This document shows positions 1 through 64,000 of a DNA stretch of 64,000 nucleotides, piece after piece. Both the position numbers and the translations under genes were made by a program. The notes under the pieces were generated by a model, which was not told the origin of the DNA, ran no database searches, and saw only the letters and a list, made by a program, of their open reading frames with translations. This DNA is from Dactylonectria macrodidyma (Eukaryota > Ascomycota > Sordariomycetes > Hypocreales > Nectriaceae): NCBI GenBank assembly GCA_020744425.1, contig JAGMUV010000045.1:1-64000 (forward strand), written 5' to 3'. How positions within the stretch are numbered: the first letter of the stretch is position 1; every line of letters starts with the position of its first letter.

Positions 1-1377
1 GTTAACAAGGCCGGCAACGTGGTCGGTTCAAACGGAGAAATCTACGGCCGCGTTATTGAGGGTCACATCGGGTCGCTTATTGGCCGTATGTGCGATAAGG
101 ACGGCAACGTGAGAAGCGAGTCCGGTGAGATCATCGGCCGGGCAGAGCTTGTGCCAGAGGGCCAACGTGAGGGTACTCGCGATGGGCCTTTTGCTGAACT
201 CGTCGGCTGCACCGTCACAAAGGAGGGCAAGGTCATCACGGCCACCGGCGATATAGTTGGACGCTTGGTGTCTGGTGATCCCAAGGTTCTCTACGGCCGC
301 GCTGTCGACGAGGACGGAGACATCCTCGACCGCAATGGCAATGTGATTGGCAAGGCTGAGCGCTGGGAAGAGCCTGAGGTTGAGAAAAAGAAGGACCCCC
401 TCGCTGGTCGACGAGTGAACCGCGAAGGCAACGTGGTCGACGATGATGGAAACCTCATCGGAAAGCTCACCAGCGGCGACCTCTTCATCTGCTCCGGCAA
501 GGAGGTTGACGAGGATGGTGATGTCGTCAACCGAAAGGGCCAGACCATCGGCCACGTCACCCGCCTCGAGGACATTCCTCCAGAGGCGGAGCCCGAGCCT
601 GAGCCCGAAACGGAATCCCCGGAAGAAAAGGAAAAGCGCGAGCAAGCCGAAAACGACCGCAAGCTCGCGGGCCGCATCGCTGCGTGCGTTGAGCAGGCCC
701 TGGACAAGGTGCGGCCCATCTGCAAGCTCATCACCGACAAGGTCGACGCGGCCGAGCGCACTCCTAAGGACGAGCTGGACGAGGAGGAGCTTGTCCGGCA
801 TGTCAAGCCCCTGATCGAAGAGGGCGGCAAGATCCTCACCGAAACAAACGGCAGCATCCGCGGGCTCGATCCCGACGGCCGTATTCAGAGGAATGCCAAG
901 CACAAGGCAGCTACGCGAGATGCCAGTCCGGAAGAGTACCATCTCGCTGATGTGTTGAAGGAGGCGAGTATCAGGCAACATAACTCGTTTGACGGAGTCC
1001 AGCCTAACAGACACAGCTCACCGGAACCATCACCGAGTGTATCGACAACGCGAAGCGAAAGATTGAGGGTATGCCTCACGCCAAGGAGGAGCTCAATCCT
1101 CTCTGGGGACTCCTCGCAGAGCCGCTGTTCCAGATCCTGGCGGCCGTTGGTCTCCTGCTCAACGGCGTGCTCGGTCTCGTTGGACGACTAGTCGGTTTCT
1201 CTGGCCCTTTTAATGAATTATGCTAACACATCGTAGCTAAGCATTGTTGGACTGGGTGGTCTGGTCGACCAGATCCTAGGTGGACTGGGTGTGAACAGGA
1301 TCCTCGAGAGCCTTGGCCTTGGGAGCGTCATTGGTGCATTGACGGGAAGAAGGACAAGAAGAAATATATCAGGGTGA
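1..1377 (+). CDS. DUF3659-repeat protein, 5' end outside window
   Basis: The reading frame is open from base 1, so the start lies to the left. Exons: <1-963, 1017-1190, 1237-1377. The product is a run of about five to six degenerate repeats of the form 'G-x-V-x-D-x-D-G-N-x-x-G-x-x-x-G', typical of fungal DUF3659 proteins (often labelled LEA-like), then an acidic Pro/Glu linker (about 585-630), a helical region and a Gly/Leu-rich hydrophobic C-terminus ending TGRRTRRNISG. Intron 1 (964-1016) has a GC donor (GCGAGT) and CACAG acceptor. Intron 2 (1191-1236) has GTCGGT, GCTAAC and GTAG. Both are phase 0 and together restore the conserved tail (LADVLKE|LTGTITEC and GRL|LSIVGLGG). Reading straight through intron 1 gives an unrelated Arg/Ser-rich end. 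The function of this family is not established; a desiccation or stress role is only inferred from the LEA label. Confidence 0.88.
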
Positions 1378-2342
1378 TTGTATAACTAACTTAGTGTTTT
1401 TAAGGTTGTTAAAATTAAGCTGTCAATTGATTCAATTCTCGCAACGACTAGTCTCGCATACTAATATACAGATCCTCTCATGCCCAGGGTGGGCTTGTCA
1501 CAAGGTGCAGACCTAGAATATGTCCCTCAGCTCACTTTAGGGCCCGAATAATTCAGCTCAAGGACGCGCGAAACCCCCTCACGGTGGCCTAAGTTCAGGT
1601 CTGTGCTTCAAAGTGAATTGATGCATATGAATGACATCATGGGGAGGGTTAAATCAGGGACCAAAGAGAACTTAAATTAGGACTGATCTCGTGACCATTG
1701 TAGGATGTATGTGCCCATGTGGTCCTTGCTCGATCAAACATAAGGAGGCGCAACTGGGCCTCTTTGGCGGCAGAACGATAAAGTAATGTCGTGTACCTTG
1801 CCGATGACCCAACGTATAGTCCTCGTTCCATGCCCAACCAGGAAGCCGCTCCGCCTTGTTTGAGGTACGGGCGCTTGTTCATCTGTATTTATCCGGAGGT
1901 TGTGTCCGAAATGATACACCTGCTGTAATATCTTTTGCAGCGAAGAGTCATAATATAGAGCCATCGTGTTGGGTTACGTATGTAGCACAGAGCAAACAAC
2001 AATGATAGAAATGATAGAGCGATAAAGCTATGAGTTACAGATGTGCAGACAATCAATTCTGCAAACGCGCCTTTTAGGTGAGAGGACACGTAACAAGGGT
2101 TAGTAGCGAATGAGGACGCGGCAAAGCGTTTTTTACCTTAAAACGAAACGTAATAGGGGATGTGGATATATGAATAGCTTCAGGTCGGGCTCGCAGCAAT
2201 TGACTTTCCTTGAAGCTGTGGATCCGTAGCTATTTACATTTCCCAGCAAAAGGTTATTTTCTATGCTCTTGTTGCTGGCCGGATCCAGTAATGTGACAGA
2301 TTCTAATCCTTCTCGTTTGTCACATGTAAATGGGAAGATGTC
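1378..2342. other. intergenic, nothing recognised
   Basis: About 965 bases without a supportable gene. Short open frames on both strands have no recognisable domain or splice structure. It contains the 3' flank of the DUF3659 gene and the upstream flank of the small gene that follows. Confidence 0.5.
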
Positions 2343-2882
2343 ATGCATGTGAGGGTTGTAGAGAGTCAAATTGGCCTTAATCACTGCTCAAGTCAAGAGG
2401 ACGAAGGTCCTAGTTATATACACAAGAATGGTGTCCAAGTGGGCCGGGACGCCTCCTCGGCTGGGGCGGAATATCGTTTGACAGTCTGGGCTTGCGGCAA
2501 TTGGAAGTGGGGCAAGTTTCGGCAACAATACAACAAAGAGTACCGCATTGGAGAGACCTGCGGACTGAAGCTCGTGTATGAGCGGCAGGAAGAAGCAAAA
2601 AAATGCCAAGTATGCGATCAAATGACGAAGAAGGAAAACCGAATTAAAATGACGACCGAAAGAATGGCTCGGCCTCGTGAATGGAAGCATTTGGCCAGCC
2701 TTGAAAGATGTGAAGAAGAGGTGGCTTCCCTGAAGGATGCAATTTTGAGACTGCGCGAACAACACAGCACAGACATGTGTGGGAGGAGCCACCTTCCGCC
2801 TTTAGTTCGGAAGACCATTCGAGCCCCATGCCAGCATTGGCGGTTCATTCTCTTGCCCGTCGATTCCCATCAGCCTTGCTGA
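2343..2882 (+). CDS. small uncharacterised fungal protein with CxxC motif
   Basis: A 179-residue frame from ATG 2343. The central part is convincingly protein-like: aromatic-rich CGNWKWGKFRQQYNKEYR (about residues 51-68), a basic stretch, KKCQVCDQM (a CxxC pair near residue 88), then a predicted amphipathic helix with heptad-like spacing (ASLKDAILRLREQH). This architecture resembles small conserved hypothetical proteins of ascomycetes whose function I do not know. The start is uncertain because the first 40 residues look less constrained and might be upstream sequence. The last 25 residues may also be read-through past a missed intron. No neighbour suggests a role. Confidence 0.5.
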   Translation: MHVRVVESQIGLNHCSSQEDEGPSYIHKNGVQVGRDASSAGAEYRLTVWACGNWKWGKFRQQYNKEYRIGETCGLKLVYERQEEAKKCQVCDQMTKKENRIKMTTERMARPREWKHLASLERCEEEVASLKDAILRLREQHSTDMCGRSHLPPLVRKTIRAPCQHWRFILLPVDSHQPC

Positions 2883-3465
2883 AAGGCAAGATGAAGTACC
2901 AAGGATATCGGGTTATCAGCGTGTTAAGAACGCCTTGAGGGAATTCCGTGAGGATCAGGCCACTGAGCCTGCGAGGGCAAACATTGTCATAATAGGGTCA
3001 TAACCAGCAGCCCGAATAGGCCTCTCAGAGCGGGCGGCTCAATTGAAGCCAAAGATACGATTTATGCTATTTTCTGTAAATACCTTCATTTTCTGCTATT
3101 TCAAGGCTTTCGAACGAGCTAATCACAGTCATATTCCTTTTCTAACGACTGTGTCGCAATGTATGAAAGATCATGATCGTGAAATGGTCAATTCCACCGC
3201 ATTAAGGGCCCACAAGTGGTTGCCACACATTTTCCGGGACGAGGTTGGCAGGCGGCTTGCCCCACAATGCCTACGGGTAGTGAGGAATTGCATAAAATGT
3301 GGATGCGGGGTAGTGCTAAGCTGTCTCATAATTTTGTCTCACAATTTTGTGGGCCAACTTAGCTTGCTAAGTTGTTCACCCTGAGGCTTGCCCCACATGA
3401 ACCAACGGTACTCATCCGAAGCGTCTTGTTTCACTGACGTCACCATTACCGCCACATTAGGCTAT
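2883..3465. other. intergenic, no gene seen
   Basis: No coding feature recognised. The stretch ends at the hairpin-bearing left edge of the Helitron-like copy A (CCTTTCGGTACGAAAGG, from 3467). Confidence 0.5.
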
Positions 3466-3947
3466 GCCTTTCGGTACGAAAGGTCTTCTTAAGCTCTGGG
3501 ATTTTTCACCCCCGAAATTTGGCCCCCCCCCCACCCTGGCAAAATTACCCGATTCGGAAGCGCAACTGCACCTCCTGTTGGTCCGGATTAACCCCATCCG
3601 AATGCCCCCCAGAGGTGCCAATCTTCCCTTCCTCATTTGGCAATGCGCGCATGTGAATTCTCATTCGATCTCTGAGATTAAGTGTAAAGGAGTCTCCTTT
3701 GAGGGTTTCTTGTTAAGAGACACGTGAAATGCACGTGGGAACTCGGTTTGTGATAGCATTATTGCTCTTGTCGTTATATTTATGAGGTTTTCTCTTCTGC
3801 TTGAGTTAGGTTTAACCTAATGTATTAAGTTAAGTTGATTTGGATCTGTAAATTTTAATATGTAAGTTATCTGATTATATATATTTGTTTTCTATCCTTC
3901 TACTTCTATTTATATGTAAGAAACCTATTATCTAAATTACGCTACTG

Positions 3948-4400
3948 CTAGTATAGTGCAGATGGATATGGCAACAATGATAATCGTGCCTCATTTACTG
4001 TCCTCTCGCACAACTGTTCCAGCCTAGCCTCGCCATCAAACATTTCCTGTGGTATTTTATTCCCGACTATGTCCTGCACCCGTGCCTTTGACAGCAACAT
4101 AATACCATCAAGGGATTTGCACCGCGATAGCTGCACATACAGGCTATATGGATCGCACGTTCCTGGCTCGAGTTGTCCAGTCTTGGTATTCAGCTTTGTC
4201 CCGGTTCCTCGCAGCTCCAGCGCAATCTGGAGGAGGGTTTCGTCTTGGATTTTGTAATCGGTGCATGCGAATGCCGCAGTGCAGGGAAGTCCTCGGCGGC
4301 TCACATTATGCCTCTGCCAAGGCCTCTTCTTGATCCTCTTCTTCTTTTCGATTGGTATTTGCGCACTCGTTGGAGTAAGCAGGATTGTGCCTGGTGGCAT
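3948..4400 (-). pseudogene. PIF1-type helicase C-terminal fragment (Helitron)
   Basis: The minus-strand frame reads GLPCTAAFACTDYKIQDETL...DPYSLYVQLSRCKSLDGIMLLSKA. This matches the last helicase motifs of PIF1/RRM3-like Helitron helicases: the 'aFAmTdyKsQg' motif V region and the 'YVqlSRcksl' motif VI region. About 120 residues of the family remain. The Rep domain, Walker A and Walker B are absent, so this piece cannot be an active helicase. Copy B has an almost identical fragment at 12197-12590, so the truncation predates the tandem duplication. It shows that the element is non-autonomous but Helitron-derived. Confidence 0.75.
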
Positions 4401-4579
4401 TTCATCAAATTCGAACTTCTTGGTTGACTCGGACGACAGGATAATGCCGGCAGGTGGTCCAAAGTGGAGGATGATGTTCGGGGCGAGTATTTCATCTACC
4501 TATCATATAGTGCTCAGCTCTCATACTTTTTTTTTTTCTTTTTCATGCGTTAAAATCTTAGTCAATTCTTCGTAATCGT

Positions 4580-5140
4580 GGAAGAAGCAATTCTGTTCAA
4601 CAGCTAGCTACCTTGATTGATCAATTCCGCTGTGCAAGTATCCACTTGGCAGGGATCAAGGACCTTAACTCAAGTTGCTTTACGACGATCGGCGATATGT
4701 GCTTACGTTTTGGCCAATCCTTTGTACTCATGGAAAAAGCAAATCTGCTCACCATCTGCGTTAATTGGTCAATTCAATTGTGCAAGTATCCACATCGGCA
4801 GGGATAGTAGTTCTCGGCTGAAAATGTTGGATGGAGATCGGCGATGCTACATCCTCTCTGCGCAACGAAATACAGTATCTTTACCAAGTGGTATCAATAT
4901 CCGCATTGGACATACTATATCAATTAATCGATCATAAATATCAGATGTGTTTCTTCTTTGTTCTGTACATTTGCATGCCAATCATGCAGGCTTATCTTAC
5001 AATTGCTCTCTCCCTCTCCCTCTCTCTCTCAGAGTCTTAATCTTAACTGCTATCCCATTTTTTATCGAAACATTGGCTGGTTCAATATATCATGTCTTCA
5101 TCAACTTCTACCTCAAATTCTACCTCAACTTCCACCCTTA
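4580..5140. repeat. leader shared by copies A and B, with CT-rich tract
   Basis: This non-coding block recurs in copy B at about 14040-14490 with scattered changes. It has a degenerate internal direct repeat (GTGCAAGTATCCAC near 4633 and near 4781), a CT microsatellite (about 5006-5030) and ends in a Ser/Thr-coding CT-rich run just before the cargo gene. In copy B the homologous run is followed directly by sequence that in copy A lies downstream of the cargo gene. The block is therefore probably the 5' regulatory part of the cargo gene; this is inference. Confidence 0.6.
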
Positions 5141-5159
5141 GCGGCCATCCCCTCCGCGC

Positions 5160-6614
5160 ATGCCTCATGACTCTCAGAAAAACCTTGGTAGTGATATGAC
5201 CATGTTCTTTTTTTGTCAGCCGGATACCCCAACGCGGTTTCCTACGTCAGATGAACAACATATAAAGAGCCTTAATGTTGAAGCTCTTGGCAGGGTTTTT
5301 CTTCCACCCCCTCCCTATATGACACTGCCTGAATATTCTGTGCTGCGTCCTGAAGGGCATCGATCCCCTGACCCACTACCGATCTACTTTAGTCTCAACC
5401 TCTCTGCCTATAACCAGCAGATTGTTGAATCGGAGTGGGAGAATCAGTGGTTCCATTTCGCTGGCAAAGTACACCCCTACGCACTGGAGTGGGTGCTACG
5501 GGAGCCTGATGTTTTCAGCGATGAAGATGATGACGGCGAAGTGTACAAGGTTTCAGTTGTTCTCATACGCGACTTTGGATACCAAGCGTAAGCACACTTA
5601 TCGTTTCCCCTTAGCTCGAGTTCGACTATCGCGCTTGCCACTAATGTAACTATCAGCATTGACCCACGAACTCTTTGTAATAGTGGGGGCTTTCCACTTA
5701 TCCAACCGGTTGTTTCTTTGACGGGGCAGGTTCTCGGCACAGGTCAAACCCACTTGATCAAGGACTCTGTCCCGCTGTTGGATGATGCGCAGCTGAGATG
5801 CTGTGCATTTATCCAGTGCTGTACCTACATCACTCCGGGTCAGCCATCAAAGAGTCCTTTCAAAGGCTTCCACCCCTTTCAAGTTTTTATTCTCTTTCAT
5901 ATTCGCGCTTTACCATTCTCTCTCCTCTGCAAGAAGATGGCAGATAGGAAAGATACACAGTTTGTTCCAGGTGTTCCCTTCAACTGCGTCGGCAAGATAG
6001 TTGGCCTGCTTGACCATAGTCTTATGGTGGCTACCCCTCCAGTTGATGAGAAGGACTATGTTTTCATTGTCGTTCCCGACTCTTGGACGTTTCCGGACAA
6101 GAGCACGCCACCTGTACCTGCTTCTAACACAATCTCCCCCTCTAAAACCGAACCTGGCGCATCCCAAGCTGGCAGCTTCGCAGCAATGAGGTCTATGTTC
6201 AAGACTCCCTCAAAGAAATCTTCACAGGCGCAACAGTCACAGTCACAATCATCACAATCGTCGCAGGGAGGTCCATCCCAACAGCCCCTTACTCCATCTC
6301 AGAACAAAAGGCCCGCAATCTCCGCATCTCAATCATCTCAGTCAAGCTCGAACAACCCCGCCCCCAAGAGACTCAGAGGGTCTAGTGTGACTACCGCAAC
6401 ATCTCCAGTCATTGCAGGATCACCGGTCTCCTCTTTAACATCCGTAGACTCTGATGAAAACGATAACCATGAAGAAGGTGAAGCGAAGGAAGAGGAGAAC
6501 TCTCGCTCAACTGACATATCTGCCACACTCCGATCCTCCGTTCGTCCTAATATGAGGTCATCAACTGCCGAACCAGGTGGCAGGAACAAGAGGCATCCGA
6601 CAAAGAGACTTTAA
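5160..6614 (+). CDS. unknown cargo gene of Helitron-like copy A
   Basis: Exons 5160-5587 and 5657-6614. The 69-bp intron (GTAAGC...TATCAG, phase 2) joins FGYQA to IDPRTLCNSGG. From ATG 5160 the product is 461 residues; a later ATG at 5196, or an upstream ATG at 5092 with a 32-bp intron, is possible. The N-terminal half is ordered (YMTLPEYSVLRPEG, NQWFHFAGKVHPYALEW, then an acidic DEDDDGEV loop). The middle contains FNCVGKIVGLLDHSLM and DYVFIVVPDSW. The C-terminal 150 residues are Ser/Gln/Pro-rich and basic (PAPKRLRG, RNKRHPTKRL) and look like a disordered nuclear tail. I do not recognise a domain. Position inside a Helitron-like element suggests captured cargo or an accessory DNA-binding protein. 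The frame is free of stops although neighbouring helicase pieces are broken. Confidence 0.65.
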
Positions 6615-8796
6615 GTAGCCTAGTATAGTGATAGTGTGTGGTATTTTGGGCTGTTATGTTGGGTTTGGAAAATTTACAGATCGATATATGGGGGAAATAG
6701 GTGTGCGATTTCAACACCAGTGCGAGTGATAAAAGTCCAATGATCTCAACACCAGGACATCTTGGCATGGCAGCTTCTTATACTCAAATTGACAATTTTC
6801 CCTCTCTGGTATTGCAACTGATTGATCTCTGCTAGTCTCAGTCCCCTGATCCCTGTCTCAATTATTGACCCTCACCCTATCCCATCAACTGTCATAAACC
6901 TCCAACGCAGTCACGACAGGGGGGTCGACCCAATTAAAATGGCGCAAATAAAAGGTACATCTCCTCCCCACCTAAATTAGCCTATGGTAGAAGTCCCAAC
7001 AATCCTTCGAGTTACAAATCGCTACATCGCACTTGTCGCATCCCTTCCATGATTGCCGCGGCCGCCTTGGCCTCCTTCTGTTGCCGCTCACACCTGCTAA
7101 GGGCTTTCTTTTTTGGCTTTTTGACCTAACCTCCCCAACCCGAAGGCCCTGACAAGGAATGCAGTCTGATTTTTTCCCTCTTGAGACGTAATTGTGCTGT
7201 TGAACAGGCGTAAATTCGTCCCCAGCTCGAAACCTTTGCCGCGACTGACTGTCATGGTGGAAAGCCTTGAAGATATCATTATAAAGCCGCTCACGCCACT
7301 CAACCTGACTCGTATATCTCTTCCAACTTGGCTGCCCGTGAAGCTGAAGAATATAGCTATTCACAAGGATAACCTCTAAGAGGAAGTGCCAAGTTAGGGC
7401 CTGCCAAGCGCCCCGGCGGACAGGGTGATCATAGCTGTGATATGACCTCAATTGGTCGCCTCGATCTACATGATTCATCTCATTATTGTACTCGGCGGCA
7501 ACTGTAGGAATGCTAATTAGCTTGACGGTGTCATCACCAAAGAAACGCTGTATCGGCCGTGCCCGGATGTGGTCTGTTGACGGCTTCTTCCTCTTACACT
7601 CAATTCTCTCATTCCCCTTAAAAACGGTCGACATAAACAACACGAGGGCATTATCCTTCCACGCGATTTGGTTGACCTAAGACGAAGAGAGAACTTAGTA
7701 AGGGAATCATATATAATTCTATCTTAGTTACTTACCTGATTATCAGCTGTTGGTATGACCCGGATCTCATTAAACTCATAGCCTGATTTCCCTAACTTAT
7801 CCTTGTTTTTTGAGACTGCGAGGTCTTTATAGATACCGCAGTTAGCACGGGCTGTGCCTGTAGCCCCGTGGCCGTGCTGACGAAGGGAGAGGAAGAGGTC
7901 GGACGACGAGAAGAGGTTATCCATAAAGACGTGGTATACGGCCGGCGGCAGCATATTGATAAGGGAAATAACCACGCTCTGAGTCGAGTTCAGAGGGATG
8001 ACCTTATCCCTATTAGTCCTAACCTCTATCACCTCCTTAATCTCCTCAACCTCCCTCGGCCTCGCCGGCCTCGCCGGCCTGCCTCTGCCTCCTCTGCCTC
8101 TGCTTCTGCTTCTTCCTCTTCCCACTCCAGTCCTCCTCTTCTTAGTAGGTTCAACGCCTACAGGGCCGTGTTTTAGACCGGGCTGGTGCCAAATCCACCG
8201 CAAAAAAGAAGCCCTTTTGGGCTACAACCCATACCTTGAACCCCGTGTTGATCGGCTTGTTCTGTACGGTGGTTTTCTGGTGAGATCTCCCCTCATATTG
8301 GATCATGCCCTCATCCACAGCGAGATGAGAGCCCGGCTCTAAGAGCTGCGTTGATACGTATTGTATAAGATCAGACCACGGTTGTGCGCATTGGAATACC
8401 TCAGGGAAGCGTTCATCAGGTACGAATTTGGTGTGGTCAAAGGGTCGGAGGTGGCGGTGAAGAAGCTGAAACTTATTGTTCAGCCGAAGGCTGACTTTAC
8501 ATCAGTTCTTAAGTTTTCCCGAATAATAATGAGGGTTTGGTGCAGACAGGGATAAATAAGTTTCTCGGAATCTGATTGGTCCAGATTTTGTATGGCCAGT
8601 CGCAAAACAACGCGCAACTGGCTGATGGCACCAAAAGAGTGGGGCCAATGGGTGCTGGCCCCTGAAAGGTTCACGCGGAGTGCCGGCAGCTTGCGTCCGT
8701 TTGGAATTGTTTGTTTACTCAGTACTGTACCAGTACCACGCGTTCAATTCATCTCCCCAATTCCACAGGTCTCGATATGGCCTCATTGATTGAGTA

Positions 8797-9603
8797 ATGG
8801 ATTTCGGTCTCAACCCCGAAGAGCTCTCTAATGATTTACTCTTCGTTGTTTGTGCTCGTTGTGGGGAGGAGAGACCGGAGAGTGCCTTCACAGCAAAGAG
8901 GCAGTCTGCTGGGCAAACTAAGCAATGCATAGACTGCCGTAACCAGCGCGTTTCTCATGTAAGCTCTGCCTTCCTCGTCTATAAGTCTCTTAACCCTCAT
9001 CAAATGAAGCATTCTAGATCCAAAGTCGTGCTCCAGACGCAGCGGAAAATTGCACTTCGTCCATCCTCACCTGGCAGACCTGCCACGAAGAGAACCGACG
9101 GAGATGCTGGCCTATCGCCTCCCAACGAGAGATCCGGAACCCAGCCTACATCGCCAGAGAAGCTACGGCAACTTCATACAGCTAGGAGTTTATTCGGAGA
9201 GCCAATTAGCCAGCCGCAGGTGGTACTGGGGACTCCAATCCCACCAACCCAACAAAGCTTGCGCAACTTCCAGACTCTTGCTCCCTCACCGACCGTACAG
9301 CCAACGACCGATCAAATCGCGTCACATTCTGATCCATCTACTGTCCCAAGCAGCACAACTGATGCTGAGTACTCTTACTTGGCTTCTAGGTTCCATAAGG
9401 GCGGGAAAGACTCACAAGATGATGCCTCCAAGGCTGAGGCGAAGACAAGGCAGGTGGCTATACAGCGCGACCATCGTTCACGGCGCCGTGCGGGGGAGAC
9501 TGTCTCCCTGACTCCCTCGATATCTCAACTGGGCGTCTCTGCAGTTCCTGATAAGCCTGGAGAAGGTATCCCTGGCCGTGATCGTCGTCGTTGTGCAGGC
9601 TAA
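8797..9603 (+). pseudogene. Helitron Rep/helicase N-terminal fragment with zinc motif
   Basis: ATG 8797 opens a 268-residue frame: MDFGLNPEELSNDLLFVVCARCGEE, then FTAKRQSAGQTKQCIDCRNQR. This gives a CxxC...CxxC pair (residues about 19-22 and 43-46) like that in the N-terminus of fungal Helitron replication proteins. Next comes a Ser/Pro/Thr-rich linker with motifs such as SLFGEPISQPQVV. The Rep nuclease core and most of the helicase are missing; the frame ends at 9603 and the helicase tail starts right after in another frame. It is an internally deleted derivative and may still be transcribed, but cannot drive rolling-circle transposition. Confidence 0.6.
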
Positions 9604-9608
9604 CCACT

Positions 9609-10198
9609 GGATTAGCCGATCGCCTCGGCCGGCCAGTTGTCCAGATCAAGGTTAAGAACGTCGGCCCTGGTGCGGCTGCTCCCCCGATGATAAGGCGGGC
9701 AACCTTGCAAAGCAGATTCTCATATGCATTGGCGCCCGTCTGATGCTGACATCCAACCTTTGGCAGCTAGTTGGCCTCTGCAACCGCGCTCGCGGTACCG
9801 GTACTGTTTACGACATCGGCTGGGCGCCCGGGGCTGACCCCATCCAAGACCCTCCCTGTGTTTTCATGATGGAGTTTGACAAATACAACGGACCGGTGTT
9901 CCTGACCGCCCCCGATGGCAAGAAGATTGTCCCGATTCTCTCAGTTGAGAGGACTTCCTCATCGGAGCCGCTCTCTGCGCTCGCCACCCAGTTTCCCCTG
10001 ATCGTATGCTACGCCATTACCGTGCACAAGTCACAAAGCATCACCGAAGACATGATAGTTACAGATCTGTCCTGCCGGGACTTTCAGACTGGTTTAAGCT
10101 ACGTGGCTGTCTCTCGCGTGAAAACGCTCGAGGGTCTGATGTTGGATGCACCATTTGATCGTGATCACCTGGTCTACGGGCCTCCCCGGATGGCATGA
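9609..10198 (+). pseudogene. PIF1-like Helitron helicase C-terminus
   Basis: The stretch reads DRLGRPVVQIKVKNVGPGAA (about 9619-9678), shifts frame near 9690-9740, then GARLMLTSNLWQLVGLCNRARGT...VFMMEFDKYNGPVFL...FPLIVCYAITVHKSQSITEDMIVTDLS...GLSYVAVSRVKTLEGLML. These are helicase motifs IV to VI of PIF1-type Helitron helicases: 'aItvHKsQG' with Q changed to QS, and 'YVAvSRVktL'. Walker A and B are absent. The second copy (19838-20415) is 85-90% similar by eye and lacks the segment after SRVK. Confidence 0.75.
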
Positions 10199-10810
10199 AG
10201 ATGAAGATGAGGGATCAGGAGCTTAGGAACGACAGGTGCTCACACGGAATCCGTACATGTCACATAATACCAAGAATGGCCATGGCAGTGGATCAGTACG
10301 TAGATAATGCAGTAGTAGTAATAGCTTCCCGGCCCGCGGACACACAGCCTTCGGCTGAGGCTACCCCATGCACCCCATCGCCGCTCCAATGTGCATGGGG
10401 TGACGTAGTATTTTAGGTCATAAACTTGATGATGGAGTAGGTAGGACGCTGGTCCCCAAGCGAAGAGGTTTTCCAATGGTCCTCGATCCTAGTTTCCTTG
10501 TAGAGTCCAATATAAATCAGGATTCCAAGCCAGATGTATACATCGGAGACCTTGAGCCTCGTCCACTTTTGCAGCCTTGAGCCATCTTTCAGTTTGTGGT
10601 TTTGGCTGTCAATGACGCCGCTCTCATGCAAGCTGGCGACCCAGTTGTTGGTGTATTCAACCCAGCTTTTGACAAGGGAAACAGGCACAAAGAGCTGGAA
10701 GAGCTGTAGTGGCTCCTCGGGCAGTGGGTTGACCTTAAGGTCGCGAGGCGGCACGTTGAAAGGTTGAAAGTTGAAGCCGCGGTCTTCAGCTGGGGAAACT
10801 CAGGCCGGCA

Positions 10811-11034
10811 TGTATTATCAGCCGCTTGCTCGCGGCTGCTGTTTTTTCTGTTATGAAACTATTGTCATCATAGATATTGACTGCCGGTATCTTAGGAGGT
10901 ATCTTTCGGGAGGGCATTGCAATGAGCAAAATGAATTATGTGAGATTTTAGCTGTGAAGGGTCTGAGAGGGGTTTTTGGGTTCCCCGCACGTACCGTCAC
11001 GATGACAGGGGTGATGTGGGGCGGGGTACGGAAT
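10811..11034. other. 5' non-coding part of PiggyBac element copy 1
   Basis: Sequence between the transposase N-terminus and the right TIR. I see no gene; a GCCGGCATGTATTATCAGCC run near 10803 marks the break in homology with the second element. It probably held the transposase promoter. Confidence 0.4.
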
Positions 11035-11496
11035 GGAGGTTTATGACAGCCGATGGGATAGGCTAGGTCTCTTAGTTCCGCATTAAGCTCTTCAAATCGT
11101 GCCACTGCTCCTCAAAGCTTGCTGCATAGGTTTGATTGGCTACGCAAAACAAAGGTAACACACACACACGCCCTATTGGCCAAGTCTCTTCATCCACCCA
11201 CCCAGAGCCGACCACTTAAAACCGCGCCCTCTTCTCAACACGTGCAGCAACCGACTAGTAAAACAGGCTCTTGTTGCAAGCTTTGTACCGAAAGGTTACT
11301 CAGCGCAAGGGAGCCGCCAACTTGCCCATCACGCCCAGCTTCCAACTTCCAACTTCCCCCGGCGGACGTGCGCCTTCCCCTGTGCCTTTCGGTACGAAAG
11401 GTCTTCTTAAGCTCTGGGATTTCCACCCCCAAAATTTGGCCCCCCCTTGCAAAATTACCCGATTAAGCCATGCGCAACCGCACCTCCTAATTGGTC

Positions 11497-11671
11497 CTAA
11501 TCCTCCCACTCTCATTTGCCCCAAATCCTCCCACTCTCATTTGACACAAATCCTCCCACTCTCATTTGACACAAATCCTCCCACTCTCATTTGACACAAA
11601 TCCTCCCACTCTCTTTTGACACAAATCCTCCCACTCTCTTTTGACACAAATCCTCCCACTCTCTTTTGGCA
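11497..11671 (+). repeat. 25-bp minisatellite, about 7 units
   Basis: Tandem units of AAATCCTCCCACTCTCATTTG followed by ACAC. The last three units have CTCTTTT in place of CTCATTT, so unit types are grouped. The array replaces a single unrelated stretch at the same place in copy A, so it arose after the copies separated. Confidence 0.9.
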
Positions 11672-12196
11672 CATGTGGATGAGCTTCGAATTCACCCGCC
11701 CCCCCCCCCGAGATCAAGTGTAGAGAAGTCTTCATTGGCTGGGATTTTTCTGTTAAGAATCACGTGGGATTCATGTGAGCTTTTGATTTATAATAAAATG
11801 TCGTTGCTCTTGTCGTTTGCATTTTGTGAGATTCCTGCTTCTGCTCGAGTTAGGTGAAATCTATTATATTAGATCGGATTTTTAATATATAATATATATA
11901 TAGGAAACAGCGGATTAATTTTTCTCGAAATCTCATTATTGATCTCCTTTATACCTTTTGGAATACCCGGTAGCCACTTGGCGGACATGTTGGGTCTTTG
12001 GTGGATGTCTGGTGCTGAGAACCCCGCTTCAGACGTCATCATCGTCATCGAACGCGAACCGGGCGGGGGACATCATCGTCCCCCTGCGTAAAAGAGCCAG
12101 AACGGCCGGGGGCAATGGAATCGGAACAAAACACTCATCATCTATCAATACATACCTGACTGTTCCTTGGATTTGCTGTCTAAATTATAAACTATA

Positions 12197-12590
12197 TTAT
12201 TGCTCGTATTGTGCGGATGGGTGCAATAATGATAACCGGGCCTCATTTAATGTTCCCCCGCACAATTGCTCCAGCCTAGCCTCGCCATCAAACATTTCCT
12301 GTGGTATTTTATTCTTGACTATATCCTCCACACGCGCCTTTGACAGCAATATAATACCATCCAGCGATTTGCACCGCGATAGCTGCACATACAGGCTATA
12401 TGGATCGCACTTTCGTGGCTCGAGTTGTCCAGTCTTGGTGTTCAGCTTTGTCCCGGTTCCTCGCAGCTCCAGCGCAATCTGGAGGAGTGTTTCGCCTTGG
12501 ATTTTGTAATCGGTGCATGCGAATGCCGCAGTGCAGGGAAGTCCTCGGCGGCTCACATTATGCCTCTGCCAAGGCCTCTTCTTGACCCTC
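12197..12590 (-). pseudogene. PIF1-type helicase C-terminal fragment, copy B
   Basis: Same content as 3948-4400 (SRRGLPCTAAFACTDYKIQ...DPYSLYVQLSRCKSLDGIILLSKARVEDIV), with a few substitutions and no stop in the fragment. It marks the helicase-derived end of the second tandem element. Upstream Walker motifs are missing. Confidence 0.75.
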
Positions 12591-12679
12591 GTCTTCTTTT
12601 CGATTGGTATTTGGGCACCCGTTGGAGTAGTGCCAAGCGGAAGTCGAAGTGCAGCTTTAGTTGACGTCTAATCGATTTT

Positions 12680-13940
12680 TAGTGCCGCCAAGGATCGGTC
12701 GTGGTTTGGCGCCGACTACACACCTCTCAACTCCACGGTCGGCCACTTGATTGGGGGGATTCAAACGCCCGGTTGTGGGGATTGGCACGGTCGGACTTCC
12801 GGTCAAACGAAGTCCGAGGGCGACTGGTCCGCGATCCCGTGGCATCCTATGACTGCGCAACGTCCTTCACATCCCCACAGGCATCTGTAATGTCATTGGA
12901 AGTCCGATTCTAGACGAATACGATATCCATACGGGATCTAGTGTGCAAAACACAAAAGGCACCATCATCGATAAACAGGGTCGGACCGTTGCCTACTTTG
13001 ACCCCCACGGCAAATTCTTCCAGGTGAGGTTCAGCAGTCCACCGGTTGGGCCTCGGGTTGGCCCTATGCCCTTTGATCCGTCGGCAATGTACTGGATGAA
13101 CGTGCGATGGGCCGACAGTGAGCGGGAGAAATGGGAGGCATCGCGTGCCGGCCAAGACCTGCAGCCGGCGGAGGTAGGCCCACTTTCTGTTGAAATGAGA
13201 AGATTCAAGTTGCTTAATTCATCCTGAATGTACAGTAGGGGAACCACTGTTTATGTACAGGTATGATCTCTTGTAGAATGTTCCTCCTTCTTCCACACCT
13301 TGCCATCGACTTGGTCGCCTCACACTTGTGATTTCCAACACTTTCGACCGAGGAAATGCAGTGGCTCAAGAAACACTGGGGCAGTGAATTCAGGTTTCTA
13401 GCGAGCGACGGTCTCAACATCAACAAGGAAGAGGATCGCGAAGAGGGTCGTAGTATCCTCCGGGCCATCCTGGCCGACAGTGAGGACAGCGACGACAGCG
13501 ACGACAGCGATATCGGTCGGGACTACCCTAACGATGGCCGCCCAGAGGGGCAGCTAGCTGACTAGTATTTTGACGCCGACGAACTCAAGTTCATCAAGAA
13601 GCATTAAGGTGACTCGCTAACATTCATGTCCAGCTTTGGGCTGAAATTCTACAAGACCGAAGACTGCGAAGAGGCCAAGTCTATTGTTAGTAGCATGATG
13701 CATCCCGATAACGACGACTACGCATCCGATTAGGGAGTGAAGGACGACTTCCAGCAAGAAGCCGGTCGGCTTAACAAGTTGGTACATGTCAGACTGTCGG
13801 CAATAGGGGAGGGCTAAGGGGGAACCCCAGGTCCAGCAGAGGCTAGAGCAACTGAGCGAAGAGACGACCCGGGGCTGCCGGGCAGATAAGTCGTGGGACT
13901 GGCTAGGAAGAATATTAAGAGCGTGGATATGCATTTTAAC
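12680..13940 (+). pseudogene. captured gene remnant: retropepsin-like region plus repeated motif
   Basis: The frame from about 12685 reads ...YTPLNSTVGHLIGGIQTPG, shifts near 12840-12870, then CNVIGSPILDEYDIHTGSS, QNTKGTIIDKQGRTVAYFDP and PRVGPMPFDPSAMYWMNVRW. 'hCNVIG' followed by a hydrophobic-Asp context resembles retropepsin-like modules of fungal retroelement-derived proteins. Further on, KKHWGSEFRFLASDGLNINK-EEDREEGRSIL (13363-13460) is followed by a diverged second version, IKKH(stop)GDSLTFMSSFGLKFYK-TEDCEEAKSIV (13592-13690), so a motif of about 35 residues is duplicated. Stops at 13563, 13605 and 13732 and the frameshift show decay. The function is unknown. Confidence 0.5.
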
Positions 13941-14039
13941 TGTGACGTAGGTGGCAGGGCACCATTAATCATCCCCCCTTTCCCCTTTTCCTCTTCCTAT
14001 TCTTAGCTGAACCTAAATAAAGTAAAGAGTAAGATGCTT

Positions 14040-14500
14040 CTTGCTTTCCCATGTGCTAACGTTTTGGCCAATCCTTTGTACTCATGGAAAAAGCAAATCT
14101 GTTCACCATCTAACTATCTTAATTGATCAATTCAATTGTGCGAGTATCCACATCGGCAGGGATAGTAGCTCTTGGCTGAAAATGTTGGATGGAGATCGGC
14201 GATGCCACATCCTCTCTGCGCAATGAAATACAGCATCTTTACCAAGTGGTATCAATCTTCGCATTGTATATACGATATCATTTAATGTATCATAAATATC
14301 AGATGTGTCTCTTCTTTGTTCTGTACATTTGCCTGCCAACCTTGCAGGCTTATCTTACAATTGCTCTCCCTCTCTCTCTCTCTCACAAAGTCGTAATCTT
14401 AACTGCTCTCCCATTTTTTATTGAAATATTTGCTAGTTCAATATATCATGTCTTCATCAACTTCTACCTCAACTTCTACCTCAACTTCAGCTTCTTATAA
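14040..14500. repeat. leader of copy B, cargo gene deleted
   Basis: Homologous to 4690-5140, including the CT microsatellite (14369-14389) and ATGTCTTCATCAACTTCTACC. It continues directly into CAGCTTCTTATAACTACTCAAATTGAC, which in copy A lies after the cargo gene at about 6772. The junction marks either loss of the cargo from B or its gain by A. Confidence 0.75.
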
Positions 14501-15094
14501 CTACTCAAATTGACAATTTTCCCTCTTTGGTATTGTGATCTCTGCTAGTCTCAGTCCCCTGATCCCTGTCTCAATTATTCCCCCTCACCCTATTGGCTAG
14601 GCCTCTTAGTTCCCCATTAAACTCTTCAAATCGTGCCACTCAAAATGGTGCCTGCTCCGCAACGTCTGCTGCATAGGTCTTATTGGCTACGCAAAACAAA
14701 GGTAACACACACACGCGCGCCCTATTGGCTAAGTCTCTTCATCCACCTACCTAGAGCTGACCACTTAAAACCGCGCCCTCTTCTCAACACGTGCAGCAAC
14801 CCACTAGTAAAACAAGCTCTGGTTGCAAGCTTCGTACCGAAAGGCTACTCAGCGCAAGGGAGCCGCCAACTTGCCCACCACGCCCAGCTTCCAACTTCCA
14901 ACTTCCCCCGGCGGACGTGCGCCTTCCCCTGTCTTATTCGCGCCCGACCCTTCACACCCCCGTCCCTGGGCTCTGATTGGTTGCAAAGTTAGCTACCTTC
15001 TGATTGGCTAATAAAATGGCTTCTGATTGGGTCCGCTCTCCGTTTTTATGGGTCTGCTCTCCGTTTTTATTGTGAACGAAACGGAGATTGCCTC

Positions 15095-17330
15095 CTAACC
15101 TTGCTTCTTATGCCTGACCTCAAACCGCTTAACCGTCTGTCTTACTAGCTCTTTTAATCGATCGACCCCTTCTATGAGCTCCGGATATATCCGCGCCTGT
15201 TCGAAGTGCTCCCTTGGGATTAGCTGTACAAGCCGTATGTCCCGCAACCGCTTACACCGTAATAATTGTACGTATAAGCTAAGCACGTCGCACTTCTCCA
15301 TACTTAAGTATCCCTTCGTCCCTTTTCTCCCATAGAGCCCGAGCAGGACCTTCTCTAGGGTCTTGCTCTGCGCCTTATAGTCAGTGAGCGCAAAGCCTGG
15401 CGTATATAGCAGCCCCGTATGCATCAGCCCCATCTTAAACTCCCGCTTAGCTGCAAGTCGCGGACAGACGTATTTGCCGTGCTTTTCTTTATTAAGCTAT
15501 ATAGTCTCTGTCCTTAGCATGAGGGTACCTGGAGGTATGTGCAGGAACGCAAGCCCCTCCGTATCCTGCGATTAGAGAAGGATGCCGCTTGGCGGCCTGA
15601 GGAAGACAGACAGCCGGTCGTGGATCACCCGTTCTTCTACCTCTCTGTCTATAATGATGCTAGCAGCCGTAAACTCTGCTCTATTGACTACTTTCAGCCC
15701 TAGGTACTTGTTCTAGTTGACGATGACGGGCATGCCCTCGATGTACGGAAAGATGCCTGGGATGGGGAGCTGCGCATTATCTCCGAGCAGCACTACGGCC
15801 TCTATCTCTTCCTCGCTAGGCACGCGGGTTTTCTACTAGTGATCGGACATGAATAAGGACACCTTCCTACCGTACTCCTCGCCGAAGGCTAGGGCAGCAT
15901 AGAGCGTGAGGTCCCACCTGTGTCAGTTAAGCGGGATAATGGCGCGCCGGCCTCCTATAAAGTCGAGCTTCTCATTAGGAATGTATCGTGAGTTAAGCTT
16001 ATCCAGGTCGGCCGCCGTCTGTTAGCCTGTCTGGATGCGTTCTAAGAGCCCTATCAGTTCCTCGTCGCCCTCAGCCCTCTTCTGCTCCTCTAGGATCACT
16101 ACGTTAGTAAATAGCTCCTATGTTGTCTTGGCCTGGATCTGCTACTATTGATATTGTATTGCATGATCTGAGAGGTTCTATAGCCCCTTGCTGTTGTTAC
16201 TGGGGTTGACCCAGCTTAGCAGGCCTTTCTGCAGTACTGGCCTAAACTGGAGGAAGTCGCCTGTGAAGATTACTACTAGTATCCCGCCGAATGGCCTGTC
16301 TGGAAAGCCGTAGAGCGCCCGCAGCTTATGGTCTACTTCGTAGAGTGTCTTAAGTCCTAATATGCTTACCTCGTTGACCATAAGCACGTCACGCCTTCTC
16401 TAACGCTGCCGGCTTCTGTCCAGGTTTGCGGATAGTAGGCTTTCTATCCCCGTTCTGTCTTAATCCTTAAAGGCTAGCCCTAGCGCAGAGTGGATGGTGT
16501 TACTGCCAATCCCTGCCGCCGCTGTCCCAGACATAGCTATTATGACAATACGTTTTGACGACCCTTTTGCTGCGAATACCTCTTTCAGAGTCCCGATGAG
16601 CTAAGACTTCCCGGTGCTGCCGCTTCCGCCTATGTATTAGAGATGTTAAGGTGGCTGCTCCTACACTGTGTGTCCTTCGTTGCCATTAGCAGCTATATCT
16701 AACACTTCTTTCGCTCTATCCATCGCCTTATAGATAAGGCTGAGGGCAATCTTCTGTATGTGGTTTAGCGTTCGCTGCTTGCCTATTATATTCCTAACCA
16801 GGAGGAAGCTGCTGCTAGGTGCTATATCTACCTAAGTATGAGCTGGAGCGGGGGTTAGGTTGGGCGCTGGGATAGGTAGGAATAAATACTAATTATTGCT
16901 GAGACTGAAACTAGCTTTGTTGCCGTTCTTGTCTTCGCCGACTTTATTATCCCCTTCGATGGCTAGCACTCTGGCTCTGTGGAGCTGCAGCTGGGCTGCC
17001 CGTACTATGCCAATTTCGGGCTTTGTTATCGTTTTTACTGTCGCTTGATGTTCGGACTGCGTGTTTGCGCGCCACGGGTCCGGTTTGGGGTCAGAGAAGC
17101 TGGCTCTTTCGAGCGCCTGTAGTAGCCTTGCTAGTGTGGGGAAGTCTTTAGCAAACCCTTGATCGCTATATAGGTTATATACTGCATCATGGGTTTCAGA
17201 GCATTAAGGAATGGCATCGGTAGTAGGTATTCGGTGGCCGTTGCTAGTAGCCTATACGCGCACAAGGCCGGACTAGCATGCCGGAGGCTTGTCGCCCCGC
17301 TTTGCTCTATAATGGTATTCATTACTGCAT
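15095..17330 (-). pseudogene. decayed Helitron Rep/helicase (second family)
   Basis: Conceptual minus-strand translation shows, in order: YIGGSGSTGKS (Walker A, about 16630), IAMSGTAAAGIGSNTIHSALGL (about 16500-16560), LMVNEVSILG...LVVIFTGDFLQFRPV (Walker B and motif III, 16240-16390) and FALTDYKAQSKTL...DVLSLYVQLLRCKRL (motifs V-VI, 15250-15400). Many stops interrupt it, commonly TAG/TAA where Gln or Trp is expected, as C-to-T or G-to-A change would make. It belongs to a different Helitron lineage from the fragments at 3948 and 9609. An upstream part probably continues at 19509-19817, beyond the inserted pogo element. Confidence 0.7.
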
Positions 17331-17632
17331 TCTATAACGGTTTGTCCTTAGTTTTCTCTTTGTCTAAATAGTCTCCTGCCCTAACGATGCGAAGGGGGAT
17401 ATCGTAAGACTTATTGAACTTAATGCTTATATGATAATAGAGGAAATCAAACCGAACGGGTGTTATTATCATTTTGACGTTATAAGTAACTGTTCATAAT
17501 CGGAAGTAGAATGTGAAAACATGTCTTGTGTTAAGATAATGTAGTGAGAAGTATTTGAGGAGATGAGGCAATGTCTCCCCCCATGATCCCTGCCTAAGGA
17601 TTAGGTGATGAGAGTTAGCTCTAGTTGTGTTA

Positions 17633-19492
17633 ACGTACTCCACAAGTGAGTCGGTCACCCAAGTGAGTCGGTCAAAAATCTTAATCCTCAATATAGAACA
17701 TTAAATAAAAACACAACAAAGCATCTAATCAATTAAAACTAATTGCTATTCTCTTCACTAGACGTCTTAATAACTACCTGACATGTTCTTGCGTTATGAC
17801 CGGTCTTGCCGCATGTTCCACAACGCCTTTCCTTCGGTCGCGCCGACCCTCCTTGACCACGATTTCTCGACGATTCGGCCACTAGCTGCGCATCAACATC
17901 CTTCTGATCAATTGAATCCCTCCCTTCATCCAGAGTCATCTTTCCTCCATTACGGAGGCGTGTCTTTTTTGCTCTGCGCCGCTTACTAAGGGTCTCATTC
18001 GCCTGTCGAAGGATCTGGTTCTCAGACTTCAATAACGCCATCTGATGCATTATTGCCTTCGTTCCCTTAGATAGCGACTCAATCGCTTCAAAAATATATG
18101 TCGGGGAGCTGCTTTGGTGCCTTTCAACCCGTCTTTTGAGAAATTCAGACTGAGAGCTAGCCTCAAGGACGGTCTTTGGGGTCTTCGAGACCCAAGGGTC
18201 AGGAAGGCTAGCTTCCTCCTCGACCGGTGTTGGAGTCCGTAGCTGGATATCAAGTTTCGATAGCACACTCTCCGGGTCTAGAGGAACAAGCCCTGCTCCT
18301 CTAAAACCCCCTCGAATGTTGCTTTCTGTCATTGCGGCTTGGTGGGCGGCGTAAAAGGCTGGAAAGAACTCGGTCTTCGAAATGTGGGTTATAGAGCATC
18401 TGATCAAATGCTCTATTTCCCGACCGTAGGCCTTTTTGAGCGGCCCAAAGCACCCGACATCGAGAGGTTGAAGTAGGTGAGACGAATGAGGCGGCATACA
18501 AAGCGTGATGATGTTGTTTTCCTCGCAATATAGCTCAAAGTCGGTCGAGTGGTGGCTTTCGTGCCCATCGAGGATCAGAAGGCGATAGCGACCATTTGAT
18601 CGGGTCTTTGTATGCCGATCGAAGTGCTTGATCCACTCAAGACCCGTCTCGTTGTCGGTCCAGCCATTTTTGGTCGTGGCGATAGCCCAATCGCCCGGGA
18701 GGTTGCTTTCTTGATACCAGCTGGCGAGGTGATATTGGCCCGCAACCACGATGAACGGCTGGATTGCCCAACCTTCCGCATTAATAGCCTGGATGACTGT
18801 AACCCATTCCCGGTTTCCAGGCTGGACTGATTTCGCCTTTCCACGCCGTTCTGCGCCTGTAACAACCATTCCGCTTGCGATCATACCCATCATAAAGCCA
18901 GTCTCGTCAAAGTTATAGATATCAGCTAGGGTGATGCCGTATTTCGCGATTGTGTTCGCTACGAGCGAGAACCACTCACGAATGAGGGTCGGATCTTCGC
19001 ATTTGGCTCTCTGGTAATCATATTTGCGATTAAAACGCGTCGTAAGCTCTGGTTGTCGCCTAACGAAGTTGGAAGCCCAGTTCTTTCCGACAGGTGACGC
19101 GTCGCGGTCGGCAAGCAGTCGGTTGGCCATTTCTTCCACACCACGAAGTCGCGGGGGAAATCCTCGTGAATCTAGGTCGAGAATATACTCAATAAGAGTC
19201 TGTTCCTCTAGATCAGATAGTTTACGTGATTTAGGGATAATATCGCCTCGGAAGGGTCTGCCATTATGTCGGTCAAGAAGAGTACTATAATGGGCTTCAT
19301 AGATCCTTGCGGCGCGTCGGAGACTTAGTTTTGGGTCATTTCGGTAGGCTTGAAGGGCAAGAATGATATTTGACTCGTTATTTGATTGTGACATGTTTTG
19401 TGGTAGAGAAATAGATGATTAGATGCAAAGAGAGGAGGTTGACGGATTTTTGACCGACTCACTTGGGTGACCGACCCACTTGTGGAGTACGT
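17633..19492 (-). mobile_element. intact pogo/Fot-type Tc1-mariner transposon
   Basis: TIRs of 48 bp (17633-17680 and 19445-19492) differ at one position and start ACGTACTCCACAAGTG. Each TIR contains two direct copies of AAGTGAGTCGGTCA. A TA target duplication flanks both ends (17631-17632, 19493-19494). Length 1860 bp with a single uninterrupted transposase. It sits in a decayed Helitron helicase, so it is younger than that relic. Confidence 0.95.
17739..19394 (-). CDS. pogo-type DDE transposase, full length
   Basis: 551 residues from an ATG at 19394, 98 bp inside the TIR. An N-terminal HTH_psq-like helix-turn-helix (residues about 5-50) and a CENP-B-type HTH (about 60-125, FPPRLRGVEEMANRLL) precede the DDE_1 catalytic core. 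Catalytic Asp residues: D163 (NFDETGF), D276 (LILDGHESH) and D312 (LQPLDVGCF), i.e. DDD as in Fot/pogo elements. A leucine-rich coiled region (about 450-490) and a CCHC zinc knuckle (CGTCGKTGHNARTC, about 525-538) end the protein. It cuts and pastes the flanking element at TA sites. No stop, frameshift or missing key residue is visible, so the element may be active. Confidence 0.95.
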   Translation of the reverse strand: MSQSNNESNIILALQAYRNDPKLSLRRAARIYEAHYSTLLDRHNGRPFRGDIIPKSRKLSDLEEQTLIEYILDLDSRGFPPRLRGVEEMANRLLADRDASPVGKNWASNFVRRQPELTTRFNRKYDYQRAKCEDPTLIREWFSLVANTIAKYGITLADIYNFDETGFMMGMIASGMVVTGAERRGKAKSVQPGNREWVTVIQAINAEGWAIQPFIVVAGQYHLASWYQESNLPGDWAIATTKNGWTDNETGLEWIKHFDRHTKTRSNGRYRLLILDGHESHHSTDFELYCEENNIITLCMPPHSSHLLQPLDVGCFGPLKKAYGREIEHLIRCSITHISKTEFFPAFYAAHQAAMTESNIRGGFRGAGLVPLDPESVLSKLDIQLRTPTPVEEEASLPDPWVSKTPKTVLEASSQSEFLKRRVERHQSSSPTYIFEAIESLSKGTKAIMHQMALLKSENQILRQANETLSKRRRAKKTRLRNGGKMTLDEGRDSIDQKDVDAQLVAESSRNRGQGGSARPKERRCGTCGKTGHNARTCQVVIKTSSEENSN

Positions 19493-19508
19493 TACAACTT
19501 ATCCCATT

Positions 19509-19837
19509 TTAGGCTTTCGCCCGGGCCTTGATATTAGAGGCCTGTGTTAAGGATTGATTGATCATAATGATGTGCTTAGGACCGGGTAGATATATCTTGC
19601 ATATAGGTAAAATTGCTGTGACCTTATTAGTGGATTGCACGGAGGAGAGTAAGTTGTAGATGCATGGCCATTCCCTCTGAGCACATGACCCTCTCTGCCT
19701 GTAGGCGTCCTGATACAGAGCACTCCTTTTCCTATTCCTAACGGGAGGCCTTCCTAGCAAGCCGGCGTGGCGGCTGCTCCCCAGTTGTACGGTCGGATCC
19801 ACACCAACAGCATTCAATGCTAACTAAATAAAGAATT
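19509..19837 (-). pseudogene. probable upstream part of the Helitron helicase relic
   Basis: The minus-strand frame (MNAVGVDPTVQLGSSRHAGL...) has no motif I can name, but it lies directly across the pogo insertion from the helicase relic and in the same orientation, and the frame can be followed to both edges of the pogo element. Assignment is by position only. Confidence 0.3.
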
Positions 19838-20604
19838 CAGAGGCGCGATTCGACCGCCTCGGCCAGCCAGTCGTCCAGGTCAAAGCTAAGAACGTCGGCC
19901 CTGGTGCGGCTGCTGCCCCCGATGGCAAGGCAGGGAACCTTGCAAAGCAGATTCCCATACATTAGCGCCCGTCTAATGCTGACGTCCAACCTTTAGCAGC
20001 CAGTTGGCCGCTGTAACGGCGCTCGAGGTACGATTTACGACATCGGCTGGGCACCTGGGCCGACCCCATCCAAGACCCTCCCTGTGTTGTCATGATGGAG
20101 TTTGACAAATACAGCGGACCGGTATTCCTGACCACCGCTGAGAGCAGGAAGATTATGCCGATTCTCCCAGTAGAGAGGTACTTCCTCATCGGAGCCACTC
20201 TCTGCGCCCGCACGCAGTTTCCCCTGCTCGTATGCTACGCAATTACCGTGCACAAGTCACAAAGTATAACCGAAGACGTGATAGTTACAGATCTGTCCTG
20301 CCGGGACTTTCGGACTGGTTTAAGCTACGTGGCTATCTCTCGCGTGAAAATGGTCTACAGGTCTCCCCCGGATGGCATGAAGATGAAGATGAAGATGAGG
20401 GATCAGGAGCTTCGGAAACGACATGTGCTCACACGGAATCCGTACATGTCACATAATACCAAGAATGGCCATGGCAATGGATCAGTACGCAGATAATGCA
20501 GTAGCAGTAATAGCTTCCTGGCCCGCGGACACACAGCCTTCGGCTGAGGCTACCCCATGCACCCCATCGCCGGTCCAATGTGCATGGGGTGACGTAGTAT
20601 TTTA
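19838..20604 (+). mobile_element. 3' fragment of the short Helitron family
   Basis: From about 19838 to 20604 it matches 9616-10415. It carries the same helicase C-terminal coding stretch (FPLLVCYAITVHKSQSITEDVI...GLSYVAISRVK), the CAGCCTTCGGCTG hairpin, the ACCCCATGCAC/GTGCATGGGGT stem and the terminal GACGTAGTATTTTA. The left part is missing. Coding is broken by frameshifts near 19970-20090. The shared right terminus fixes the 3' end of this family. Confidence 0.75.
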
Positions 20605-21916
20605 TTCTTCCGGCCTTATTCCATACGTATGGAATACGGACGGCTCGTATGGAATATGGAGTATGGATAGAAAGCCTGCCTTTCGGGCTTTGTTGACACC
20701 ATAGTCATGCCGGTCCATGATAGGTGGTCAAGAGATCTCCTGTACAAAGACGCGCCCGCTTTGCTCACATTTTCGACGGGGAAGAGCCCCATTTCATATG
20801 GAAATAAAAGCGGGCTCCATCTTATACGGGATGGTGTACCTGCATATGTAGTCAGTATGAGTAAACGGGCTTATTAGCTTCGTGGGATGATGACAGGTCC
20901 TCTTTCAGAAACAAACAACCCCCCCCCCCAATTTCCCCTTCTCATCATGATGCTGTTTTCATAACTGCCTACCTACTGTCTACTGTACGTCGTAAATTAG
21001 GTCTTGTTTCACTATCATCACGCCGGCCTTTCAAAGAAGAAAAACCAATCTTCATTCAACATGCTAAAAAGCAGACGGTTCCAACAAACTAGCAAGAGAT
21101 CCAAATAAAAATAAACGTCACCCCTCCACCTCCTCCTCCTCCTCTTTCGAAACCCACCCAGTTCCTCAACGACGCTAACTTTTCGTTTCCTACGCAAGGG
21201 CCCCAGGGTCAAGGATCCCTTGAACCCCGCCAGCGCCCTGGCGCAGTTTCACATCAGTATCAGGGTTGCCCAGAAAAGCCATTCCGGGTCGGAAACATTC
21301 CTTACACAACCCTCGTCTAGAAACACAAAGAAATATTGTAGAGACATCGCATGCGTCGGTGACTTTGCTTTTCCCGCCCCGGCATCTCTCGTGGAACCCG
21401 AGCCCAGAGCCCTCTCCAGTCAGACGAGAAGATTCGAAGTATCTGTAGGCGCCAATCTTACGCGTCAAAGCATAGCCTAACGATTTAGTTATAAACTTTA
21501 CCCCCCTTTTACCCATACTCTATTATCAGACGCGAATCAGGTTATTCCTCTTACAGAGTCCAACAGAGTGGTCTTCGTTGGTCGAGACCCTGTGATCGGC
21601 GACGCTATGCTCAGGTCATGCCTATTGGCCCGCAATAACATGAATATAGACGCCACTAGTATTCCCACAATTCCCCGCAATCAAAGGCGCCGACTGCATC
21701 TCCTACGAAGCTGATTGGCAAAACTGCCTGTTGTACTAGCCAGCTGTTACGGCGTAAGTCTTACAGGACATGCCCAAAGGACTTCATCCGCTCTACAGAG
21801 GGACAGGCCATGAGAGATTCTTTACTTCAGAGCTTCCAGATCAGTGTTTGGAAGATTGCCTGGCCTGAGGCATATGAGGGCGGCCGGCTCTGACCGGGCA
21901 TTGATAGGTTGAGGGT
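20605..21916. other. intergenic, no gene recognised
   Basis: About 1.3 kb. It holds short palindromic runs around CCATACGTATGG (20620-20650), a poly-C tract near 20922 and a GGAGGAGGA/TCC run near 21130. Several open frames (for example 21190-21516) have no recognisable domain and no convincing splice sites. Confidence 0.45.
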
Positions 21917-22648
21917 GTGGCCGCTTCTGGCCACACTTGGGACCCTCGTTCTCACCAAGCAGCGCGATCGTATCGAACTTTAACTCCCCTAGTCAACCAA
22001 GCTGGCAGCAGCAGGGTCAGCCCTTACTCCACCATTGCGCCGTCCTCCTTGTCCGAGCCTTCCCAATCTTGCGCCTCGCCCGTATTCTGTGCTGCTCTCT
22101 TCCTGTTTCGCCTACCACTCTTCATCATTGCCTTCTCCGCTTACTTCCTGGTCCTGCAATGGATTCACCTCGGCCCTGTCGGCAATAAACTGTACCTATG
22201 GACTCTCATGGTCATACTAGGTGTCTGGTGGACCGACCTGCAGATCGACAGGGTAAAGCCCGGGTCGCTGGCGCAACAGCCGCTCTGACGCCTGCCGCGC
22301 CCCGGCTCCATCATGGTCGTGTCTGCCACTCATCTTATCGATGTTATCTTCCTTGCCGCAGTCTTCGACTCAATCTTCACAGTTCTACACCCGAGGTCGC
22401 GGCTTGTGTGGGAGTTGTCCCTACTTCAGGCTATCTTCCGCATAGGAACGAACGAGACCTCACCGCCAAGCCACGCCAATTTCACCGACCTGAAAACCGT
22501 GCTTGAGAGACATCCAGACCGAATCATTGCAGTGCTAGCCGACTACAGCGCGACGAATGGTACCGGTACAGTACCTAGCACGCTAAGTCGTAGCTATATG
22601 GCCAGGATTTTCCGCATTAACATACAATACTTGCCAATGGATGTCTAA
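21917..22648 (+). pseudogene. VPS66/SLC1-like acyltransferase relic
   Basis: One frame covers the region with an in-frame TGA at 22286. Before it: a hydrophobic segment (ALFLFRLPLFIIAFSAYFLV) and LGPVGNKLYLWTLMVILGVWWTDLQIDRVKPGSLA. After it: RLPRPGSIMVVSATHLIDVIFLAAVFDSIFTVLHP...LLQAIFRIGTNETSPPSHANFTDLKTVLERHPDRIIAVLADYS...IFRINIQYLPMDV. This order matches fungal membrane-bound glycerophospholipid acyltransferase-like proteins related to yeast Vps66; I infer the family from memory of its conserved pattern. The TGA falls where Arg is expected (CGA to TGA fits C-to-T). The frame stops at 22648 before the family's C-terminal third, so this is a pseudogene. The N-terminal 50 residues are probably not original. 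Confidence 0.6.
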
Positions 22649-22739
22649 TGGGAACGAGAAGACTGTATGATCATGAATTTCAAGTCAAGCCGACAAGATA
22701 TTCAGTTTCATGGAAGAATCTTATGCTCTGAGGGATTGC

Positions 22740-22875
22740 GGGGAATTGTTGCATATGCCACGACGGGCCGCTGTGAGGCAACGCTCGAGAGCCATATCGA
22801 TTCAGTTCACTCGGTGGCCTTCTCGCCCGATATCCAGCGTCTCGCATCGGCGTCAGTAGACTCCGACATCAAAGA
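22740..22875 (+). pseudogene. WD40 repeat fragment, NACHT-WD40 (HET-E-like) type
   Basis: TTGRCEATLESHIDSVHSVAFSPDIQRLASASVDSDIK is one WD40 blade of the highly uniform kind found in fungal NACHT-WD40 proteins, where the canonical text has SPDGQ and DSTIKIWD. A single blade survives, with the last WD lost. It is in frame with the preceding acyltransferase relic but unrelated to it. Fragment of an incompatibility-type receptor gene. Confidence 0.65.
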
Positions 22876-23374
22876 TCTCGCCCCGCCTGAGTTTGCTTGT
22901 TTGATTCCACCAGGTGATCAAAGGGCAACTCCAACTGGATTTTGGGTTCGGATGATGTGATACCGATCCTTTATTCACTACTTCTCGAGTGCAATCCATC
23001 CGTGACGCAAAGGCGCAACCGAATGGATCCCTACTTTATCTCCTGGGTCAACACCTTTTCCGATCCCCTCGCCAGTTCTGGCGATCCGTTCCCATGCATA
23101 GGCACAACAGTCAGCATTATCTTTCCAATTTGTTCCGATTTGGCCATTCATCATGGACTACGCGGGCATACCCTGTAGCTTTCAGCGGCGCCTTCCTTAT
23201 TTCTGGACATCTGTCGCGTTATAGGGCTTCTCGCCCGCCCTGTTTTACTTCCCATAAAGCTTAATACGCGCTCTAGACATTGCCGGCATCATCTGAAGAA
23301 ATATCTGCCGGGACCGTCGAAGGCGGCTTAAACCAGAAAGTTGAACTTAGGTGCTTTCTGGTACCTCTCATCTC
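22876..23374. other. no supportable gene
   Basis: Short frames on the plus strand (such as 22989-23264) show no domain I recognise. This lies downstream of the AhpC/TSA-like gene on the opposite strand, so part of it is that gene's 3' flank. Confidence 0.4.
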
Positions 23375-24074
23375 TCAAGTCGCAGGGCGCCAGTATTCAT
23401 CTCCTGACAGAACTTTTACTAACTCCTCCGCCGTGAAATGATCTGCCGTTGTTTCCATCCTATGCACCCATACACACCTTCCCTCTCTAAAAATCCACTC
23501 ACCACCATTCTGCCAAAAGTCTCCACCTTTGAAGGCACCATATCCGCTCCTAACCATTTGTTTCACGCTTCTTATGATAAGACTGAGTAAGGACTGTTTC
23601 ACATATGACGGTCTTCTGGAGATAGCCAAAGATTTTTTCATCTGGAGCCTTTCATATATGCGGCCAGTAGGATCCGTGAATATTGGGAGCTCGCAGGATG
23701 TTTCTGCAGCATAAGGGAGGATACGGGACGGGTCGCCGCAACCGACGATAATGAGTCTAGATGGCCCAATGGCCAGAGTAGAGAGGACTGTCGGTGTAAG
23801 ATATAGCGCTATGGAACGGATATAATCTTGATCGCAGGAGCAGAAGAAGTGGCGAACTAGATTATTGACTGTTAATCGCGCTTCTCAAACATCGAGGACT
23901 CTCGTAAAAGGACTTACTGAATATCACGACAACGTTGAGAACACCATCTCTTGAAGCGACTAGTTTACCAAATGGACTGGATTTGCCGTCGAAAGAGAGT
24001 ACGGGAAAGTTATAAATGTCAGAGATAACCTCTTCATCGGGAATAGGAGATGTAGGAATGCACGGATTTGGCAT
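23375..24074 (-). CDS. AhpC/TSA thioredoxin-like antioxidant protein
   Basis: Exons (minus strand) 24074-23918 and 23856-23375; the 61-bp intron (GTAAGT, GATTAAC, TCTAG) is phase 1. The product is 212 residues. It follows the fungal AhpC/TSA (PRXL2-like) pattern: a start rich in Pro and acidic residues, VLNVVVIF|IRHFFCSCDQDYIRSIA with C58 and C60 at the end of the first beta strand, IGPSRLIIVGCGDPSRILPYA, CELPIFTDPTGRIYERLQMKKSL and KGGDFWQNGGEWIFREGRCVWVHRMETTADHFTAEELVKVL. Peroxiredoxin-like members usually show CxxC at this place; here the spacing is CSC, one residue short. Likely a cytosolic redox protein; substrate unknown. The exon structure closes perfectly, so the gene looks intact. 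Confidence 0.82.
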
Positions 24075-24630
24075 AATGAGGACAAAAAAGTGTCAACCAC
24101 TAAAGATGCCAAAAGTTGTTAGCAAGGGCTGGGCATAATCGAATTAAAATAGTCGACTGATTAAAAACGCCACTAAGCAAGGCGATGAGGGGTTATGGGG
24201 GCATGTCAATATTGTGCATGTGATAAAAGTAACCCTTCCGTCAAATGATGCAACTGTCAGGAGATCGGACACACAACCCTCTAAAAGGCACAAATCACCA
24301 CAAGCATCTCTTCATATCTGTTAGCTAGATTTTGGATTGGCCAGCAGGGATATCCTTGGTCGATCTTAGACCAAACCGGAGGGTCCGGAAAATTGTCTCC
24401 GTAGTCGAGAACACATTCCAGTGGGGTAAAGCTTTTTGGTTGCATGATGGTAGTGTGGGCGCTGGGCGTGGAGTACCATGCAGTACCCACCTACCGGCAG
24501 TACCCACCTGCCGGCAAGCAAAAAAAAAGTTTTGCCATACAAGGTGCAACTTTTCAACCTGATGGGAAAAGTCACCGAAAGTAATAAGAATACAGTTATT
24601 TCTAGAATCCGGGTTATAATTGAATGAATT
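24075..24630. other. no gene recognised; probable pogo element 3' flank
   Basis: It contains the promoter side of the AhpC/TSA gene (24075-24250) and A-rich sequence with two copies of CAGTACCCACCT and CCGGCA (24481-24515). A minus-strand frame 24281-24490 (DYGDNFPDPPVWSKIDQGYPCWPIQ) looks protein-like but I cannot place it. Confidence 0.4.
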
Positions 24631-25222
24631 TTAATATTTTCTCGGTCTTTTTACCTCACGGCCTGCGCGGGTGCGTACGACGGGTAACTCTTCCGCCTCC
24701 GAATTTGAACTTTCATCCTCCTGCATCCCTCCCACCTCGATCACATCCTCCACAGTCCCTGTCTCTTCAGTTGCTTGGATTGGCTCGGAAATAGTTTCAC
24801 CAGTCACTAGAGCCTCGGCCAATGTCATGAACTTCTTGTTGGGATTGGGTATCGCCTTCCTCTTCTTGCCTCTACTCAACCGGCCGACTTCCTCCTCCAG
24901 ACTGGTGATTCTTGCGCTCAGGGAGGCTATCTTTGACTCCTGGGCTTCAAACCCTTTCGATATCACAGAATACCGTCTTCTGGTAGAAGGGATCTTATTT
25001 TTTCCCAGATCTCTGATATGACGGCTGGTCTTTGGCGTATTATCAGAGTCGCGTTGCCCGTCGCTGCGGCCCTCTGATGTAGGCGTCGTTTCCTTCTTGT
25101 CTGGCTGAATCTCTGGATGTATCAGGGCTTTCCGTCGTGAAATTGGCCAATTTCCAGTCACTCTCCAACCAGAGAGGATATTTTTCTTAGTCATACCTAC
25201 TTCCCTGGCTTTGGCATATGCC
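24631..25222 (-). pseudogene. pogo-type transposase C-terminal fragment, cut by gypsy LTR
   Basis: The minus-strand frame from the LTR edge reads AYAKAREVGMTKKNILSGWRVTGNWPISRRKALIHPEIQ, the stretch that follows the DDE core in fungal pogo/Fot transposases ('aR...it..nI.sGfr.tGlwP'). After it come a basic linker, a coiled segment (ESKIASLSARITSLEEEVGRL), KKFMTLAEALVTGE and an acidic tail ending VKRPRKY. The catalytic part that should lie to the right is absent: across the retrotransposon is a hAT fragment instead. About 190 residues remain without stops. Confidence 0.7.
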
Positions 25223-25402
25223 TGTGAACGGCTTATAGTAATTGGATTCCAACTATCTATTCCAATGCTGTTTACATTCAAGATAAGGAGAAGGAAAGAA
25301 AGAAAGACTGCGGTTGGTCTGACGGCTCAGGGTTTTGTGGTTCCTCCTCCCCACTTCGTGCCTGTTGGCGTAGCCACAGCAACGGGGTCCTGACCCGTTA
25401 CA
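25223..25402 (-). repeat. 3' LTR of gypsy element
   Basis: 180 bp, identical to the 5' LTR. It abuts the pol stop codon, so the end of pol overlaps the polypurine tract. Confidence 0.95.
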
Positions 25403-25420
25403 TTACCCCCCTCCTCCCCT
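25403..25420 (-). promoter_or_regulatory. polypurine tract
   Basis: On the coding strand AGGGGAGGAGGGGGGTAA lies directly against the 3' LTR. It is the expected primer site for plus-strand DNA synthesis and also encodes the final Gly residues and stop of pol. Confidence 0.9.
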
Positions 25421-28400
25421 GAGGATCTTCTGTCGCTTCCGCGATTTCACCCAGTGCCTCCACGCCTCTGTATCCTTCACGTTGGCTAACGGCTCCCAAG
25501 TTGGAGTGGCGTAGCTGACCCATTTGATGAGGACTAGCTTCCGTACACCCTCCTTCTTTTCGTCTAGCACCCTCTCAACGTGCCAGCGTTCCTCCCCGTC
25601 CACCAATATTGGGGGTTGTTGTGAATCATCAGTTGTCTGGGAGGGCAAAGGGTCCTGAGGTGCCGGTCTGAGGAGGTCCACATGGAACACCGGATGAATG
25701 CGTCCTGGGACGTCTAGTTCGTAGCTGTGAGAGTTAACCTGTCTTAGTACCTTGTACTTCGCATGCAGCCAATCCAACTTCTTCGACGGACGAGTCGTTT
25801 TGACATTCTTCAGATTCAGGTATACCCAGTCTCCGTCCTTATACAGCGGTGCTGCCGTTCGAGACCTATTGGCGTATTTCTCTTGCTGTTCCTGCGCTAT
25901 CGCGATAGCTGCTTGCGCAAATTCGGTAGCATCTTGTAGACGTCGTACGAAGTCCTCGGCTAGGGCTTCGCCCTCCTTAGGCTTGCCTGCCGTGTCTCCC
26001 TCTCGTAGCTGGATGGGGTCATTGTGGTATCCGTGCATGTAAAAGAAGGGGCTCATGCCCGTTGAGGACGCTTCTCGCTCGTTGATCGATGCCATTACCG
26101 TAGGGAGGAATAGCAACCAGTTGTCCTGCGTGTAACACGCCCAGATTCTCATGATCTTCTCGACCTCTTGGTTCATGCGTTCAGTTGCCCCGTCGGTTTG
26201 AGGATGGTACCCTGTAGAAAGGCGACGTTCAACTCCCAACAGCTTGCAGAAGTGTTTCCACATATCGCTCACAAATTGGGGGCCCCTGTCGCTCACGATC
26301 GCGGTAGGTATGCCGTGATTGGGGTAATGACGCTCGTACAGCCGCCGTGCCACCGCTTCGGACGAGATATCGGCCATCCCCTCGAGCTCCACTCCCTTCG
26401 TGAGGCGATCAGTGACCACCATGCAGTTCGTCGCCTTATCCCTGCCTGATGGTGGCAGGTCTGTCATGAAATCGATTGAAATCTCCCCCCATATTCGTTC
26501 GGGTATCGGTAGAGGCTTCAAGAGACCCTTCTTCGTGTCTCTCCAAATAGTAGTCCGTCCACAGACTTCGCAGTTCCTCACAAACTGACGAACGTCGCTT
26601 GCCGCTCCTGGCCAAAAGAATCGTCTTGATAGGATGGTGTAGGTGAGATCCCTTCCCGGGTGTCCAGTGATATGTGAATCGTGGATGTCTTGTATGATCT
26701 TGGTGCGTAGCGGCTCTAGGGGTGGAATCCAGATCCTATCCCTAAACCGTAGCAATCCCCGTTCGTCAACGGAGAGCTCTGCCATACTGATAACCTTCTC
26801 CTTCTGTAGGGAGGTAGGGAGATTGCGCTCCCCCCGTACCACCGTCAACGTCAGATCCTGATACTGTTGGTCGTTTCTGGCCTCAACCCATAGGCGGTGT
26901 AATTCCTCGTCCTCGAAGATGCGGACTTCTCTCCCGAAGTCGATATCTTCCGGCTTAGGGGTGATATTAGCCGTAGCTATCTTCACTCTTCGCAGGTGTT
27001 CGTTCTGGAAGAGGGTCATGAACCTTGCCTTAAGTCTCTCGTCGTCTTCGTCGGTTGGCCGGTCCTGGTCCCGTCGAGATAAAGCGTCCGGGCGCCCTGC
27101 GCCGGCTCCAGGTCTCCACTCCAACGTAAAGTGAAACCCTGCCAGGAACTGGGACCATCGTACCTGTCGTTCAGATAACCTCTTCTCTGTGTAAAAGTAG
27201 CTGAGGTTCTTGTGGTCGGTCAGCACGGTGAATTGTTTCACTGCGCGAAGCTCGGGTTCCCATGCTTCAAGGCACCTCACAATCGCCAGCAGCTCCTTAT
27301 CGTGGATGTCGTAGTTCGCTTCTGTCGGGGTGTGCTTTTTCGAGTAATAGGCGACAGGCTGCCACAGTCCGTCGGTCTCTTTTTGCAACATTAGACCTCC
27401 TGTAGCGTACCCTGATGAGTCCGCCTCTACCAGTGTCTCCTTCTCCGGGTCGAAGTGCGCCAAGATAGGGGCCGAGATCAGTAGCTCCTTGATTCTTTCG
27501 AAGGCGTTTTGGCAGTCGTCCCCCCAGTGGAATATCGCATGCTTCTTCGTCAGGCTTGTAAGTGGCCGTAAGATCTCTGCGAAGTCCGGGATAAATATCC
27601 TGTAGAAGTTCGCAAAGCCTATGAAAGCCCTGACACCCTTTACGTTCTTAGGAATGGCCCAATCGCGAATAGCCTTTACCTTCTCGGGGTCGACACGGAT
27701 CCCAACCTCGGCTTCGATGATGAATCCCAAGTACTTCACTTCCTTGGTCTCGAACTCGCACTTGTCGATGTCGATTTGCAATCCCGCATCCATCAGTCGT
27801 TGCAAGACCTTCCCAACCTTCGTGCGGTGGTCATTGAGCGATCCCGACGAGTAGATTAAGATGTCGTCCACATAAGCAGACACGAAGTCGTCGAGATAGT
27901 CCTGGAGTACACTATTGACGTATCTCTGGAAAGCTGCGGGGGCTCCTGTCAACCCAAATGGGACGACCAAGTACTCGAATAGCCCGTATCTCGTCCGGAA
28001 GGCTGTCTTGTGGACGTCCTCTTCTGCCACCCTGATCTTGTTGAAGGCAGCGATAATGTCCAGCTTCGTAAACCATTTGGCTCGTGCGATATTCCGAAGC
28101 GTCTCTGTCAGCAGTGGGAGAGGGTACCGGTCCTTCTTAGTGATCTTGTTGAGAGCCCGGTAGTCGACACAAAATCGAATGCCGCCGCCTGGTTTCTTGA
28201 CCATCAGTACCGGTGCCGCGGCAGGGGAGTGGCTGACGCGGATGAATCCCTTGTCAAGTAGCTCGGTCAAAGTCTTCCGTAGAACTAAAAGTTCTTCCCG
28301 TCCCATGCCATAGAGTGGTCCCCAAGGTAGTGGCTTCTCGTTGCCTCGGTCGTCTTTCTCTACCTCGATCTTCAGGTCGACACCAGGCCTGTGTGGGGGT

Positions 28401-29050
28401 AGCTGGTCGGAGAGCTGCTTGTTGAAAGCCTCTAGCCAGGGGAAATAATGCCTTGGGAGCTTTTCCCTCGGGTCACTCCTTGGTTTCGGCCTCAGCGCCT
28501 TGTCGATGTCTGCAAGGGTGACCGCGAACACCTTGCTCCTCTTCCACCGTCTGGCTCGCCTGGCTTCGGCCGCGAAAACGGCCGCCATCGTGTTGTGAAC
28601 TTCCAACTTTGGGAGGGGGTGGACCCCCCGGTTCATCACTATCGTGTCGGTTGAGCCGATTCGTAGCTGCCCGACCTTTGCTCGGATCTCGACATCCTCC
28701 TCCTCCATCCAAGGTTTTCCGAGGATGATATCATAGTTCAGGTCGGGGATCACGTAGAAAAATATCCTCTGGCGTTGGTGTCCCTCAATATCTATCGCGG
28801 CATACGTGACTGTGTCGATAATCTCCTTCCCTGTTCCGGCGGCTTCCTCAAGCGTCCTAGGGGCGATAGGTATCCTGGGCAGCCCCAGCGTGCGGAAGAG
28901 TTTCTTGCTGATCGATGCGTAGCATAGGCAACCATAGTCGACCAGGCCAGTGGCGAAATCAGTTCCATTTAATCTGACGTCAACCAGGAAGGGGTCGCCG
29001 TCCATCAGGTCTTTCTTCCGCTTCCACTCCGCTAAGGCTGCCACGTGTTC
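25403..29050 (-). CDS. gypsy Pol polyprotein (PR-RT-RNase H-IN-chromodomain)
   Basis: The frame continues from gag after a single TAG. It has no AUG start of its own at its head (the first usable codon, 29044, is GTG), so it should be made as Gag-Pol. Counting from 29044: retropepsin region at about 20-130 with LVDYGCLCY (positions 34-42), where D-S/T-G is expected; reverse transcriptase 220-470 with FTKLDIIAAFN and YVDD at 391-394; RNase H about 500-620 (LVEADSSGYATG); integrase about 770-1080 with the HHCC zinc domain (GHPGRDLTY...CEVCG), then ISIDFMTDLP, IVSDRGPQFVS and GATERMNQEVE; chromodomain over the last 60 residues (WHVERVLDEKKEG...LVLIKWVSYATPTWEPL). The chromodomain typically steers integration to methylated histone H3K9. 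The DYG in the protease is the one abnormal catalytic residue I see. Confidence 0.93.
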   Translation of the reverse strand, partial: EHVAALAEWKRKKDLMDGDPFLVDVRLNGTDFATGLVDYGCLCYASISKKLFRTLGLPRIPIAPRTLEEAAGTGKEIIDTVTYAAIDIEGHQRQRIFFYVIPDLNYDIILGKPWMEEEDVEIRAKVGQLRIGSTDTIVMNRGVHPLPKLEVHNTMAAVFAAEARRARRWKRSKVFAVTLADIDKALRPKPRSDPREKLPRHYFPWLEAFNKQLSDQLPPHRPGVDLKIEVEKDDRGNEKPLPWGPLYGMGREELLVLRKTLTELLDKGFIRVSHSPAAAPVLMVKKPGGGIRFCVDYRALNKITKKDRYPLPLLTETLRNIARAKWFTKLDIIAAFNKIRVAEEDVHKTAFRTRYGLFEYLVVPFGLTGAPAAFQRYVNSVLQDYLDDFVSAYVDDILIYSSGSLNDHRTKVGKVLQRLMDAGLQIDIDKCEFETKEVKYLGFIIEAEVGIRVDPEKVKAIRDWAIPKNVKGVRAFIGFANFYRIFIPDFAEILRPLTSLTKKHAIFHWGDDCQNAFERIKELLISAPILAHFDPEKETLVEADSSGYATGGLMLQKETDGLWQPVAYYSKKHTPTEANYDIHDKELLAIVRCLEAWEPELRAVKQFTVLTDHKNLSYFYTEKRLSERQVRWSQFLAGFHFTLEWRPGAGAGRPDALSRRDQDRPTDEDDERLKARFMTLFQNEHLRRVKIATANITPKPEDIDFGREVRIFEDEELHRLWVEARNDQQYQDLTLTVVRGERNLPTSLQKEKVISMAELSVDERGLLRFRDRIWIPPLEPLRTKIIQDIHDSHITGHPGRDLTYTILSRRFFWPGAASDVRQFVRNCEVCGRTTIWRDTKKGLLKPLPIPERIWGEISIDFMTDLPPSGRDKATNCMVVTDRLTKGVELEGMADISSEAVARRLYERHYPNHGIPTAIVSDRGPQFVSDMWKHFCKLLGVERRLSTGYHPQTDGATERMNQEVEKIMRIWACYTQDNWLLFLPTVMASINEREASSTGMSPFFYMHGYHNDPIQLREGDTAGKPKEGEALAEDFVRRLQDATEFAQAAIAIAQEQQEKYANRSRTAAPLYKDGDWVYLNLKNVKTTRPSKKLDWLHAKYKVLRQVNSHSYELDVPGRIHPVFHVDLLRPAPQDPLPSQTTDDSQQPPILVDGEERWHVERVLDEKKEGVRKLVLIKWVSYATPTWEPLANVKDTEAWRHWVKSRKRQKILRGGGG

Positions 29051-30280
29051 CTATTGGCCGCTTCCCCCGTCACTTCCTTCACTTTCGGATGTTTCCTCTT
29101 CTGCCGTGAACGCTCGCGAGGGTTTTGCTGCGTTCACTCGAGTAGGCCGGATGGCTGCTGCTAAAGGGCAGGTATCCACCCTACAGTCGCCTCGTCCGCA
29201 GCGAAGACAGCGACCCTCGGCATACCTTGCATCCATCTCGTCTCGATTAACCCACTTGGCGCGTTTCCCAACGAGGGCCTGGTCCTGAGGGCGCTTCGAG
29301 GGGTAGCCGTGCAGGTTTCGTGACCGAGCGGAATTCACCTTGCTCAAGGTTGCCGGAGTCGGTTCCCATTCCATCATATCTTCTCGGCGTGGCGGAATGT
29401 GAGGTGGCGAGGGTGGAGGCCTGGCCTTCTGACCCTGGACAGTGCCACCGGTAGCTGGCTTCTTCTTCCACTGGCCCAAAATGTCCATTCTGCTGCTCAG
29501 CTCGTCGCATTTCCTTGCCAGGGCAAGATAGGTGCTGGTTTCGGCTGATGAGGCGCTTACGAGTTGCGCCTTAAGGCTGTCGTTTAGAGCGTTCTGGAGA
29601 TACGAGATCTTGCTGGCATCCGGCCATGACTCCGCTTCGCTGTTAGCGATCTCCTTCTCAAACCTCGGGTAGAACGCCGCAAAAGACTCGGTCTCGCCTT
29701 GCTTAATAGTGTGTAGGTTGTTGATTGCCTTTAGCTTCCGGTCCTTTTCTCCGTATAATAGGTCGAGTCGATACAGGAGCTCGGTGGTACTCCCGGTTCC
29801 CTGACGAGTTGACGTCTCTACGAATGTAGTGACATTCTCTTTAGCCTTGCCCGCCAAGCGTGAGTAGACGTATCTGAGCTGGGACATAGGGTTGCCTAGC
29901 GCCTCGGCGTCTTCGATGAGCTTGCCCTCCATTTCTAGCTTCCAACCACGCCATACAGACTTCTGTCCCTCAAATAGGGCGGGGTCCGGTAGCTTTGGTC
30001 TTGGTTGGCGATGGCGGTCCGGACGTTGAGTGATCGTGGGAGTAAGGGCAGTGGTTGTCTCCTTGTCTTCTGGTGCCAGCGTGGGCGCTGGTGTGGGCTG
30101 TATAGACTGGACAGACGTTTCCAGTGCTAACAGCTTCAACTTCGTTTCTTCGTTTGCCTCTCGTAGGGCCATATTCTCGGACCGCATAAGTCTGACTTCG
30201 CTCAGGAGTTGCTCGAGTACGCTAGCCGACTGGGTAGTGGCTTCCCCCTGAGTCATGTCGCCTGAGTGGTCCATCATCAT
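29051..30280 (-). CDS. gypsy Gag
   Basis: 409 residues from ATG 30280 (MMMDHSGDM). A coiled N-terminus (SVLEQLLSEVRLMRSENMALREANEETKLKLLALE) is followed by the retrotransposon Gag core (LPDPALFEGQKSVWRGWKLEMEGKL...RYVYSRLAGKAKENVTTF...LLYRLDLLYGEKDRKLKAINNLHTIKQGETESFAAFYPRFE) and a zinc knuckle at about 358-371 (CLRCGRGDCRVDTC). The knuckle is C-x2-C-x4-C-x4-C, with Cys where His is usual. It ends GGSGQ-TAG, and pol follows in the same frame. It forms the virus-like particle shell. Confidence 0.92.
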   Translation of the reverse strand: MMMDHSGDMTQGEATTQSASVLEQLLSEVRLMRSENMALREANEETKLKLLALETSVQSIQPTPAPTLAPEDKETTTALTPTITQRPDRHRQPRPKLPDPALFEGQKSVWRGWKLEMEGKLIEDAEALGNPMSQLRYVYSRLAGKAKENVTTFVETSTRQGTGSTTELLYRLDLLYGEKDRKLKAINNLHTIKQGETESFAAFYPRFEKEIANSEAESWPDASKISYLQNALNDSLKAQLVSASSAETSTYLALARKCDELSSRMDILGQWKKKPATGGTVQGQKARPPPSPPHIPPRREDMMEWEPTPATLSKVNSARSRNLHGYPSKRPQDQALVGKRAKWVNRDEMDARYAEGRCLRCGRGDCRVDTCPLAAAIRPTRVNAAKPSRAFTAEEETSESEGSDGGSGQ

Positions 30281-30285
30281 TCTTC

Positions 30286-30358
30286 GCTTCGGGTGCTTCG
30301 GGTGCTTCGGGTGCTTCGGGTGCTTCGGGTGCTTCGGGTGCTTCGGGTGCTTCGGGTG
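30286..30358 (-). repeat. 9-bp tandem repeat in gag leader
   Basis: About eight copies of GCTTCGGGT, a few bases upstream of the gag ATG. In the 5' leader, so non-coding unless translation begins earlier; it would read (Arg-Ser-Thr)n on the element strand. Confidence 0.9.
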
Positions 30359-30420
30359 ACTTCTTGACTTCTGGACTCGGGATGAGTCTTGACTTCTAAC
30401 TTCAGCAGACTTCTGAAGTG

Positions 30421-30432
30421 ATCTTGAATGTA
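30421..30432 (-). promoter_or_regulatory. self-priming primer-binding site
   Basis: TACATTCAAGAT on the coding strand touches the 5' LTR and is an exact 12-nt complement of ATCTTGAATGTA inside the LTR (30483-30494). This is the Tf1/sushi-type arrangement in which the mRNA 5' end folds back as primer. It predicts the transcript starts at about 30494. It is not a match to the end of a tRNA that I can see. Confidence 0.75.
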
Positions 30433-30612
30433 TGTGAACGGCTTATAGTAATTGGATTCCAACTATCTATTCCAATGCTGTTTACATTCAAGATAAGGAG
30501 AAGGAAAGAAAGAAAGACTGCGGTTGGTCTGACGGCTCAGGGTTTTGTGGTTCCTCCTCCCCACTTCGTGCCTGTTGGCGTAGCCACAGCAACGGGGTCC
30601 TGACCCGTTACA
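30433..30612 (-). repeat. 5' LTR of gypsy element
   Basis: 180 bp, identical to the 3' LTR. It carries the predicted transcription start and the sequence complementary to the primer-binding site. Confidence 0.95.
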
Positions 30613-31170
30613 TTCGAAGATCGCTCGCAGGTCTGGATCTTTCGCTGTGGTGAACGGTCGATTCGTGTTGATGATCCAGTTAACGATCATCTGTTGAAAC
30701 GCGGCTCTATTAAACCGCTTGATCAATAGATTCGTTATTTCTTGATCGCGGGGGACCTCTGGATTCAATCGAAGTAACGTAGCAATTGAGTGGGCAGGTG
30801 TTGCAACTGTAGATTTCAGGGCCTGCCTTTTACCCGAAGGATCGACTATGCCGTTGTGATCCTTGAACAAGTGGGTCTCAGCGTTCTGCAGGCCCTCATA
30901 GTTGTAATTCTTCGGTCTCGGATCCTTCCGTTTGATACACATACAACAGACCCAGCGGCGTTCCTTCGTTATTATATTCTGAATGTCGTACCCAAACCGG
31001 TAGACCCATTGACGCGTGTGGCCATCTCTTTCGGACAAAGTCCAGCCTCTGAACAAGCGAAATAGCCATTGTTCGTCTTCTTCTGTTCGTTCGGGGATCG
31101 CCGCCATCGATTTCCCTTGCGCAGAGGGCTCGAGAGGAGGCGGTCGAGAATCGGGCTGATAGTCGGCCAT
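30613..31170 (-). pseudogene. hAT-type transposase N-terminal fragment
   Basis: From ATG 31170 about 186 residues run to the LTR edge. A BED-like zinc region (RRWVCCMCIKRKDPRPKNYNYEGLQNAETHLFKDHNGI: C-x2-C...H-x4-H) is followed by NLLIKRFNRAAFQQMIVNWIINTNRPFTTAKDPDLRAIFE. The last stretch is the conserved entry to the catalytic domain of fungal hAT (Restless/Hop-like) transposases. The rest is cut off by the gypsy LTR; no matching remainder lies on the other side of the retrotransposon. Confidence 0.75.
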
Positions 31171-31680
31171 TGTGATACGATATTTGCAGCTGAAGATTTG
31201 TCACCGGTCAGAAATGAGCCAAGGTACCGGTAGTCGGACGAATTGGCATTGTCAGACAATTAAAATCCACATAGTCGAAGGTCTAATAGCATCAGCCAAT
31301 TGATGAGAATTATCTGAGGAATCCGTCTTTCATGAGGAAATGCACGGGATCGTGCAGCTCTTTATTCTGCCAGCCAGGCGGCTGCGGTCGCGAACAGCAT
31401 CATAGGAACAGCTGAACAGCCATTCCAGGTAGCTTGATACCGGTAGGGAACAGGTATGCGTTGTCTTAAACCTGGCATATTAGTTAGCAAATACTTTAAA
31501 CTCCACCTATTAACTAGGGGTTCCGTGGTATTTGTAAACCTCCGCTAAGATTAAGGAAATATCCACTGCATTCCACAATTTCCACATGTGGCCTGGCCTC
31601 CGTGGAGTGGTAGTAAATCCACAACTGGGTCTGATGGAATGAAGTGTATTTGATATGGATCCATATGTGAGTCCATATGT
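31171..31680. other. no gene seen between two hAT relics
   Basis: This contains the 5' flank of the hAT fragment and unassigned sequence. I see no open frame with recognisable content. Confidence 0.4.
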
Positions 31681-31689
31681 GGGTTTTCG

Positions 31690-31920
31690 TGGAGTGGCTT
31701 TGGACCCTGTCTGAGCAGCGGAGAATATATCCACGACTTAGCCGCATAGCCATCGCGATACTCTCCATCTCACCAGAGTCATCCGAGCCAGAGAGAGCCT
31801 TCTCTGGGGCCTGCAGGACATGCTCATGGGATAGGCTGCGGATTAAATGTGCAAACATTGAGAGAGTAGAGTGTATAGGCAGCTGGGCGCGCGAAGGTCT
31901 TACTATCGTGTTCCTTAACC
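31690..31920 (+). pseudogene. hAT dimerisation-domain fragment
   Basis: RRIYPRLSRIAIAILSISPESSEPERAFSGACRTCSWDRLRIKCANIERVECIGSWARE is the C-terminal hAT dimerisation motif ('YP.Ls..A..iLsip..SseaER.FS'). Only about 70 residues remain, on the strand opposite to the N-terminal fragment at 30613-31170, so it comes from a different copy or an inverted piece. An A/T-rich tail follows. Confidence 0.75.
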
Positions 31921-32009
31921 TGTTATCCGGTTATCTTAACCTGTTATCCTGTAATCTGTATTTTTTTCTTATCTTGTTCTGTCTAACATGTTAAGGGATT
32001 TCTTAACAT

Positions 32010-32285
32010 GTTATACAGCTTGCCCATGTATGACGGGCACGAGGCCGTGGCAAGGCTCCTGCTCGAGGAGGGCCCGGCATCGAGGCGAAAGACAAGGATG
32101 GCGACAGTCCGTCTCGTTGGCTGCATACAAGGGGCATGAGGCCGGCCGTAACGAGGCTAATTACTACTTGAGAAGGGGGCCGGTATCAAGACTCAGAACA
32201 AGGCTGGCTGCACGCCAATCTCGTGTGCTGCAGCTAAGGGGCATGAGGCCATGGCGATGCTGCTGCGCGAAAAGGCACTAGAAAA
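32010..32285 (+). pseudogene. ankyrin repeat fragment
   Basis: YDGHEAVARLLLEEG (first frame) then IEAKDKDGDSPS and, after frameshifts, further repeat-like text (GHEAMAMLLREKG near 32240-32280). The phrase 'GHEAVVRLLLEKGA.IEAKDKDGRTPLSWAA' is typical of the near-identical ankyrin repeats in fungal NLR-like proteins. At least two frameshifts and stops interrupt about three repeats. Confidence 0.6.
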
Positions 32286-32329
32286 AGATTGCCGGACCGC
32301 CTCCTCTAACCGCGGAGAACAGGTACAAT

Positions 32330-32600
32330 TCTACATGGCCCACGATGTTACGCGATTTGTGGAAGCGATAACCCTGCTGCTCTGCTAGTCGATGATTCAC
32401 ACCGAGGAAGGACACAAAGGAAATTATACCATGCACCGGGCGGTACACCGGTGGGTATCACATCTGGATCGTAACCAGCAGAATATGGAGTTCGCGCGCT
32501 TGGCGCTGACGCTAGTCGGGCATTCAGTACCAACCCAAGATACAAAGGGGTATTGGATCCTACAGCAGAGAGATTTTCGTAGTGGATACGCAAGGATATG
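32330..32600 (+). pseudogene. NB-ARC/TPR receptor fragment
   Basis: YTMHRAVHRWVSHLDRNQQNMEFARLALTLVGHSVPTQDTKGYWILQQRDF corresponds to the linker between the nucleotide-binding region and the TPR array of fungal NB-ARC-TPR (NLR-like) proteins: 'ihrlVHdW.s..l........A...v..avP......yW.lqqrLlpHa'. A stop at 32387 separates it from the upstream MAHDVTRFVEAITLLL. About 80 residues remain. Confidence 0.6.
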
Positions 32601-32639
32601 CTTATGTCAGACGTTTATTTTTTGGTAATACTCTAGTCA

Positions 32640-32819
32640 TGGACTCTACACATTGCCTTGGCAGTTGGCATTCCTATGGCTGATGATGATGACTGGCCAT
32701 GCGCCACATCCATCCGAGGACTGAAAATATCAGCAAATTTGTAGAATTACAAGCACCACTTTACTCACATCCATTTCCTAAAGCTTCAGGTTGCTGGCTT
32801 CCTTCCATAGACTGAGCAG
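32640..32819. other. 3' flank of methyltransferase gene
   Basis: Short non-coding stretch. On the minus strand a sequence reading TATGGAAGGAAGCCAGC (near 32805) could encode the YGRKPA end usual in this methyltransferase family, but no splice choice I tried reaches it in frame. Confidence 0.4.
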
Positions 32820-33996
32820 CTATCGGTACGTTAGCTCATGAACCCAAGCAATTGAGGAACGTACGTACATTGGCGAGTAGGCATGAATCTTCGGGTCGTT
32901 CAAGTCCCTCCTCACATCAACCAGAAAAACATGAACCTCTTCCTTAGACCATCCAAGGCCCCTCGTGAACGGCGCCAAAGTGGCTGCCTCAAGAAAACGG
33001 GCTGTGTTCTCATTGTTCCAAGCCCCGAGCTCCTTGAATTTCTTGTCCTTGGCCCAACGATTCGTCGGCCACTTGAAACAGGTTTCAACCACGTCGGTGA
33101 ATCCGACCTCGGCCATTATCTTCTTGAGCTTATCGGTTTGTTCGTAAGGCCGGCCCAATTTGGCTGCTGCTTCGCGTAGAAACTTGCACCATTTCGAAAT
33201 GGCATGGTTTTCAGTAAGAGTACCATCATCGGATATCAAGAAACCATCAACCTCAAGCAGTTCAACATAGCCACCCGGGGCAAGATTCCTAGTTAAGTTA
33301 GGGCTGGCACATTGGGAATACCGGGCTTGAAATGGAGCTTACTGGAAGATTTTGCTCAGATACTCAGTCCAGTTCTGAACGCTAAAATTCATCATTCTGC
33401 TGTGAATGTAATCAAACGGCTTAGAATAATTCCAATCTTCATCAATATCGTCAATGATGAACTGGACATTTGGGGGGACACTGGATAGTTGTTAGTTACC
33501 GCGACGACTACAATCGCACGTCATGTTTACAAGCTCGGCTGAATGGGAGATAGATCGACGCCGATAATCTAGGTTGTATAGTGTCAGTTAGAAGACTTGG
33601 GCTCTGCGACTACTCTTTTTACCTCAGCCTCGGGATGCTCGTCTCCAAAATCAATTGCCCAAATGCCTGTGCCAGTGCCCAAGTCGAGAACCCGTTTGAC
33701 GTTGGAATTAGGGAGGTTTGGGGGTGAAAGACCGAGCTTGTTGTCGAGAGTTAAGAGGCATAAATTGTGCTCTAGGTCTTAATGGGTTGAGCATAAAAGT
33801 TCCAATTTGGGCAAGATGCGTCAGTGTACCTAGCCTCTCGTTCTCTTCGTCGTCGTTGGGAAAGTTATATTCTAGTTGGCAGGCATTAGTGTAAGCTCTC
33901 TACGCTGCCAGAAACCATCGGCAACCGACTTCCATCCTTGTACCGATGATACGTCCTCCCGTTTTCGTGTCGGTAGTCGATAATAGAGCTCCTCAT
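32820..33996 (-). CDS. LaeA-like SAM-dependent methyltransferase
   Basis: Six exons (minus strand): 33996-33930, 33871-33830, 33777-33623, 33568-33531, 33480-33343, 33288-32820; introns 50-58 bp with GT...AG. All phases close, giving 302 residues. N-terminus SSIIDYRHENGRTYHRYKDG|KYNFPNDDEENERL|DLEHNLCLLTLDNKL is the hallmark opening of fungal TAM/UMTA-type methyltransferases. SAM-binding motif I is VLDLGTGTGIWAIDF (GTGTG at 70-74), followed by IIGVDLSPIQPS, PPNVQFIIDDIDEDW, FDYIHSRMM and NLAPGGYVELLEVD. The family methylates unknown substrates; LaeA itself regulates secondary metabolism. The last dozen residues (VRSSIAWVHELTYR) differ from the usual YGRKP end, perhaps from a lost final splice. 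The true start may lie in an upstream exon. Confidence 0.85.
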
Positions 33997-34513
33997 GCTT
34001 GCAGTTGACGATTCGCTATCCTAAGATCATGGCCTGCATCAGCGATCTTGTCTCTTTAAGCAGGACGTCGAGCAAGAGGCCACCCATACATCCCCAAGTG
34101 TGGAGTCCCGTTCGTCAGCAACCTAGACTCAAGGTTAGCTAGCTCATGCTCATGCAGTGTTGGCAGAGGGGATTCAACGTCATCGTCCGGAACTATGATA
34201 AGATGTTCCCCAGCTGTTGCCATTTCGCCGAGCCTAGATTGTCTTTAGAGATGTGCGTTGGGTTCCTTGGTCGATTGAGCGGGGTCGGAGGTGCGACAAA
34301 GCATTCGACCCAAGATTTTCCTCATCCGAAGAGAGCGAGGCGCCCAGCTTTTAATACCCAGGCCCCATTGTTGTCCCTCTTGAGCGGGGGCCAATCACGT
34401 CTGAGCTGCTTGCGTTGTTGTCTCTCATCTCACCGGATGCTCCACAGGCGTCGGACCCACAAACACGCAAGGATCGGATGCTTTCCAGATAACCCCTCCC
34501 AGCCCAACTCGGC
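33997..34513. other. upstream of methyltransferase; no clear gene
   Basis: A plus-strand frame of 149 codons (34146-34595) runs into the small TIR element and has no recognisable domain, so I do not call it a gene. Presumed promoter region of the minus-strand methyltransferase. Confidence 0.4.
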
Positions 34514-34515
34514 TA

Positions 34516-34814
34516 CGGAGGGCGCTTTCAAAAGTCTTGTCCAAGCGCTAGCAACGCCACATCTCTATACCCTGTCAGTTACCTGTGATACTTAGTAATT
34601 CGGGCACCGCACTGAAGCTATCTGCTATACCTGCTGTAGCTCCAGGGGCAATAGCGGCTGCCGGTTAAGACTTAGCGGCTAGTAATGTGCTGTAATCTCT
34701 GGCCTTCTAGGGCATATGAGAAAGATAAAGTTTTGATGTACCTAGCCTAGCTATGATTGGTTGACTAGAAATCGTTGCTTTTATTTGGGACAAGACTTTT
34801 GAAAGCGCCCTCCG
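34516..34814. mobile_element. 299-bp MITE, Tc1/mariner-like
   Basis: Perfect 27-bp TIRs (34516-34542 and 34788-34814, starting CGGAGGGCGCTTTCAAAAGT) with TA on both sides (34514-34515, 34815-34816). No coding capacity. TA duplication fits a Tc1/mariner-type driver, not identified in this window. Confidence 0.85.
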
Positions 34815-34816
34815 TA

Positions 34817-35123
34817 CTCTGTATCGGAGTAGCCTAATAAACACCCATTCGCTGAACAAGTGCACTACTACGTGGTATAAATCGTTCAACTGCGTCCTGC
34901 GCCCTGCGCACGCGTTGGCGGTGGCCATGGCATCTACCACCTCCAGCCTCTCAGAGGAGTCCGTGCCGCCCTCCTCCGAAATAGCTCTATTGTGAACCGT
35001 CCAATTGGCGTTTGCCCGCCTTTGGGAGGGCGGCCCAGACCATCAGTGCGTCCTTCTATGCTGCAGCTACGGAAGGAGCGCAGCACGCCCATTTCTCCGA
35101 CTTGGGCTTGGCGCAAAGTGGAC
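34817..35123. other. no gene seen
   Basis: Short sequence between the MITE and the second pogo copy. GC-rich with a local inverted repeat (GCCCGCC...GGGAGGGCGG near 35016); no coding feature. Confidence 0.4.
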
Positions 35124-35125
35124 TA

Positions 35126-36998
35126 ACGTGGACAAACAAGCGAGCGTGACAAAAATCCCTCAACCTACAGATTACGTCATTTCTATTTGATCAATTGATT
35201 CTCAGCCACGCACCATGTCAGACTCAAATATTGACGCTAGAATCCTTCTGGCCCTTCAGGCCCTTCAAAATAACCCAAAATTAAAGCTCCGACGCGCTGC
35301 AGAGATCTATAAAGTTGGTCGTATGATGCTATGGCGCCGGCAGAGGGGCATTCTTTCTACGCATGATACCATTCCAAAATCACGCCGACTATCTGATCTA
35401 GAGGAACAGATCATTATTCAATTCATTCTCGACCTAGATTCGCGAGGATTTCCTCCGCGACTGCGTGGTGTTGAAGAAATGGCCAACCGACTGCTCGCTG
35501 ACCGCGACGCGTCACCTGTCGGCAAGCGCTGGGCTTCTAACTTCGTCAGGCGACAACCAGAGCTTAAGACGCGTTTTTTTCGTAAATACGACTATCAGAG
35601 AGCTAAATGCGAAGATCCGACCATTATTCGCAACTGGTTCAGGCTCGTGGAGAACACGATCGCGAAGTATGGTATTGACCTCGCCGACATCTACAACTTT
35701 GATGAGACTGGCTTTATGATGGGCCTCATCGCACGCGGAATGGTTGTCACAGGCGCAGAAAGGCGTAGAAACCCGAAATCAGTGCAGCCTGGAAACCGGG
35801 AATGGGTCACGGTCATTCAGGCGATTAATGCGGAAGGCTGGGCGATCCAGCCATTTATCGTAGTTACAGGCCAATATCACCTCGCAAACTGGTACCAAGA
35901 AAGCAACCTCCTGGGCGATTGGGCTATTACAACGACTCAAAATGGCTGGACCGACAATGAGACGGGTCTTGAGTGGCTTAAGCACTTTATTCAGCACACA
36001 AAGGATCGATCGATCGGTCGCTATCGTCTTCTAATCCTCGATAGGCACGAGAGTCACCACTCCGTCGACTTTAAGAAATATTGTGAAGAGAACTATATCA
36101 TCACGCTTTGTATGCCGCCTCATTCGTCTCATCTACTTCAGCCTCTTGATGCCGGGTGTCACGGGCCAGATGAGATCAACTCAAGAGGTAATGCCACTGT
36201 ATTGCGAGAATACTACGATGAAGAGGAAAGAGAAAGCGGGCAGGCGCGTAGACGCGTAGACGCGTTGATAGTCCCTGTGGCCTGCCCCGTGCGTCCTAGT
36301 TACGTATCGACCCCACCCTGGGTCCAGCACTCCAGACGCTCCCGTCACAATGCTCTATAACCCATGTTTCTAAGGCCGAGTTCTTCTCGGCCTTTTATGC
36401 CGCATTCCAGGCCACTATGACAGAAATGAATATTAAGGCAGCCTTTAGAGGAGCTGGGCTTATACCCCTTGACCCAGAAAGTGTGGTCTTAAAGCTTAAT
36501 GTGTAGCTACGGACTCTAACGCCGGTTAAGGAGGAGGCCAGCTACCCCACCCCTTAGGTTTTAAAGATGCTAAAGACCGTACTTGAGACTGGATTATAGT
36601 CTGAATACCTCAGGAGATGAATCAGAAGATATTAAAGTAGCTCCCCAGAGTCAATTCTAAAAGCCCTAAAGTCTCATTCTAAAGGAACTAAGGCGGTTAT
36701 GTATGAAGTAGCCTTATTAAGAGCTAATGTCTAAGACCTTTAATAGGGGAATGAGATACTAAGCTGACGCCGAAGGGCAAAAAGGACCCGATTATAGAAA
36801 GGAGTGGTGATGACAGTAGAGGAAGGAAGGCAAGTAATTAATCAAATAGATGTTGATACGTAGGGAGTGGTTAAATCGTCGAGAAGTGGAGATTAGGGAA
36901 GGTCGGCGCGACCGGGGGAAAGGCGCTGTAGAGTATGTGGCAAGGCCCGGCATAATGTAAGAATATGTCAGATAGTTGTTGCGATGTCTGGGGAAGAG
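35126..36998 (+). mobile_element. second pogo/Fot-type element, decaying
   Basis: TA at 35124-35125, then ACGTGGACAAACAAGCGAGC as likely left TIR, 90 bp before the transposase ATG. The 3' TIR is not found: a PiggyBac-derived MITE begins at 37001 inside the last codons of the transposase, and the sequence beyond it does not continue the element. Confidence 0.7.
35215..36989 (+). pseudogene. pogo-type transposase, disrupted C-terminal half
   Basis: About 315 residues are intact and about 80% identical by eye to the 17739-19394 protein, keeping both HTH regions and D163, D276 and D312 in register (NFDETGF, LILDRHESH, LQPLDAGC). At about 36168 a foreign stretch of roughly 180 bp replaces about 45 bp of transposase. 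The frame resumes at 36349 (ALITHVSKAEFFSAFYAAFQA) and then carries some ten stops, mostly TAG/TAA, to RCRVCGKARHNVRICQIVVAM near 36989. Stop density rises sharply after the insertion. Catalytic residues are preserved but the protein is truncated. Confidence 0.85.
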
Positions 36999-37000
36999 TA

Positions 37001-37430
37001 TCCCCTCGAGTGTGGAAAGCCTTCAACGCGTACCTGGCCCCACAACACCCCTGTCATGACCAGCACATGAGGAAACCCCAGGTTGCATCATTAACTATTC
37101 TCACCAAAATCATCATACAAATCATTTTGCAACCATCTATGAGCTCTCAATCAATTCCTGCAGAGGCCCTTAACGACATTGACGACCGTGGCTTTTCAAG
37201 GAGCTCAAGGCGAGTGTTGGCGCCGATCAGCAGCAATAAAAGGGCTGCAGCGCCGGCAATCAAGAAAGGGAGGTGAGCAATGTGATGTCGCACTTTGTAA
37301 CTCAAAATATTAGTGGGACTTCTATCACGGGCTAATTTAGGTGGAGAGAAATGTACCTTTTATGCTTAGATTTTAATTGGCTAGAACCCCCTGTAGTGAC
37401 GGCGTTGAAAGCTTTCCACACTCGAGGGGA
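37001..37430 (+). mobile_element. 430-bp MITE derived from a PiggyBac-domain element
   Basis: TIRs of 29 bp (37001-37029, 37402-37430; start TCCCCTCGAGTGTGGAAAG) with one mismatch and TA at both edges (36999-37000, 37431-37432). The left interior keeps the transposase start (ATGAGCTCTCAATCAATTCC at 37139, compare ATGACTTCCCAATCAATTCC at 55013). The right interior keeps the C-terminal ribbon (CDVALCNSK, WDFYHGL) and the ATTTTAATTGGC 3' region. The catalytic middle is deleted. Confidence 0.85.
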
Positions 37431-37432
37431 TA

Positions 37433-38171
37433 ATATCGGCAGCAGGGTCATGCACCATCGTCTCTCCATCGTCCGAGGGCCAGATTGGGTTATCTGTCTA
37501 TCGGCCTGCTATTCCGATACTCGATGGTCGAAACCCAGGAAGGATCGACAGGTTGTCGATCTACGAAAGCTGACGCAGACCTAGCATGCTTTTCTCCGCA
37601 GGCTTTCTCGGTACACTCCGGAACCGCAACAGCCACCAGTTCTTATGACGGACGCCTTCTACTAGTTGCTGTACATTTCAGTGGCTCTGTTCAGAATGGA
37701 GTCTGATTATGTAATCGATGATATTCTTTGTTGATTGATGTATTCGCACCACAGCTGATGGCCTAGTGGTACTCTTGCTTGTAAGGCCAATTCGATGCTG
37801 CTACTTCATATTATTAACACCTGTCCTTGGACTTTCGATGCAAAGCAAGCCAAAATTCATGCGCTGCGGTATCACGTTCAACTCTTGGTTCCCTAAGCAT
37901 CTTCCTGTACAGAGCGGTGGGTGCCTCCTTGTTACGGATATCGACATCGCCGGGCTTGCTTAGACAGAAGCCTTGGAATGACGGACTCGGAGTCTAATTC
38001 AGCCTGCAGTTAGACGGTGGTGGGTTACAATATTCGTCGCCTACCACCCTCTTTCAACACGACCTGCTCAAAATTGAGAACTTGACGCCACTAGTCAGGC
38101 AGGAGATGTTGGCCAAGGCAGTCTCAGGCCAAGGTGATGGCTCTGCATCGGCTTCCCCGAAGTCTGCATCA
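37433..38171. other. no gene recognised
   Basis: About 740 bases. Short open frames lack domains or splice structure. It ends where homology to 50391 begins. Confidence 0.45.
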
Positions 38172-38443
38172 CCTCTGCGTTCTCACTCGTTCCACGGCGT
38201 CATGATTCCTCGTGGTGCCCACTGTTAGTGGCCAGGATAAGTAGCATAGACAAGCTGGGTTTCCCGGCGAGGGTCCTGCGAATCATCAACGAGTAGTCTG
38301 CCTGGACCAGCTATTTAAGTATGCTGACCGACTCCTAAATGACAGCCAGATATTCACAAAGCTCCCTAATACCCTCCACGTTAATGCACGACGTGAGGGC
38401 TGGTGCTTGCCCCTTCACTCCTCTCGTTACCATATTTTTCAAC
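38172..38443 (+). repeat. 5' region of ligase-domain gene, duplicated at 50391
   Basis: The promoter-proximal block matches 50391-50662 almost base for base (for example GTCCTGCGAATCATCAACGA). It continues through the ATG into the first about 60 codons in both copies. It probably contains the shared promoter, with a TATTTAAGTA box at about 38310. Confidence 0.8.
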
Positions 38444-40686
38444 ATGCCATTTCCCTTCAGATTGCGTTGTAATCTCCTCGAGAGACTCGAGTGACACTCC
38501 AGGTCATCGGGCATCGACAGGATCCAGGAACGTGACACGTTTATTGTCCTTGCCTGGTTTAACAAACACAATGCAATCATCCCACGGCGAGGCCAAGAAG
38601 CTGCTGCATTCTTGTCATGTCTCTTTCCCGAACGCAGACCAGACAGGGTCTTCGGCCTGCAAGAACGACAATTAGAAGGGATTATACAACGCGCACAATG
38701 TCTTGGATCATCCCGAATGAAGTATCTTCAGAGATGGAAAACCAGTGGTGGTTTAGACTTTGCGTCCTCGGTTGAGCACGTGATGGCTATAACAGACAGC
38801 GAAGCCAGAGCCGACCGAGAGGTAATTCTGGAAGAGCTTGATGATGTCCTCGACCAGATTGCAGCCTCATCATCGTTCTCGTCCGCTAACCTCCGGGAAA
38901 GTGTTATAATGAAGCATGGCCGATCATTCCGTGCAGATGACTTGCTTTCGAAAGTATTCCGAGTCTTGCAGAGCTCCGAGACTAAATGGATGATTCGCAT
39001 TATGTCAAATAATTACAGCCTAGCCCGAGTTCTAGAGACGCTAGTAATGAGCAAATTTCATTTTCTCCTGCCTGACCTCCTTCGCTTTCAAAATTCAATC
39101 CCAGCTGCTGTGGGACTCCCGGGCAACCCGACTATCCGGCATATGCCCATCCAGCCAGCTGTGGATACTTGCGATGAGCTAAAGGAAGTCGCTAGTAAGG
39201 AACTCGAGCCGCAGGCTGGGATAATAACTGCGCGTACGACCTATGAAAAAGCAAGGAGCATCAGGCATTGCTACCAATTGGCTAGGCTGAGACGGGTGAG
39301 CGTGGAGAGGAAGTACGATGGAGAGTACTGTCAAATCCGTATCGACCTGAACAAATCCGGAGCCGGCATCAAGATTTTCTCCAAGAGCGGGAGAGACACA
39401 ACCAGCGACCGCATGGAATTCATTGGGCACTGCGGGATAGCCTTGAGCTTGATATAGCAGGCTGCAAAATTAAGAAGCGGTGCATCCTGGAGGGCGAGCT
39501 GCTGGTGTGGAACGACGACGGGAGAATCGAGCCTTTCCACAAAATTTGCATACATGTGAAACGATCGGGACGGTTTCTTGGAGCTGCTCGAGATTCGCCC
39601 GTCGAATCGAGCCAGCATCTCATGATCGTGTTCTACGATATTCTATTACTGGATGACATTGTCTGCGGCTTAGACACTCATGATGAACGGCGACGACGGC
39701 TTCAATCTCTGGTCCGCCGCATTCCGGGCCGGGCCGACATCGGGTCCCGCGAAGTAATTGAATCCTCGTCGTTCGACGCAGCGGAACGGCTTAGTGAGAC
39801 ATTCGCTCGAGCCATCACACATCGGTGGGAAGGATTTGTGCTCAAAGGTTGCGACGACCCCTACTTCTCATTCAACGGAAGCAGGCCATTCATCAAGCTC
39901 AAGAAAGATTACATTCCAGGCCTTGGTGACACCGCAGACTTCGTCATTATTGAGGGACGCCGCGACGCGGGGGATGAGCATGAACTTGGCATTGGTAGCC
40001 TATGGTGGACGTCATTTTATATCGGGTGCATCGAAAATAAGGACGAGGTGTGCCGCTTTAATGCCAAGCCGAGATTTCACATAATCGACACGATCGACAG
40101 ACATGGCATCTCGAAAGAAAACATCACGTACCTCAACCGCCATGGATACTTCACACGAGCACCATTCGCCAAGTCTATTCCTGAGTTCGATGTCTTATTA
40201 GAGCCCACATGGAGGCTGCAGCCAGTGGAGCTATTCAAGCATCCGTTTATAGTAGAAGTGATCGGTGCTGGATTCGACAAGCCCGCGAATGTTGGGTACT
40301 TTGCTCTGCGATTTCCACGAGTGTTGAAGGTTCATGAGGATCGCTCGTTCAGGGATACAATCAGCTTTGAGGAGCTGCAGAAAATGGCTCTGAGATGCCT
40401 AGAGATACCGGATGATGGAGAACAGGAAGAGAAAAGTTGGCTTTGGAGACTGCGAGCCAACGAGCACCTGATTGACAGATCGAGAACTAGCTCTCCCAGC
40501 GACGACGCGGTTTCTGTCGCACATATTGGTGCAGGCAGGCAAAGCAACCGACAACAGGAGAAGTTGGGGACAGCCGTTGAGTCCCAGTGCCTTGATAATA
40601 TTTCCCTCGGGGCATCAAAGAGGAAGATATCTCCAGAGGTTGCCTTGTATGGTAACTTAACCGTCAAGCGAGCAAAGCAGGATTAA
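38444..40686 (+). pseudogene. ATP-dependent DNA ligase-domain protein, frameshifted
   Basis: ATG 38444 opens MPFPFRLRCNLLERLE, then TGA at 38492 where copy 2 has AGA (Arg). The frame continues FIVLAWFNKHNAIIPRRGQEAAAFLSCLFPERRPDRVFGLQERQ and an N-terminal helical ligase-like domain. The nucleotidyltransferase motif I is VERKYDGEYCQ (Lys at codon 290). A single missing base near 39414 shifts the frame; beyond it the other frame reads GIHWALRDSLELDIAGCKIKKRCILEGELLVW, then WEGFVLKGCDDPYF (motif IIIa/IV), PFIKLKKDYIPGLGDTADFVIIEG (motif V) and an OB-like C-terminus. The family joins DNA nicks after lysine adenylation; members like this are a lineage-specific fungal group with unknown role. Two lesions in about 750 codons suggest a young pseudogene, unless the deletion is a sequencing error. 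Confidence 0.8.
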
Positions 40687-40700
40687 ACGAAAGGACGCCC

Positions 40701-41687
40701 TCAAAATGGCCGCCTCTGGCGTCTTGTTTTCTCCTTCTCCCAAGCATATCTCGCAGCCCTATGAGTCTTCAAATACGCCGTGTGCATCTCCTTCGCAAAT
40801 CTCTCCACCCTCCAAGCAAGCTCCCACGTTGAATCCTCAGGTGGGTATCCAACCCACTGCACCAGGAATTGCAATTTCTCGTCCTTGGCCTTCCACCGGC
40901 GGATCCTAAAAACATGGAACAAATTTATTCCTGTTGCTGCCTCGCGACCTCCAATTAATTCCCAGTAGTGGTAGAGTATAAGTGGGCAGTCTTGTTGAAA
41001 GGTACGCTCATCGACGAGCGTGGGCTCGGAGCAGCCAGCCCATTTGATCATGATCTCAACCTCGGTTTTGTTTTTGGTGCGGTGACTGATGATTGCTTCG
41101 GCTTCGTATCTCGGCTCTTCTGTCTCAGGCTTGGCTAATTCAGCCGTATTATCTGCGTCAGTTGGCTCCTCTGGATCCTCTGACTTGCTTGTGTCCTTTC
41201 GCTCGGCCGAATTCTTTTTCTGCTTCTTGCCTTCCAGGTGCTTTCGGTCCTTTCCGCCCTCCATCTCGCCATGAGACGTCGGCTTATCTTCACTGTCGAG
41301 TTTAGGTAAACCATCGTGATTCCTTGGCGCAAAGTAAGCGACATCTGGCCCGAGGCTTGGGGGCTGGACAACCTCTGAGGCCTCGTCTCGCATTATTGTA
41401 TTGTGTGCGGTCTCAGTCTGGTCGTCTATCATCTGGCCCGTAGAATAGAGAATGGCGGACTCGGTGGCATTCAAACACGCCAACACCAGAAGCGGGCTGA
41501 CTTCGGTAGGAAAGTCACGTTTGTCGTTCGCATAGAGGCCCTTGAGATCTGAGTGCTTTATAGATTGTCGGCGTCTAGTCAATGCACCATGTACAATCGT
41601 CTTTGCACCGAAGATGCGTGAGAGCTGGACGAAACGCGATCGGCGCGTGGTGCCGGCGTTGACTCTCCTCGTTCTCGTTCTGGCCAT
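40701..41687 (-). CDS. double-chromodomain protein
   Basis: 328 residues from ATG 41687, no intron needed. A basic N-terminus (ARTRTRRVNAGTTRRSRFVQL) precedes a charged linker rich in Lys/Glu/Asp (120-185). Chromodomain 1 is at about 185-240 (YEAEAIISHRTKNKTEVEIMIKWAG...TLVDERTFQQDCPLILYHYWELIGG). Chromodomain 2 is at about 250-300 (FHVFRIRRWKAKDEKLQFLVQWVGYPPEDSTWE). The second keeps the aromatic cage pattern (Y/F...W...W), the first is more diverged. Such proteins bind methylated histone tails. Its 3' end is 15 bp from that of the ligase-domain gene (convergent), and it lies just outside the integrase element. Chromodomain genes in fungal accessory regions can be domesticated from retrotransposons; that origin is inference. 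Confidence 0.75.
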   Translation of the reverse strand: MARTRTRRVNAGTTRRSRFVQLSRIFGAKTIVHGALTRRRQSIKHSDLKGLYANDKRDFPTEVSPLLVLACLNATESAILYSTGQMIDDQTETAHNTIMRDEASEVVQPPSLGPDVAYFAPRNHDGLPKLDSEDKPTSHGEMEGGKDRKHLEGKKQKKNSAERKDTSKSEDPEEPTDADNTAELAKPETEEPRYEAEAIISHRTKNKTEVEIMIKWAGCSEPTLVDERTFQQDCPLILYHYWELIGGREAATGINLFHVFRIRRWKAKDEKLQFLVQWVGYPPEDSTWELAWRVERFAKEMHTAYLKTHRAARYAWEKEKTRRQRRPF

Positions 41688-41930
41688 TGTGCGGCTTGAG
41701 GAGAAGCAGTAGGGTTGAGGGTAATCCGACGGAAAGCGATTGAGTCTGATGCGTGCAAGGGAGGCTCGCTTAGTTTACAGATGAGAGAAAAGAGGGTTTG
41801 CAGTTGCGTGATGAAGAGCCAAGTCAGTTTTCCACCGGGTTTGCGAGAGACAGTATCGTGTCGATTGGGTAAATTAGTTGACCCGTTTTTTGGGGGGATT
41901 TTGATCTTGAGTGTCGTGACCCGGCCGGTA
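41688..41930. other. upstream of chromodomain gene
   Basis: Presumed promoter of the minus-strand chromodomain gene. No other feature seen. Confidence 0.4.
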
Positions 41931-42166
41931 GATTACGGTTTGGATTGGATTTTATTTCGCCCGGAGGGAAGTCCCTATAGGGCCTTGACACCATCTAGTT
42001 CACATTTCAGAACATTTGGTACCTGACACCCCAAGCCCCACGGAAATAGATTACGGTTGGATTGGATTGGATTTTATTTCGCCCGGAGGGAAGTCCCTAT
42101 AGGGCCTTGACACAATCTAGTTCACATTTCAGAACATTTGGTACCTGACACCCCAAGCCCCACGGA
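41931..42166. repeat. tandem duplication, 118-bp period, two copies
   Basis: GATTACGGTTTGGATTGG... from 41931 repeats from 42049 with very few changes; the second copy has one extra ATTGG unit and one C-to-A change (CACCATC/CACAATC). Both copies end CCCCAAGCCCCACGG. No coding sense; it lies between the chromodomain gene and the integrase element. Confidence 0.9.
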
Positions 42167-42837
42167 TCGTCGCGTCTCATCGCTTGCTGCTCAACCTCGT
42201 CGCTGCTTATTCCATGACAGGCCTGCTTGAAGGCCAAATTCTGCAAGTGTTCGATAGGGGGCACTGTTGCAAAACCCCCAGTCGTTTCCTTTTGGGTTTA
42301 GGCGCTCATCTCCTTAGTCATCTCAGTACTTTGGGTCGCGATAGGATATGTACTGCGGACTAGCAGCGGGCTCGCACGGTGGCCTCAGGTCCGATTTCTT
42401 GCTCAATGTCGACAGGTGGGAAATGGTGAACTGGTTGCGACCACACAGATACCGGTACTTCACAGCAACATATCCCCAACACAGTTCGGACAATCTTCAG
42501 TTGGTCATTTCTAAACTAATCCACTACCTAACTGTCTTTGCTATTTTCGCAATCGAAACGCAATTATGTCAGAAATCTCGCTGGCTTAGCTGCCAATTCA
42601 GCTTCCGCTCGCGATGAGGAGCAGCGTGGTGAGCCCACAAGAGCTCACCGCAGTAATCCCGCTCCGGGTCAGCAGCGGACTAGCGTAGCAACCTCCTGCT
42701 TAAATGAGCCTAGTGACTTCAACCACTATCATAGGAAAGGCCGATGTTGTTTGCTCTTGTTAAATTAAAACCTCAGTAGAAACCGGACTCTCCCATTTTC
42801 TCCTTTTTACGTCTTTCACCTCCTCTCTTCAACCGAA

Positions 42838-44199
42838 ATGGGCCCTCCAAAGATCCCCCCGGAGCATGTATATTGCGTCCAAGCCGGAAAGAAGCACCAT
42901 GAACTCTTCACCACCATGTATGTTGACGCGAATTACTGTGGCCGTTGCGGCTTGGCCAACCCCTTTCGGCCCCAGCATCAAGCCAGATCCAAAACTCCGG
43001 CACTTCCGGGCCCATACGATGAGGTGGTGGAGGTTGAGGACTCCCCGCCACGGCCAGTCAGTCCAGCAAGCCAGCTGCTGCGCGGCAGACCGAAACCAGT
43101 ATCATTCATCGGCATTGAACACACGGCTCAACTGCTCGCCAACGAAGTATCTGCTCCCGGCACGGTGAATACACGAGCACGCATACCTCGTCCTGAGGCG
43201 CCAGGCAATCCCCAGTTCATGACAGTTGCATCAGCGGCCAGTCGGGCCATACAGAATTCAAAAGCCAGTACCAGAAAGCCCATGCGGCAGCGAACAGGAT
43301 ACCAGTGGGTACACATAAGTCTCCTGCTTGTGAGCTTGGAGACCAGGTACTTCAACGGGCTTGCAGTGGAGGTTCCGGAGACGGTGCTGTCTCTGAAAGA
43401 TACGGTGATCAAGTTTTCCTCGGCAGATTTACTGACTTGGCCCTCATTCATCGCGATTTTGTTCGACCATCTCCGTCCGCTCCCGCCTACAATCGATCTC
43501 ACGAACAGAGACCTCTGGAGCCTTTCTTACGCTTCGAGTTTCTCTGGCAAGAAGATCGTCACCGTTCCCAACACTGATAAGTACACGACCCCGTCGAGTA
43601 TGCTCGCCTCGGGGCACTTTGGCAACAACCAGGCGGGACAGTTGAAGGTGCTAGTCGTCCTTACATCCACGGATGTAGTCGACAAGCAGGAGCCAGTTAC
43701 ACCGCTTAGGCCGGATGAATACTCCACGCCAGTCAAGGAAGAAAAGAAACGGAAGGTCAAGCAAGAAGACACGAGTCCTGCTCCCCGGCACAAGAAGCGC
43801 GTCAAGCAGGAGGAACATACCAAGAAGGAGAGGAGCACCGGGGACACGGAGCAGGTCAAGCAGGAGGTACACGTCAAGGTAAAGCCGGAAGAGCCTGTCC
43901 TGACTACCTCCCGCCAGAACCCAACGGACGATGAGCTTGAAGATATTGTTGAGGAGATCATTGTACACGAAGATGTGGCGGATCTCTGTGAAGTGGAAGA
44001 TCTGCTTCGTGATCCAATGTTTGACGGCATCCCTGGCGTTAAGGGGAGTGGAGGTATGGTAGATATCGGAGACGAAGTGGACGAGGATGATGGTGAGGAA
44101 ATTTTGGTCCCGGAGTTCGTAAGAGACCAAATCACCTCGTTACAGAGTCTAGCATTAACACTGCCAGGTAACCTGAGAGTTCATCGCTCAAAGCATTAG
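42838..44199 (+). CDS. element-encoded protein with CxxC motif and SUMO-site-like cluster
   Basis: 453 residues, single exon, ATG in a good context (CAACCGAAATGGGC) after a pyrimidine-rich leader. The N-terminus HVYCVQAGKKHHELFTTMYVDANYCGRCGLANPF suggests a small metal site (C, HH, CxxC within 35 residues). A Pro-rich linker is followed by a folded middle (WVHISLLLVSLETRYFNGL...SADLLTWPSFIAILFDHLRPLPPTIDLTNRDLW...IVTVPNTDKYTTP). Residues about 295-365 hold five psi-K-x-E motifs (VKEE, VKQE three times, VKPE) among basic runs (KKRKVK, RHKKRVK). The acidic C-terminus (DEVDEDDGEEI) ends VHRSKH. No family recognised. As a partner of the integrase it may bind element ends or a chromatin factor; that is inference. 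Confidence 0.75.
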   Translation: MGPPKIPPEHVYCVQAGKKHHELFTTMYVDANYCGRCGLANPFRPQHQARSKTPALPGPYDEVVEVEDSPPRPVSPASQLLRGRPKPVSFIGIEHTAQLLANEVSAPGTVNTRARIPRPEAPGNPQFMTVASAASRAIQNSKASTRKPMRQRTGYQWVHISLLLVSLETRYFNGLAVEVPETVLSLKDTVIKFSSADLLTWPSFIAILFDHLRPLPPTIDLTNRDLWSLSYASSFSGKKIVTVPNTDKYTTPSSMLASGHFGNNQAGQLKVLVVLTSTDVVDKQEPVTPLRPDEYSTPVKEEKKRKVKQEDTSPAPRHKKRVKQEEHTKKERSTGDTEQVKQEVHVKVKPEEPVLTTSRQNPTDDELEDIVEEIIVHEDVADLCEVEDLLRDPMFDGIPGVKGSGGMVDIGDEVDEDDGEEILVPEFVRDQITSLQSLALTLPGNLRVHRSKH

Positions 44200-44323
44200 G
44201 GGCGATCAAGCTCGACTGCCTGGCCCTGATATCGATGAGGCGCTTCCACCAGCACGATCCACACGCTTCAAAGGAACAAAGATCCCCGCAACATTTGCTG
44301 TCCGACATAACAGGAAGGATTGA

Positions 44324-46051
44324 CTACTCGGGCTCCTCATTTGAAATCTCGCTATCCTCCCCGTCATCACTTATTCCCTCCAAATCGTTCCCTTCTTCGT
44401 CCTCATATCCTAGTTCAACAAGTGGTTGCTCTGCAGGTTCCCCATCTCCAAGTTCATCGTAAGAGGCCTGATTTGCTCGCTCATGCAATGTCCCCTATAT
44501 GAGTTTAGACTTGCCAACCCGTAGTGGAACGGCGAAACTTACGTATTCTGCAACGCCCCCTGTTGGTGCTTTGCGATATGCCAACACAGGCTGCTGGCCA
44601 CTTTCGATATGCTGAATGATCCTACCTCGAAGTCCAAGATAGAAACGCTTGAAAGGCCGCAACTTATCGGGCTCCTGGTGAGTCCCATTGACCGCGTCGT
44701 TGTAGCCCATTCCAACGAGAACTTGGCGACACCAATCCTTTGTCTCTGGCTCCAAGCAGGTGCTAATGTCGATATCAGCCAATGGTCGGTGCAGTTCGTC
44801 GAGAACGGAGTGGTCAATAGGGATGCCCCAGTTGCATGCCTTGTCTGGATCGGGGTAGTGGTAATTCATCCAGGGCTGACCGTGGACCACGTGAGGACGG
44901 TTCTTCTGAAGGCGAATGCGATGAAGGTTCCACGTTTCCACAAAGTCGAAGAGCTCTTGACGTAATATATCTTCGAAGACGGCGTAGATGGCGATCTGAT
45001 CCTCCAACATATCGCCGTCAAAATCCCCGTCCCTGGCGAGTTCCCCAAAGTAGTCTACCCACTGTCGGGAGGAGACGTGCAGCATGCTCTCCCACCATTT
45101 CTCGATCTTGACATTCTTTGTGCTCGGTGCGGCCTTGTAGGAATCCTTTAGGCGCTTCCCTTGTTGGAAGACCTTCCCATTCCACTCCACCCGTCCATCT
45201 GCTGCCAAAGCAAAGTTCCAATGGGCTGCTGCGACTAGTGGAGTTTCGCTGCCTCTGTCTGCCTGCAGATACCATGGCCGGAAACCGTAGGCGTCACATG
45301 CGGCCAAGTATTGCTTCAAGACGCTCAAAGCAGTTGTAGCAGAGTGGCCAACATAGAACCAAATAATGTTGCGCGAGTAAGCGTCGATTGCGGCATATAT
45401 CTCGAATCCGTACGCCTTGAGCTTATCATGCCCATCAATGCACCACTGGTAATTTGGTCCTGGAACAAGGAATTGTCCCTTCTTTCGCCGAAACATCCTT
45501 TTCCGAATATCGACCTCATTTGGGAACATGATTTTGTACATCGCAAAGAGAGGGTCTCTTGGTACCCAGAGCTGCCTTTGCTGACGAAGATAAGGCTGAA
45601 GGAGGCTTTTTCCATACCCGGATATGGCATTAGAACGTCGTGTCATTTCGATGATGACTTGCTCTGTCTTCTCTAGCAACGCAAGACGTTCTTCATCGCT
45701 ATTAATCCTGCGTACCCAGCGGCGGTCTGGGTGAAGCCTGATGCGCTTCAGACCTCGTCTCGTAATCGGCCAGCCCTGTCTCTGGAGAACGCTCAATGTC
45801 TGCTTCTCGCTGAGCCCAACGCGAAATATCAGGTCGCGGGTGGCCTCTATCAGCTGTGGACTTTCTTTTGTGCGGGCTTGCTGGCGTGGGAGATCCCAGC
45901 TTGCGATTCGGCGAGAGATTGTGCTAAGATTGACGGTGACATGATGATGCTTCCGAAGCTTGTACTGAATCCCTCGTCGCGAGATACCGTTGAGGTAGAG
46001 ATGAGTGACGTAGTCGCGGTGTTGATCGATTGGGTTGGGCGGACGTGCCAT
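44324..46051 (-). CDS. retroviral-type (rve-fold) DDE integrase
   Basis: Exons (minus strand) 46051-44543 and 44494-44324, with a 48-bp intron (GTAAGT...TATAG, phase 0); 559 residues from MARPPNPIDQ. An in-frame ATG at 46246 would add 65 low-quality residues and is less likely. Residues 8-55 form a resolvase-like helix-turn-helix (HRDYVTHLYLNGISRRGIQYKLRKHH); WPITRRGLKRIRLHPDRRW (94-112) extends it. Catalytic core: D206 (WCIDGHDKL), with D223 (AIDAYSRNIIWFYVG) on the next strand, D265 (LQADRGSET) and E317 (VKIEKWWESM), 51 residues apart, near the D35E spacing plus an insert. The C-terminus is acidic. This resembles the 'integrase core domain' proteins scattered in fungal and animal genomes; I cannot name the superfamily. 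Likely catalyses strand transfer of the surrounding element. Confidence 0.85.
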
Positions 46052-46303
46052 TTTTGACTGGGCGAAGTCGAAGAAGGGATGGACGAACTTGTTGGTCCTG
46101 GTAATAAGAAAAGGGGGCGATGCAGCCTGGTATACCGCACTGGTCCGCAGCGGTATTGCAACTGGCCCGCTGCGGTGACTCGCCCGGAACGGCTTAGTGT
46201 CAAGTTGCTCATTGGTGGAACCCGACCAAACCAGGGGCAGGGCCAATATTTACAGAACATAGATCCCTTCCAACCCTAGTTCCACCTTCCCTTTTATACC
46301 ATC
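46052..46303. promoter_or_regulatory. divergent promoter region of integrase and Cys-motif gene
   Basis: A 252-bp gap between two divergently read genes of the element. TTTTATA at about 46292 precedes the plus-strand ATG by about 10 bp. GCAGCGGTATTGCAACTGGCCCGCTGCGG (written here as the two half sites GCAGCGG and CCGCTGC, 46148-46175) forms an imperfect palindrome that could be a protein-binding site; this is speculative. Confidence 0.4.
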
Positions 46304-47139
46304 ATGTCAGTGGAAAAGCTCATGGTCAGCAACGGCGCTATGCCCGCGGTCGATCCTGCCATCGTTAGTGAGACTCATGGCGTGACAGATGGGGACTGTC
46401 GCGGCCGGAACGCCGCAGTGAAGAGGGGCAGAAGATTGATTCAGCCCAGCATCCGCAAACCCACAGCCAAGATTACCGTACGGTCAGCAAGTCCTCACGC
46501 GAAGTCATGGATGCTAACTTGCCCATCCGAACAGAAGAAGAAGCAGACGAAGAAGGCCCCTCCCCGCGGTTCAGTGCGTCACTTCCCATGCCGGCAATGC
46601 GTCACCCGCGCCACCAAGGCTCCCGGCCATGAATGTGCTTCTCAAGATAGTATGCTTGGTTGCCCAAGGCATACTCCTCGTACGCTGACATCTACGGCGT
46701 AGATACGGGTGCTGCGTGCTGGGACTGCGCAAAGAACGGCCACACATGCAGGCCGGTAAGGCATCTCTGCGCCCTGTCAGCTAACGAGCCACTGACCCCG
46801 CTGCATCTCCAGGTTCCCGTTGAAGCTCATGCTGTTGTACGTGCCTTTTGGGATCTTAACCGGCTCAGCGGCGCGGATGACATTCCAGACGAGGCCTGGT
46901 GTGCTGCTGCACAGCGGGCAGCGCAACAATTACGAGCTTGCGGCAGTGGTGCGGTCCCTCCTGCTACTCCACGACCAGCTCCTGCTTTGGCTTCGTTTGG
47001 CGAAGTAGCTGAGAGGAGCCTCGAGGAGAGAAAGGTTATAGCGCTGGAGACCATCGCTGGGGCTGCTCGGCTCTGGATTGTGAGTATGGTCAAGTCGGAA
47101 GATGCAAGTTCGAGTACTGACTCCATGTTCAGCAGCTGA
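46304..47139 (+). CDS. element-encoded small protein with paired Cys motifs
   Basis: Four exons: 46304-46477, 46535-46649, 46703-46755, 46813-47139; introns 57, 53 and 57 bp (GTACGG/ACAG, GTATGC/GTAG, GTAAGG/CCAG). All phases close, giving 222 residues. The splicing joins FPCRQCVTRATKAPGHECASQD|NTGAACWDCAKNGHTCRP|VPVEAHAVVRAFWDLNRL. This yields a compact C-x2-C...C...C-x2-C...C metal-binding module of about 40 residues, split over three exons. The N-terminus is basic (KRGRRLIQPSIRKPTAKITV). The remainder is helical (IPDEAWCAAAQRAAQQLRAC; ERSLEERKVIALETIAGAARLWIVSMV). No known family. Position inside the TIRs suggests a DNA- or RNA-binding accessory protein of the transposon. Confidence 0.75.
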
Positions 47140-47440
47140 GTCAGCCGGACGAGGAGGAGGAGGAGGAGGGAGATGAGGAAGAGAATGAGGATAATTGAGT
47201 AGTGTCTGTTTCCAATCCAACCGCCACTTGATGCCGCATGTCGTTGTGAATGGAATTGAATGCATTCTGCTGGTTCGCTGCGGACTCGTTGCTGTGACTG
47301 CATCTTCCGTGCCGACCCCAAAAATCACGAAATTCAAGCTGAGGTACAAACTTCAATGTACTGCGGGGCCGTTTGACAATGCCGCTAACCCAATTCGGCA
47401 CCTTCGAGTGATTTTGGAGGTTTTGCAACAGTGACCCCTA

Positions 47441-47656
47441 TAGCCTGCCATAGTGTACGGCTAGGCGAACAACGGGTGCGGCAGGCGGTGTGAGCAGTGT
47501 GATGTAGCTCTTTGTAACAAAGGGAATTGGTGGGACTTCTATCACCACCTAAAATAGGTGGGGGCAGAGGTACCTTTCATTTGGGTTATTTTTGTTGGTC
47601 AAGACTCCTGTCACTAGCGCAAGTGTAGCCTTACCCCTTACGGCACCTCTGAGGGA
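47441..47656 (+). pseudogene. PiggyBac-domain transposase tail and 3' end
   Basis: CEQCDVALCNKGNWWDFYHHLK-stop (47489-47557) is the C-terminal ribbon seen at 6972-7060 and 56900-56974. It is followed by the family 3' region (GGTACCTTTCATTTGG, 47570-47586; TCAAGACTCCTGTCACT) and a likely TIR ending GGCACCTCTGAGGGA at 47656 with TA next. Nothing of the 5' part remains; the integrase element starts next to it. Confidence 0.7.
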
Positions 47657-47984
47657 TAGAATCGTCAAAGCGGGGGGGAGACGGATGGATGGGGCACCAT
47701 ACCTAAAGTGGAAGGTGGTCAAGGGCGGCAGCCAATTTGCAGTCACGCGCTGCCGCTTACGTCCAGGCATCACACCAAGACATTCATAGATGCCTGTCTC
47801 ACCTTTGAGTGGGGGGGCCTCTGGAGCCAGCTTATCATGTACGTTATTGGATGACTGCGCGGTTGTTTACAAAGCAGCGAGGGGATTTCACCCCTCTGCA
47901 ATCAATCGCTTCTCTTGACCTTTCACCCATTTGGCTGACTCAGTATTTCGTAGATTGTTCCAGTCTCTCAAAACACTGTGCGTC
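47657..47984. other. upstream of SRR1 gene, no gene seen
   Basis: Probable promoter. An in-frame extension of the SRR1 gene to 47931 exists but the ATG at 47985 better fits the family start. Confidence 0.4.
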
Positions 47985-49240
47985 ATGTCGCCCTCGGAGG
48001 CGGTCGAGCCCGGACAACAGGATCCAGCTAGCCCCTCGGTGCCACTGCTTGACTATGGCTGCACACCGTGGAGAATAAGTAGCCAACGTGTGGCCGACTT
48101 GTACGATTCAGGAACCAAGTTCTGGACAAAGAGTGACCTAGTAGACATCGAACGACAACTCGAACAGTCCGCCACCCTCGACAAATTTACCATCCAGTGT
48201 ATTGATGGCAAGCAAGTGCAAGTGAAAAACCCCTTGTTCGGGGCAGAAAAGCCAATCTGGTAGTACTATCTCAACTCGACACAGTACGAACTTTGGAGCT
48301 GACCTGCTCCGCTAATTCCCAGGAAACCATTCGTCGAGTACCAAGAGTACTGGAAACTCGTTGCATCGAAGCCTGACGGCTCCAGCGAAACGTACTACTG
48401 CTCCTATCTTGTAGGCTGGAGAAACCAGTTGATGCGTGACTTCCGCGGCAATATCGAAGACTGGACAAGGCTTTTCGAGACTAAGAGGCAGCTCTGGAAC
48501 GGGAGTATCACTTGCGAGTCCTTCAAGTCGCGACTCAGGAAGCTCCTGGCCGCCCGTAAAGTGACCAAGATCGTCTGCTTCGGGCTCGGCGATATGGCGC
48601 GCAGACCCCCCGAAGTGACGATCTTGCCGCACCAAGCAGCTAAGCAGCTGGACCTGGAATCGGATGGCGCTGACGTACACGCAGAAATGATACAGCACGC
48701 GGCGGCATTGACCATGGCAGAGGAAATCCGTCGCCACGACGGCAAGGCGATTCGACTGCTTGCCCAGGATCCCCAGTATACGGATGATACGAAGGAGTTT
48801 TTGAGGGAAAAGGGGTTCGAGATCGTAGGGAACTTTGGGGGCGGAGGCTTTGCGGAAGTTGATGATGAATCTATCGTGTTCTCCGCCTGGGTCGCTGCGC
48901 CTGTCAAGCAAATCGTTGCCGATCTTGCTCGGCCCGCTGCATTCATCACCGTGGGTGACAATCGTTCAGCTTTCAACCGCTTCAAGTAAGTGTCTTCCTA
49001 TCGAATAAGAGCCCCGGGGTCAGCCTAGTAAGAAGCTGGACGCAAGTTTCATTACCTGACGCTTGCAGTAAACCGTTTGCAGATGGAGAGTCACCCCGGA
49101 CGAGGCAGATGTGGCGGGGTTATGAGCACTGGGACTTCCCAACTTCGTCTGTGGAAGTCGAGGTGATGAAGGGGTTAGACAAGTTGAAGATATTCACCAG
49201 GACAAGAGGAGAAGATGCTGTCAGGGCTTCCTCGGGGTGA
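47985..49240 (+). CDS. SRR1-like domain protein
   Basis: Exons 47985-48259, 48323-48985, 49069-49240; introns 63 bp (GTAGTA...CCCAG, phase 2) and 83 bp (GTAAGT...TGCAG, phase 2). 369 residues. The N-terminal part (YGCTPWRISSQRVADLYDSGTKFWTKSDLVDIERQLE) and the SRR1 core (RKVTKIVCFGLGDM...HAEMIQHAAALTMAEEIRRHDGKAIRLLAQDPQYTDDTKEFLREKGFEIV...GFAEVDDESIVFSAWVAAPVKQIVADLARPAAFI) match the fungal SRR1-like family, where C-F-G-L-G and QDP-Y are the recurring motifs. The third exon ends WRGYEHWDFPTSSVEVEVM...EDAVRASSG. SRR1 proteins act in circadian/heme-linked signalling in plants and yeast; the role in filamentous fungi is unknown. The gene appears intact and host-like, a rare undisturbed gene here. 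Confidence 0.85.
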
Positions 49241-50390
49241 AAAGAGATCAATGTTCTTAGCTGCGATAACATCCGTGAACCTACAGAAACAGCATACTCC
49301 CTAGAGCTTAGGATCCCTAGGGACTCATTTTTATTGAATTTCCTTGACATTTTCGGCGGGCCACTCAACAACAAATGGAGCGATTCCAGTTGTGAACCTT
49401 TTAGTGCTTCTCTCGCACGTTATCGGATGTGTGGTTGCTGTGTCCCCGTGGGGGATGATAAGGCTTCTAACGACCGGAACTTAAGCGGGATACCTTAGGG
49501 TTAACGTTGGCGGCTTTGAGGCCAAGACGATTTTGATCATCCTGCTAATCCTTCTGGTTCTCTCCCTTAACCAGGACCACTAATGCGAGGGAGAGCAGGA
49601 TTGCGCTGGTCCTGGGACCACCGACAATAAAGAAAACAGATCTTGTCACCGAATGGCGTGCACGTGGTTCACGGAATCGTGGATGCTTCGAGCTGTACGC
49701 CAATTCTAGAACAAGGTTCTTGGTGTTCCCAGGAACAGACTCGAGTAAGAAAACGGTATTTTGGCGTTTAGGATCCGTTTCTCTCCTCCCGTTATTGTCC
49801 TAGCCAGTTGTCAACATTCAAACGCGGATATTTGTTGAACATTTACTCTCCAAACCGCCTAATTTGAATGATTCCATTCTGTTTTGGACTCCGCTGCTTA
49901 CCAGCGGGGATTTTTCGAGGTCCTCGAGTAGACCCCTCCAGCGAAATTTCCTAGGTGGGGTTTTGTCGATAGTTTCGGCCTGATCCCTTGCCAAGACCCA
50001 ATTTAGGGCCGAGATCTGACCATGACCTTAGAATGGGTCTGAACCTTGGATGAAGCTGAATACATCTCGAGTGTATGTACATAGGTCTGGCCGCCTTTCC
50101 ATTTTTGAGCGAGGCCTGTTTTTGGTCCTATGACCTGATGCTGGGTCCTCCTGGGACTGAAATTGGTACTTGTTAGTGTTGCAAGGTAGGCTACGTATTG
50201 GGATTTTGCATGCTTGCTGCGCTGACTAGTTCAGGGGCTGGAGGCAATGTCGTTACTGAGATTGATTGAGTATACAGGAGGAAGCAATGAGCCATTTGAA
50301 AGGACTTTATGCCGGTGAGATGGCCTTAGTTCCCGAGTTGGTTATCCTCATTCCGGTGTTGCCCGAGTCATCCATTGCCCAACATCCCTA
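49241..50390. other. intergenic, no gene recognised
   Basis: About 1.15 kb downstream of the SRR1 gene. No open frame with recognisable content and no clear TIR or LTR. It may contain eroded sequence beyond recognition. Confidence 0.45.
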
Positions 50391-51062
50391 CCACTGCGTT
50401 CTCCCTCGTTCCACAGCGTCATGAGTCCTCGTGGTGCCTACTGTTAGTGGCTAGGATAGATAGCACAAACAAGCTGGGTTCCCCGGTGAGGGTCCTGCGA
50501 ATCATCAACGAGTAGTCTGCCTGGACCAGCTATATAAGTATGCTGACCGACTCCTAAATGAAAGCCAGATATCCATAAAGCTCCCTAATACCCTCCACGT
50601 TCGTGCACGCTGTGAGAGCTGGTGCTTGTCCCTTCACTCCTCTCGTTACCATATTTTTCAACATGCCATTTCCCTTCGGATTGCTTTGTGATCTCCTCGA
50701 GAGACTCAAGAGAAACGCCAGGAGATCATGTTGGAAGAACTGATGATTCCCCCTCAACTTCAGGATTAAAGTTAAGGTTTGAAGTCCTGAACTTAGATCG
50801 TAGGACTTCCTAGGACTCAAGTCCTAGAAGGGACCACTCAAAGATATAAGGTCTTAAAGGTCCATCGACTGCAGGATAATCACTACAACAAGAACTACCT
50901 TTTGTCAAGTGCACTCAGCATCCCTGCGTGACATAATAACAGATCATCGAGCATCGACAGGATCCAGGAACGTGACACGCTTACCATCCTTGCCTGGTTC
51001 AACGAACACAATGCAATCATTCCACAACGAGGCCCAGATGCCGTTGCATACTTGTCATGTCT
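50391..51062 (+). pseudogene. partial copy of the ligase gene 5' end
   Basis: Promoter region plus start: ATG 50663, MPFPFGLLCDLLERLKRNARRS, then a solo LTR, then SIDRIQERDTLTILAWFNEHNAIIPQRGPDAVAYLSCL, where identity with 38444-38625 stops abruptly at 51062. At codon 17 this copy has AGA where the longer copy has TGA. It is a truncated duplicate; it cannot encode a ligase because motif I and everything after are missing. Confidence 0.8.
50729..50941. mobile_element. 213-bp solo LTR with 5-bp target duplication
   Basis: Begins TGTTGGAAGAACTG and ends CATAATAACA. GATCA is duplicated at 50724-50728 and 50942-50946. The paralogous site at 38510-38515 is empty. TGTTGGAA...AACA ends resemble Ty1/copia LTRs; family assignment is tentative. 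No internal coding region remains, so recombination between the LTRs removed it. Confidence 0.85.
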
Positions 51063-51118
51063 TCATCATAGCACAAAGTAATTATCGCTTTGGATTGGCC
51101 AGTGCTGCGACTCTAGAG

Positions 51119-51664
51119 CAACGCAAACGCAAAGCGAGTTCCCAGGTAGAGAGCGAACTCAGCACTTTTATGAAGGGGTGGCCGGTGAAGGAGGAGTTAT
51201 AGAATCTCAGCATCCCACAGTCTCAAAATGATATCATTGAGCTATTTCGCAAGCTAAAGCTATCCGGAATTCCGTCCAAGACAAGTCAAAAGATGTCATA
51301 CGCCAAGCTGTTGGAGACGTTGGCTGGGGTGATTGATATCTGCAGCGAGACAGAGATCGTGATCTTATTCGGTGCGTATGAGGTTGTGGTAAACCGGGCA
51401 AATCTTTCGACGCCAACTATATATGAAATTATAGACCGCGTCCTAGGTAAACCTGGCCAGTGGCTCATCAGAATGCAAACCAATACGAAGCAAATATACC
51501 TCACGGTCTTCATATGTGATTTGAACACAGATATCATCACAACTGACAGGGCGAGGCCAATAGGCGACGCGATAAGCTACTCTATAGCCTTTCTCTCGGT
51601 TATTGACAGTAGGAGGGGGAGAGCTAAACTGAAATTCAGTAGCGATCCCAGTAAGATTGCCTAA
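51119..51664 (+). pseudogene. unknown gene remnant downstream of ligase fragment
   Basis: QRKRKASSQVESELSTFMKGWPVKEEL-stop (TAG at 51198), then NLSIPQSQNDIIELFRKLKLSGIPSKTSQKMSYAKLLETLAGVIDICSETEIVILFGAYEVVVNRANLSTPTIYEIIDRVLGKPGQWLIRMQTNTKQIYLTVFICDLNTDI to 51664, with a one-base frame change at about 51280. The second stretch looks like a folded alpha/beta domain with amphipathic strands; I do not recognise it. One stop and one shift mark it as broken, unless an intron lies between the two parts. Confidence 0.4.
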
Positions 51665-51665
51665 A

Positions 51666-52016
51666 TGCTGGTGCTCTGGGCTGCAAGGTCCCAGTAATGT
51701 AGTGTTGATCTTGCAGCCCAAGACCCCAACAGACGAGGAATACTGCTCATGAGGGCGGCTGAAATTATGGAGAGTACACGTGACCGAAACCTCAAGTTGT
51801 TGAAGCTTCATACGGCAAATGTCCTGAAGAATCGGATCTAGACGAAGGCTGCTCGGACTCGAACGACGGCTCCTCGGACTGGGACGACGGCTTTGCCGAG
51901 CCCTTTCACCCGTGCTCGACATACCACTTGTCAACTTGGCTGCAGCACGATTACAACAGTATCGGCTCGCGGGGTCTGGAAGAAGACGATCCGCGCTTGT
52001 CCACATCATCATTTAA
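51666..52016. other. no gene called
   Basis: A plus-strand frame at 51811-52180 (EESDLDEGCSDSNDGSSDWDDG then HLSTWLQHDYNSI) is acidic and protein-like but runs antisense into the membrane-protein gene, so it is not called. Confidence 0.35.
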
Positions 52017-53697
52017 TTACTTCTTATCTTCCATCTGCTTGTACCTCAGCGGCCTTTCGTCATCGTTGTCCTTCCTTGCCGATCCGTTCTCGTCGAAGCT
52101 ATCTGTAACACTACATGTGCTTTCCCCATTATTGCTTGTCGCAGCGTCGACGTCGATGCGATTGTTTTCCGTGGTATAAATAGCCACGCCCACTTGCAAA
52201 CTTGGAGATGAAGATTGGCCAAGAAACCCCGTATCCCTGTTCGTCTTTGACCGGCCATTGAAGGCAGCTGACCCATCTGGTCCTTCCTGCAGCTCGATAG
52301 ATACTGCATCAACTCCGTGGGCAGTACGAATTCCATCCGTGGAGACTCTTGTCCTAGTATACGTGGATGTGAGACCTTTACTTGGAACGGTGCTCTGTCG
52401 CGCTGTCTCGAGGTCGCCAAAAGTGCCGTCGGATATGACACCACAATCTCGTTGTCTGGCAATTTTCCCTATCAAGTCTGCCATTGACATCTCGATTTTG
52501 AGCTTGACCATGTAGGCGAAGGGATGAAACTGCATGTAACTGAATTTATAGTTAGCAATGCCTCCCATTGTCTATTCCGCTTTTCCTCGTCGCGAAAATT
52601 TGTCGGTTCATGCGATGCAGGGTAATATAATGGAGTTGACTTACACAAACGTGTTATGCAAGCTCATCATAGAGATAATAAGGACATCTATGCTGAGCGA
52701 GAATCCGACGATACACATATTGAACTTAACCAGACCCTTATACTTGGTTAAGCCATGTGCCACCAGGTTCTGTTGAACAATGCGAATGAAATAGAAATTG
52801 AGTGCTCCGTCGACAAGAAGGTAGATGACCTTCTCGACACGGTCCCACCACTCGTTGATCCAGATATATCTTTCTGAGATCTGGAGACGGGCGGGGATCC
52901 AAATATTATAGACTGAGATATTAACGGCTGTGATTAAGACTGCAACACCAACTTTTAGACGGTATCCTGTTATCGAATCTGTGAGAAGGATGGAGCAACG
53001 ATTAATGATAATTTGGAGAAGAAATTGAACCTAAAATGGTTAGAATCATTAATAAACTCCAGAGGGGTAGGTGGAGCACACTTACTTGAAGTGCCCATGT
53101 CGTAACTATGAAGGTTATTATCTTATTCTTGGCGACTTGGGGTGATTATGGACTGCTTACGAATGCAAAAGAAGAACGCGAAACTAAAAGATTCAGTAAT
53201 CAGTACTTTCTTCAAACGTTACATCACCAAGAGATCCCTCCTCACACTTTCAACTGCCGCACCAACAGGTGTCGATTGCCACGCCGCCATGTTCGATTAC
53301 CAGCACGGTCAGCATTTACAGCGTTACCTTGACTATCCAGATATGTTCGATGTGTTTGCACCGATACGAAACGTGGGCTGTGCGAGGAGGAATCGTCTCA
53401 CACACAGGGGATCAACGCTTACCTTGGGGGAATTATGCCTTTTAAGTGCAACCAACAGATAATGCTGAAGATGAGGCATACAAGAATCTCGAGCCAAATC
53501 ATCCAGACATAGGCATTGCGGAATACGAGAAGGCCGCGTCTCTCGTAAATACGTTTTGTTTGCTTCACGGCCGTCCAGGTGGTGAGCCATCCAAAGCCGA
53601 TCGTGAAGCCCCAGGCCAGCGAAGCAAGAGCAAGGTCATCTTCGGTCACCTCTTGGAGGACAAAATTGGGAGAGAGGAGTGTGATCATCGTGAACAA
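52017..53697 (-). CDS. seven-helix fungal membrane protein with micro-exons
   Basis: Five exons (minus strand): 53697-53423, 53183-53161 (23 nt), 53105-53086 (20 nt), 53030-52645, 52539-52017. Phases close to 408 residues. Splicing restores IIPP|SFAFFFCI|LTTWALQ|VQFLLQIIINRCSILL, which no single frame contains. Hydrophobic helices: LALASLAWGFTIGFGWLTT, VWMIWLEILVCLIFSIICWL, the SFAFFFCILTTWALQ segment, VGVAVLITAVNISVYNIWI, VIYLLVDGALNFYFIRIV, FNMCIVGFSLSIDVLIISMM, and a final YMQFHPFAYMVKLKIEMSM. The soluble tail (about 165 residues) is Ser/Thr-rich. This matches an uncharacterised fungal-specific membrane family related in layout to Pth11-type receptors; ligand unknown. Intron 1 is unusually long (239 bp) for this window. 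The gene looks intact. Confidence 0.82.
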
Positions 53698-53901
53698 AAT
53701 ATTGGGTTGTCAACTTAGAATGATGATAATTTTAGTCAGACTCTGGTTACATGCAGAAGAGGCATCACCATTTAAATTCAGGACGATATTGATCAAGATA
53801 GGTATCCTTGCCCACTGTGTTGGTGTATCATCAGCCGCCAGTCAATAGCTTAAGCCACAGGAGCTGAAGTCTAGCCCTCATACAGATCTAGTGAGACACC
53901 A

Positions 53902-54430
53902 CTAACTTAAGTACGCCGCGACGCCCGCAAGCATCCCCAGCTTTTGCACAGATTGGCTGGAATTCAAGCCTTCCTCCCCCCTGCCTGAAAATCTCCCACC
54001 ATTAGCAGTACAGGAGGCTTCGATACCTGAAGACGACGCTGGCAAGAAAGCTTCGAGAGCTTCTGGCAAGCTCTCACAGAGCACGGCCTTGCCGAAGACT
54101 AGTCTGGACTTGGCACGGACATTGCCTGTGGAGTCGCGTAGTGTTTGGCACCACGCTAGACCCAACTTGTATTTCTAGTAAATTCTGGGGAGGGCAGATG
54201 CGGCATCATTACCTGGGCGAAGTGATCAACATAGAACGCTGAACGACTTTCAGGTTGAACATCATTATAGGAGTAGCGCTCTAGGGTTGGAGGCTGGAGC
54301 AGTTGAGTGTCGCGAGATTGGATGCGATTCCTAGTAGATCTGGCTATACCTTCAAGTTTACATAACATCTCGTCGGGTCCTCTTCCGTACAATTCAGCAC
54401 CTAATGTACACTCTCCAGCCTGGTAGCCCC
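53902..54430 (-). pseudogene. unidentified gene fragment
   Basis: Minus strand: after a possible acceptor near 54427 comes GYQAGECTLGAELYGRGPDEMLCKLEGIARSTRNRIQSRDTQLLQPPTLERYSYNDVQPESRSAFYVDHFAQVMMPHLPSPEF (to 54175), then in another frame LAWCQTLRDSTGNVRAKSRLVFGKAVLCESLPEALEAFLPASSSGIEASC to 53902. Both look like real protein but I cannot assign a family. A frame change near 54170 could be an intron or a lesion. No start codon with support is visible. Confidence 0.35.
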
Positions 54431-54869
54431 TGTAGTCGAGAACAAATCAAGAATAATTAATTAAGTAAAACGCTGACCATGGCCATGGAGAGAGCAATGA
54501 GCGCTAGGGTTCTGGTGTATTTCCAGATTTCTTTGGCGCGAAAGCATTAATGTTTTGGGCAGCGCCTATCACATTAAACACAAGATGCTACTGGCACAAC
54601 AGGTAGACAGGCGAGTTATTTGCTAGAATAGCTACTGATGCGAATTGGTATCGCACGCGGTGGTGATCTTTCCTGTCGCTAAAGCGACCTGTCCACTCCT
54701 GGCCCGTGCAAATGTTGACGGCGGACGAAGGTGACAGATGCCAATCCTAACGTCACGGGCCGGCTGATATCCAGGCGTCACGCAAGCGTGACATCGCTGT
54801 CAGCACTCGAGAGACGAAAACCTTCTAGGCGCGTCCCTGAATCGTAATATCGTGGGCTATGGTCGCTTT
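54431..54869. other. no gene seen
   Basis: Sequence left of the second PiggyBac-domain element. Palindromic GGCGTCACGCAAGCGTGAC (54774-54792) is the only structure noticed. Confidence 0.4.
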
Positions 54870-54871
54870 TA

Positions 54872-57062
54872 TCTCTTCGGCTGCTAAAAACCTCCACGAA
54901 GTCACGAGCCCCACATGACCCTGCGATGACGAGAGTACAAGCGGGGTACCCAAAGTTCCCCTTATGAAGCATTTGCTAGCAAAACACCATACAAATCATT
55001 TTGAAGAGAACAATGACTTCCCAATCAATTCCTGAAGAGGCGCAGGCACTCAATGCCTTCGACGACAAGAGCTTTATCAAGAAAAAGCACAGCTATCCAG
55101 TAGGGCCTAATGAATCCACCCAGGCGCCGGTTTTTCCGGCCGATACGACCCGCGGCCATAACTTCGAGCCATTCTACATAGAAGCTCGCGACCTTCACAT
55201 CAACCAACTGCCCCATACGCCGCTGCAGCTATTCCAGCTTTTCCTGCCTATTTGGCTCGTTGAGAAATGGATTCACTACAGCAATAGCTGGGTCGCTAGT
55301 TTGATCGCAAAGGGCGTAACTGACAGCTGGAATGACGAGCTGAAGCCAAAGTCAAGGGTTTGGAGCTGGGGGCAAGGGATCACTGTTGCAGATGTATACA
55401 TATGGTTCGGCATGCTGATTTACATAGGAATTCATAAGGAAAGAAGGTTCGAAAGCCACTGGAGTACCCCAAAGCTGGGGAAGCAAGGCGCTCTTCACTC
55501 TATCCTCAAGTTCATGCCTCTATCGAAGTTTCAGCTCATCCACCGCTATCTCCGTCCCTTTGACCACACTAAGATTGACGAGACTGCGCCTCTTCCTAAG
55601 GTCTTCCAAGCTGCTGAAGAGTGGTCTGACCTTATCCAGCAAGTGTCACTCCAGCTTTTTCAACCAGGCACTTATCTCGCTGTAGATGAGTGCATGATCC
55701 GCTACACAGGCAAATCAGAAGAGACGGCTACGTTGAAGAATAAGCCCGTGAAGCTAGGGTTCAAGATATGGGTCGTCGCACAGAAGGGCTTTTTCCTTAG
55801 GTGGCTGTGGCACCTTAAGAACGCTAGGTACGGCGCTGTTGGCATTGAGCCCGCGAAGACGAGGGCCTCGAGAGGGCGCGGCAAGAAGCAGGAGGAAGGC
55901 AGCGATGTAATCCCCCTGAACTCGACTCAGAGCGTCGTTGTTGCCCTATGTAATCTGCTGCCAAAGCAGACATATCACGTCGTCGTGGATAACCTCTTCT
56001 CCTCAGCAGATCTCTTCCGCAGCCTTCGCATACACGGCCATGGTGCTACAGGCACAGCTCGCCCTAATTGTGGTATCCACAAGGAGCTCAAGGCAGATAA
56101 AAAGAGGGATAAGGATAGCGGAAAATCAGGTTACGAATATAACGAGGTCAAGGTCATTACGACTGCTGACAATCAGGTAGGAAGCTACGATAAGATTCTA
56201 TGCAAATCTCTTACTAACTTGTCTTCTTCTTCTCTTTATAGGTCAACCAAATCGCTTGGAAGGACAACGCCCTCGTGCTATTCCTAACAACCGTGTTCAA
56301 GGGCGATGAGCGTACCTCGCGGAAGAGGAAGAGGCCGTCAACAGACCATCCACGAGCACGGCCGGTACAGCGTTTTTTTTGTAAGGAAGCCGTGAAGGAA
56401 GTTAACATTCCTACCGTAGCAGCTTTCTATAACGATGAGATGAATCATGTTGATCGAGGCGATCAACTGAGGGCATATCTAGGCTATGACCACCCCCTTC
56501 GCCGCGGCGCTTGGCAGGCTCTTACGTGGACCTTCCTCTTTGAAGTCATCCTAGTTAACACCTATCTTCTGCAGCTACACGGCCAGCCGGATTGGGCAAA
56601 GTATAGATCAACAAGAGTGGAGGGAGTGCATTTTTAACGCCTTGTTTAACTTCTATTCTGAAGAAAGCGATTCCAGGAAGCATTACCGGACTGGGGTCGA
56701 GCTTAATACTCAAGACCGCCAAAAATGCAGTGAACACAGCGATCGGGGCATCAATCATGTCAACCCGGGGGTAAAATCGGATTGCCTAGCTTGTCAGGGC
56801 TTTCAACAGGGGCAGCCTAGGTCAAGGGGCCAGAAAAGAAGCCCCTTAGTGGAGGTAACAGGCAATACGAGGAAGAAGCGCGGCGGGCAGACTTGGTACG
56901 GATGTAAGTTGTGCAATGTTGCGATTTGTAACAACCAAAATTGCTGGGACTTCTATCACAGGCCAATTTACTAGGAAAAAGAAGTACCTTTCATTTGGCT
57001 CATTTTAATTGGCCCCAGACCCCTGTCGTGACCATAGTGGAGGTTTTTAGCAGCCGAAGAGA
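54872..57062 (+). mobile_element. PiggyBac-domain DNA transposon, copy 2
   Basis: Perfect 24-bp TIRs at 54872-54895 (TCTCTTCGGCTGCTAAAAAC...) and 57039-57062. TA lies at each edge (54870-54871, 57063-57064). 2191 bp with one transposase gene on the plus strand. TIR sequence is related to but distinct from copy 1 (shared CTG...AAACCTCC). Confidence 0.92.
55013..56974 (+). pseudogene. PiggyBac-type (DDE_Tnp_1_7) transposase with C-terminal frameshift
   Basis: Exon 1 55013-56176 from ATG (MTSQSIPEEAQALNAFDD) and exon 2 from 56242; a 65-bp intron (GTAGGA...TATAG, phase 0) joins DNQ|VNQIAWKDNALVLF. The DDE_Tnp_1_7 core runs from FEPFYIEARDLHINQLPHTPLQLFQLFLP to the HGQPDW region, with catalytic Asp in AVDECMI, VDNLFSS and NHVDRGD. 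A one-base shift near 56610 causes early termination at 56637; the other frame continues EWRECIFNALFNFYSEES and the Cys ribbon CLACQGFQQG...CKLCNVAICNNQNCWDFYH to 56974. The DDE core (about 520 residues) is intact, but the ribbon, which in piggyBac proteins contributes to end binding, is lost in frame. Confidence 0.88.
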
Positions 57063-57064
57063 TA

Positions 57065-57431
57065 GGGATGAAGCATTCAGAAGACACAAGTTAAAAGGGG
57101 CGTGGATTGATATTAAGTTTAGGTGGCACTGTTCCGTTGGCATTCCTGGAGAGCCCGATGCGGGGAAGCAGGCACTGGAGTTGCCACAACTTGTCATCGA
57201 CGCCCTCCTTACATACATAGTACGTAGTGGTCCGTACATGATGCATTTCGGATGCCGTTTTGTGGCTTGCGGAAGGCCGGCACATCACCCTGGCGGAGCT
57301 TTCCGTGCAGGGGGGTTGAAGTCTGTGTTTGCGCTACTGTCTTCTTCCCCGGCATTTTGCAGTTAGGTCGCTGAGTGCCGGCATGGCCCTGGGTCAGTGA
57401 CCAACTGTGGCGCGAAGACAGTGTTTCTAGC
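57065..57431. other. no gene recognised
   Basis: Flank between the PiggyBac element and the LINE. A 141-codon plus-strand frame (56941-57366) overlaps the transposon end and has no domain. Confidence 0.4.
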
Positions 57432-57444
57432 ACTGACGAGAATC

Positions 57445-60400
57445 AATCAATCAATCAATCAATTTATTAACGCCCGGCGGCTTAAGCCGAAAGGGCACCA
57501 GTTAGTAATATTACCATACATTGCCCAAATTGTGTCCTAGTCTCCTCAAGCCCAATACTATGTCCTCGCCTTGCTTATGCATTCTCATTTGCTCTCTCTC
57601 TCTACGGGTTCCCGTGGGTTAGTAATATTGTTAACGAGCTAGCTTGAAGCCTATTCTCCAAGTGTTCAGTGTCCTATCTACGGCGGCTGAAGCGGTGTTC
57701 GCTATTTCGGCACGGGGTGAGGGTAGGGTGAGGTCGAAATAGGAGGGTTGTAAGGGGGGTGGATAGGGAGAGGCCTGTCTCCCCAGTTAACTTGCATCGA
57801 GGCGGCCCGTGGCCAACGCAAATCGGATTGTCGCCCGAACGGCATTCATGTTTGGCACCCATTTTTGATCATCAGATGGCGACTTTCCTCCAAGATAAAA
57901 AGAGACATTGCTCCTCTGGGCGCTAGTGCATTGAAGCATCTCTGCACGGTATGCTGTCCACTTTCGGCATCGGAAGAGGAAGTGTTCAACTGTCTCCCTC
58001 GCTCGTCCACAATCACACCAGTCCGATGGTACGGCTTTGACGTGGAAGAGGTATGCATTCAATCTCGCTATACCTGTTCTCAGCTGGGCAAGTACACTGG
58101 CTTCCTTCCACGATAGTTGGTCATAGAGTTGTTTTGTGTGCTTACCCGGTAGTGCTGCATCGACTCGTTTGGAGTGTTTTCCAACTTTCTCTGGCAGTGA
58201 CCACTTAGTGTTGACTTTAGAGCGTGTAGTGCTGAGTGTTGTGGATTGCATGCTGGGGAACTGCTTTTCGGGGGTAGCTCCCTGCTGTGTTGCCTTCCGA
58301 GCCTCCTCCTTAGCATGCTTCAGGAGCCTGTTTTCGTCGCTAGAGGGAAGCCACACGATCCTTAAAACATTTCCATCCTTTCGGAGCTCTTTGACAGAAT
58401 CGTAGATGCACCGTATATATTCTTGACCCGATTGCTGGCGAGGTTGCTTGACTGCAAGCGAGGCAGCTTTGTTACTCGTCATCAGTGCGATGCTGCGGTG
58501 TCGAAGTTTTGGTATGGTTCGCCTTAGGGCATACGCCATTGCTGCAAGCTCTCCGCTGTACGGGTTCTGTTCTGTTCTCATACCAAGAGTGAACGAGAAA
58601 GTCACGAGCTCTGGCCCGCCTCGTACCGCTGCTGATATCTGGACTGCGCCACCGACACCTACTACATCGTTCCGAGCAGAGCTGCTCACCGCGATGCGTA
58701 TGGCCCAACTTGCTTCCGCCTCTCTCGCTGCTGCCTCATCAGTGATAACTTCTACTCGTTCTTCCCATGGCGCTAGCGTGAGAGGCTGAATGATTTCCAG
58801 CTGCTCCATTGGTACGTCCCTAAGCGTTGTTGCTACCTGGTAGAGTGGTGACCGATATGACTTTCTGAATGCTCGTATGCGGGACGTCAACCTGCGAAGA
58901 GGGTTGGTGTCAGGCAATGTGTGGATATCCGTCCACATCTTGATCGCTCTCCTCCAAAACCGTTGCTGTGCTGGAATGATATGAGCTTCTGCTTCTGCCA
59001 CGCTTGTCGCTACAGTATTGAACGTCCCCACGATTGCCTGTGCCCCTGCTTTCTGAACCCTGTTGATCGGTGCCATGAGTCTGTATATGAACCTGTGCAT
59101 CCACACATTGGACGCGTAGTCCACCACCGGGGCTACGGTAGCTGTGAACAATTGCCTTGCTGTTGCTGGTGACAGGCCCCTCAACCTCTTCAGTTCCATT
59201 GCTGCTACAAGCCCCTTGGAGGCCGCCCTTGCGATGTGTTCCTTGTACTTGAGCCCAGCGTCCATGATGACTCCTAGAATTTTGACATGGTGTTTCGGTT
59301 GCACTGACTGTCCTTTGATTGTGAACGGTTCGGAGTCGGACTTGTAGTCCTTCCGGGTGAAGTGAATGATCGCCGTCTTGCTCGCCTCAAACGTCGCACC
59401 GCTCCTCCTCTCCCAGTCCAATGCGTCTTTAATAATTGATTCGATTTCCTTGCGGTTGCTATGTGCTGTTGGACCTGAGACCCAGGCTGTGAAATCGTCC
59501 ACGAATGCTATCGCCCCTCTATTGCTGTCGATCCGCCGCTGGACCAAATCCGCATTGAAGAAGAGATACAGGATTGGGGACAGCGGAGAACCTTGTGGGA
59601 GGCCAGCTTGCGGTAATTCTCGAACCTCTGATGACTCGCCGTTGATTTGAATCGTTGCCGTGCGGTTTGAGCAGAATGCCTCGACCCATCGAAGTAGCTT
59701 CTGCGGGATGCCACGTGCTTTCATTCTCTGGAGCAGCCTTTCCTTACACACTCCATTGTAGGCCCCCTTGACATCGAAACTGACGAGACTCACCACCAGT
59801 CGACGCCGCCAAGTGATATAGATCTGTTCTTGCAATAGCAGAAGCGCTTGTTCCGCCGATCGCCGTTTGCGGGCCCCAAAGTGGTTCGTCGGGAGCAGGC
59901 CATACGTTTCCACAGCATGTGAGATCCTTTCAGCTACCACCGATTCCAATACTTTGCCAAGGGTGGCGAGCAGTGAGATCGGCCGCCAGGCTCTGGCCAT
60001 CGTGTAGTCCTCTTTATCAGGCTTTTTAAGCGGTACGATCTTTGCATGCCTCCACTGATCAGGTAGCGTTCCCTCCTCCAAAGACGCTCGGAAAATGGAC
60101 ATCACCCAATGCTTGACTGCTGGCCACACCTGTTTCCACACCACCACTGGTAGTCCATCTTCCCCGGGTGCCTTCCATGACTTCGCTGCGAATAGTTGTC
60201 GTTCCACCTCCTCCAGTGTGATGTCGGGCATCAATACCGGGGCTCTCTGGGGCCTAGTGCCTTCGTCGCCGATGTCGTTCGGCAAGGGAGGAAAGAACGT
60301 GGACAGCAGCTCTTCCGCTTGTTCTCTGTGGTTTGTAGTAGTTGTCCCATCAGCCCTGACCAGCTGCGGTACTTTGCCAAATGCTGTATCATCCCCCGAC

Positions 60401-61673
60401 TTCAAGTACTTAGCTGCCTCCCAGATGTTGTCGTTATCCGCAAGAAACTCGTTCCAGTGCTTCTTCTTTTGTTGCCTGATAGCGCTATGATACTGCTTCG
60501 CGGCCCCCTTCGCCATCTCCTCCAGTTCCGTCCTGATCCGTCCTGCCCGTCTCTCGGCTCGAGCACGGTTCCTCCAGTACGTGTATATTTGGCGAAGCTG
60601 TGTCAGATCCGTCGTCCACCATCGTTTGGCATACGGCGATGGCTTGGCTTTTGGTGTCAGGGAGTGAACCGCCTCCGTAACCACCGACATCAACCGGTCA
60701 GTCTTCTGCTGCACTGTGCCTTCCAATGGTGTTATCTCCAGCGCGCTTGCAATTCTTGCGTTGATGTCTTTCCAAGGCGCATTCTTCAGGAGAAGTCGAT
60801 CCTGCTGTTTTGGTACGGGAACCGAGATGTCGAAAACCGTGTCAATCGCCCGATGATCAGAGCCGTGTTCCGTCCCGTGTATCGTGCATTTGACAGTCAA
60901 AGCTGTCAACTCCTCCGAAGCCAAGACCAAGTCGACCGTTGTTTCAAAGTCTCCGCCACTCCACGTCTTCGTCCCTCTGGGGAGCAAGCTAGTGAGACCG
61001 AGATCGTACATAAGGTCAATAATCTGGTCCGCTTCGCCCTGTCTCACTAAAGAAACATCGTCTCCTCCCCATAGCTGGTCGTGCCGGTTGAAGTCTCCGA
61101 CAACCACCGCATCCACAACCCTGCCTGCATCTCTTCTCGTATCTGTGATCACCTGGCGTAAGATATCGCAGGTGTCTCGTAGAGCCTGAGTGTCTCCTCC
61201 TGGTACATAAGCTGATACTACCAGGACCAGGCGCTCAGGGAGCCGTAAGACGGCTGCCGTCATGTCCGCTGACTCTATTGGTATCTGCTCCGCCTCCACA
61301 TCCTTGTTCACCCACAACATGCTCCGGATCGCCCATCTGCTATCCCTCCAAATTGTGGGGACCATCTTGATCCATTTGGGATGTCCCATAGGGACTGTAC
61401 GTAGTTTGCCGTCAACATTCCGTGCCTGTGGTTCTTGGATCGCAATGACTGCAACGTCTTGGAGTTGCTTGTCGTTCATTAGGCTTTCATGTACCATATC
61501 CTGTTTTCTTACATTCAGTTGCATTACCTGAAACATCCTACTCATGCCGGGTAGGATAGAGTTTCGGGCAGCTTCTGCTGAACGACTCGTGCGGTCCACC
61601 ACAGGGCACACACTTGGGTACCTGCGTCTGGCACTCGCTATGGTGATGGCCTTCGGCGGCGCATCTCGCGCAT
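57445..61673 (-). mobile_element. Tad1-like non-LTR retrotransposon (LINE), 4.2 kb
   Basis: A 13-bp target duplication ACTGACGAGAATC lies at 57432-57444 and 61674-61686. The 3' end carries a short (TTGA)n-type tail, seen on the plus strand as AATCAATCAATCAATC at 57441-57460. One long ORF2 is complete; no ORF1 (Gag-like) precedes it, and only 62 bp separate ORF2 from the 5' junction, so the copy is probably 5' truncated. Confidence 0.9.
57787..61611 (-). CDS. LINE ORF2: endonuclease, reverse transcriptase, RNase H
   Basis: 1274 residues from 61611; a Met at 23 ([15 protein letters not shown]) may be the functional start. APE-type endonuclease at about 28-265: N33, E60 (IAIQEPQ), D173/N175 (VVGDFNRH), D252-H253 (GSDHRA). 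Reverse transcriptase about 475-760: SFDVKGAYN (611-619), [12 protein letters not shown] (670-681), FVDD (703-706; Y replaced by F, tolerated in this clade). RNase H about 985-1110 ([10 protein letters not shown]...[10 protein letters not shown]...), and a C-terminal CCHC knuckle ([17 protein letters not shown]). It nicks the target and copies its RNA by target-primed reverse transcription. One apparent oddity: in the RNase H region the third motif reads MTSNKAA where a catalytic Asp (D-N/S) is normal. No stops or shifts. Confidence 0.92.
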
Positions 61674-61686
61674 ACTGACGAGAATC

Positions 61687-62832
61687 CTCGCCATCAACTT
61701 TGGTTATGTGCCGTTGCCGTCGTCTCTATGCCACCGTGCCGGCCCCACCTTAGCATCAGGTGACAGGGCTGAGATGGTATGCTACTTGGCAATTCAGCAG
61801 CAAAGGAACCCGAATCCCAAAGTTGACACACAGCTCGAATTCAGCACAGAAAGGCCGAAGCTATTTCTACCGCCAAATTCTTCTGCTGATCGAAAGCCCA
61901 TTTGGAAGAATGTACTTTCTATCATGTTCATCTGAGCTATAAATGGGCATGTTTCTCCGTTATCACATAACATTTTTTGCGTTGTCTGGCCTGCGCGGGG
62001 CTGGCACTCGGTGGCGTCAGCTAGCTTTCGGAGTTGGCAACTCAATATTCAGCAACTGACAGAAGTTTGGGTTGGAGCCACCCACAAGCGATGTGCGAGC
62101 AAGGTGTTGATAGGGCCCTTTACATTGCCCTGGCAAGGCTTTCCCGAGCATGCTGACATACCCAGACCTGATTAAGGTAAGTGCGGCAAATCAAAAGCGC
62201 TCCCGCACTTGGTCTCAGTCGGCAACTTCCTTCCTCCACCGAGTCAGTGGCTGTAGCGCAGGGGTTGCTGGAGTTGCTGGACCCTTATCTCAATGTGGCG
62301 TATCCCTGTATCTTATGACACTCACTTTTACCAAGGGTCCTGGGTGCACGGATTAGCCGGACGAGTCTCCGACGAAACGACCATGAGGCAAATAGGGAAA
62401 TACGGCAACTGACACACACATCATGATCGACAAGCATCTATCCAGGATAGGACTAAAAAATGCTTTTGTTATGGGGATCAACTTGAAATCGAGTAATGCT
62501 CCGGCGCACAGACACGCCACGCGCTGCCTGTTGAAATGTGCAGGTTGTATTGTTTGATGAAGAAGAAAACTAGCGCTAACCAGCGGAAGCTATTGACAAG
62601 AAGACATCCACATCCCAGCCACCAATGGATCGGAATAGCCATTGATCCGTCAAACAACGGATCTCAACAATCCTAACACGCGACCACGCGTTTCTTCCAC
62701 GCGTCAGGGAAGGTATACTGGTACGGACCACGTTGGGCTGGGCATCCCAGTGGTTGCCTGTCAATATTTGCCATCGCCACCGCTGCCCATTTTCTTTTAT
62801 CACTGTCGAGCCTACTGACTAACCGTACCGCC
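61687..62832. other. intergenic, no gene recognised
   Basis: About 1.15 kb between the LINE and the hAT gene. No open frame with known content. It includes the upstream region of the hAT transposase, whose left TIR I could not identify. Confidence 0.45.
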
Positions 62833-64000
62833 ATGCCTCAACAACGCCTCCCTTTTGTCCAATGGTCGCAACGAAGAGAGTCGTCAATTTCAGTCAACGG
62901 GTCGGAGTTTTCCAGCCAGCAGTTGGATGACCTAGACCAGAGCCAAACACCCAAATGCCAATCATCTCGACCTCGCACAGCCTCCACAACCTCCTCCACC
63001 AAACCCAGAACGTCATGGGTCTTCTCTCATATGCCAGACGAGGAGATGGAGACGAGATACTACAATCCGCGGACCGGAAGAGAAGAGTGGTGTTGCAGAC
63101 ATTGTGACAGAGCATATGCCTGTTCTGGGGGTACTGCGGCTCCTGCAAAACATCTTACGGGCCCTCCTCCTGACTGCCACGGCCTACCAAAAGGAGCCCT
63201 GCGAACAGCTAAAGTGACAACGATACGAACGATTCTCGAACAAGCTCGTGCTGCAGCAGAAGAAAATCCCCGCAAACGCCGTCGGCTCAACGATCAATCC
63301 GGAGATTCGATCGACCCTGACTAGCTCGAAGTGTTGTACGTGAGGTTTATTACGGCCTGCTCTCTCCCATTTCGGCTTGTGGAATGCCCAGAGTTCCGGG
63401 CACTCTTGGCCTACATCAATGACGATATCGATACTTGGCTTCCAAGTACGCACGAGACCATTAGGAAATGGATTATGCGGCAGTATGAAGACCAGAAGGA
63501 GAAGGTCAAGCAGCGCATACAGTCGGCGAAGTCAAGAATTCACATCAGCTGCGACCTTTGGACTTCTCCTAACTCTTTGGCTATCTTGGGCGTAGTCGGC
63601 TACTATGTTACGGAGGACGGCCAGCTGGAACACCATGTTTTGGCGTTGAAAGACATCGACAGTGAGCACGACGGTTCTTACCTCGCTGCGGCCATTTTGG
63701 AAGTGGTTGACGAATGGGGCTTTGCTTTAAAACTCGGATATTTCGTGATGGACAATGCTGGCAATAATGACACAATGATGAGATCCCTTTCGCTTGGTCA
63801 GTATAACTCACCGTTTTTACTGACTGGTTCTAAGATCCCATAGGCCTCCTTCGCCGATATGACATCTGATACGATCCCAGAGGTTACTGACTCCGCTGCT
63901 AAGGTCATATTATCAATCTCGCCGCTAAAGCTTTCCTCTTTGTTACTGACAATGAGAAGCTCGAATGCGACGATCCAGGTTTGTATAATGTGACACTAAA
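62833..64000 (+). pseudogene. hAT-type transposase, stop-ridden, truncated by window edge
   Basis: ATG 62833: a Ser/Thr-rich lead, then a BED-type zinc finger (EEWCCRHCDRAYACSGGTAAPAKHLTGPPPDCHGLPKG: C-x2-C...H...H-like). An in-frame TAG at 63322 interrupts PD-LEVLYVRFITACSLPFRLVECPEFRALLAYIN, and the hAT catalytic start follows (SRIHISCDLWTSPNSLAILGVVGYYV, with Asp in CDLWTSP; GYFVMDNAGNNDTMM, with the second Asp). A 50-bp intron (about 63796-63843, GTCAGT...CATAG) leads to LLRRYDI-stop-YDPRGY-stop-LRC-stop-GHIINLAAKAFLFVTDNEKLECDD. The stops are TAG, TGA, TGA and TAA at sites expected to be CAG, CGA, CGA and CAA, i.e. all explained by C-to-T. The dimerisation domain is beyond the edge. Confidence 0.85.

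Follow-up and report, generated by a model that had tools for sequence, protein, structure and literature searches.

A probable IS3EU-superfamily DNA transposon with two partner genes under purifying selection in the hypocrealean fungus Dactylonectria macrodidyma

The window, the whole 64,000-nucleotide stretch of D. macrodidyma DNA that was analysed, contains a genuine terminal inverted repeat (TIR) transposon with a retroviral-type transposase that is repeated in the genome. It is very probably a copy of an IS3EU-superfamily DNA transposon in a hypocrealean fungus, with two partner genes, P1 and P2, under selection; the class is read from described traits. The assignment compares termini, duplication length, TIR length and transposase layout with published descriptions. 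IS3EU elements are described with TA..TA termini, duplications usually of 6 bp, a first catalytic D 100-300 residues from the N-terminus and no HHCC domain (excerpts of PMC10045372), and the fungal members with TAYGG..CCRTA termini and TIRs longer than 30 bp (excerpts of PMC12730594). The element shares these features with the IS3EU/GingerRoot lineage. Its termini are of the fungal TAYGG..CCRTA form, the TIR at locus L016, counted by eye, spans 37 bases of which 3 mismatch, the DDE transposase has its first D within the described range and is without HHCC, and a 6-bp duplication is found in 6 of the 12 complete pairs of ends from the window's own subfamily, the other six being without duplication. 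It differs from IS3EU in that a sister subfamily in the same genome makes 5-bp duplications (6/6 pairs). Hypocrealean 'integrase core domain' proteins, until now orphans, and two families nameless in Pfam are thereby placed together in a single mobile element whose ends are defined.

The preliminary description had held that integrases of this kind lacked a bounded element. This was mistaken, as IS3EU is an established superfamily (excerpts of PMC10045372) and a multi-gene IS3EU-type element, Styx of Zymoseptoria, has been published with two putative DNA-binding partners (excerpts of PMC10853768). Compared by description, Styx comprises genes for a transposase and for GATA, CCHC and DUF3577 proteins, four in all, in 7,927 bp according to the same excerpts, whereas the window element has three genes in about 5.2 kb. 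In fungal IS3EU families bearing TET/JBP, the partners are a TET/JBP dioxygenase and an alpha-kinase (excerpts of PMC12730594), whereas the window element carries P1 and P2. What is new here are the SUMO-like signals of P1.

Table 1. Positions of the element's features in the window
Feature	Position	Strand	Comparison or evidence
Dispersed repeat adjoining the damaged left end, outside the element	42052..42252	+	97% identical in L019
Left terminal repeat, truncated by loss of its outer ~10 bases (TACGG...)	42253..42280	+	L016 left end: TACGGTGGGCGATAGGGGGCACTG
P1; open frame of 453 aa at 42838-44196, with a small 3' intron and a final exon up to 44323 suggested by homologs	42838..44323	+	
P1 N-terminal Cys module C13..H20..C34-x2-C37	42874..42948	+	26 sequences
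P1 SUMO-interacting-like motif (residues 63-69)	43024..43044	+	
P1 residues 153-281, central domain; a ubiquitin-like (beta-grasp) fold is possible at low confidence	43294..43680	+	
P1 tail, five psi-K-x-E sites (residues 299-351)	43732..43890	+	
DDE transposase of integrase type (559 aa) with intron 44495-44542	44324..46051	-	
Catalytic core, D206 to E317	45101..45436	-	Invariant in 16 aligned proteins
D206; D265; E317	45434-45436; 45257-45259; 45101-45103	-	
N-terminal region resembling Clr5 (residues 7-55), which may bind DNA	45887..46033	-	Pfam PF14420, 19.8 bits vs cut-off 22.3
P2, 224 aa, introns 46478-46534, 46650-46702, 46756-46812, 47080-47132 (by eye)	46304..47198	+	
P2 module of six Cys, C-x2-C-x11-C-x9-C-x2-C-x6-C, split by intron 2	46589..46749	+	
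Right terminal repeat in full, ending TATGGCAGGCTATAGGGG; the element's actual right end	47415..47452	-	

The inverted repeat by which the element was initially recognised is real. The stretches 42254-42280 and 47415-47441 are 93% complementary over 27 nt. With up to 3 mismatches allowed, the window contains two matches to the 20-base TIR core (0.01 expected); with up to 2 mismatches, the host genome has 78, compared to 2 matches for a reversed control pattern, so that chance recurrence does not account for it. The bounds originally drawn were too narrow, however. Across copies, the repeat extends outward as TAYGG(6 bases)ATA directly followed by GGGG, or as close variants of this. The element in fact terminates in TAYGG..CCRTA, about 12 bp beyond the earlier edges, and because the repeat continues outward across copies, the right end of the element lies at 47452 rather than at 47438. 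Among 58 ends classified in 41 loci, a subset of the genome, 45 begin with TAYGG, 8 are interrupted within the repeat by another transposon type and 5 deviate otherwise, including the left end in the window. There, the dispersed repeat meets GATAGGGG at 42253; in L009 and L019 this repeat runs on past the join. Because the outer ~10 bases are gone and the dispersed repeat adjoins, the window copy is not cleanly bounded at its left and its own duplication is not scorable. The view of a complete, bounded copy thus holds for the right end but not for the left. When an uninterrupted site was sought for the right flank, none of the main matches but the window copy itself covered the 30 bases next to the element.

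Scoring of duplications was restricted to pairs with both ends available, which comprises 15 pairs and three further pairs read by eye. They lie outside the terminal TA in 12 of these 18 complete pairs, namely in 11 of the 15 (five of 6 bp, six of 5 bp) and in one of the three completed later, while none of 210 mismatched pairings reaches 5 bp. For the insert at L022, the far side was not found when pairs were completed. A nested insertion is flanked by sequences that overlap by 6 bp on an intact gene. The initial reading, a TA-target element with mariner-like duplication bounded exactly at GGGG, could point to the TA that borders GGGG at each end of the window copy. This TA is internal to the repeat, which runs further out in most copies, and the duplications of 5 or 6 bp lie outside the terminal TA. 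The TA-target reading is thereby refuted and retains practically no probability, and the Tc1/mariner type with its 2-bp TA duplication does not fit either. An element of Ginger type, derived from or sister to the integrases of LTR retrotransposons, is very improbable as well. It could draw on the rve match of the integrase (29.7 bits, under the cut-off of 32.6), but Pfam reported no HHCC zinc-domain family in this protein, the termini are TA..TA, and the duplications of 6 or 5 bp differ from the 4 bp of Ginger1 and the 4 or 5 bp of Ginger2 (excerpts of PMC10045372). Membership in Ginger1 was rejected on the missing HHCC family in the Pfam scan and on duplications of 6 or 5 rather than 4 bp.

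The element is mobile. Two copies of 5,156 bp are 100% identical yet sit at separate sites, each with its own duplication. Movement of this kind is seen for a copy that carries 24 stops, 100% identical at two sites whose duplications differ, which means that defective copies can be mobilised. Integrase-only TIR elements are present at three sites and are 97-99% identical to one another; they measure 2,965 bp at two sites, and the third is enlarged by an insert. A natural derivative of 1,453 bp occurs as well. Integrases without the flanking genes had been named beforehand as an observation that speaks against fixed partners, and in part they do occur in this form. From the movement of the integrase-only copies and of the copy with 24 stops, we conclude that the partners are not required in cis. 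The many TAG and TAA stops may reflect RIP.

All three genes are located inside the inverted repeat, as first described; P1 converges on the transposase gene, whereas P2 and that gene are divergent. Integrase, P1 and P2 are found in one order in seven copies (window, L009, L012 and L014-L017), and the set extends to other fungi, with two Ilyonectria robusta contigs each carrying all three protein families, which bears out the expectation of multiple copies with fixed partner genes. Diverged subfamilies contain P1-like proteins and, in the place of P2, DUF3716 or six-Cys proteins. All three genes are under purifying selection. Between the window and other copies, dN/dS is 0.03-0.11 for the integrase (7 copies), 0.16-0.28 for P1 (4 copies) and 0.23 and 0.44 for exon 4 of P2 (2 copies), computed for chosen loci, a subset of the copies, with some synonymous distances saturated. 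The shallowest pairs have higher values, with 0.46-0.54 for the integrase-only copies and 0.49 for P1 of L014/L015.

For the integrase, Pfam reports an integrase core domain (PF24764, E 4.8e-22), and the rve match and the N-terminal Clr5 match both remain just under their cut-offs. The scan lists rva_4, rve and Clr5 only. An alignment of 16 proteins (the window's and 15 chosen of 60 homologs), 30-89% identical to that of the window, shows no variation at D206, D265 or E317. The catalytic triad read earlier from the sequence agrees with these results. The transposase, with a helix-turn-helix (HTH)-like N-terminus followed by the triad, very probably acts on the ~37-bp terminal repeats ending TAYGG..CCRTA and joins the ends to target DNA with a 6-bp stagger; its mode of excision we infer.

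P1 matches no Pfam family, its profile finds no match among solved structures at E up to 10, and its AlphaFold2 model is poor (mean pLDDT 43). Its last exon was read by eye against the tails of homologs. Alignments were made of 16 and 25 chosen of 50 homologs together with the window; in 26 sequences C13, C34 and C37 are invariant and H20 is nearly so. Across subfamilies, homology of P1 is only suggestive, as hhalign aligns the Cys module only (E 2.2e-4, probability 44.7%). P1 further contains VVEVEDS, which we take to be a SUMO-interacting-like motif, and in its tail five SUMO-acceptor-like sites of the psi-K-x-E form. SUMO-acceptor-like sites number 225 in P1 proteins compared to 45.4 expected from shuffled sequences, five times more, an excess that comes largely from close relatives; the count draws on all 50 P1 homologs and on 5 frames from the window or the loci, L032 and L029 being represented by the later part of the P1-like frame only. 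The integrase control, the first 49 of 60 homologs, gives 46 observed and 35.1 expected. Two of four diverged P1-like sequences fall below 0.05 (p 0.008 and 0.046) and two do not (0.088 and 0.276).

Judged from these sequence features, a role of P1 in coupling transposition to SUMO is possible, with the balance somewhat against it. With its Cys module, SUMO-interacting-like motif, possible ubiquitin-like fold and acceptor-like tail, P1 would most likely be an adaptor linking the transposase complex with chromatin or repair factors that carry SUMO marks. P2, with its six Cys, most likely binds DNA via a zinc module. A wider proposal holds that ascomycete IS3EU elements depend on three conserved proteins acting as one system. 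P1 would be its dedicated SUMO-pathway subunit, reading SUMO through its motif, being multiply SUMOylated and thereby linking the integrase to chromatin or repair marked by SUMO, and the P2/DUF3716 class would bind DNA; this appears rather unlikely. If P1 works through SUMO, the transposon would supply its own access to a system of chromatin signalling. We know of no transposon encoding its own SUMO adaptor. A literature search on transposase and SUMO, covering titles and the starts of abstracts, found none either among the 15 of 130 papers listed; a Sleeping Beauty host factor and SUMOylation are the subject of PMC10138897.

Since integrase-only copies moved, the partners may not serve transposition. 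P1 and P2 could instead shield the element from silencing by heterochromatin or RIP, or tune its expression, and we give this explanation about the same tentative standing as a SUMO role of P1. Besides the integrase-only movers, it could invoke the SUMO-like signals, which would also suit a chromatin role, and escape from methylation-based silencing has been proposed for TET/JBP genes in DNA transposons including IS3EU (excerpts of PMC12730594). On the other hand, the integrase-only movers could have used partners from full copies, and the partner types recur at the same positions in subfamilies where the integrase is 30-36% identical, which is unusual for captured cargo.

Each of the six Cys of P2 is at least 90% conserved in 35 sequences (alignments of 19 and 35 chosen of 79 homologs). 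In Pfam, P2 hits no family even with E values up to 10 admitted, its profile matches CCHC nucleocapsid proteins weakly (E 1.9 or worse), and its AlphaFold2 model is poor (mean pLDDT 50). A Gal4-type Zn2Cys6 protein, suggested by eye, was not among the solved structures found in the profile search, whose hits besides the CCHC proteins were unrelated. The six-Cys spacing resembles that of DUF3716 (PF12511); assignment of P2 to this family was rejected on the Pfam result and on an hhalign probability of 0.11%. No paper in the literature collection searched mentions DUF3716. In diverged subfamilies, DUF3716 lies upstream of the integrase in L026 (E 1.7e-11) and L033 (3.4e-8), and in L029 (E 1.6e-9) beside a second integrase. 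DUF3716 thus gains a genomic setting as an IS3EU partner.

The three genes of the element are enclosed by an inverted repeat, in agreement with the preliminary description. P1 and P2, the two partner genes without a Pfam family, are encoded on the plus strand and the integrase-type DDE transposase (integrase) on the minus strand, with P1 and the integrase convergent and P2 divergent from the integrase. If P1 has the tail conserved in its homologs, as read by eye, the stop codons of P1 and the integrase would lie at the neighbouring bases 44323 and 44324. A chance recurrence of the repeat had been considered, yet no further match to the repeat core occurs in the window when up to 3 mismatches are allowed (0.01 expected). 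The window belongs to contig C40 of a genome of 77.3 Mb in 77 contigs. The edges had been placed at GGGG, and this assignment has to be corrected: alignment of the flanks reveals 14 further common bases of the form TA[C/T]GG..ATA, beyond which the copies diverge. This terminal form is found in 45 of 58 ends (41 loci classified), while 8 ends are broken at an internal TATA and 5 deviate otherwise. The right end of the window copy is complete. At the left end the outermost ~10 bases are missing, and therefore this copy contains all three genes but has not kept both ends intact. The dispersed repeat adjoining the damaged end runs on beyond the join point in L009 and L019. A similar stretch is present at the left junction of the nested copy in L011.

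Coordinates of the element, its copies and neighbouring features (L numbers are other loci of the same genome)
Feature	Position	Strand	Remark
Inverted repeat	42254-42280 / 47415-47441		27 nt, 93% complementary
Complete right end	47452		
Dispersed repeat with TTTCGCCCGGAGGGAAGTCCCTATAGGG core	42052-42252		adjoins GATAGGGG at damaged left end; 97% identical in L019
Same repeat	L019:607-806, 928-1160		adjoins IS3EU left end
Same repeat	L009:1-106		
~150-base repeat	47484-47635		right flank; about 40 other genomic matches
357-aa frame	40704-41774	minus	immediately left of element
Three-gene copies	L016:998-6151; L017:1025-6178		100% identical across 5,156 bases
Interrupted IS3EU ends	L012:6630, L015:8675, L023:2474		far sides in L067, L068, L069
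Further interrupted IS3EU ends	L020:1332, L021:1093, L022:1224; also in L049, L052		

The TA previously noted at the edges is internal to the terminal repeat and is not a target duplication; the duplications are positioned outside a second, terminal TA and have a length of 6 or 5 bp. We observe 6-bp duplications for the nested copy of L011 and for L013, L016, L017 and L024, and 5-bp duplications in 6/6 pairs of a sister subfamily (L026, L027, L028, L038/39, L040/41, L042/43). Comparison of left and right ends gave no duplication in L010, L025, L034/35 and L036/37. Three transposon-interrupted pairs were completed subsequently, with a 6-bp duplication in L023 and none in L012 and L015, which brings the total to 12 of 18 complete pairs. 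Mismatched left-right pairings of 15 pairs produced 0/210 matches of 5 bp or more.

We conclude that the element is a member of the known IS3EU superfamily in a new form. In published accounts, complete families of IS3EU show TA..TA termini and duplications that usually measure 6 bp (PMC10045372), and the TET/JBP-bearing IS3EU elements of rust fungi have TIRs longer than 30 bp and the ends TAYGG..CCRTA (PMC12730594). The IS3EU-type element Styx, from Zymoseptoria, is 7,927 bases long and carries genes for a transposase and for GATA, CCHC and DUF3577 proteins; its degenerate copies move (PMC10853768). Short result lists from the open-licence literature contained neither the gene set of integrase, P1 and P2, nor a link between DUF3716 and IS3EU, nor a transposon-encoded SUMO adaptor. 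The integrase matches Pfam rva_4 (PF24764, E 4.8e-22), with rve and Clr5 slightly under their cut-offs. The proposed catalytic core D206, D265 and E317 is borne out, being invariant in 16 aligned rows. Among solved structures, sequence-profile comparison places TnsB closest, as a weak match (E 0.04).

Seven copies (window, L009, L012, L014, L015, L016, L017) share P1, integrase and P2, with order and relative orientation conserved, as the preliminary description had anticipated. Its counter-case, homologous integrases without the two flanking genes, also exists: a 2,965-base form with the integrase alone is found in L010 and, as a nested copy, in L011 (98.9% identity over the full length), and again in L013 (97-98% in two aligned parts separated by about 5 kb of insertion, integrase with four stops). 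Among these, L011 and L013 have a duplication and L010 has none. The L011 copy is nested in an older element, within the integrase gene of the latter, and its two flanks, when matched to the window integrase, show a 6-base overlap, as expected for a 6-bp duplication; the left junction also has ~200 bases of another repeat. Internally deleted derivatives of 1,453 bases are 99.7-99.8% identical in two comparisons. The identical L016 and L017 copies have 24 stops in the integrase reading and occupy different sites, each with its own 6-bp duplication. Therefore, a defective copy moved after damage, most simply mobilised by enzyme made elsewhere.

All three genes are under selection. By Nei-Gojobori with the window copy as reference, dN/dS is 0.03-0.11 for the integrase (7 copies, two with saturated dS), 0.16-0.28 for P1 (4 copies) and 0.23 and 0.44 for P2 exon 4 (2 copies). 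Shallow pairs give higher values, 0.46-0.54 among the copies with the integrase alone and 0.49 in the L014/L015 comparison of P1. Between window and L009 the synonymous distance is unequal (integrase 0.50, P1 0.18), which may reflect exchange between elements. The homologs listed (integrase 60, P2 79, P1 50) come from Fusarium, Ilyonectria, Metarhizium, Beauveria, Stachybotrys, Colletotrichum, Verticillium and others, and include a P2 homolog annotated in Dactylonectria macrodidyma (Hypocreales) with 92% identity. In Ilyonectria robusta all three families co-occur, at contig level, on each of two contigs (236,966 and 1,222,346 bases). P1 and P2 are two gene tags apart in Stachybotrys chlorohalonatus (S40285_10795, 10797), Fusarium solani (FSOLCH5_015380, 015382) and F. 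oxysporum (LZL87_014324, 014322), and F. solani FSOLCH5_015189 and 015190 are an adjoining integrase and P2.

The partnership of the integrase with such proteins recurs across subfamilies. Integrases of L026, L032 and L033, 30-36% identical to that of the window, are each convergent with a long protein that has a C..H..C-x2-C module in its N-terminal part, an [I/V]DLT motif and a basic tail; a Cys-rich protein is located upstream of each integrase. In L029, a P1-like gene in which CxxC and IDLT occur is next to one integrase, and a Cys-rich gene is next to another. Pfam assigns the Cys-rich protein to DUF3716 in L026 (E 1.7e-11), L033 (3.4e-8, with a second at 1.3e-13 elsewhere within the locus) and L029 (1.6e-9); in L032 the protein is recognised by motif only. 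Its gene has the orientation of the integrase, whereas P2 is divergent. In profile comparison, P1 matches the P1-like proteins within the Cys module only (E 2.2e-4, probability 44.7%), and P2 has no match to DUF3716.

With the ends, the duplication length, selection on the three genes and movement of copies lacking the partners or an intact transposase gene demonstrated, we propose that the HTH-like N-terminus of the integrase and P2 would bind terminal or subterminal DNA, that the integrase would cut and join with a 6-bp stagger, and that P1 could bridge to SUMO-marked chromatin or repair. The chief alternative, in which P1 and P2 counter silencing and are not part of transposition itself, appears possible but somewhat doubtful.

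The inserts at the 8 ends broken at one internal TATA begin with TATC[C/T]C or a similar sequence. One insert codes for a DDE_Tnp_1_7 transposase (E 7.1e-35), which we take to be piggyBac-type, and similar frames were seen by eye in five other flanks. For 3/4 far sides examined, an inverted copy of the insert terminus is followed by the remainder of the IS3EU end. The same insert is present at other genomic sites too; therefore, the internal TATA is a recurrent and not an exclusive target. L020 and L022 have, in their flanks, stretches similar to the right-flank repeat of the window copy. The frame left of the element has two chromodomain matches (Chromo, E 8e-13; Chromo_shadow, E 1.6e-4).
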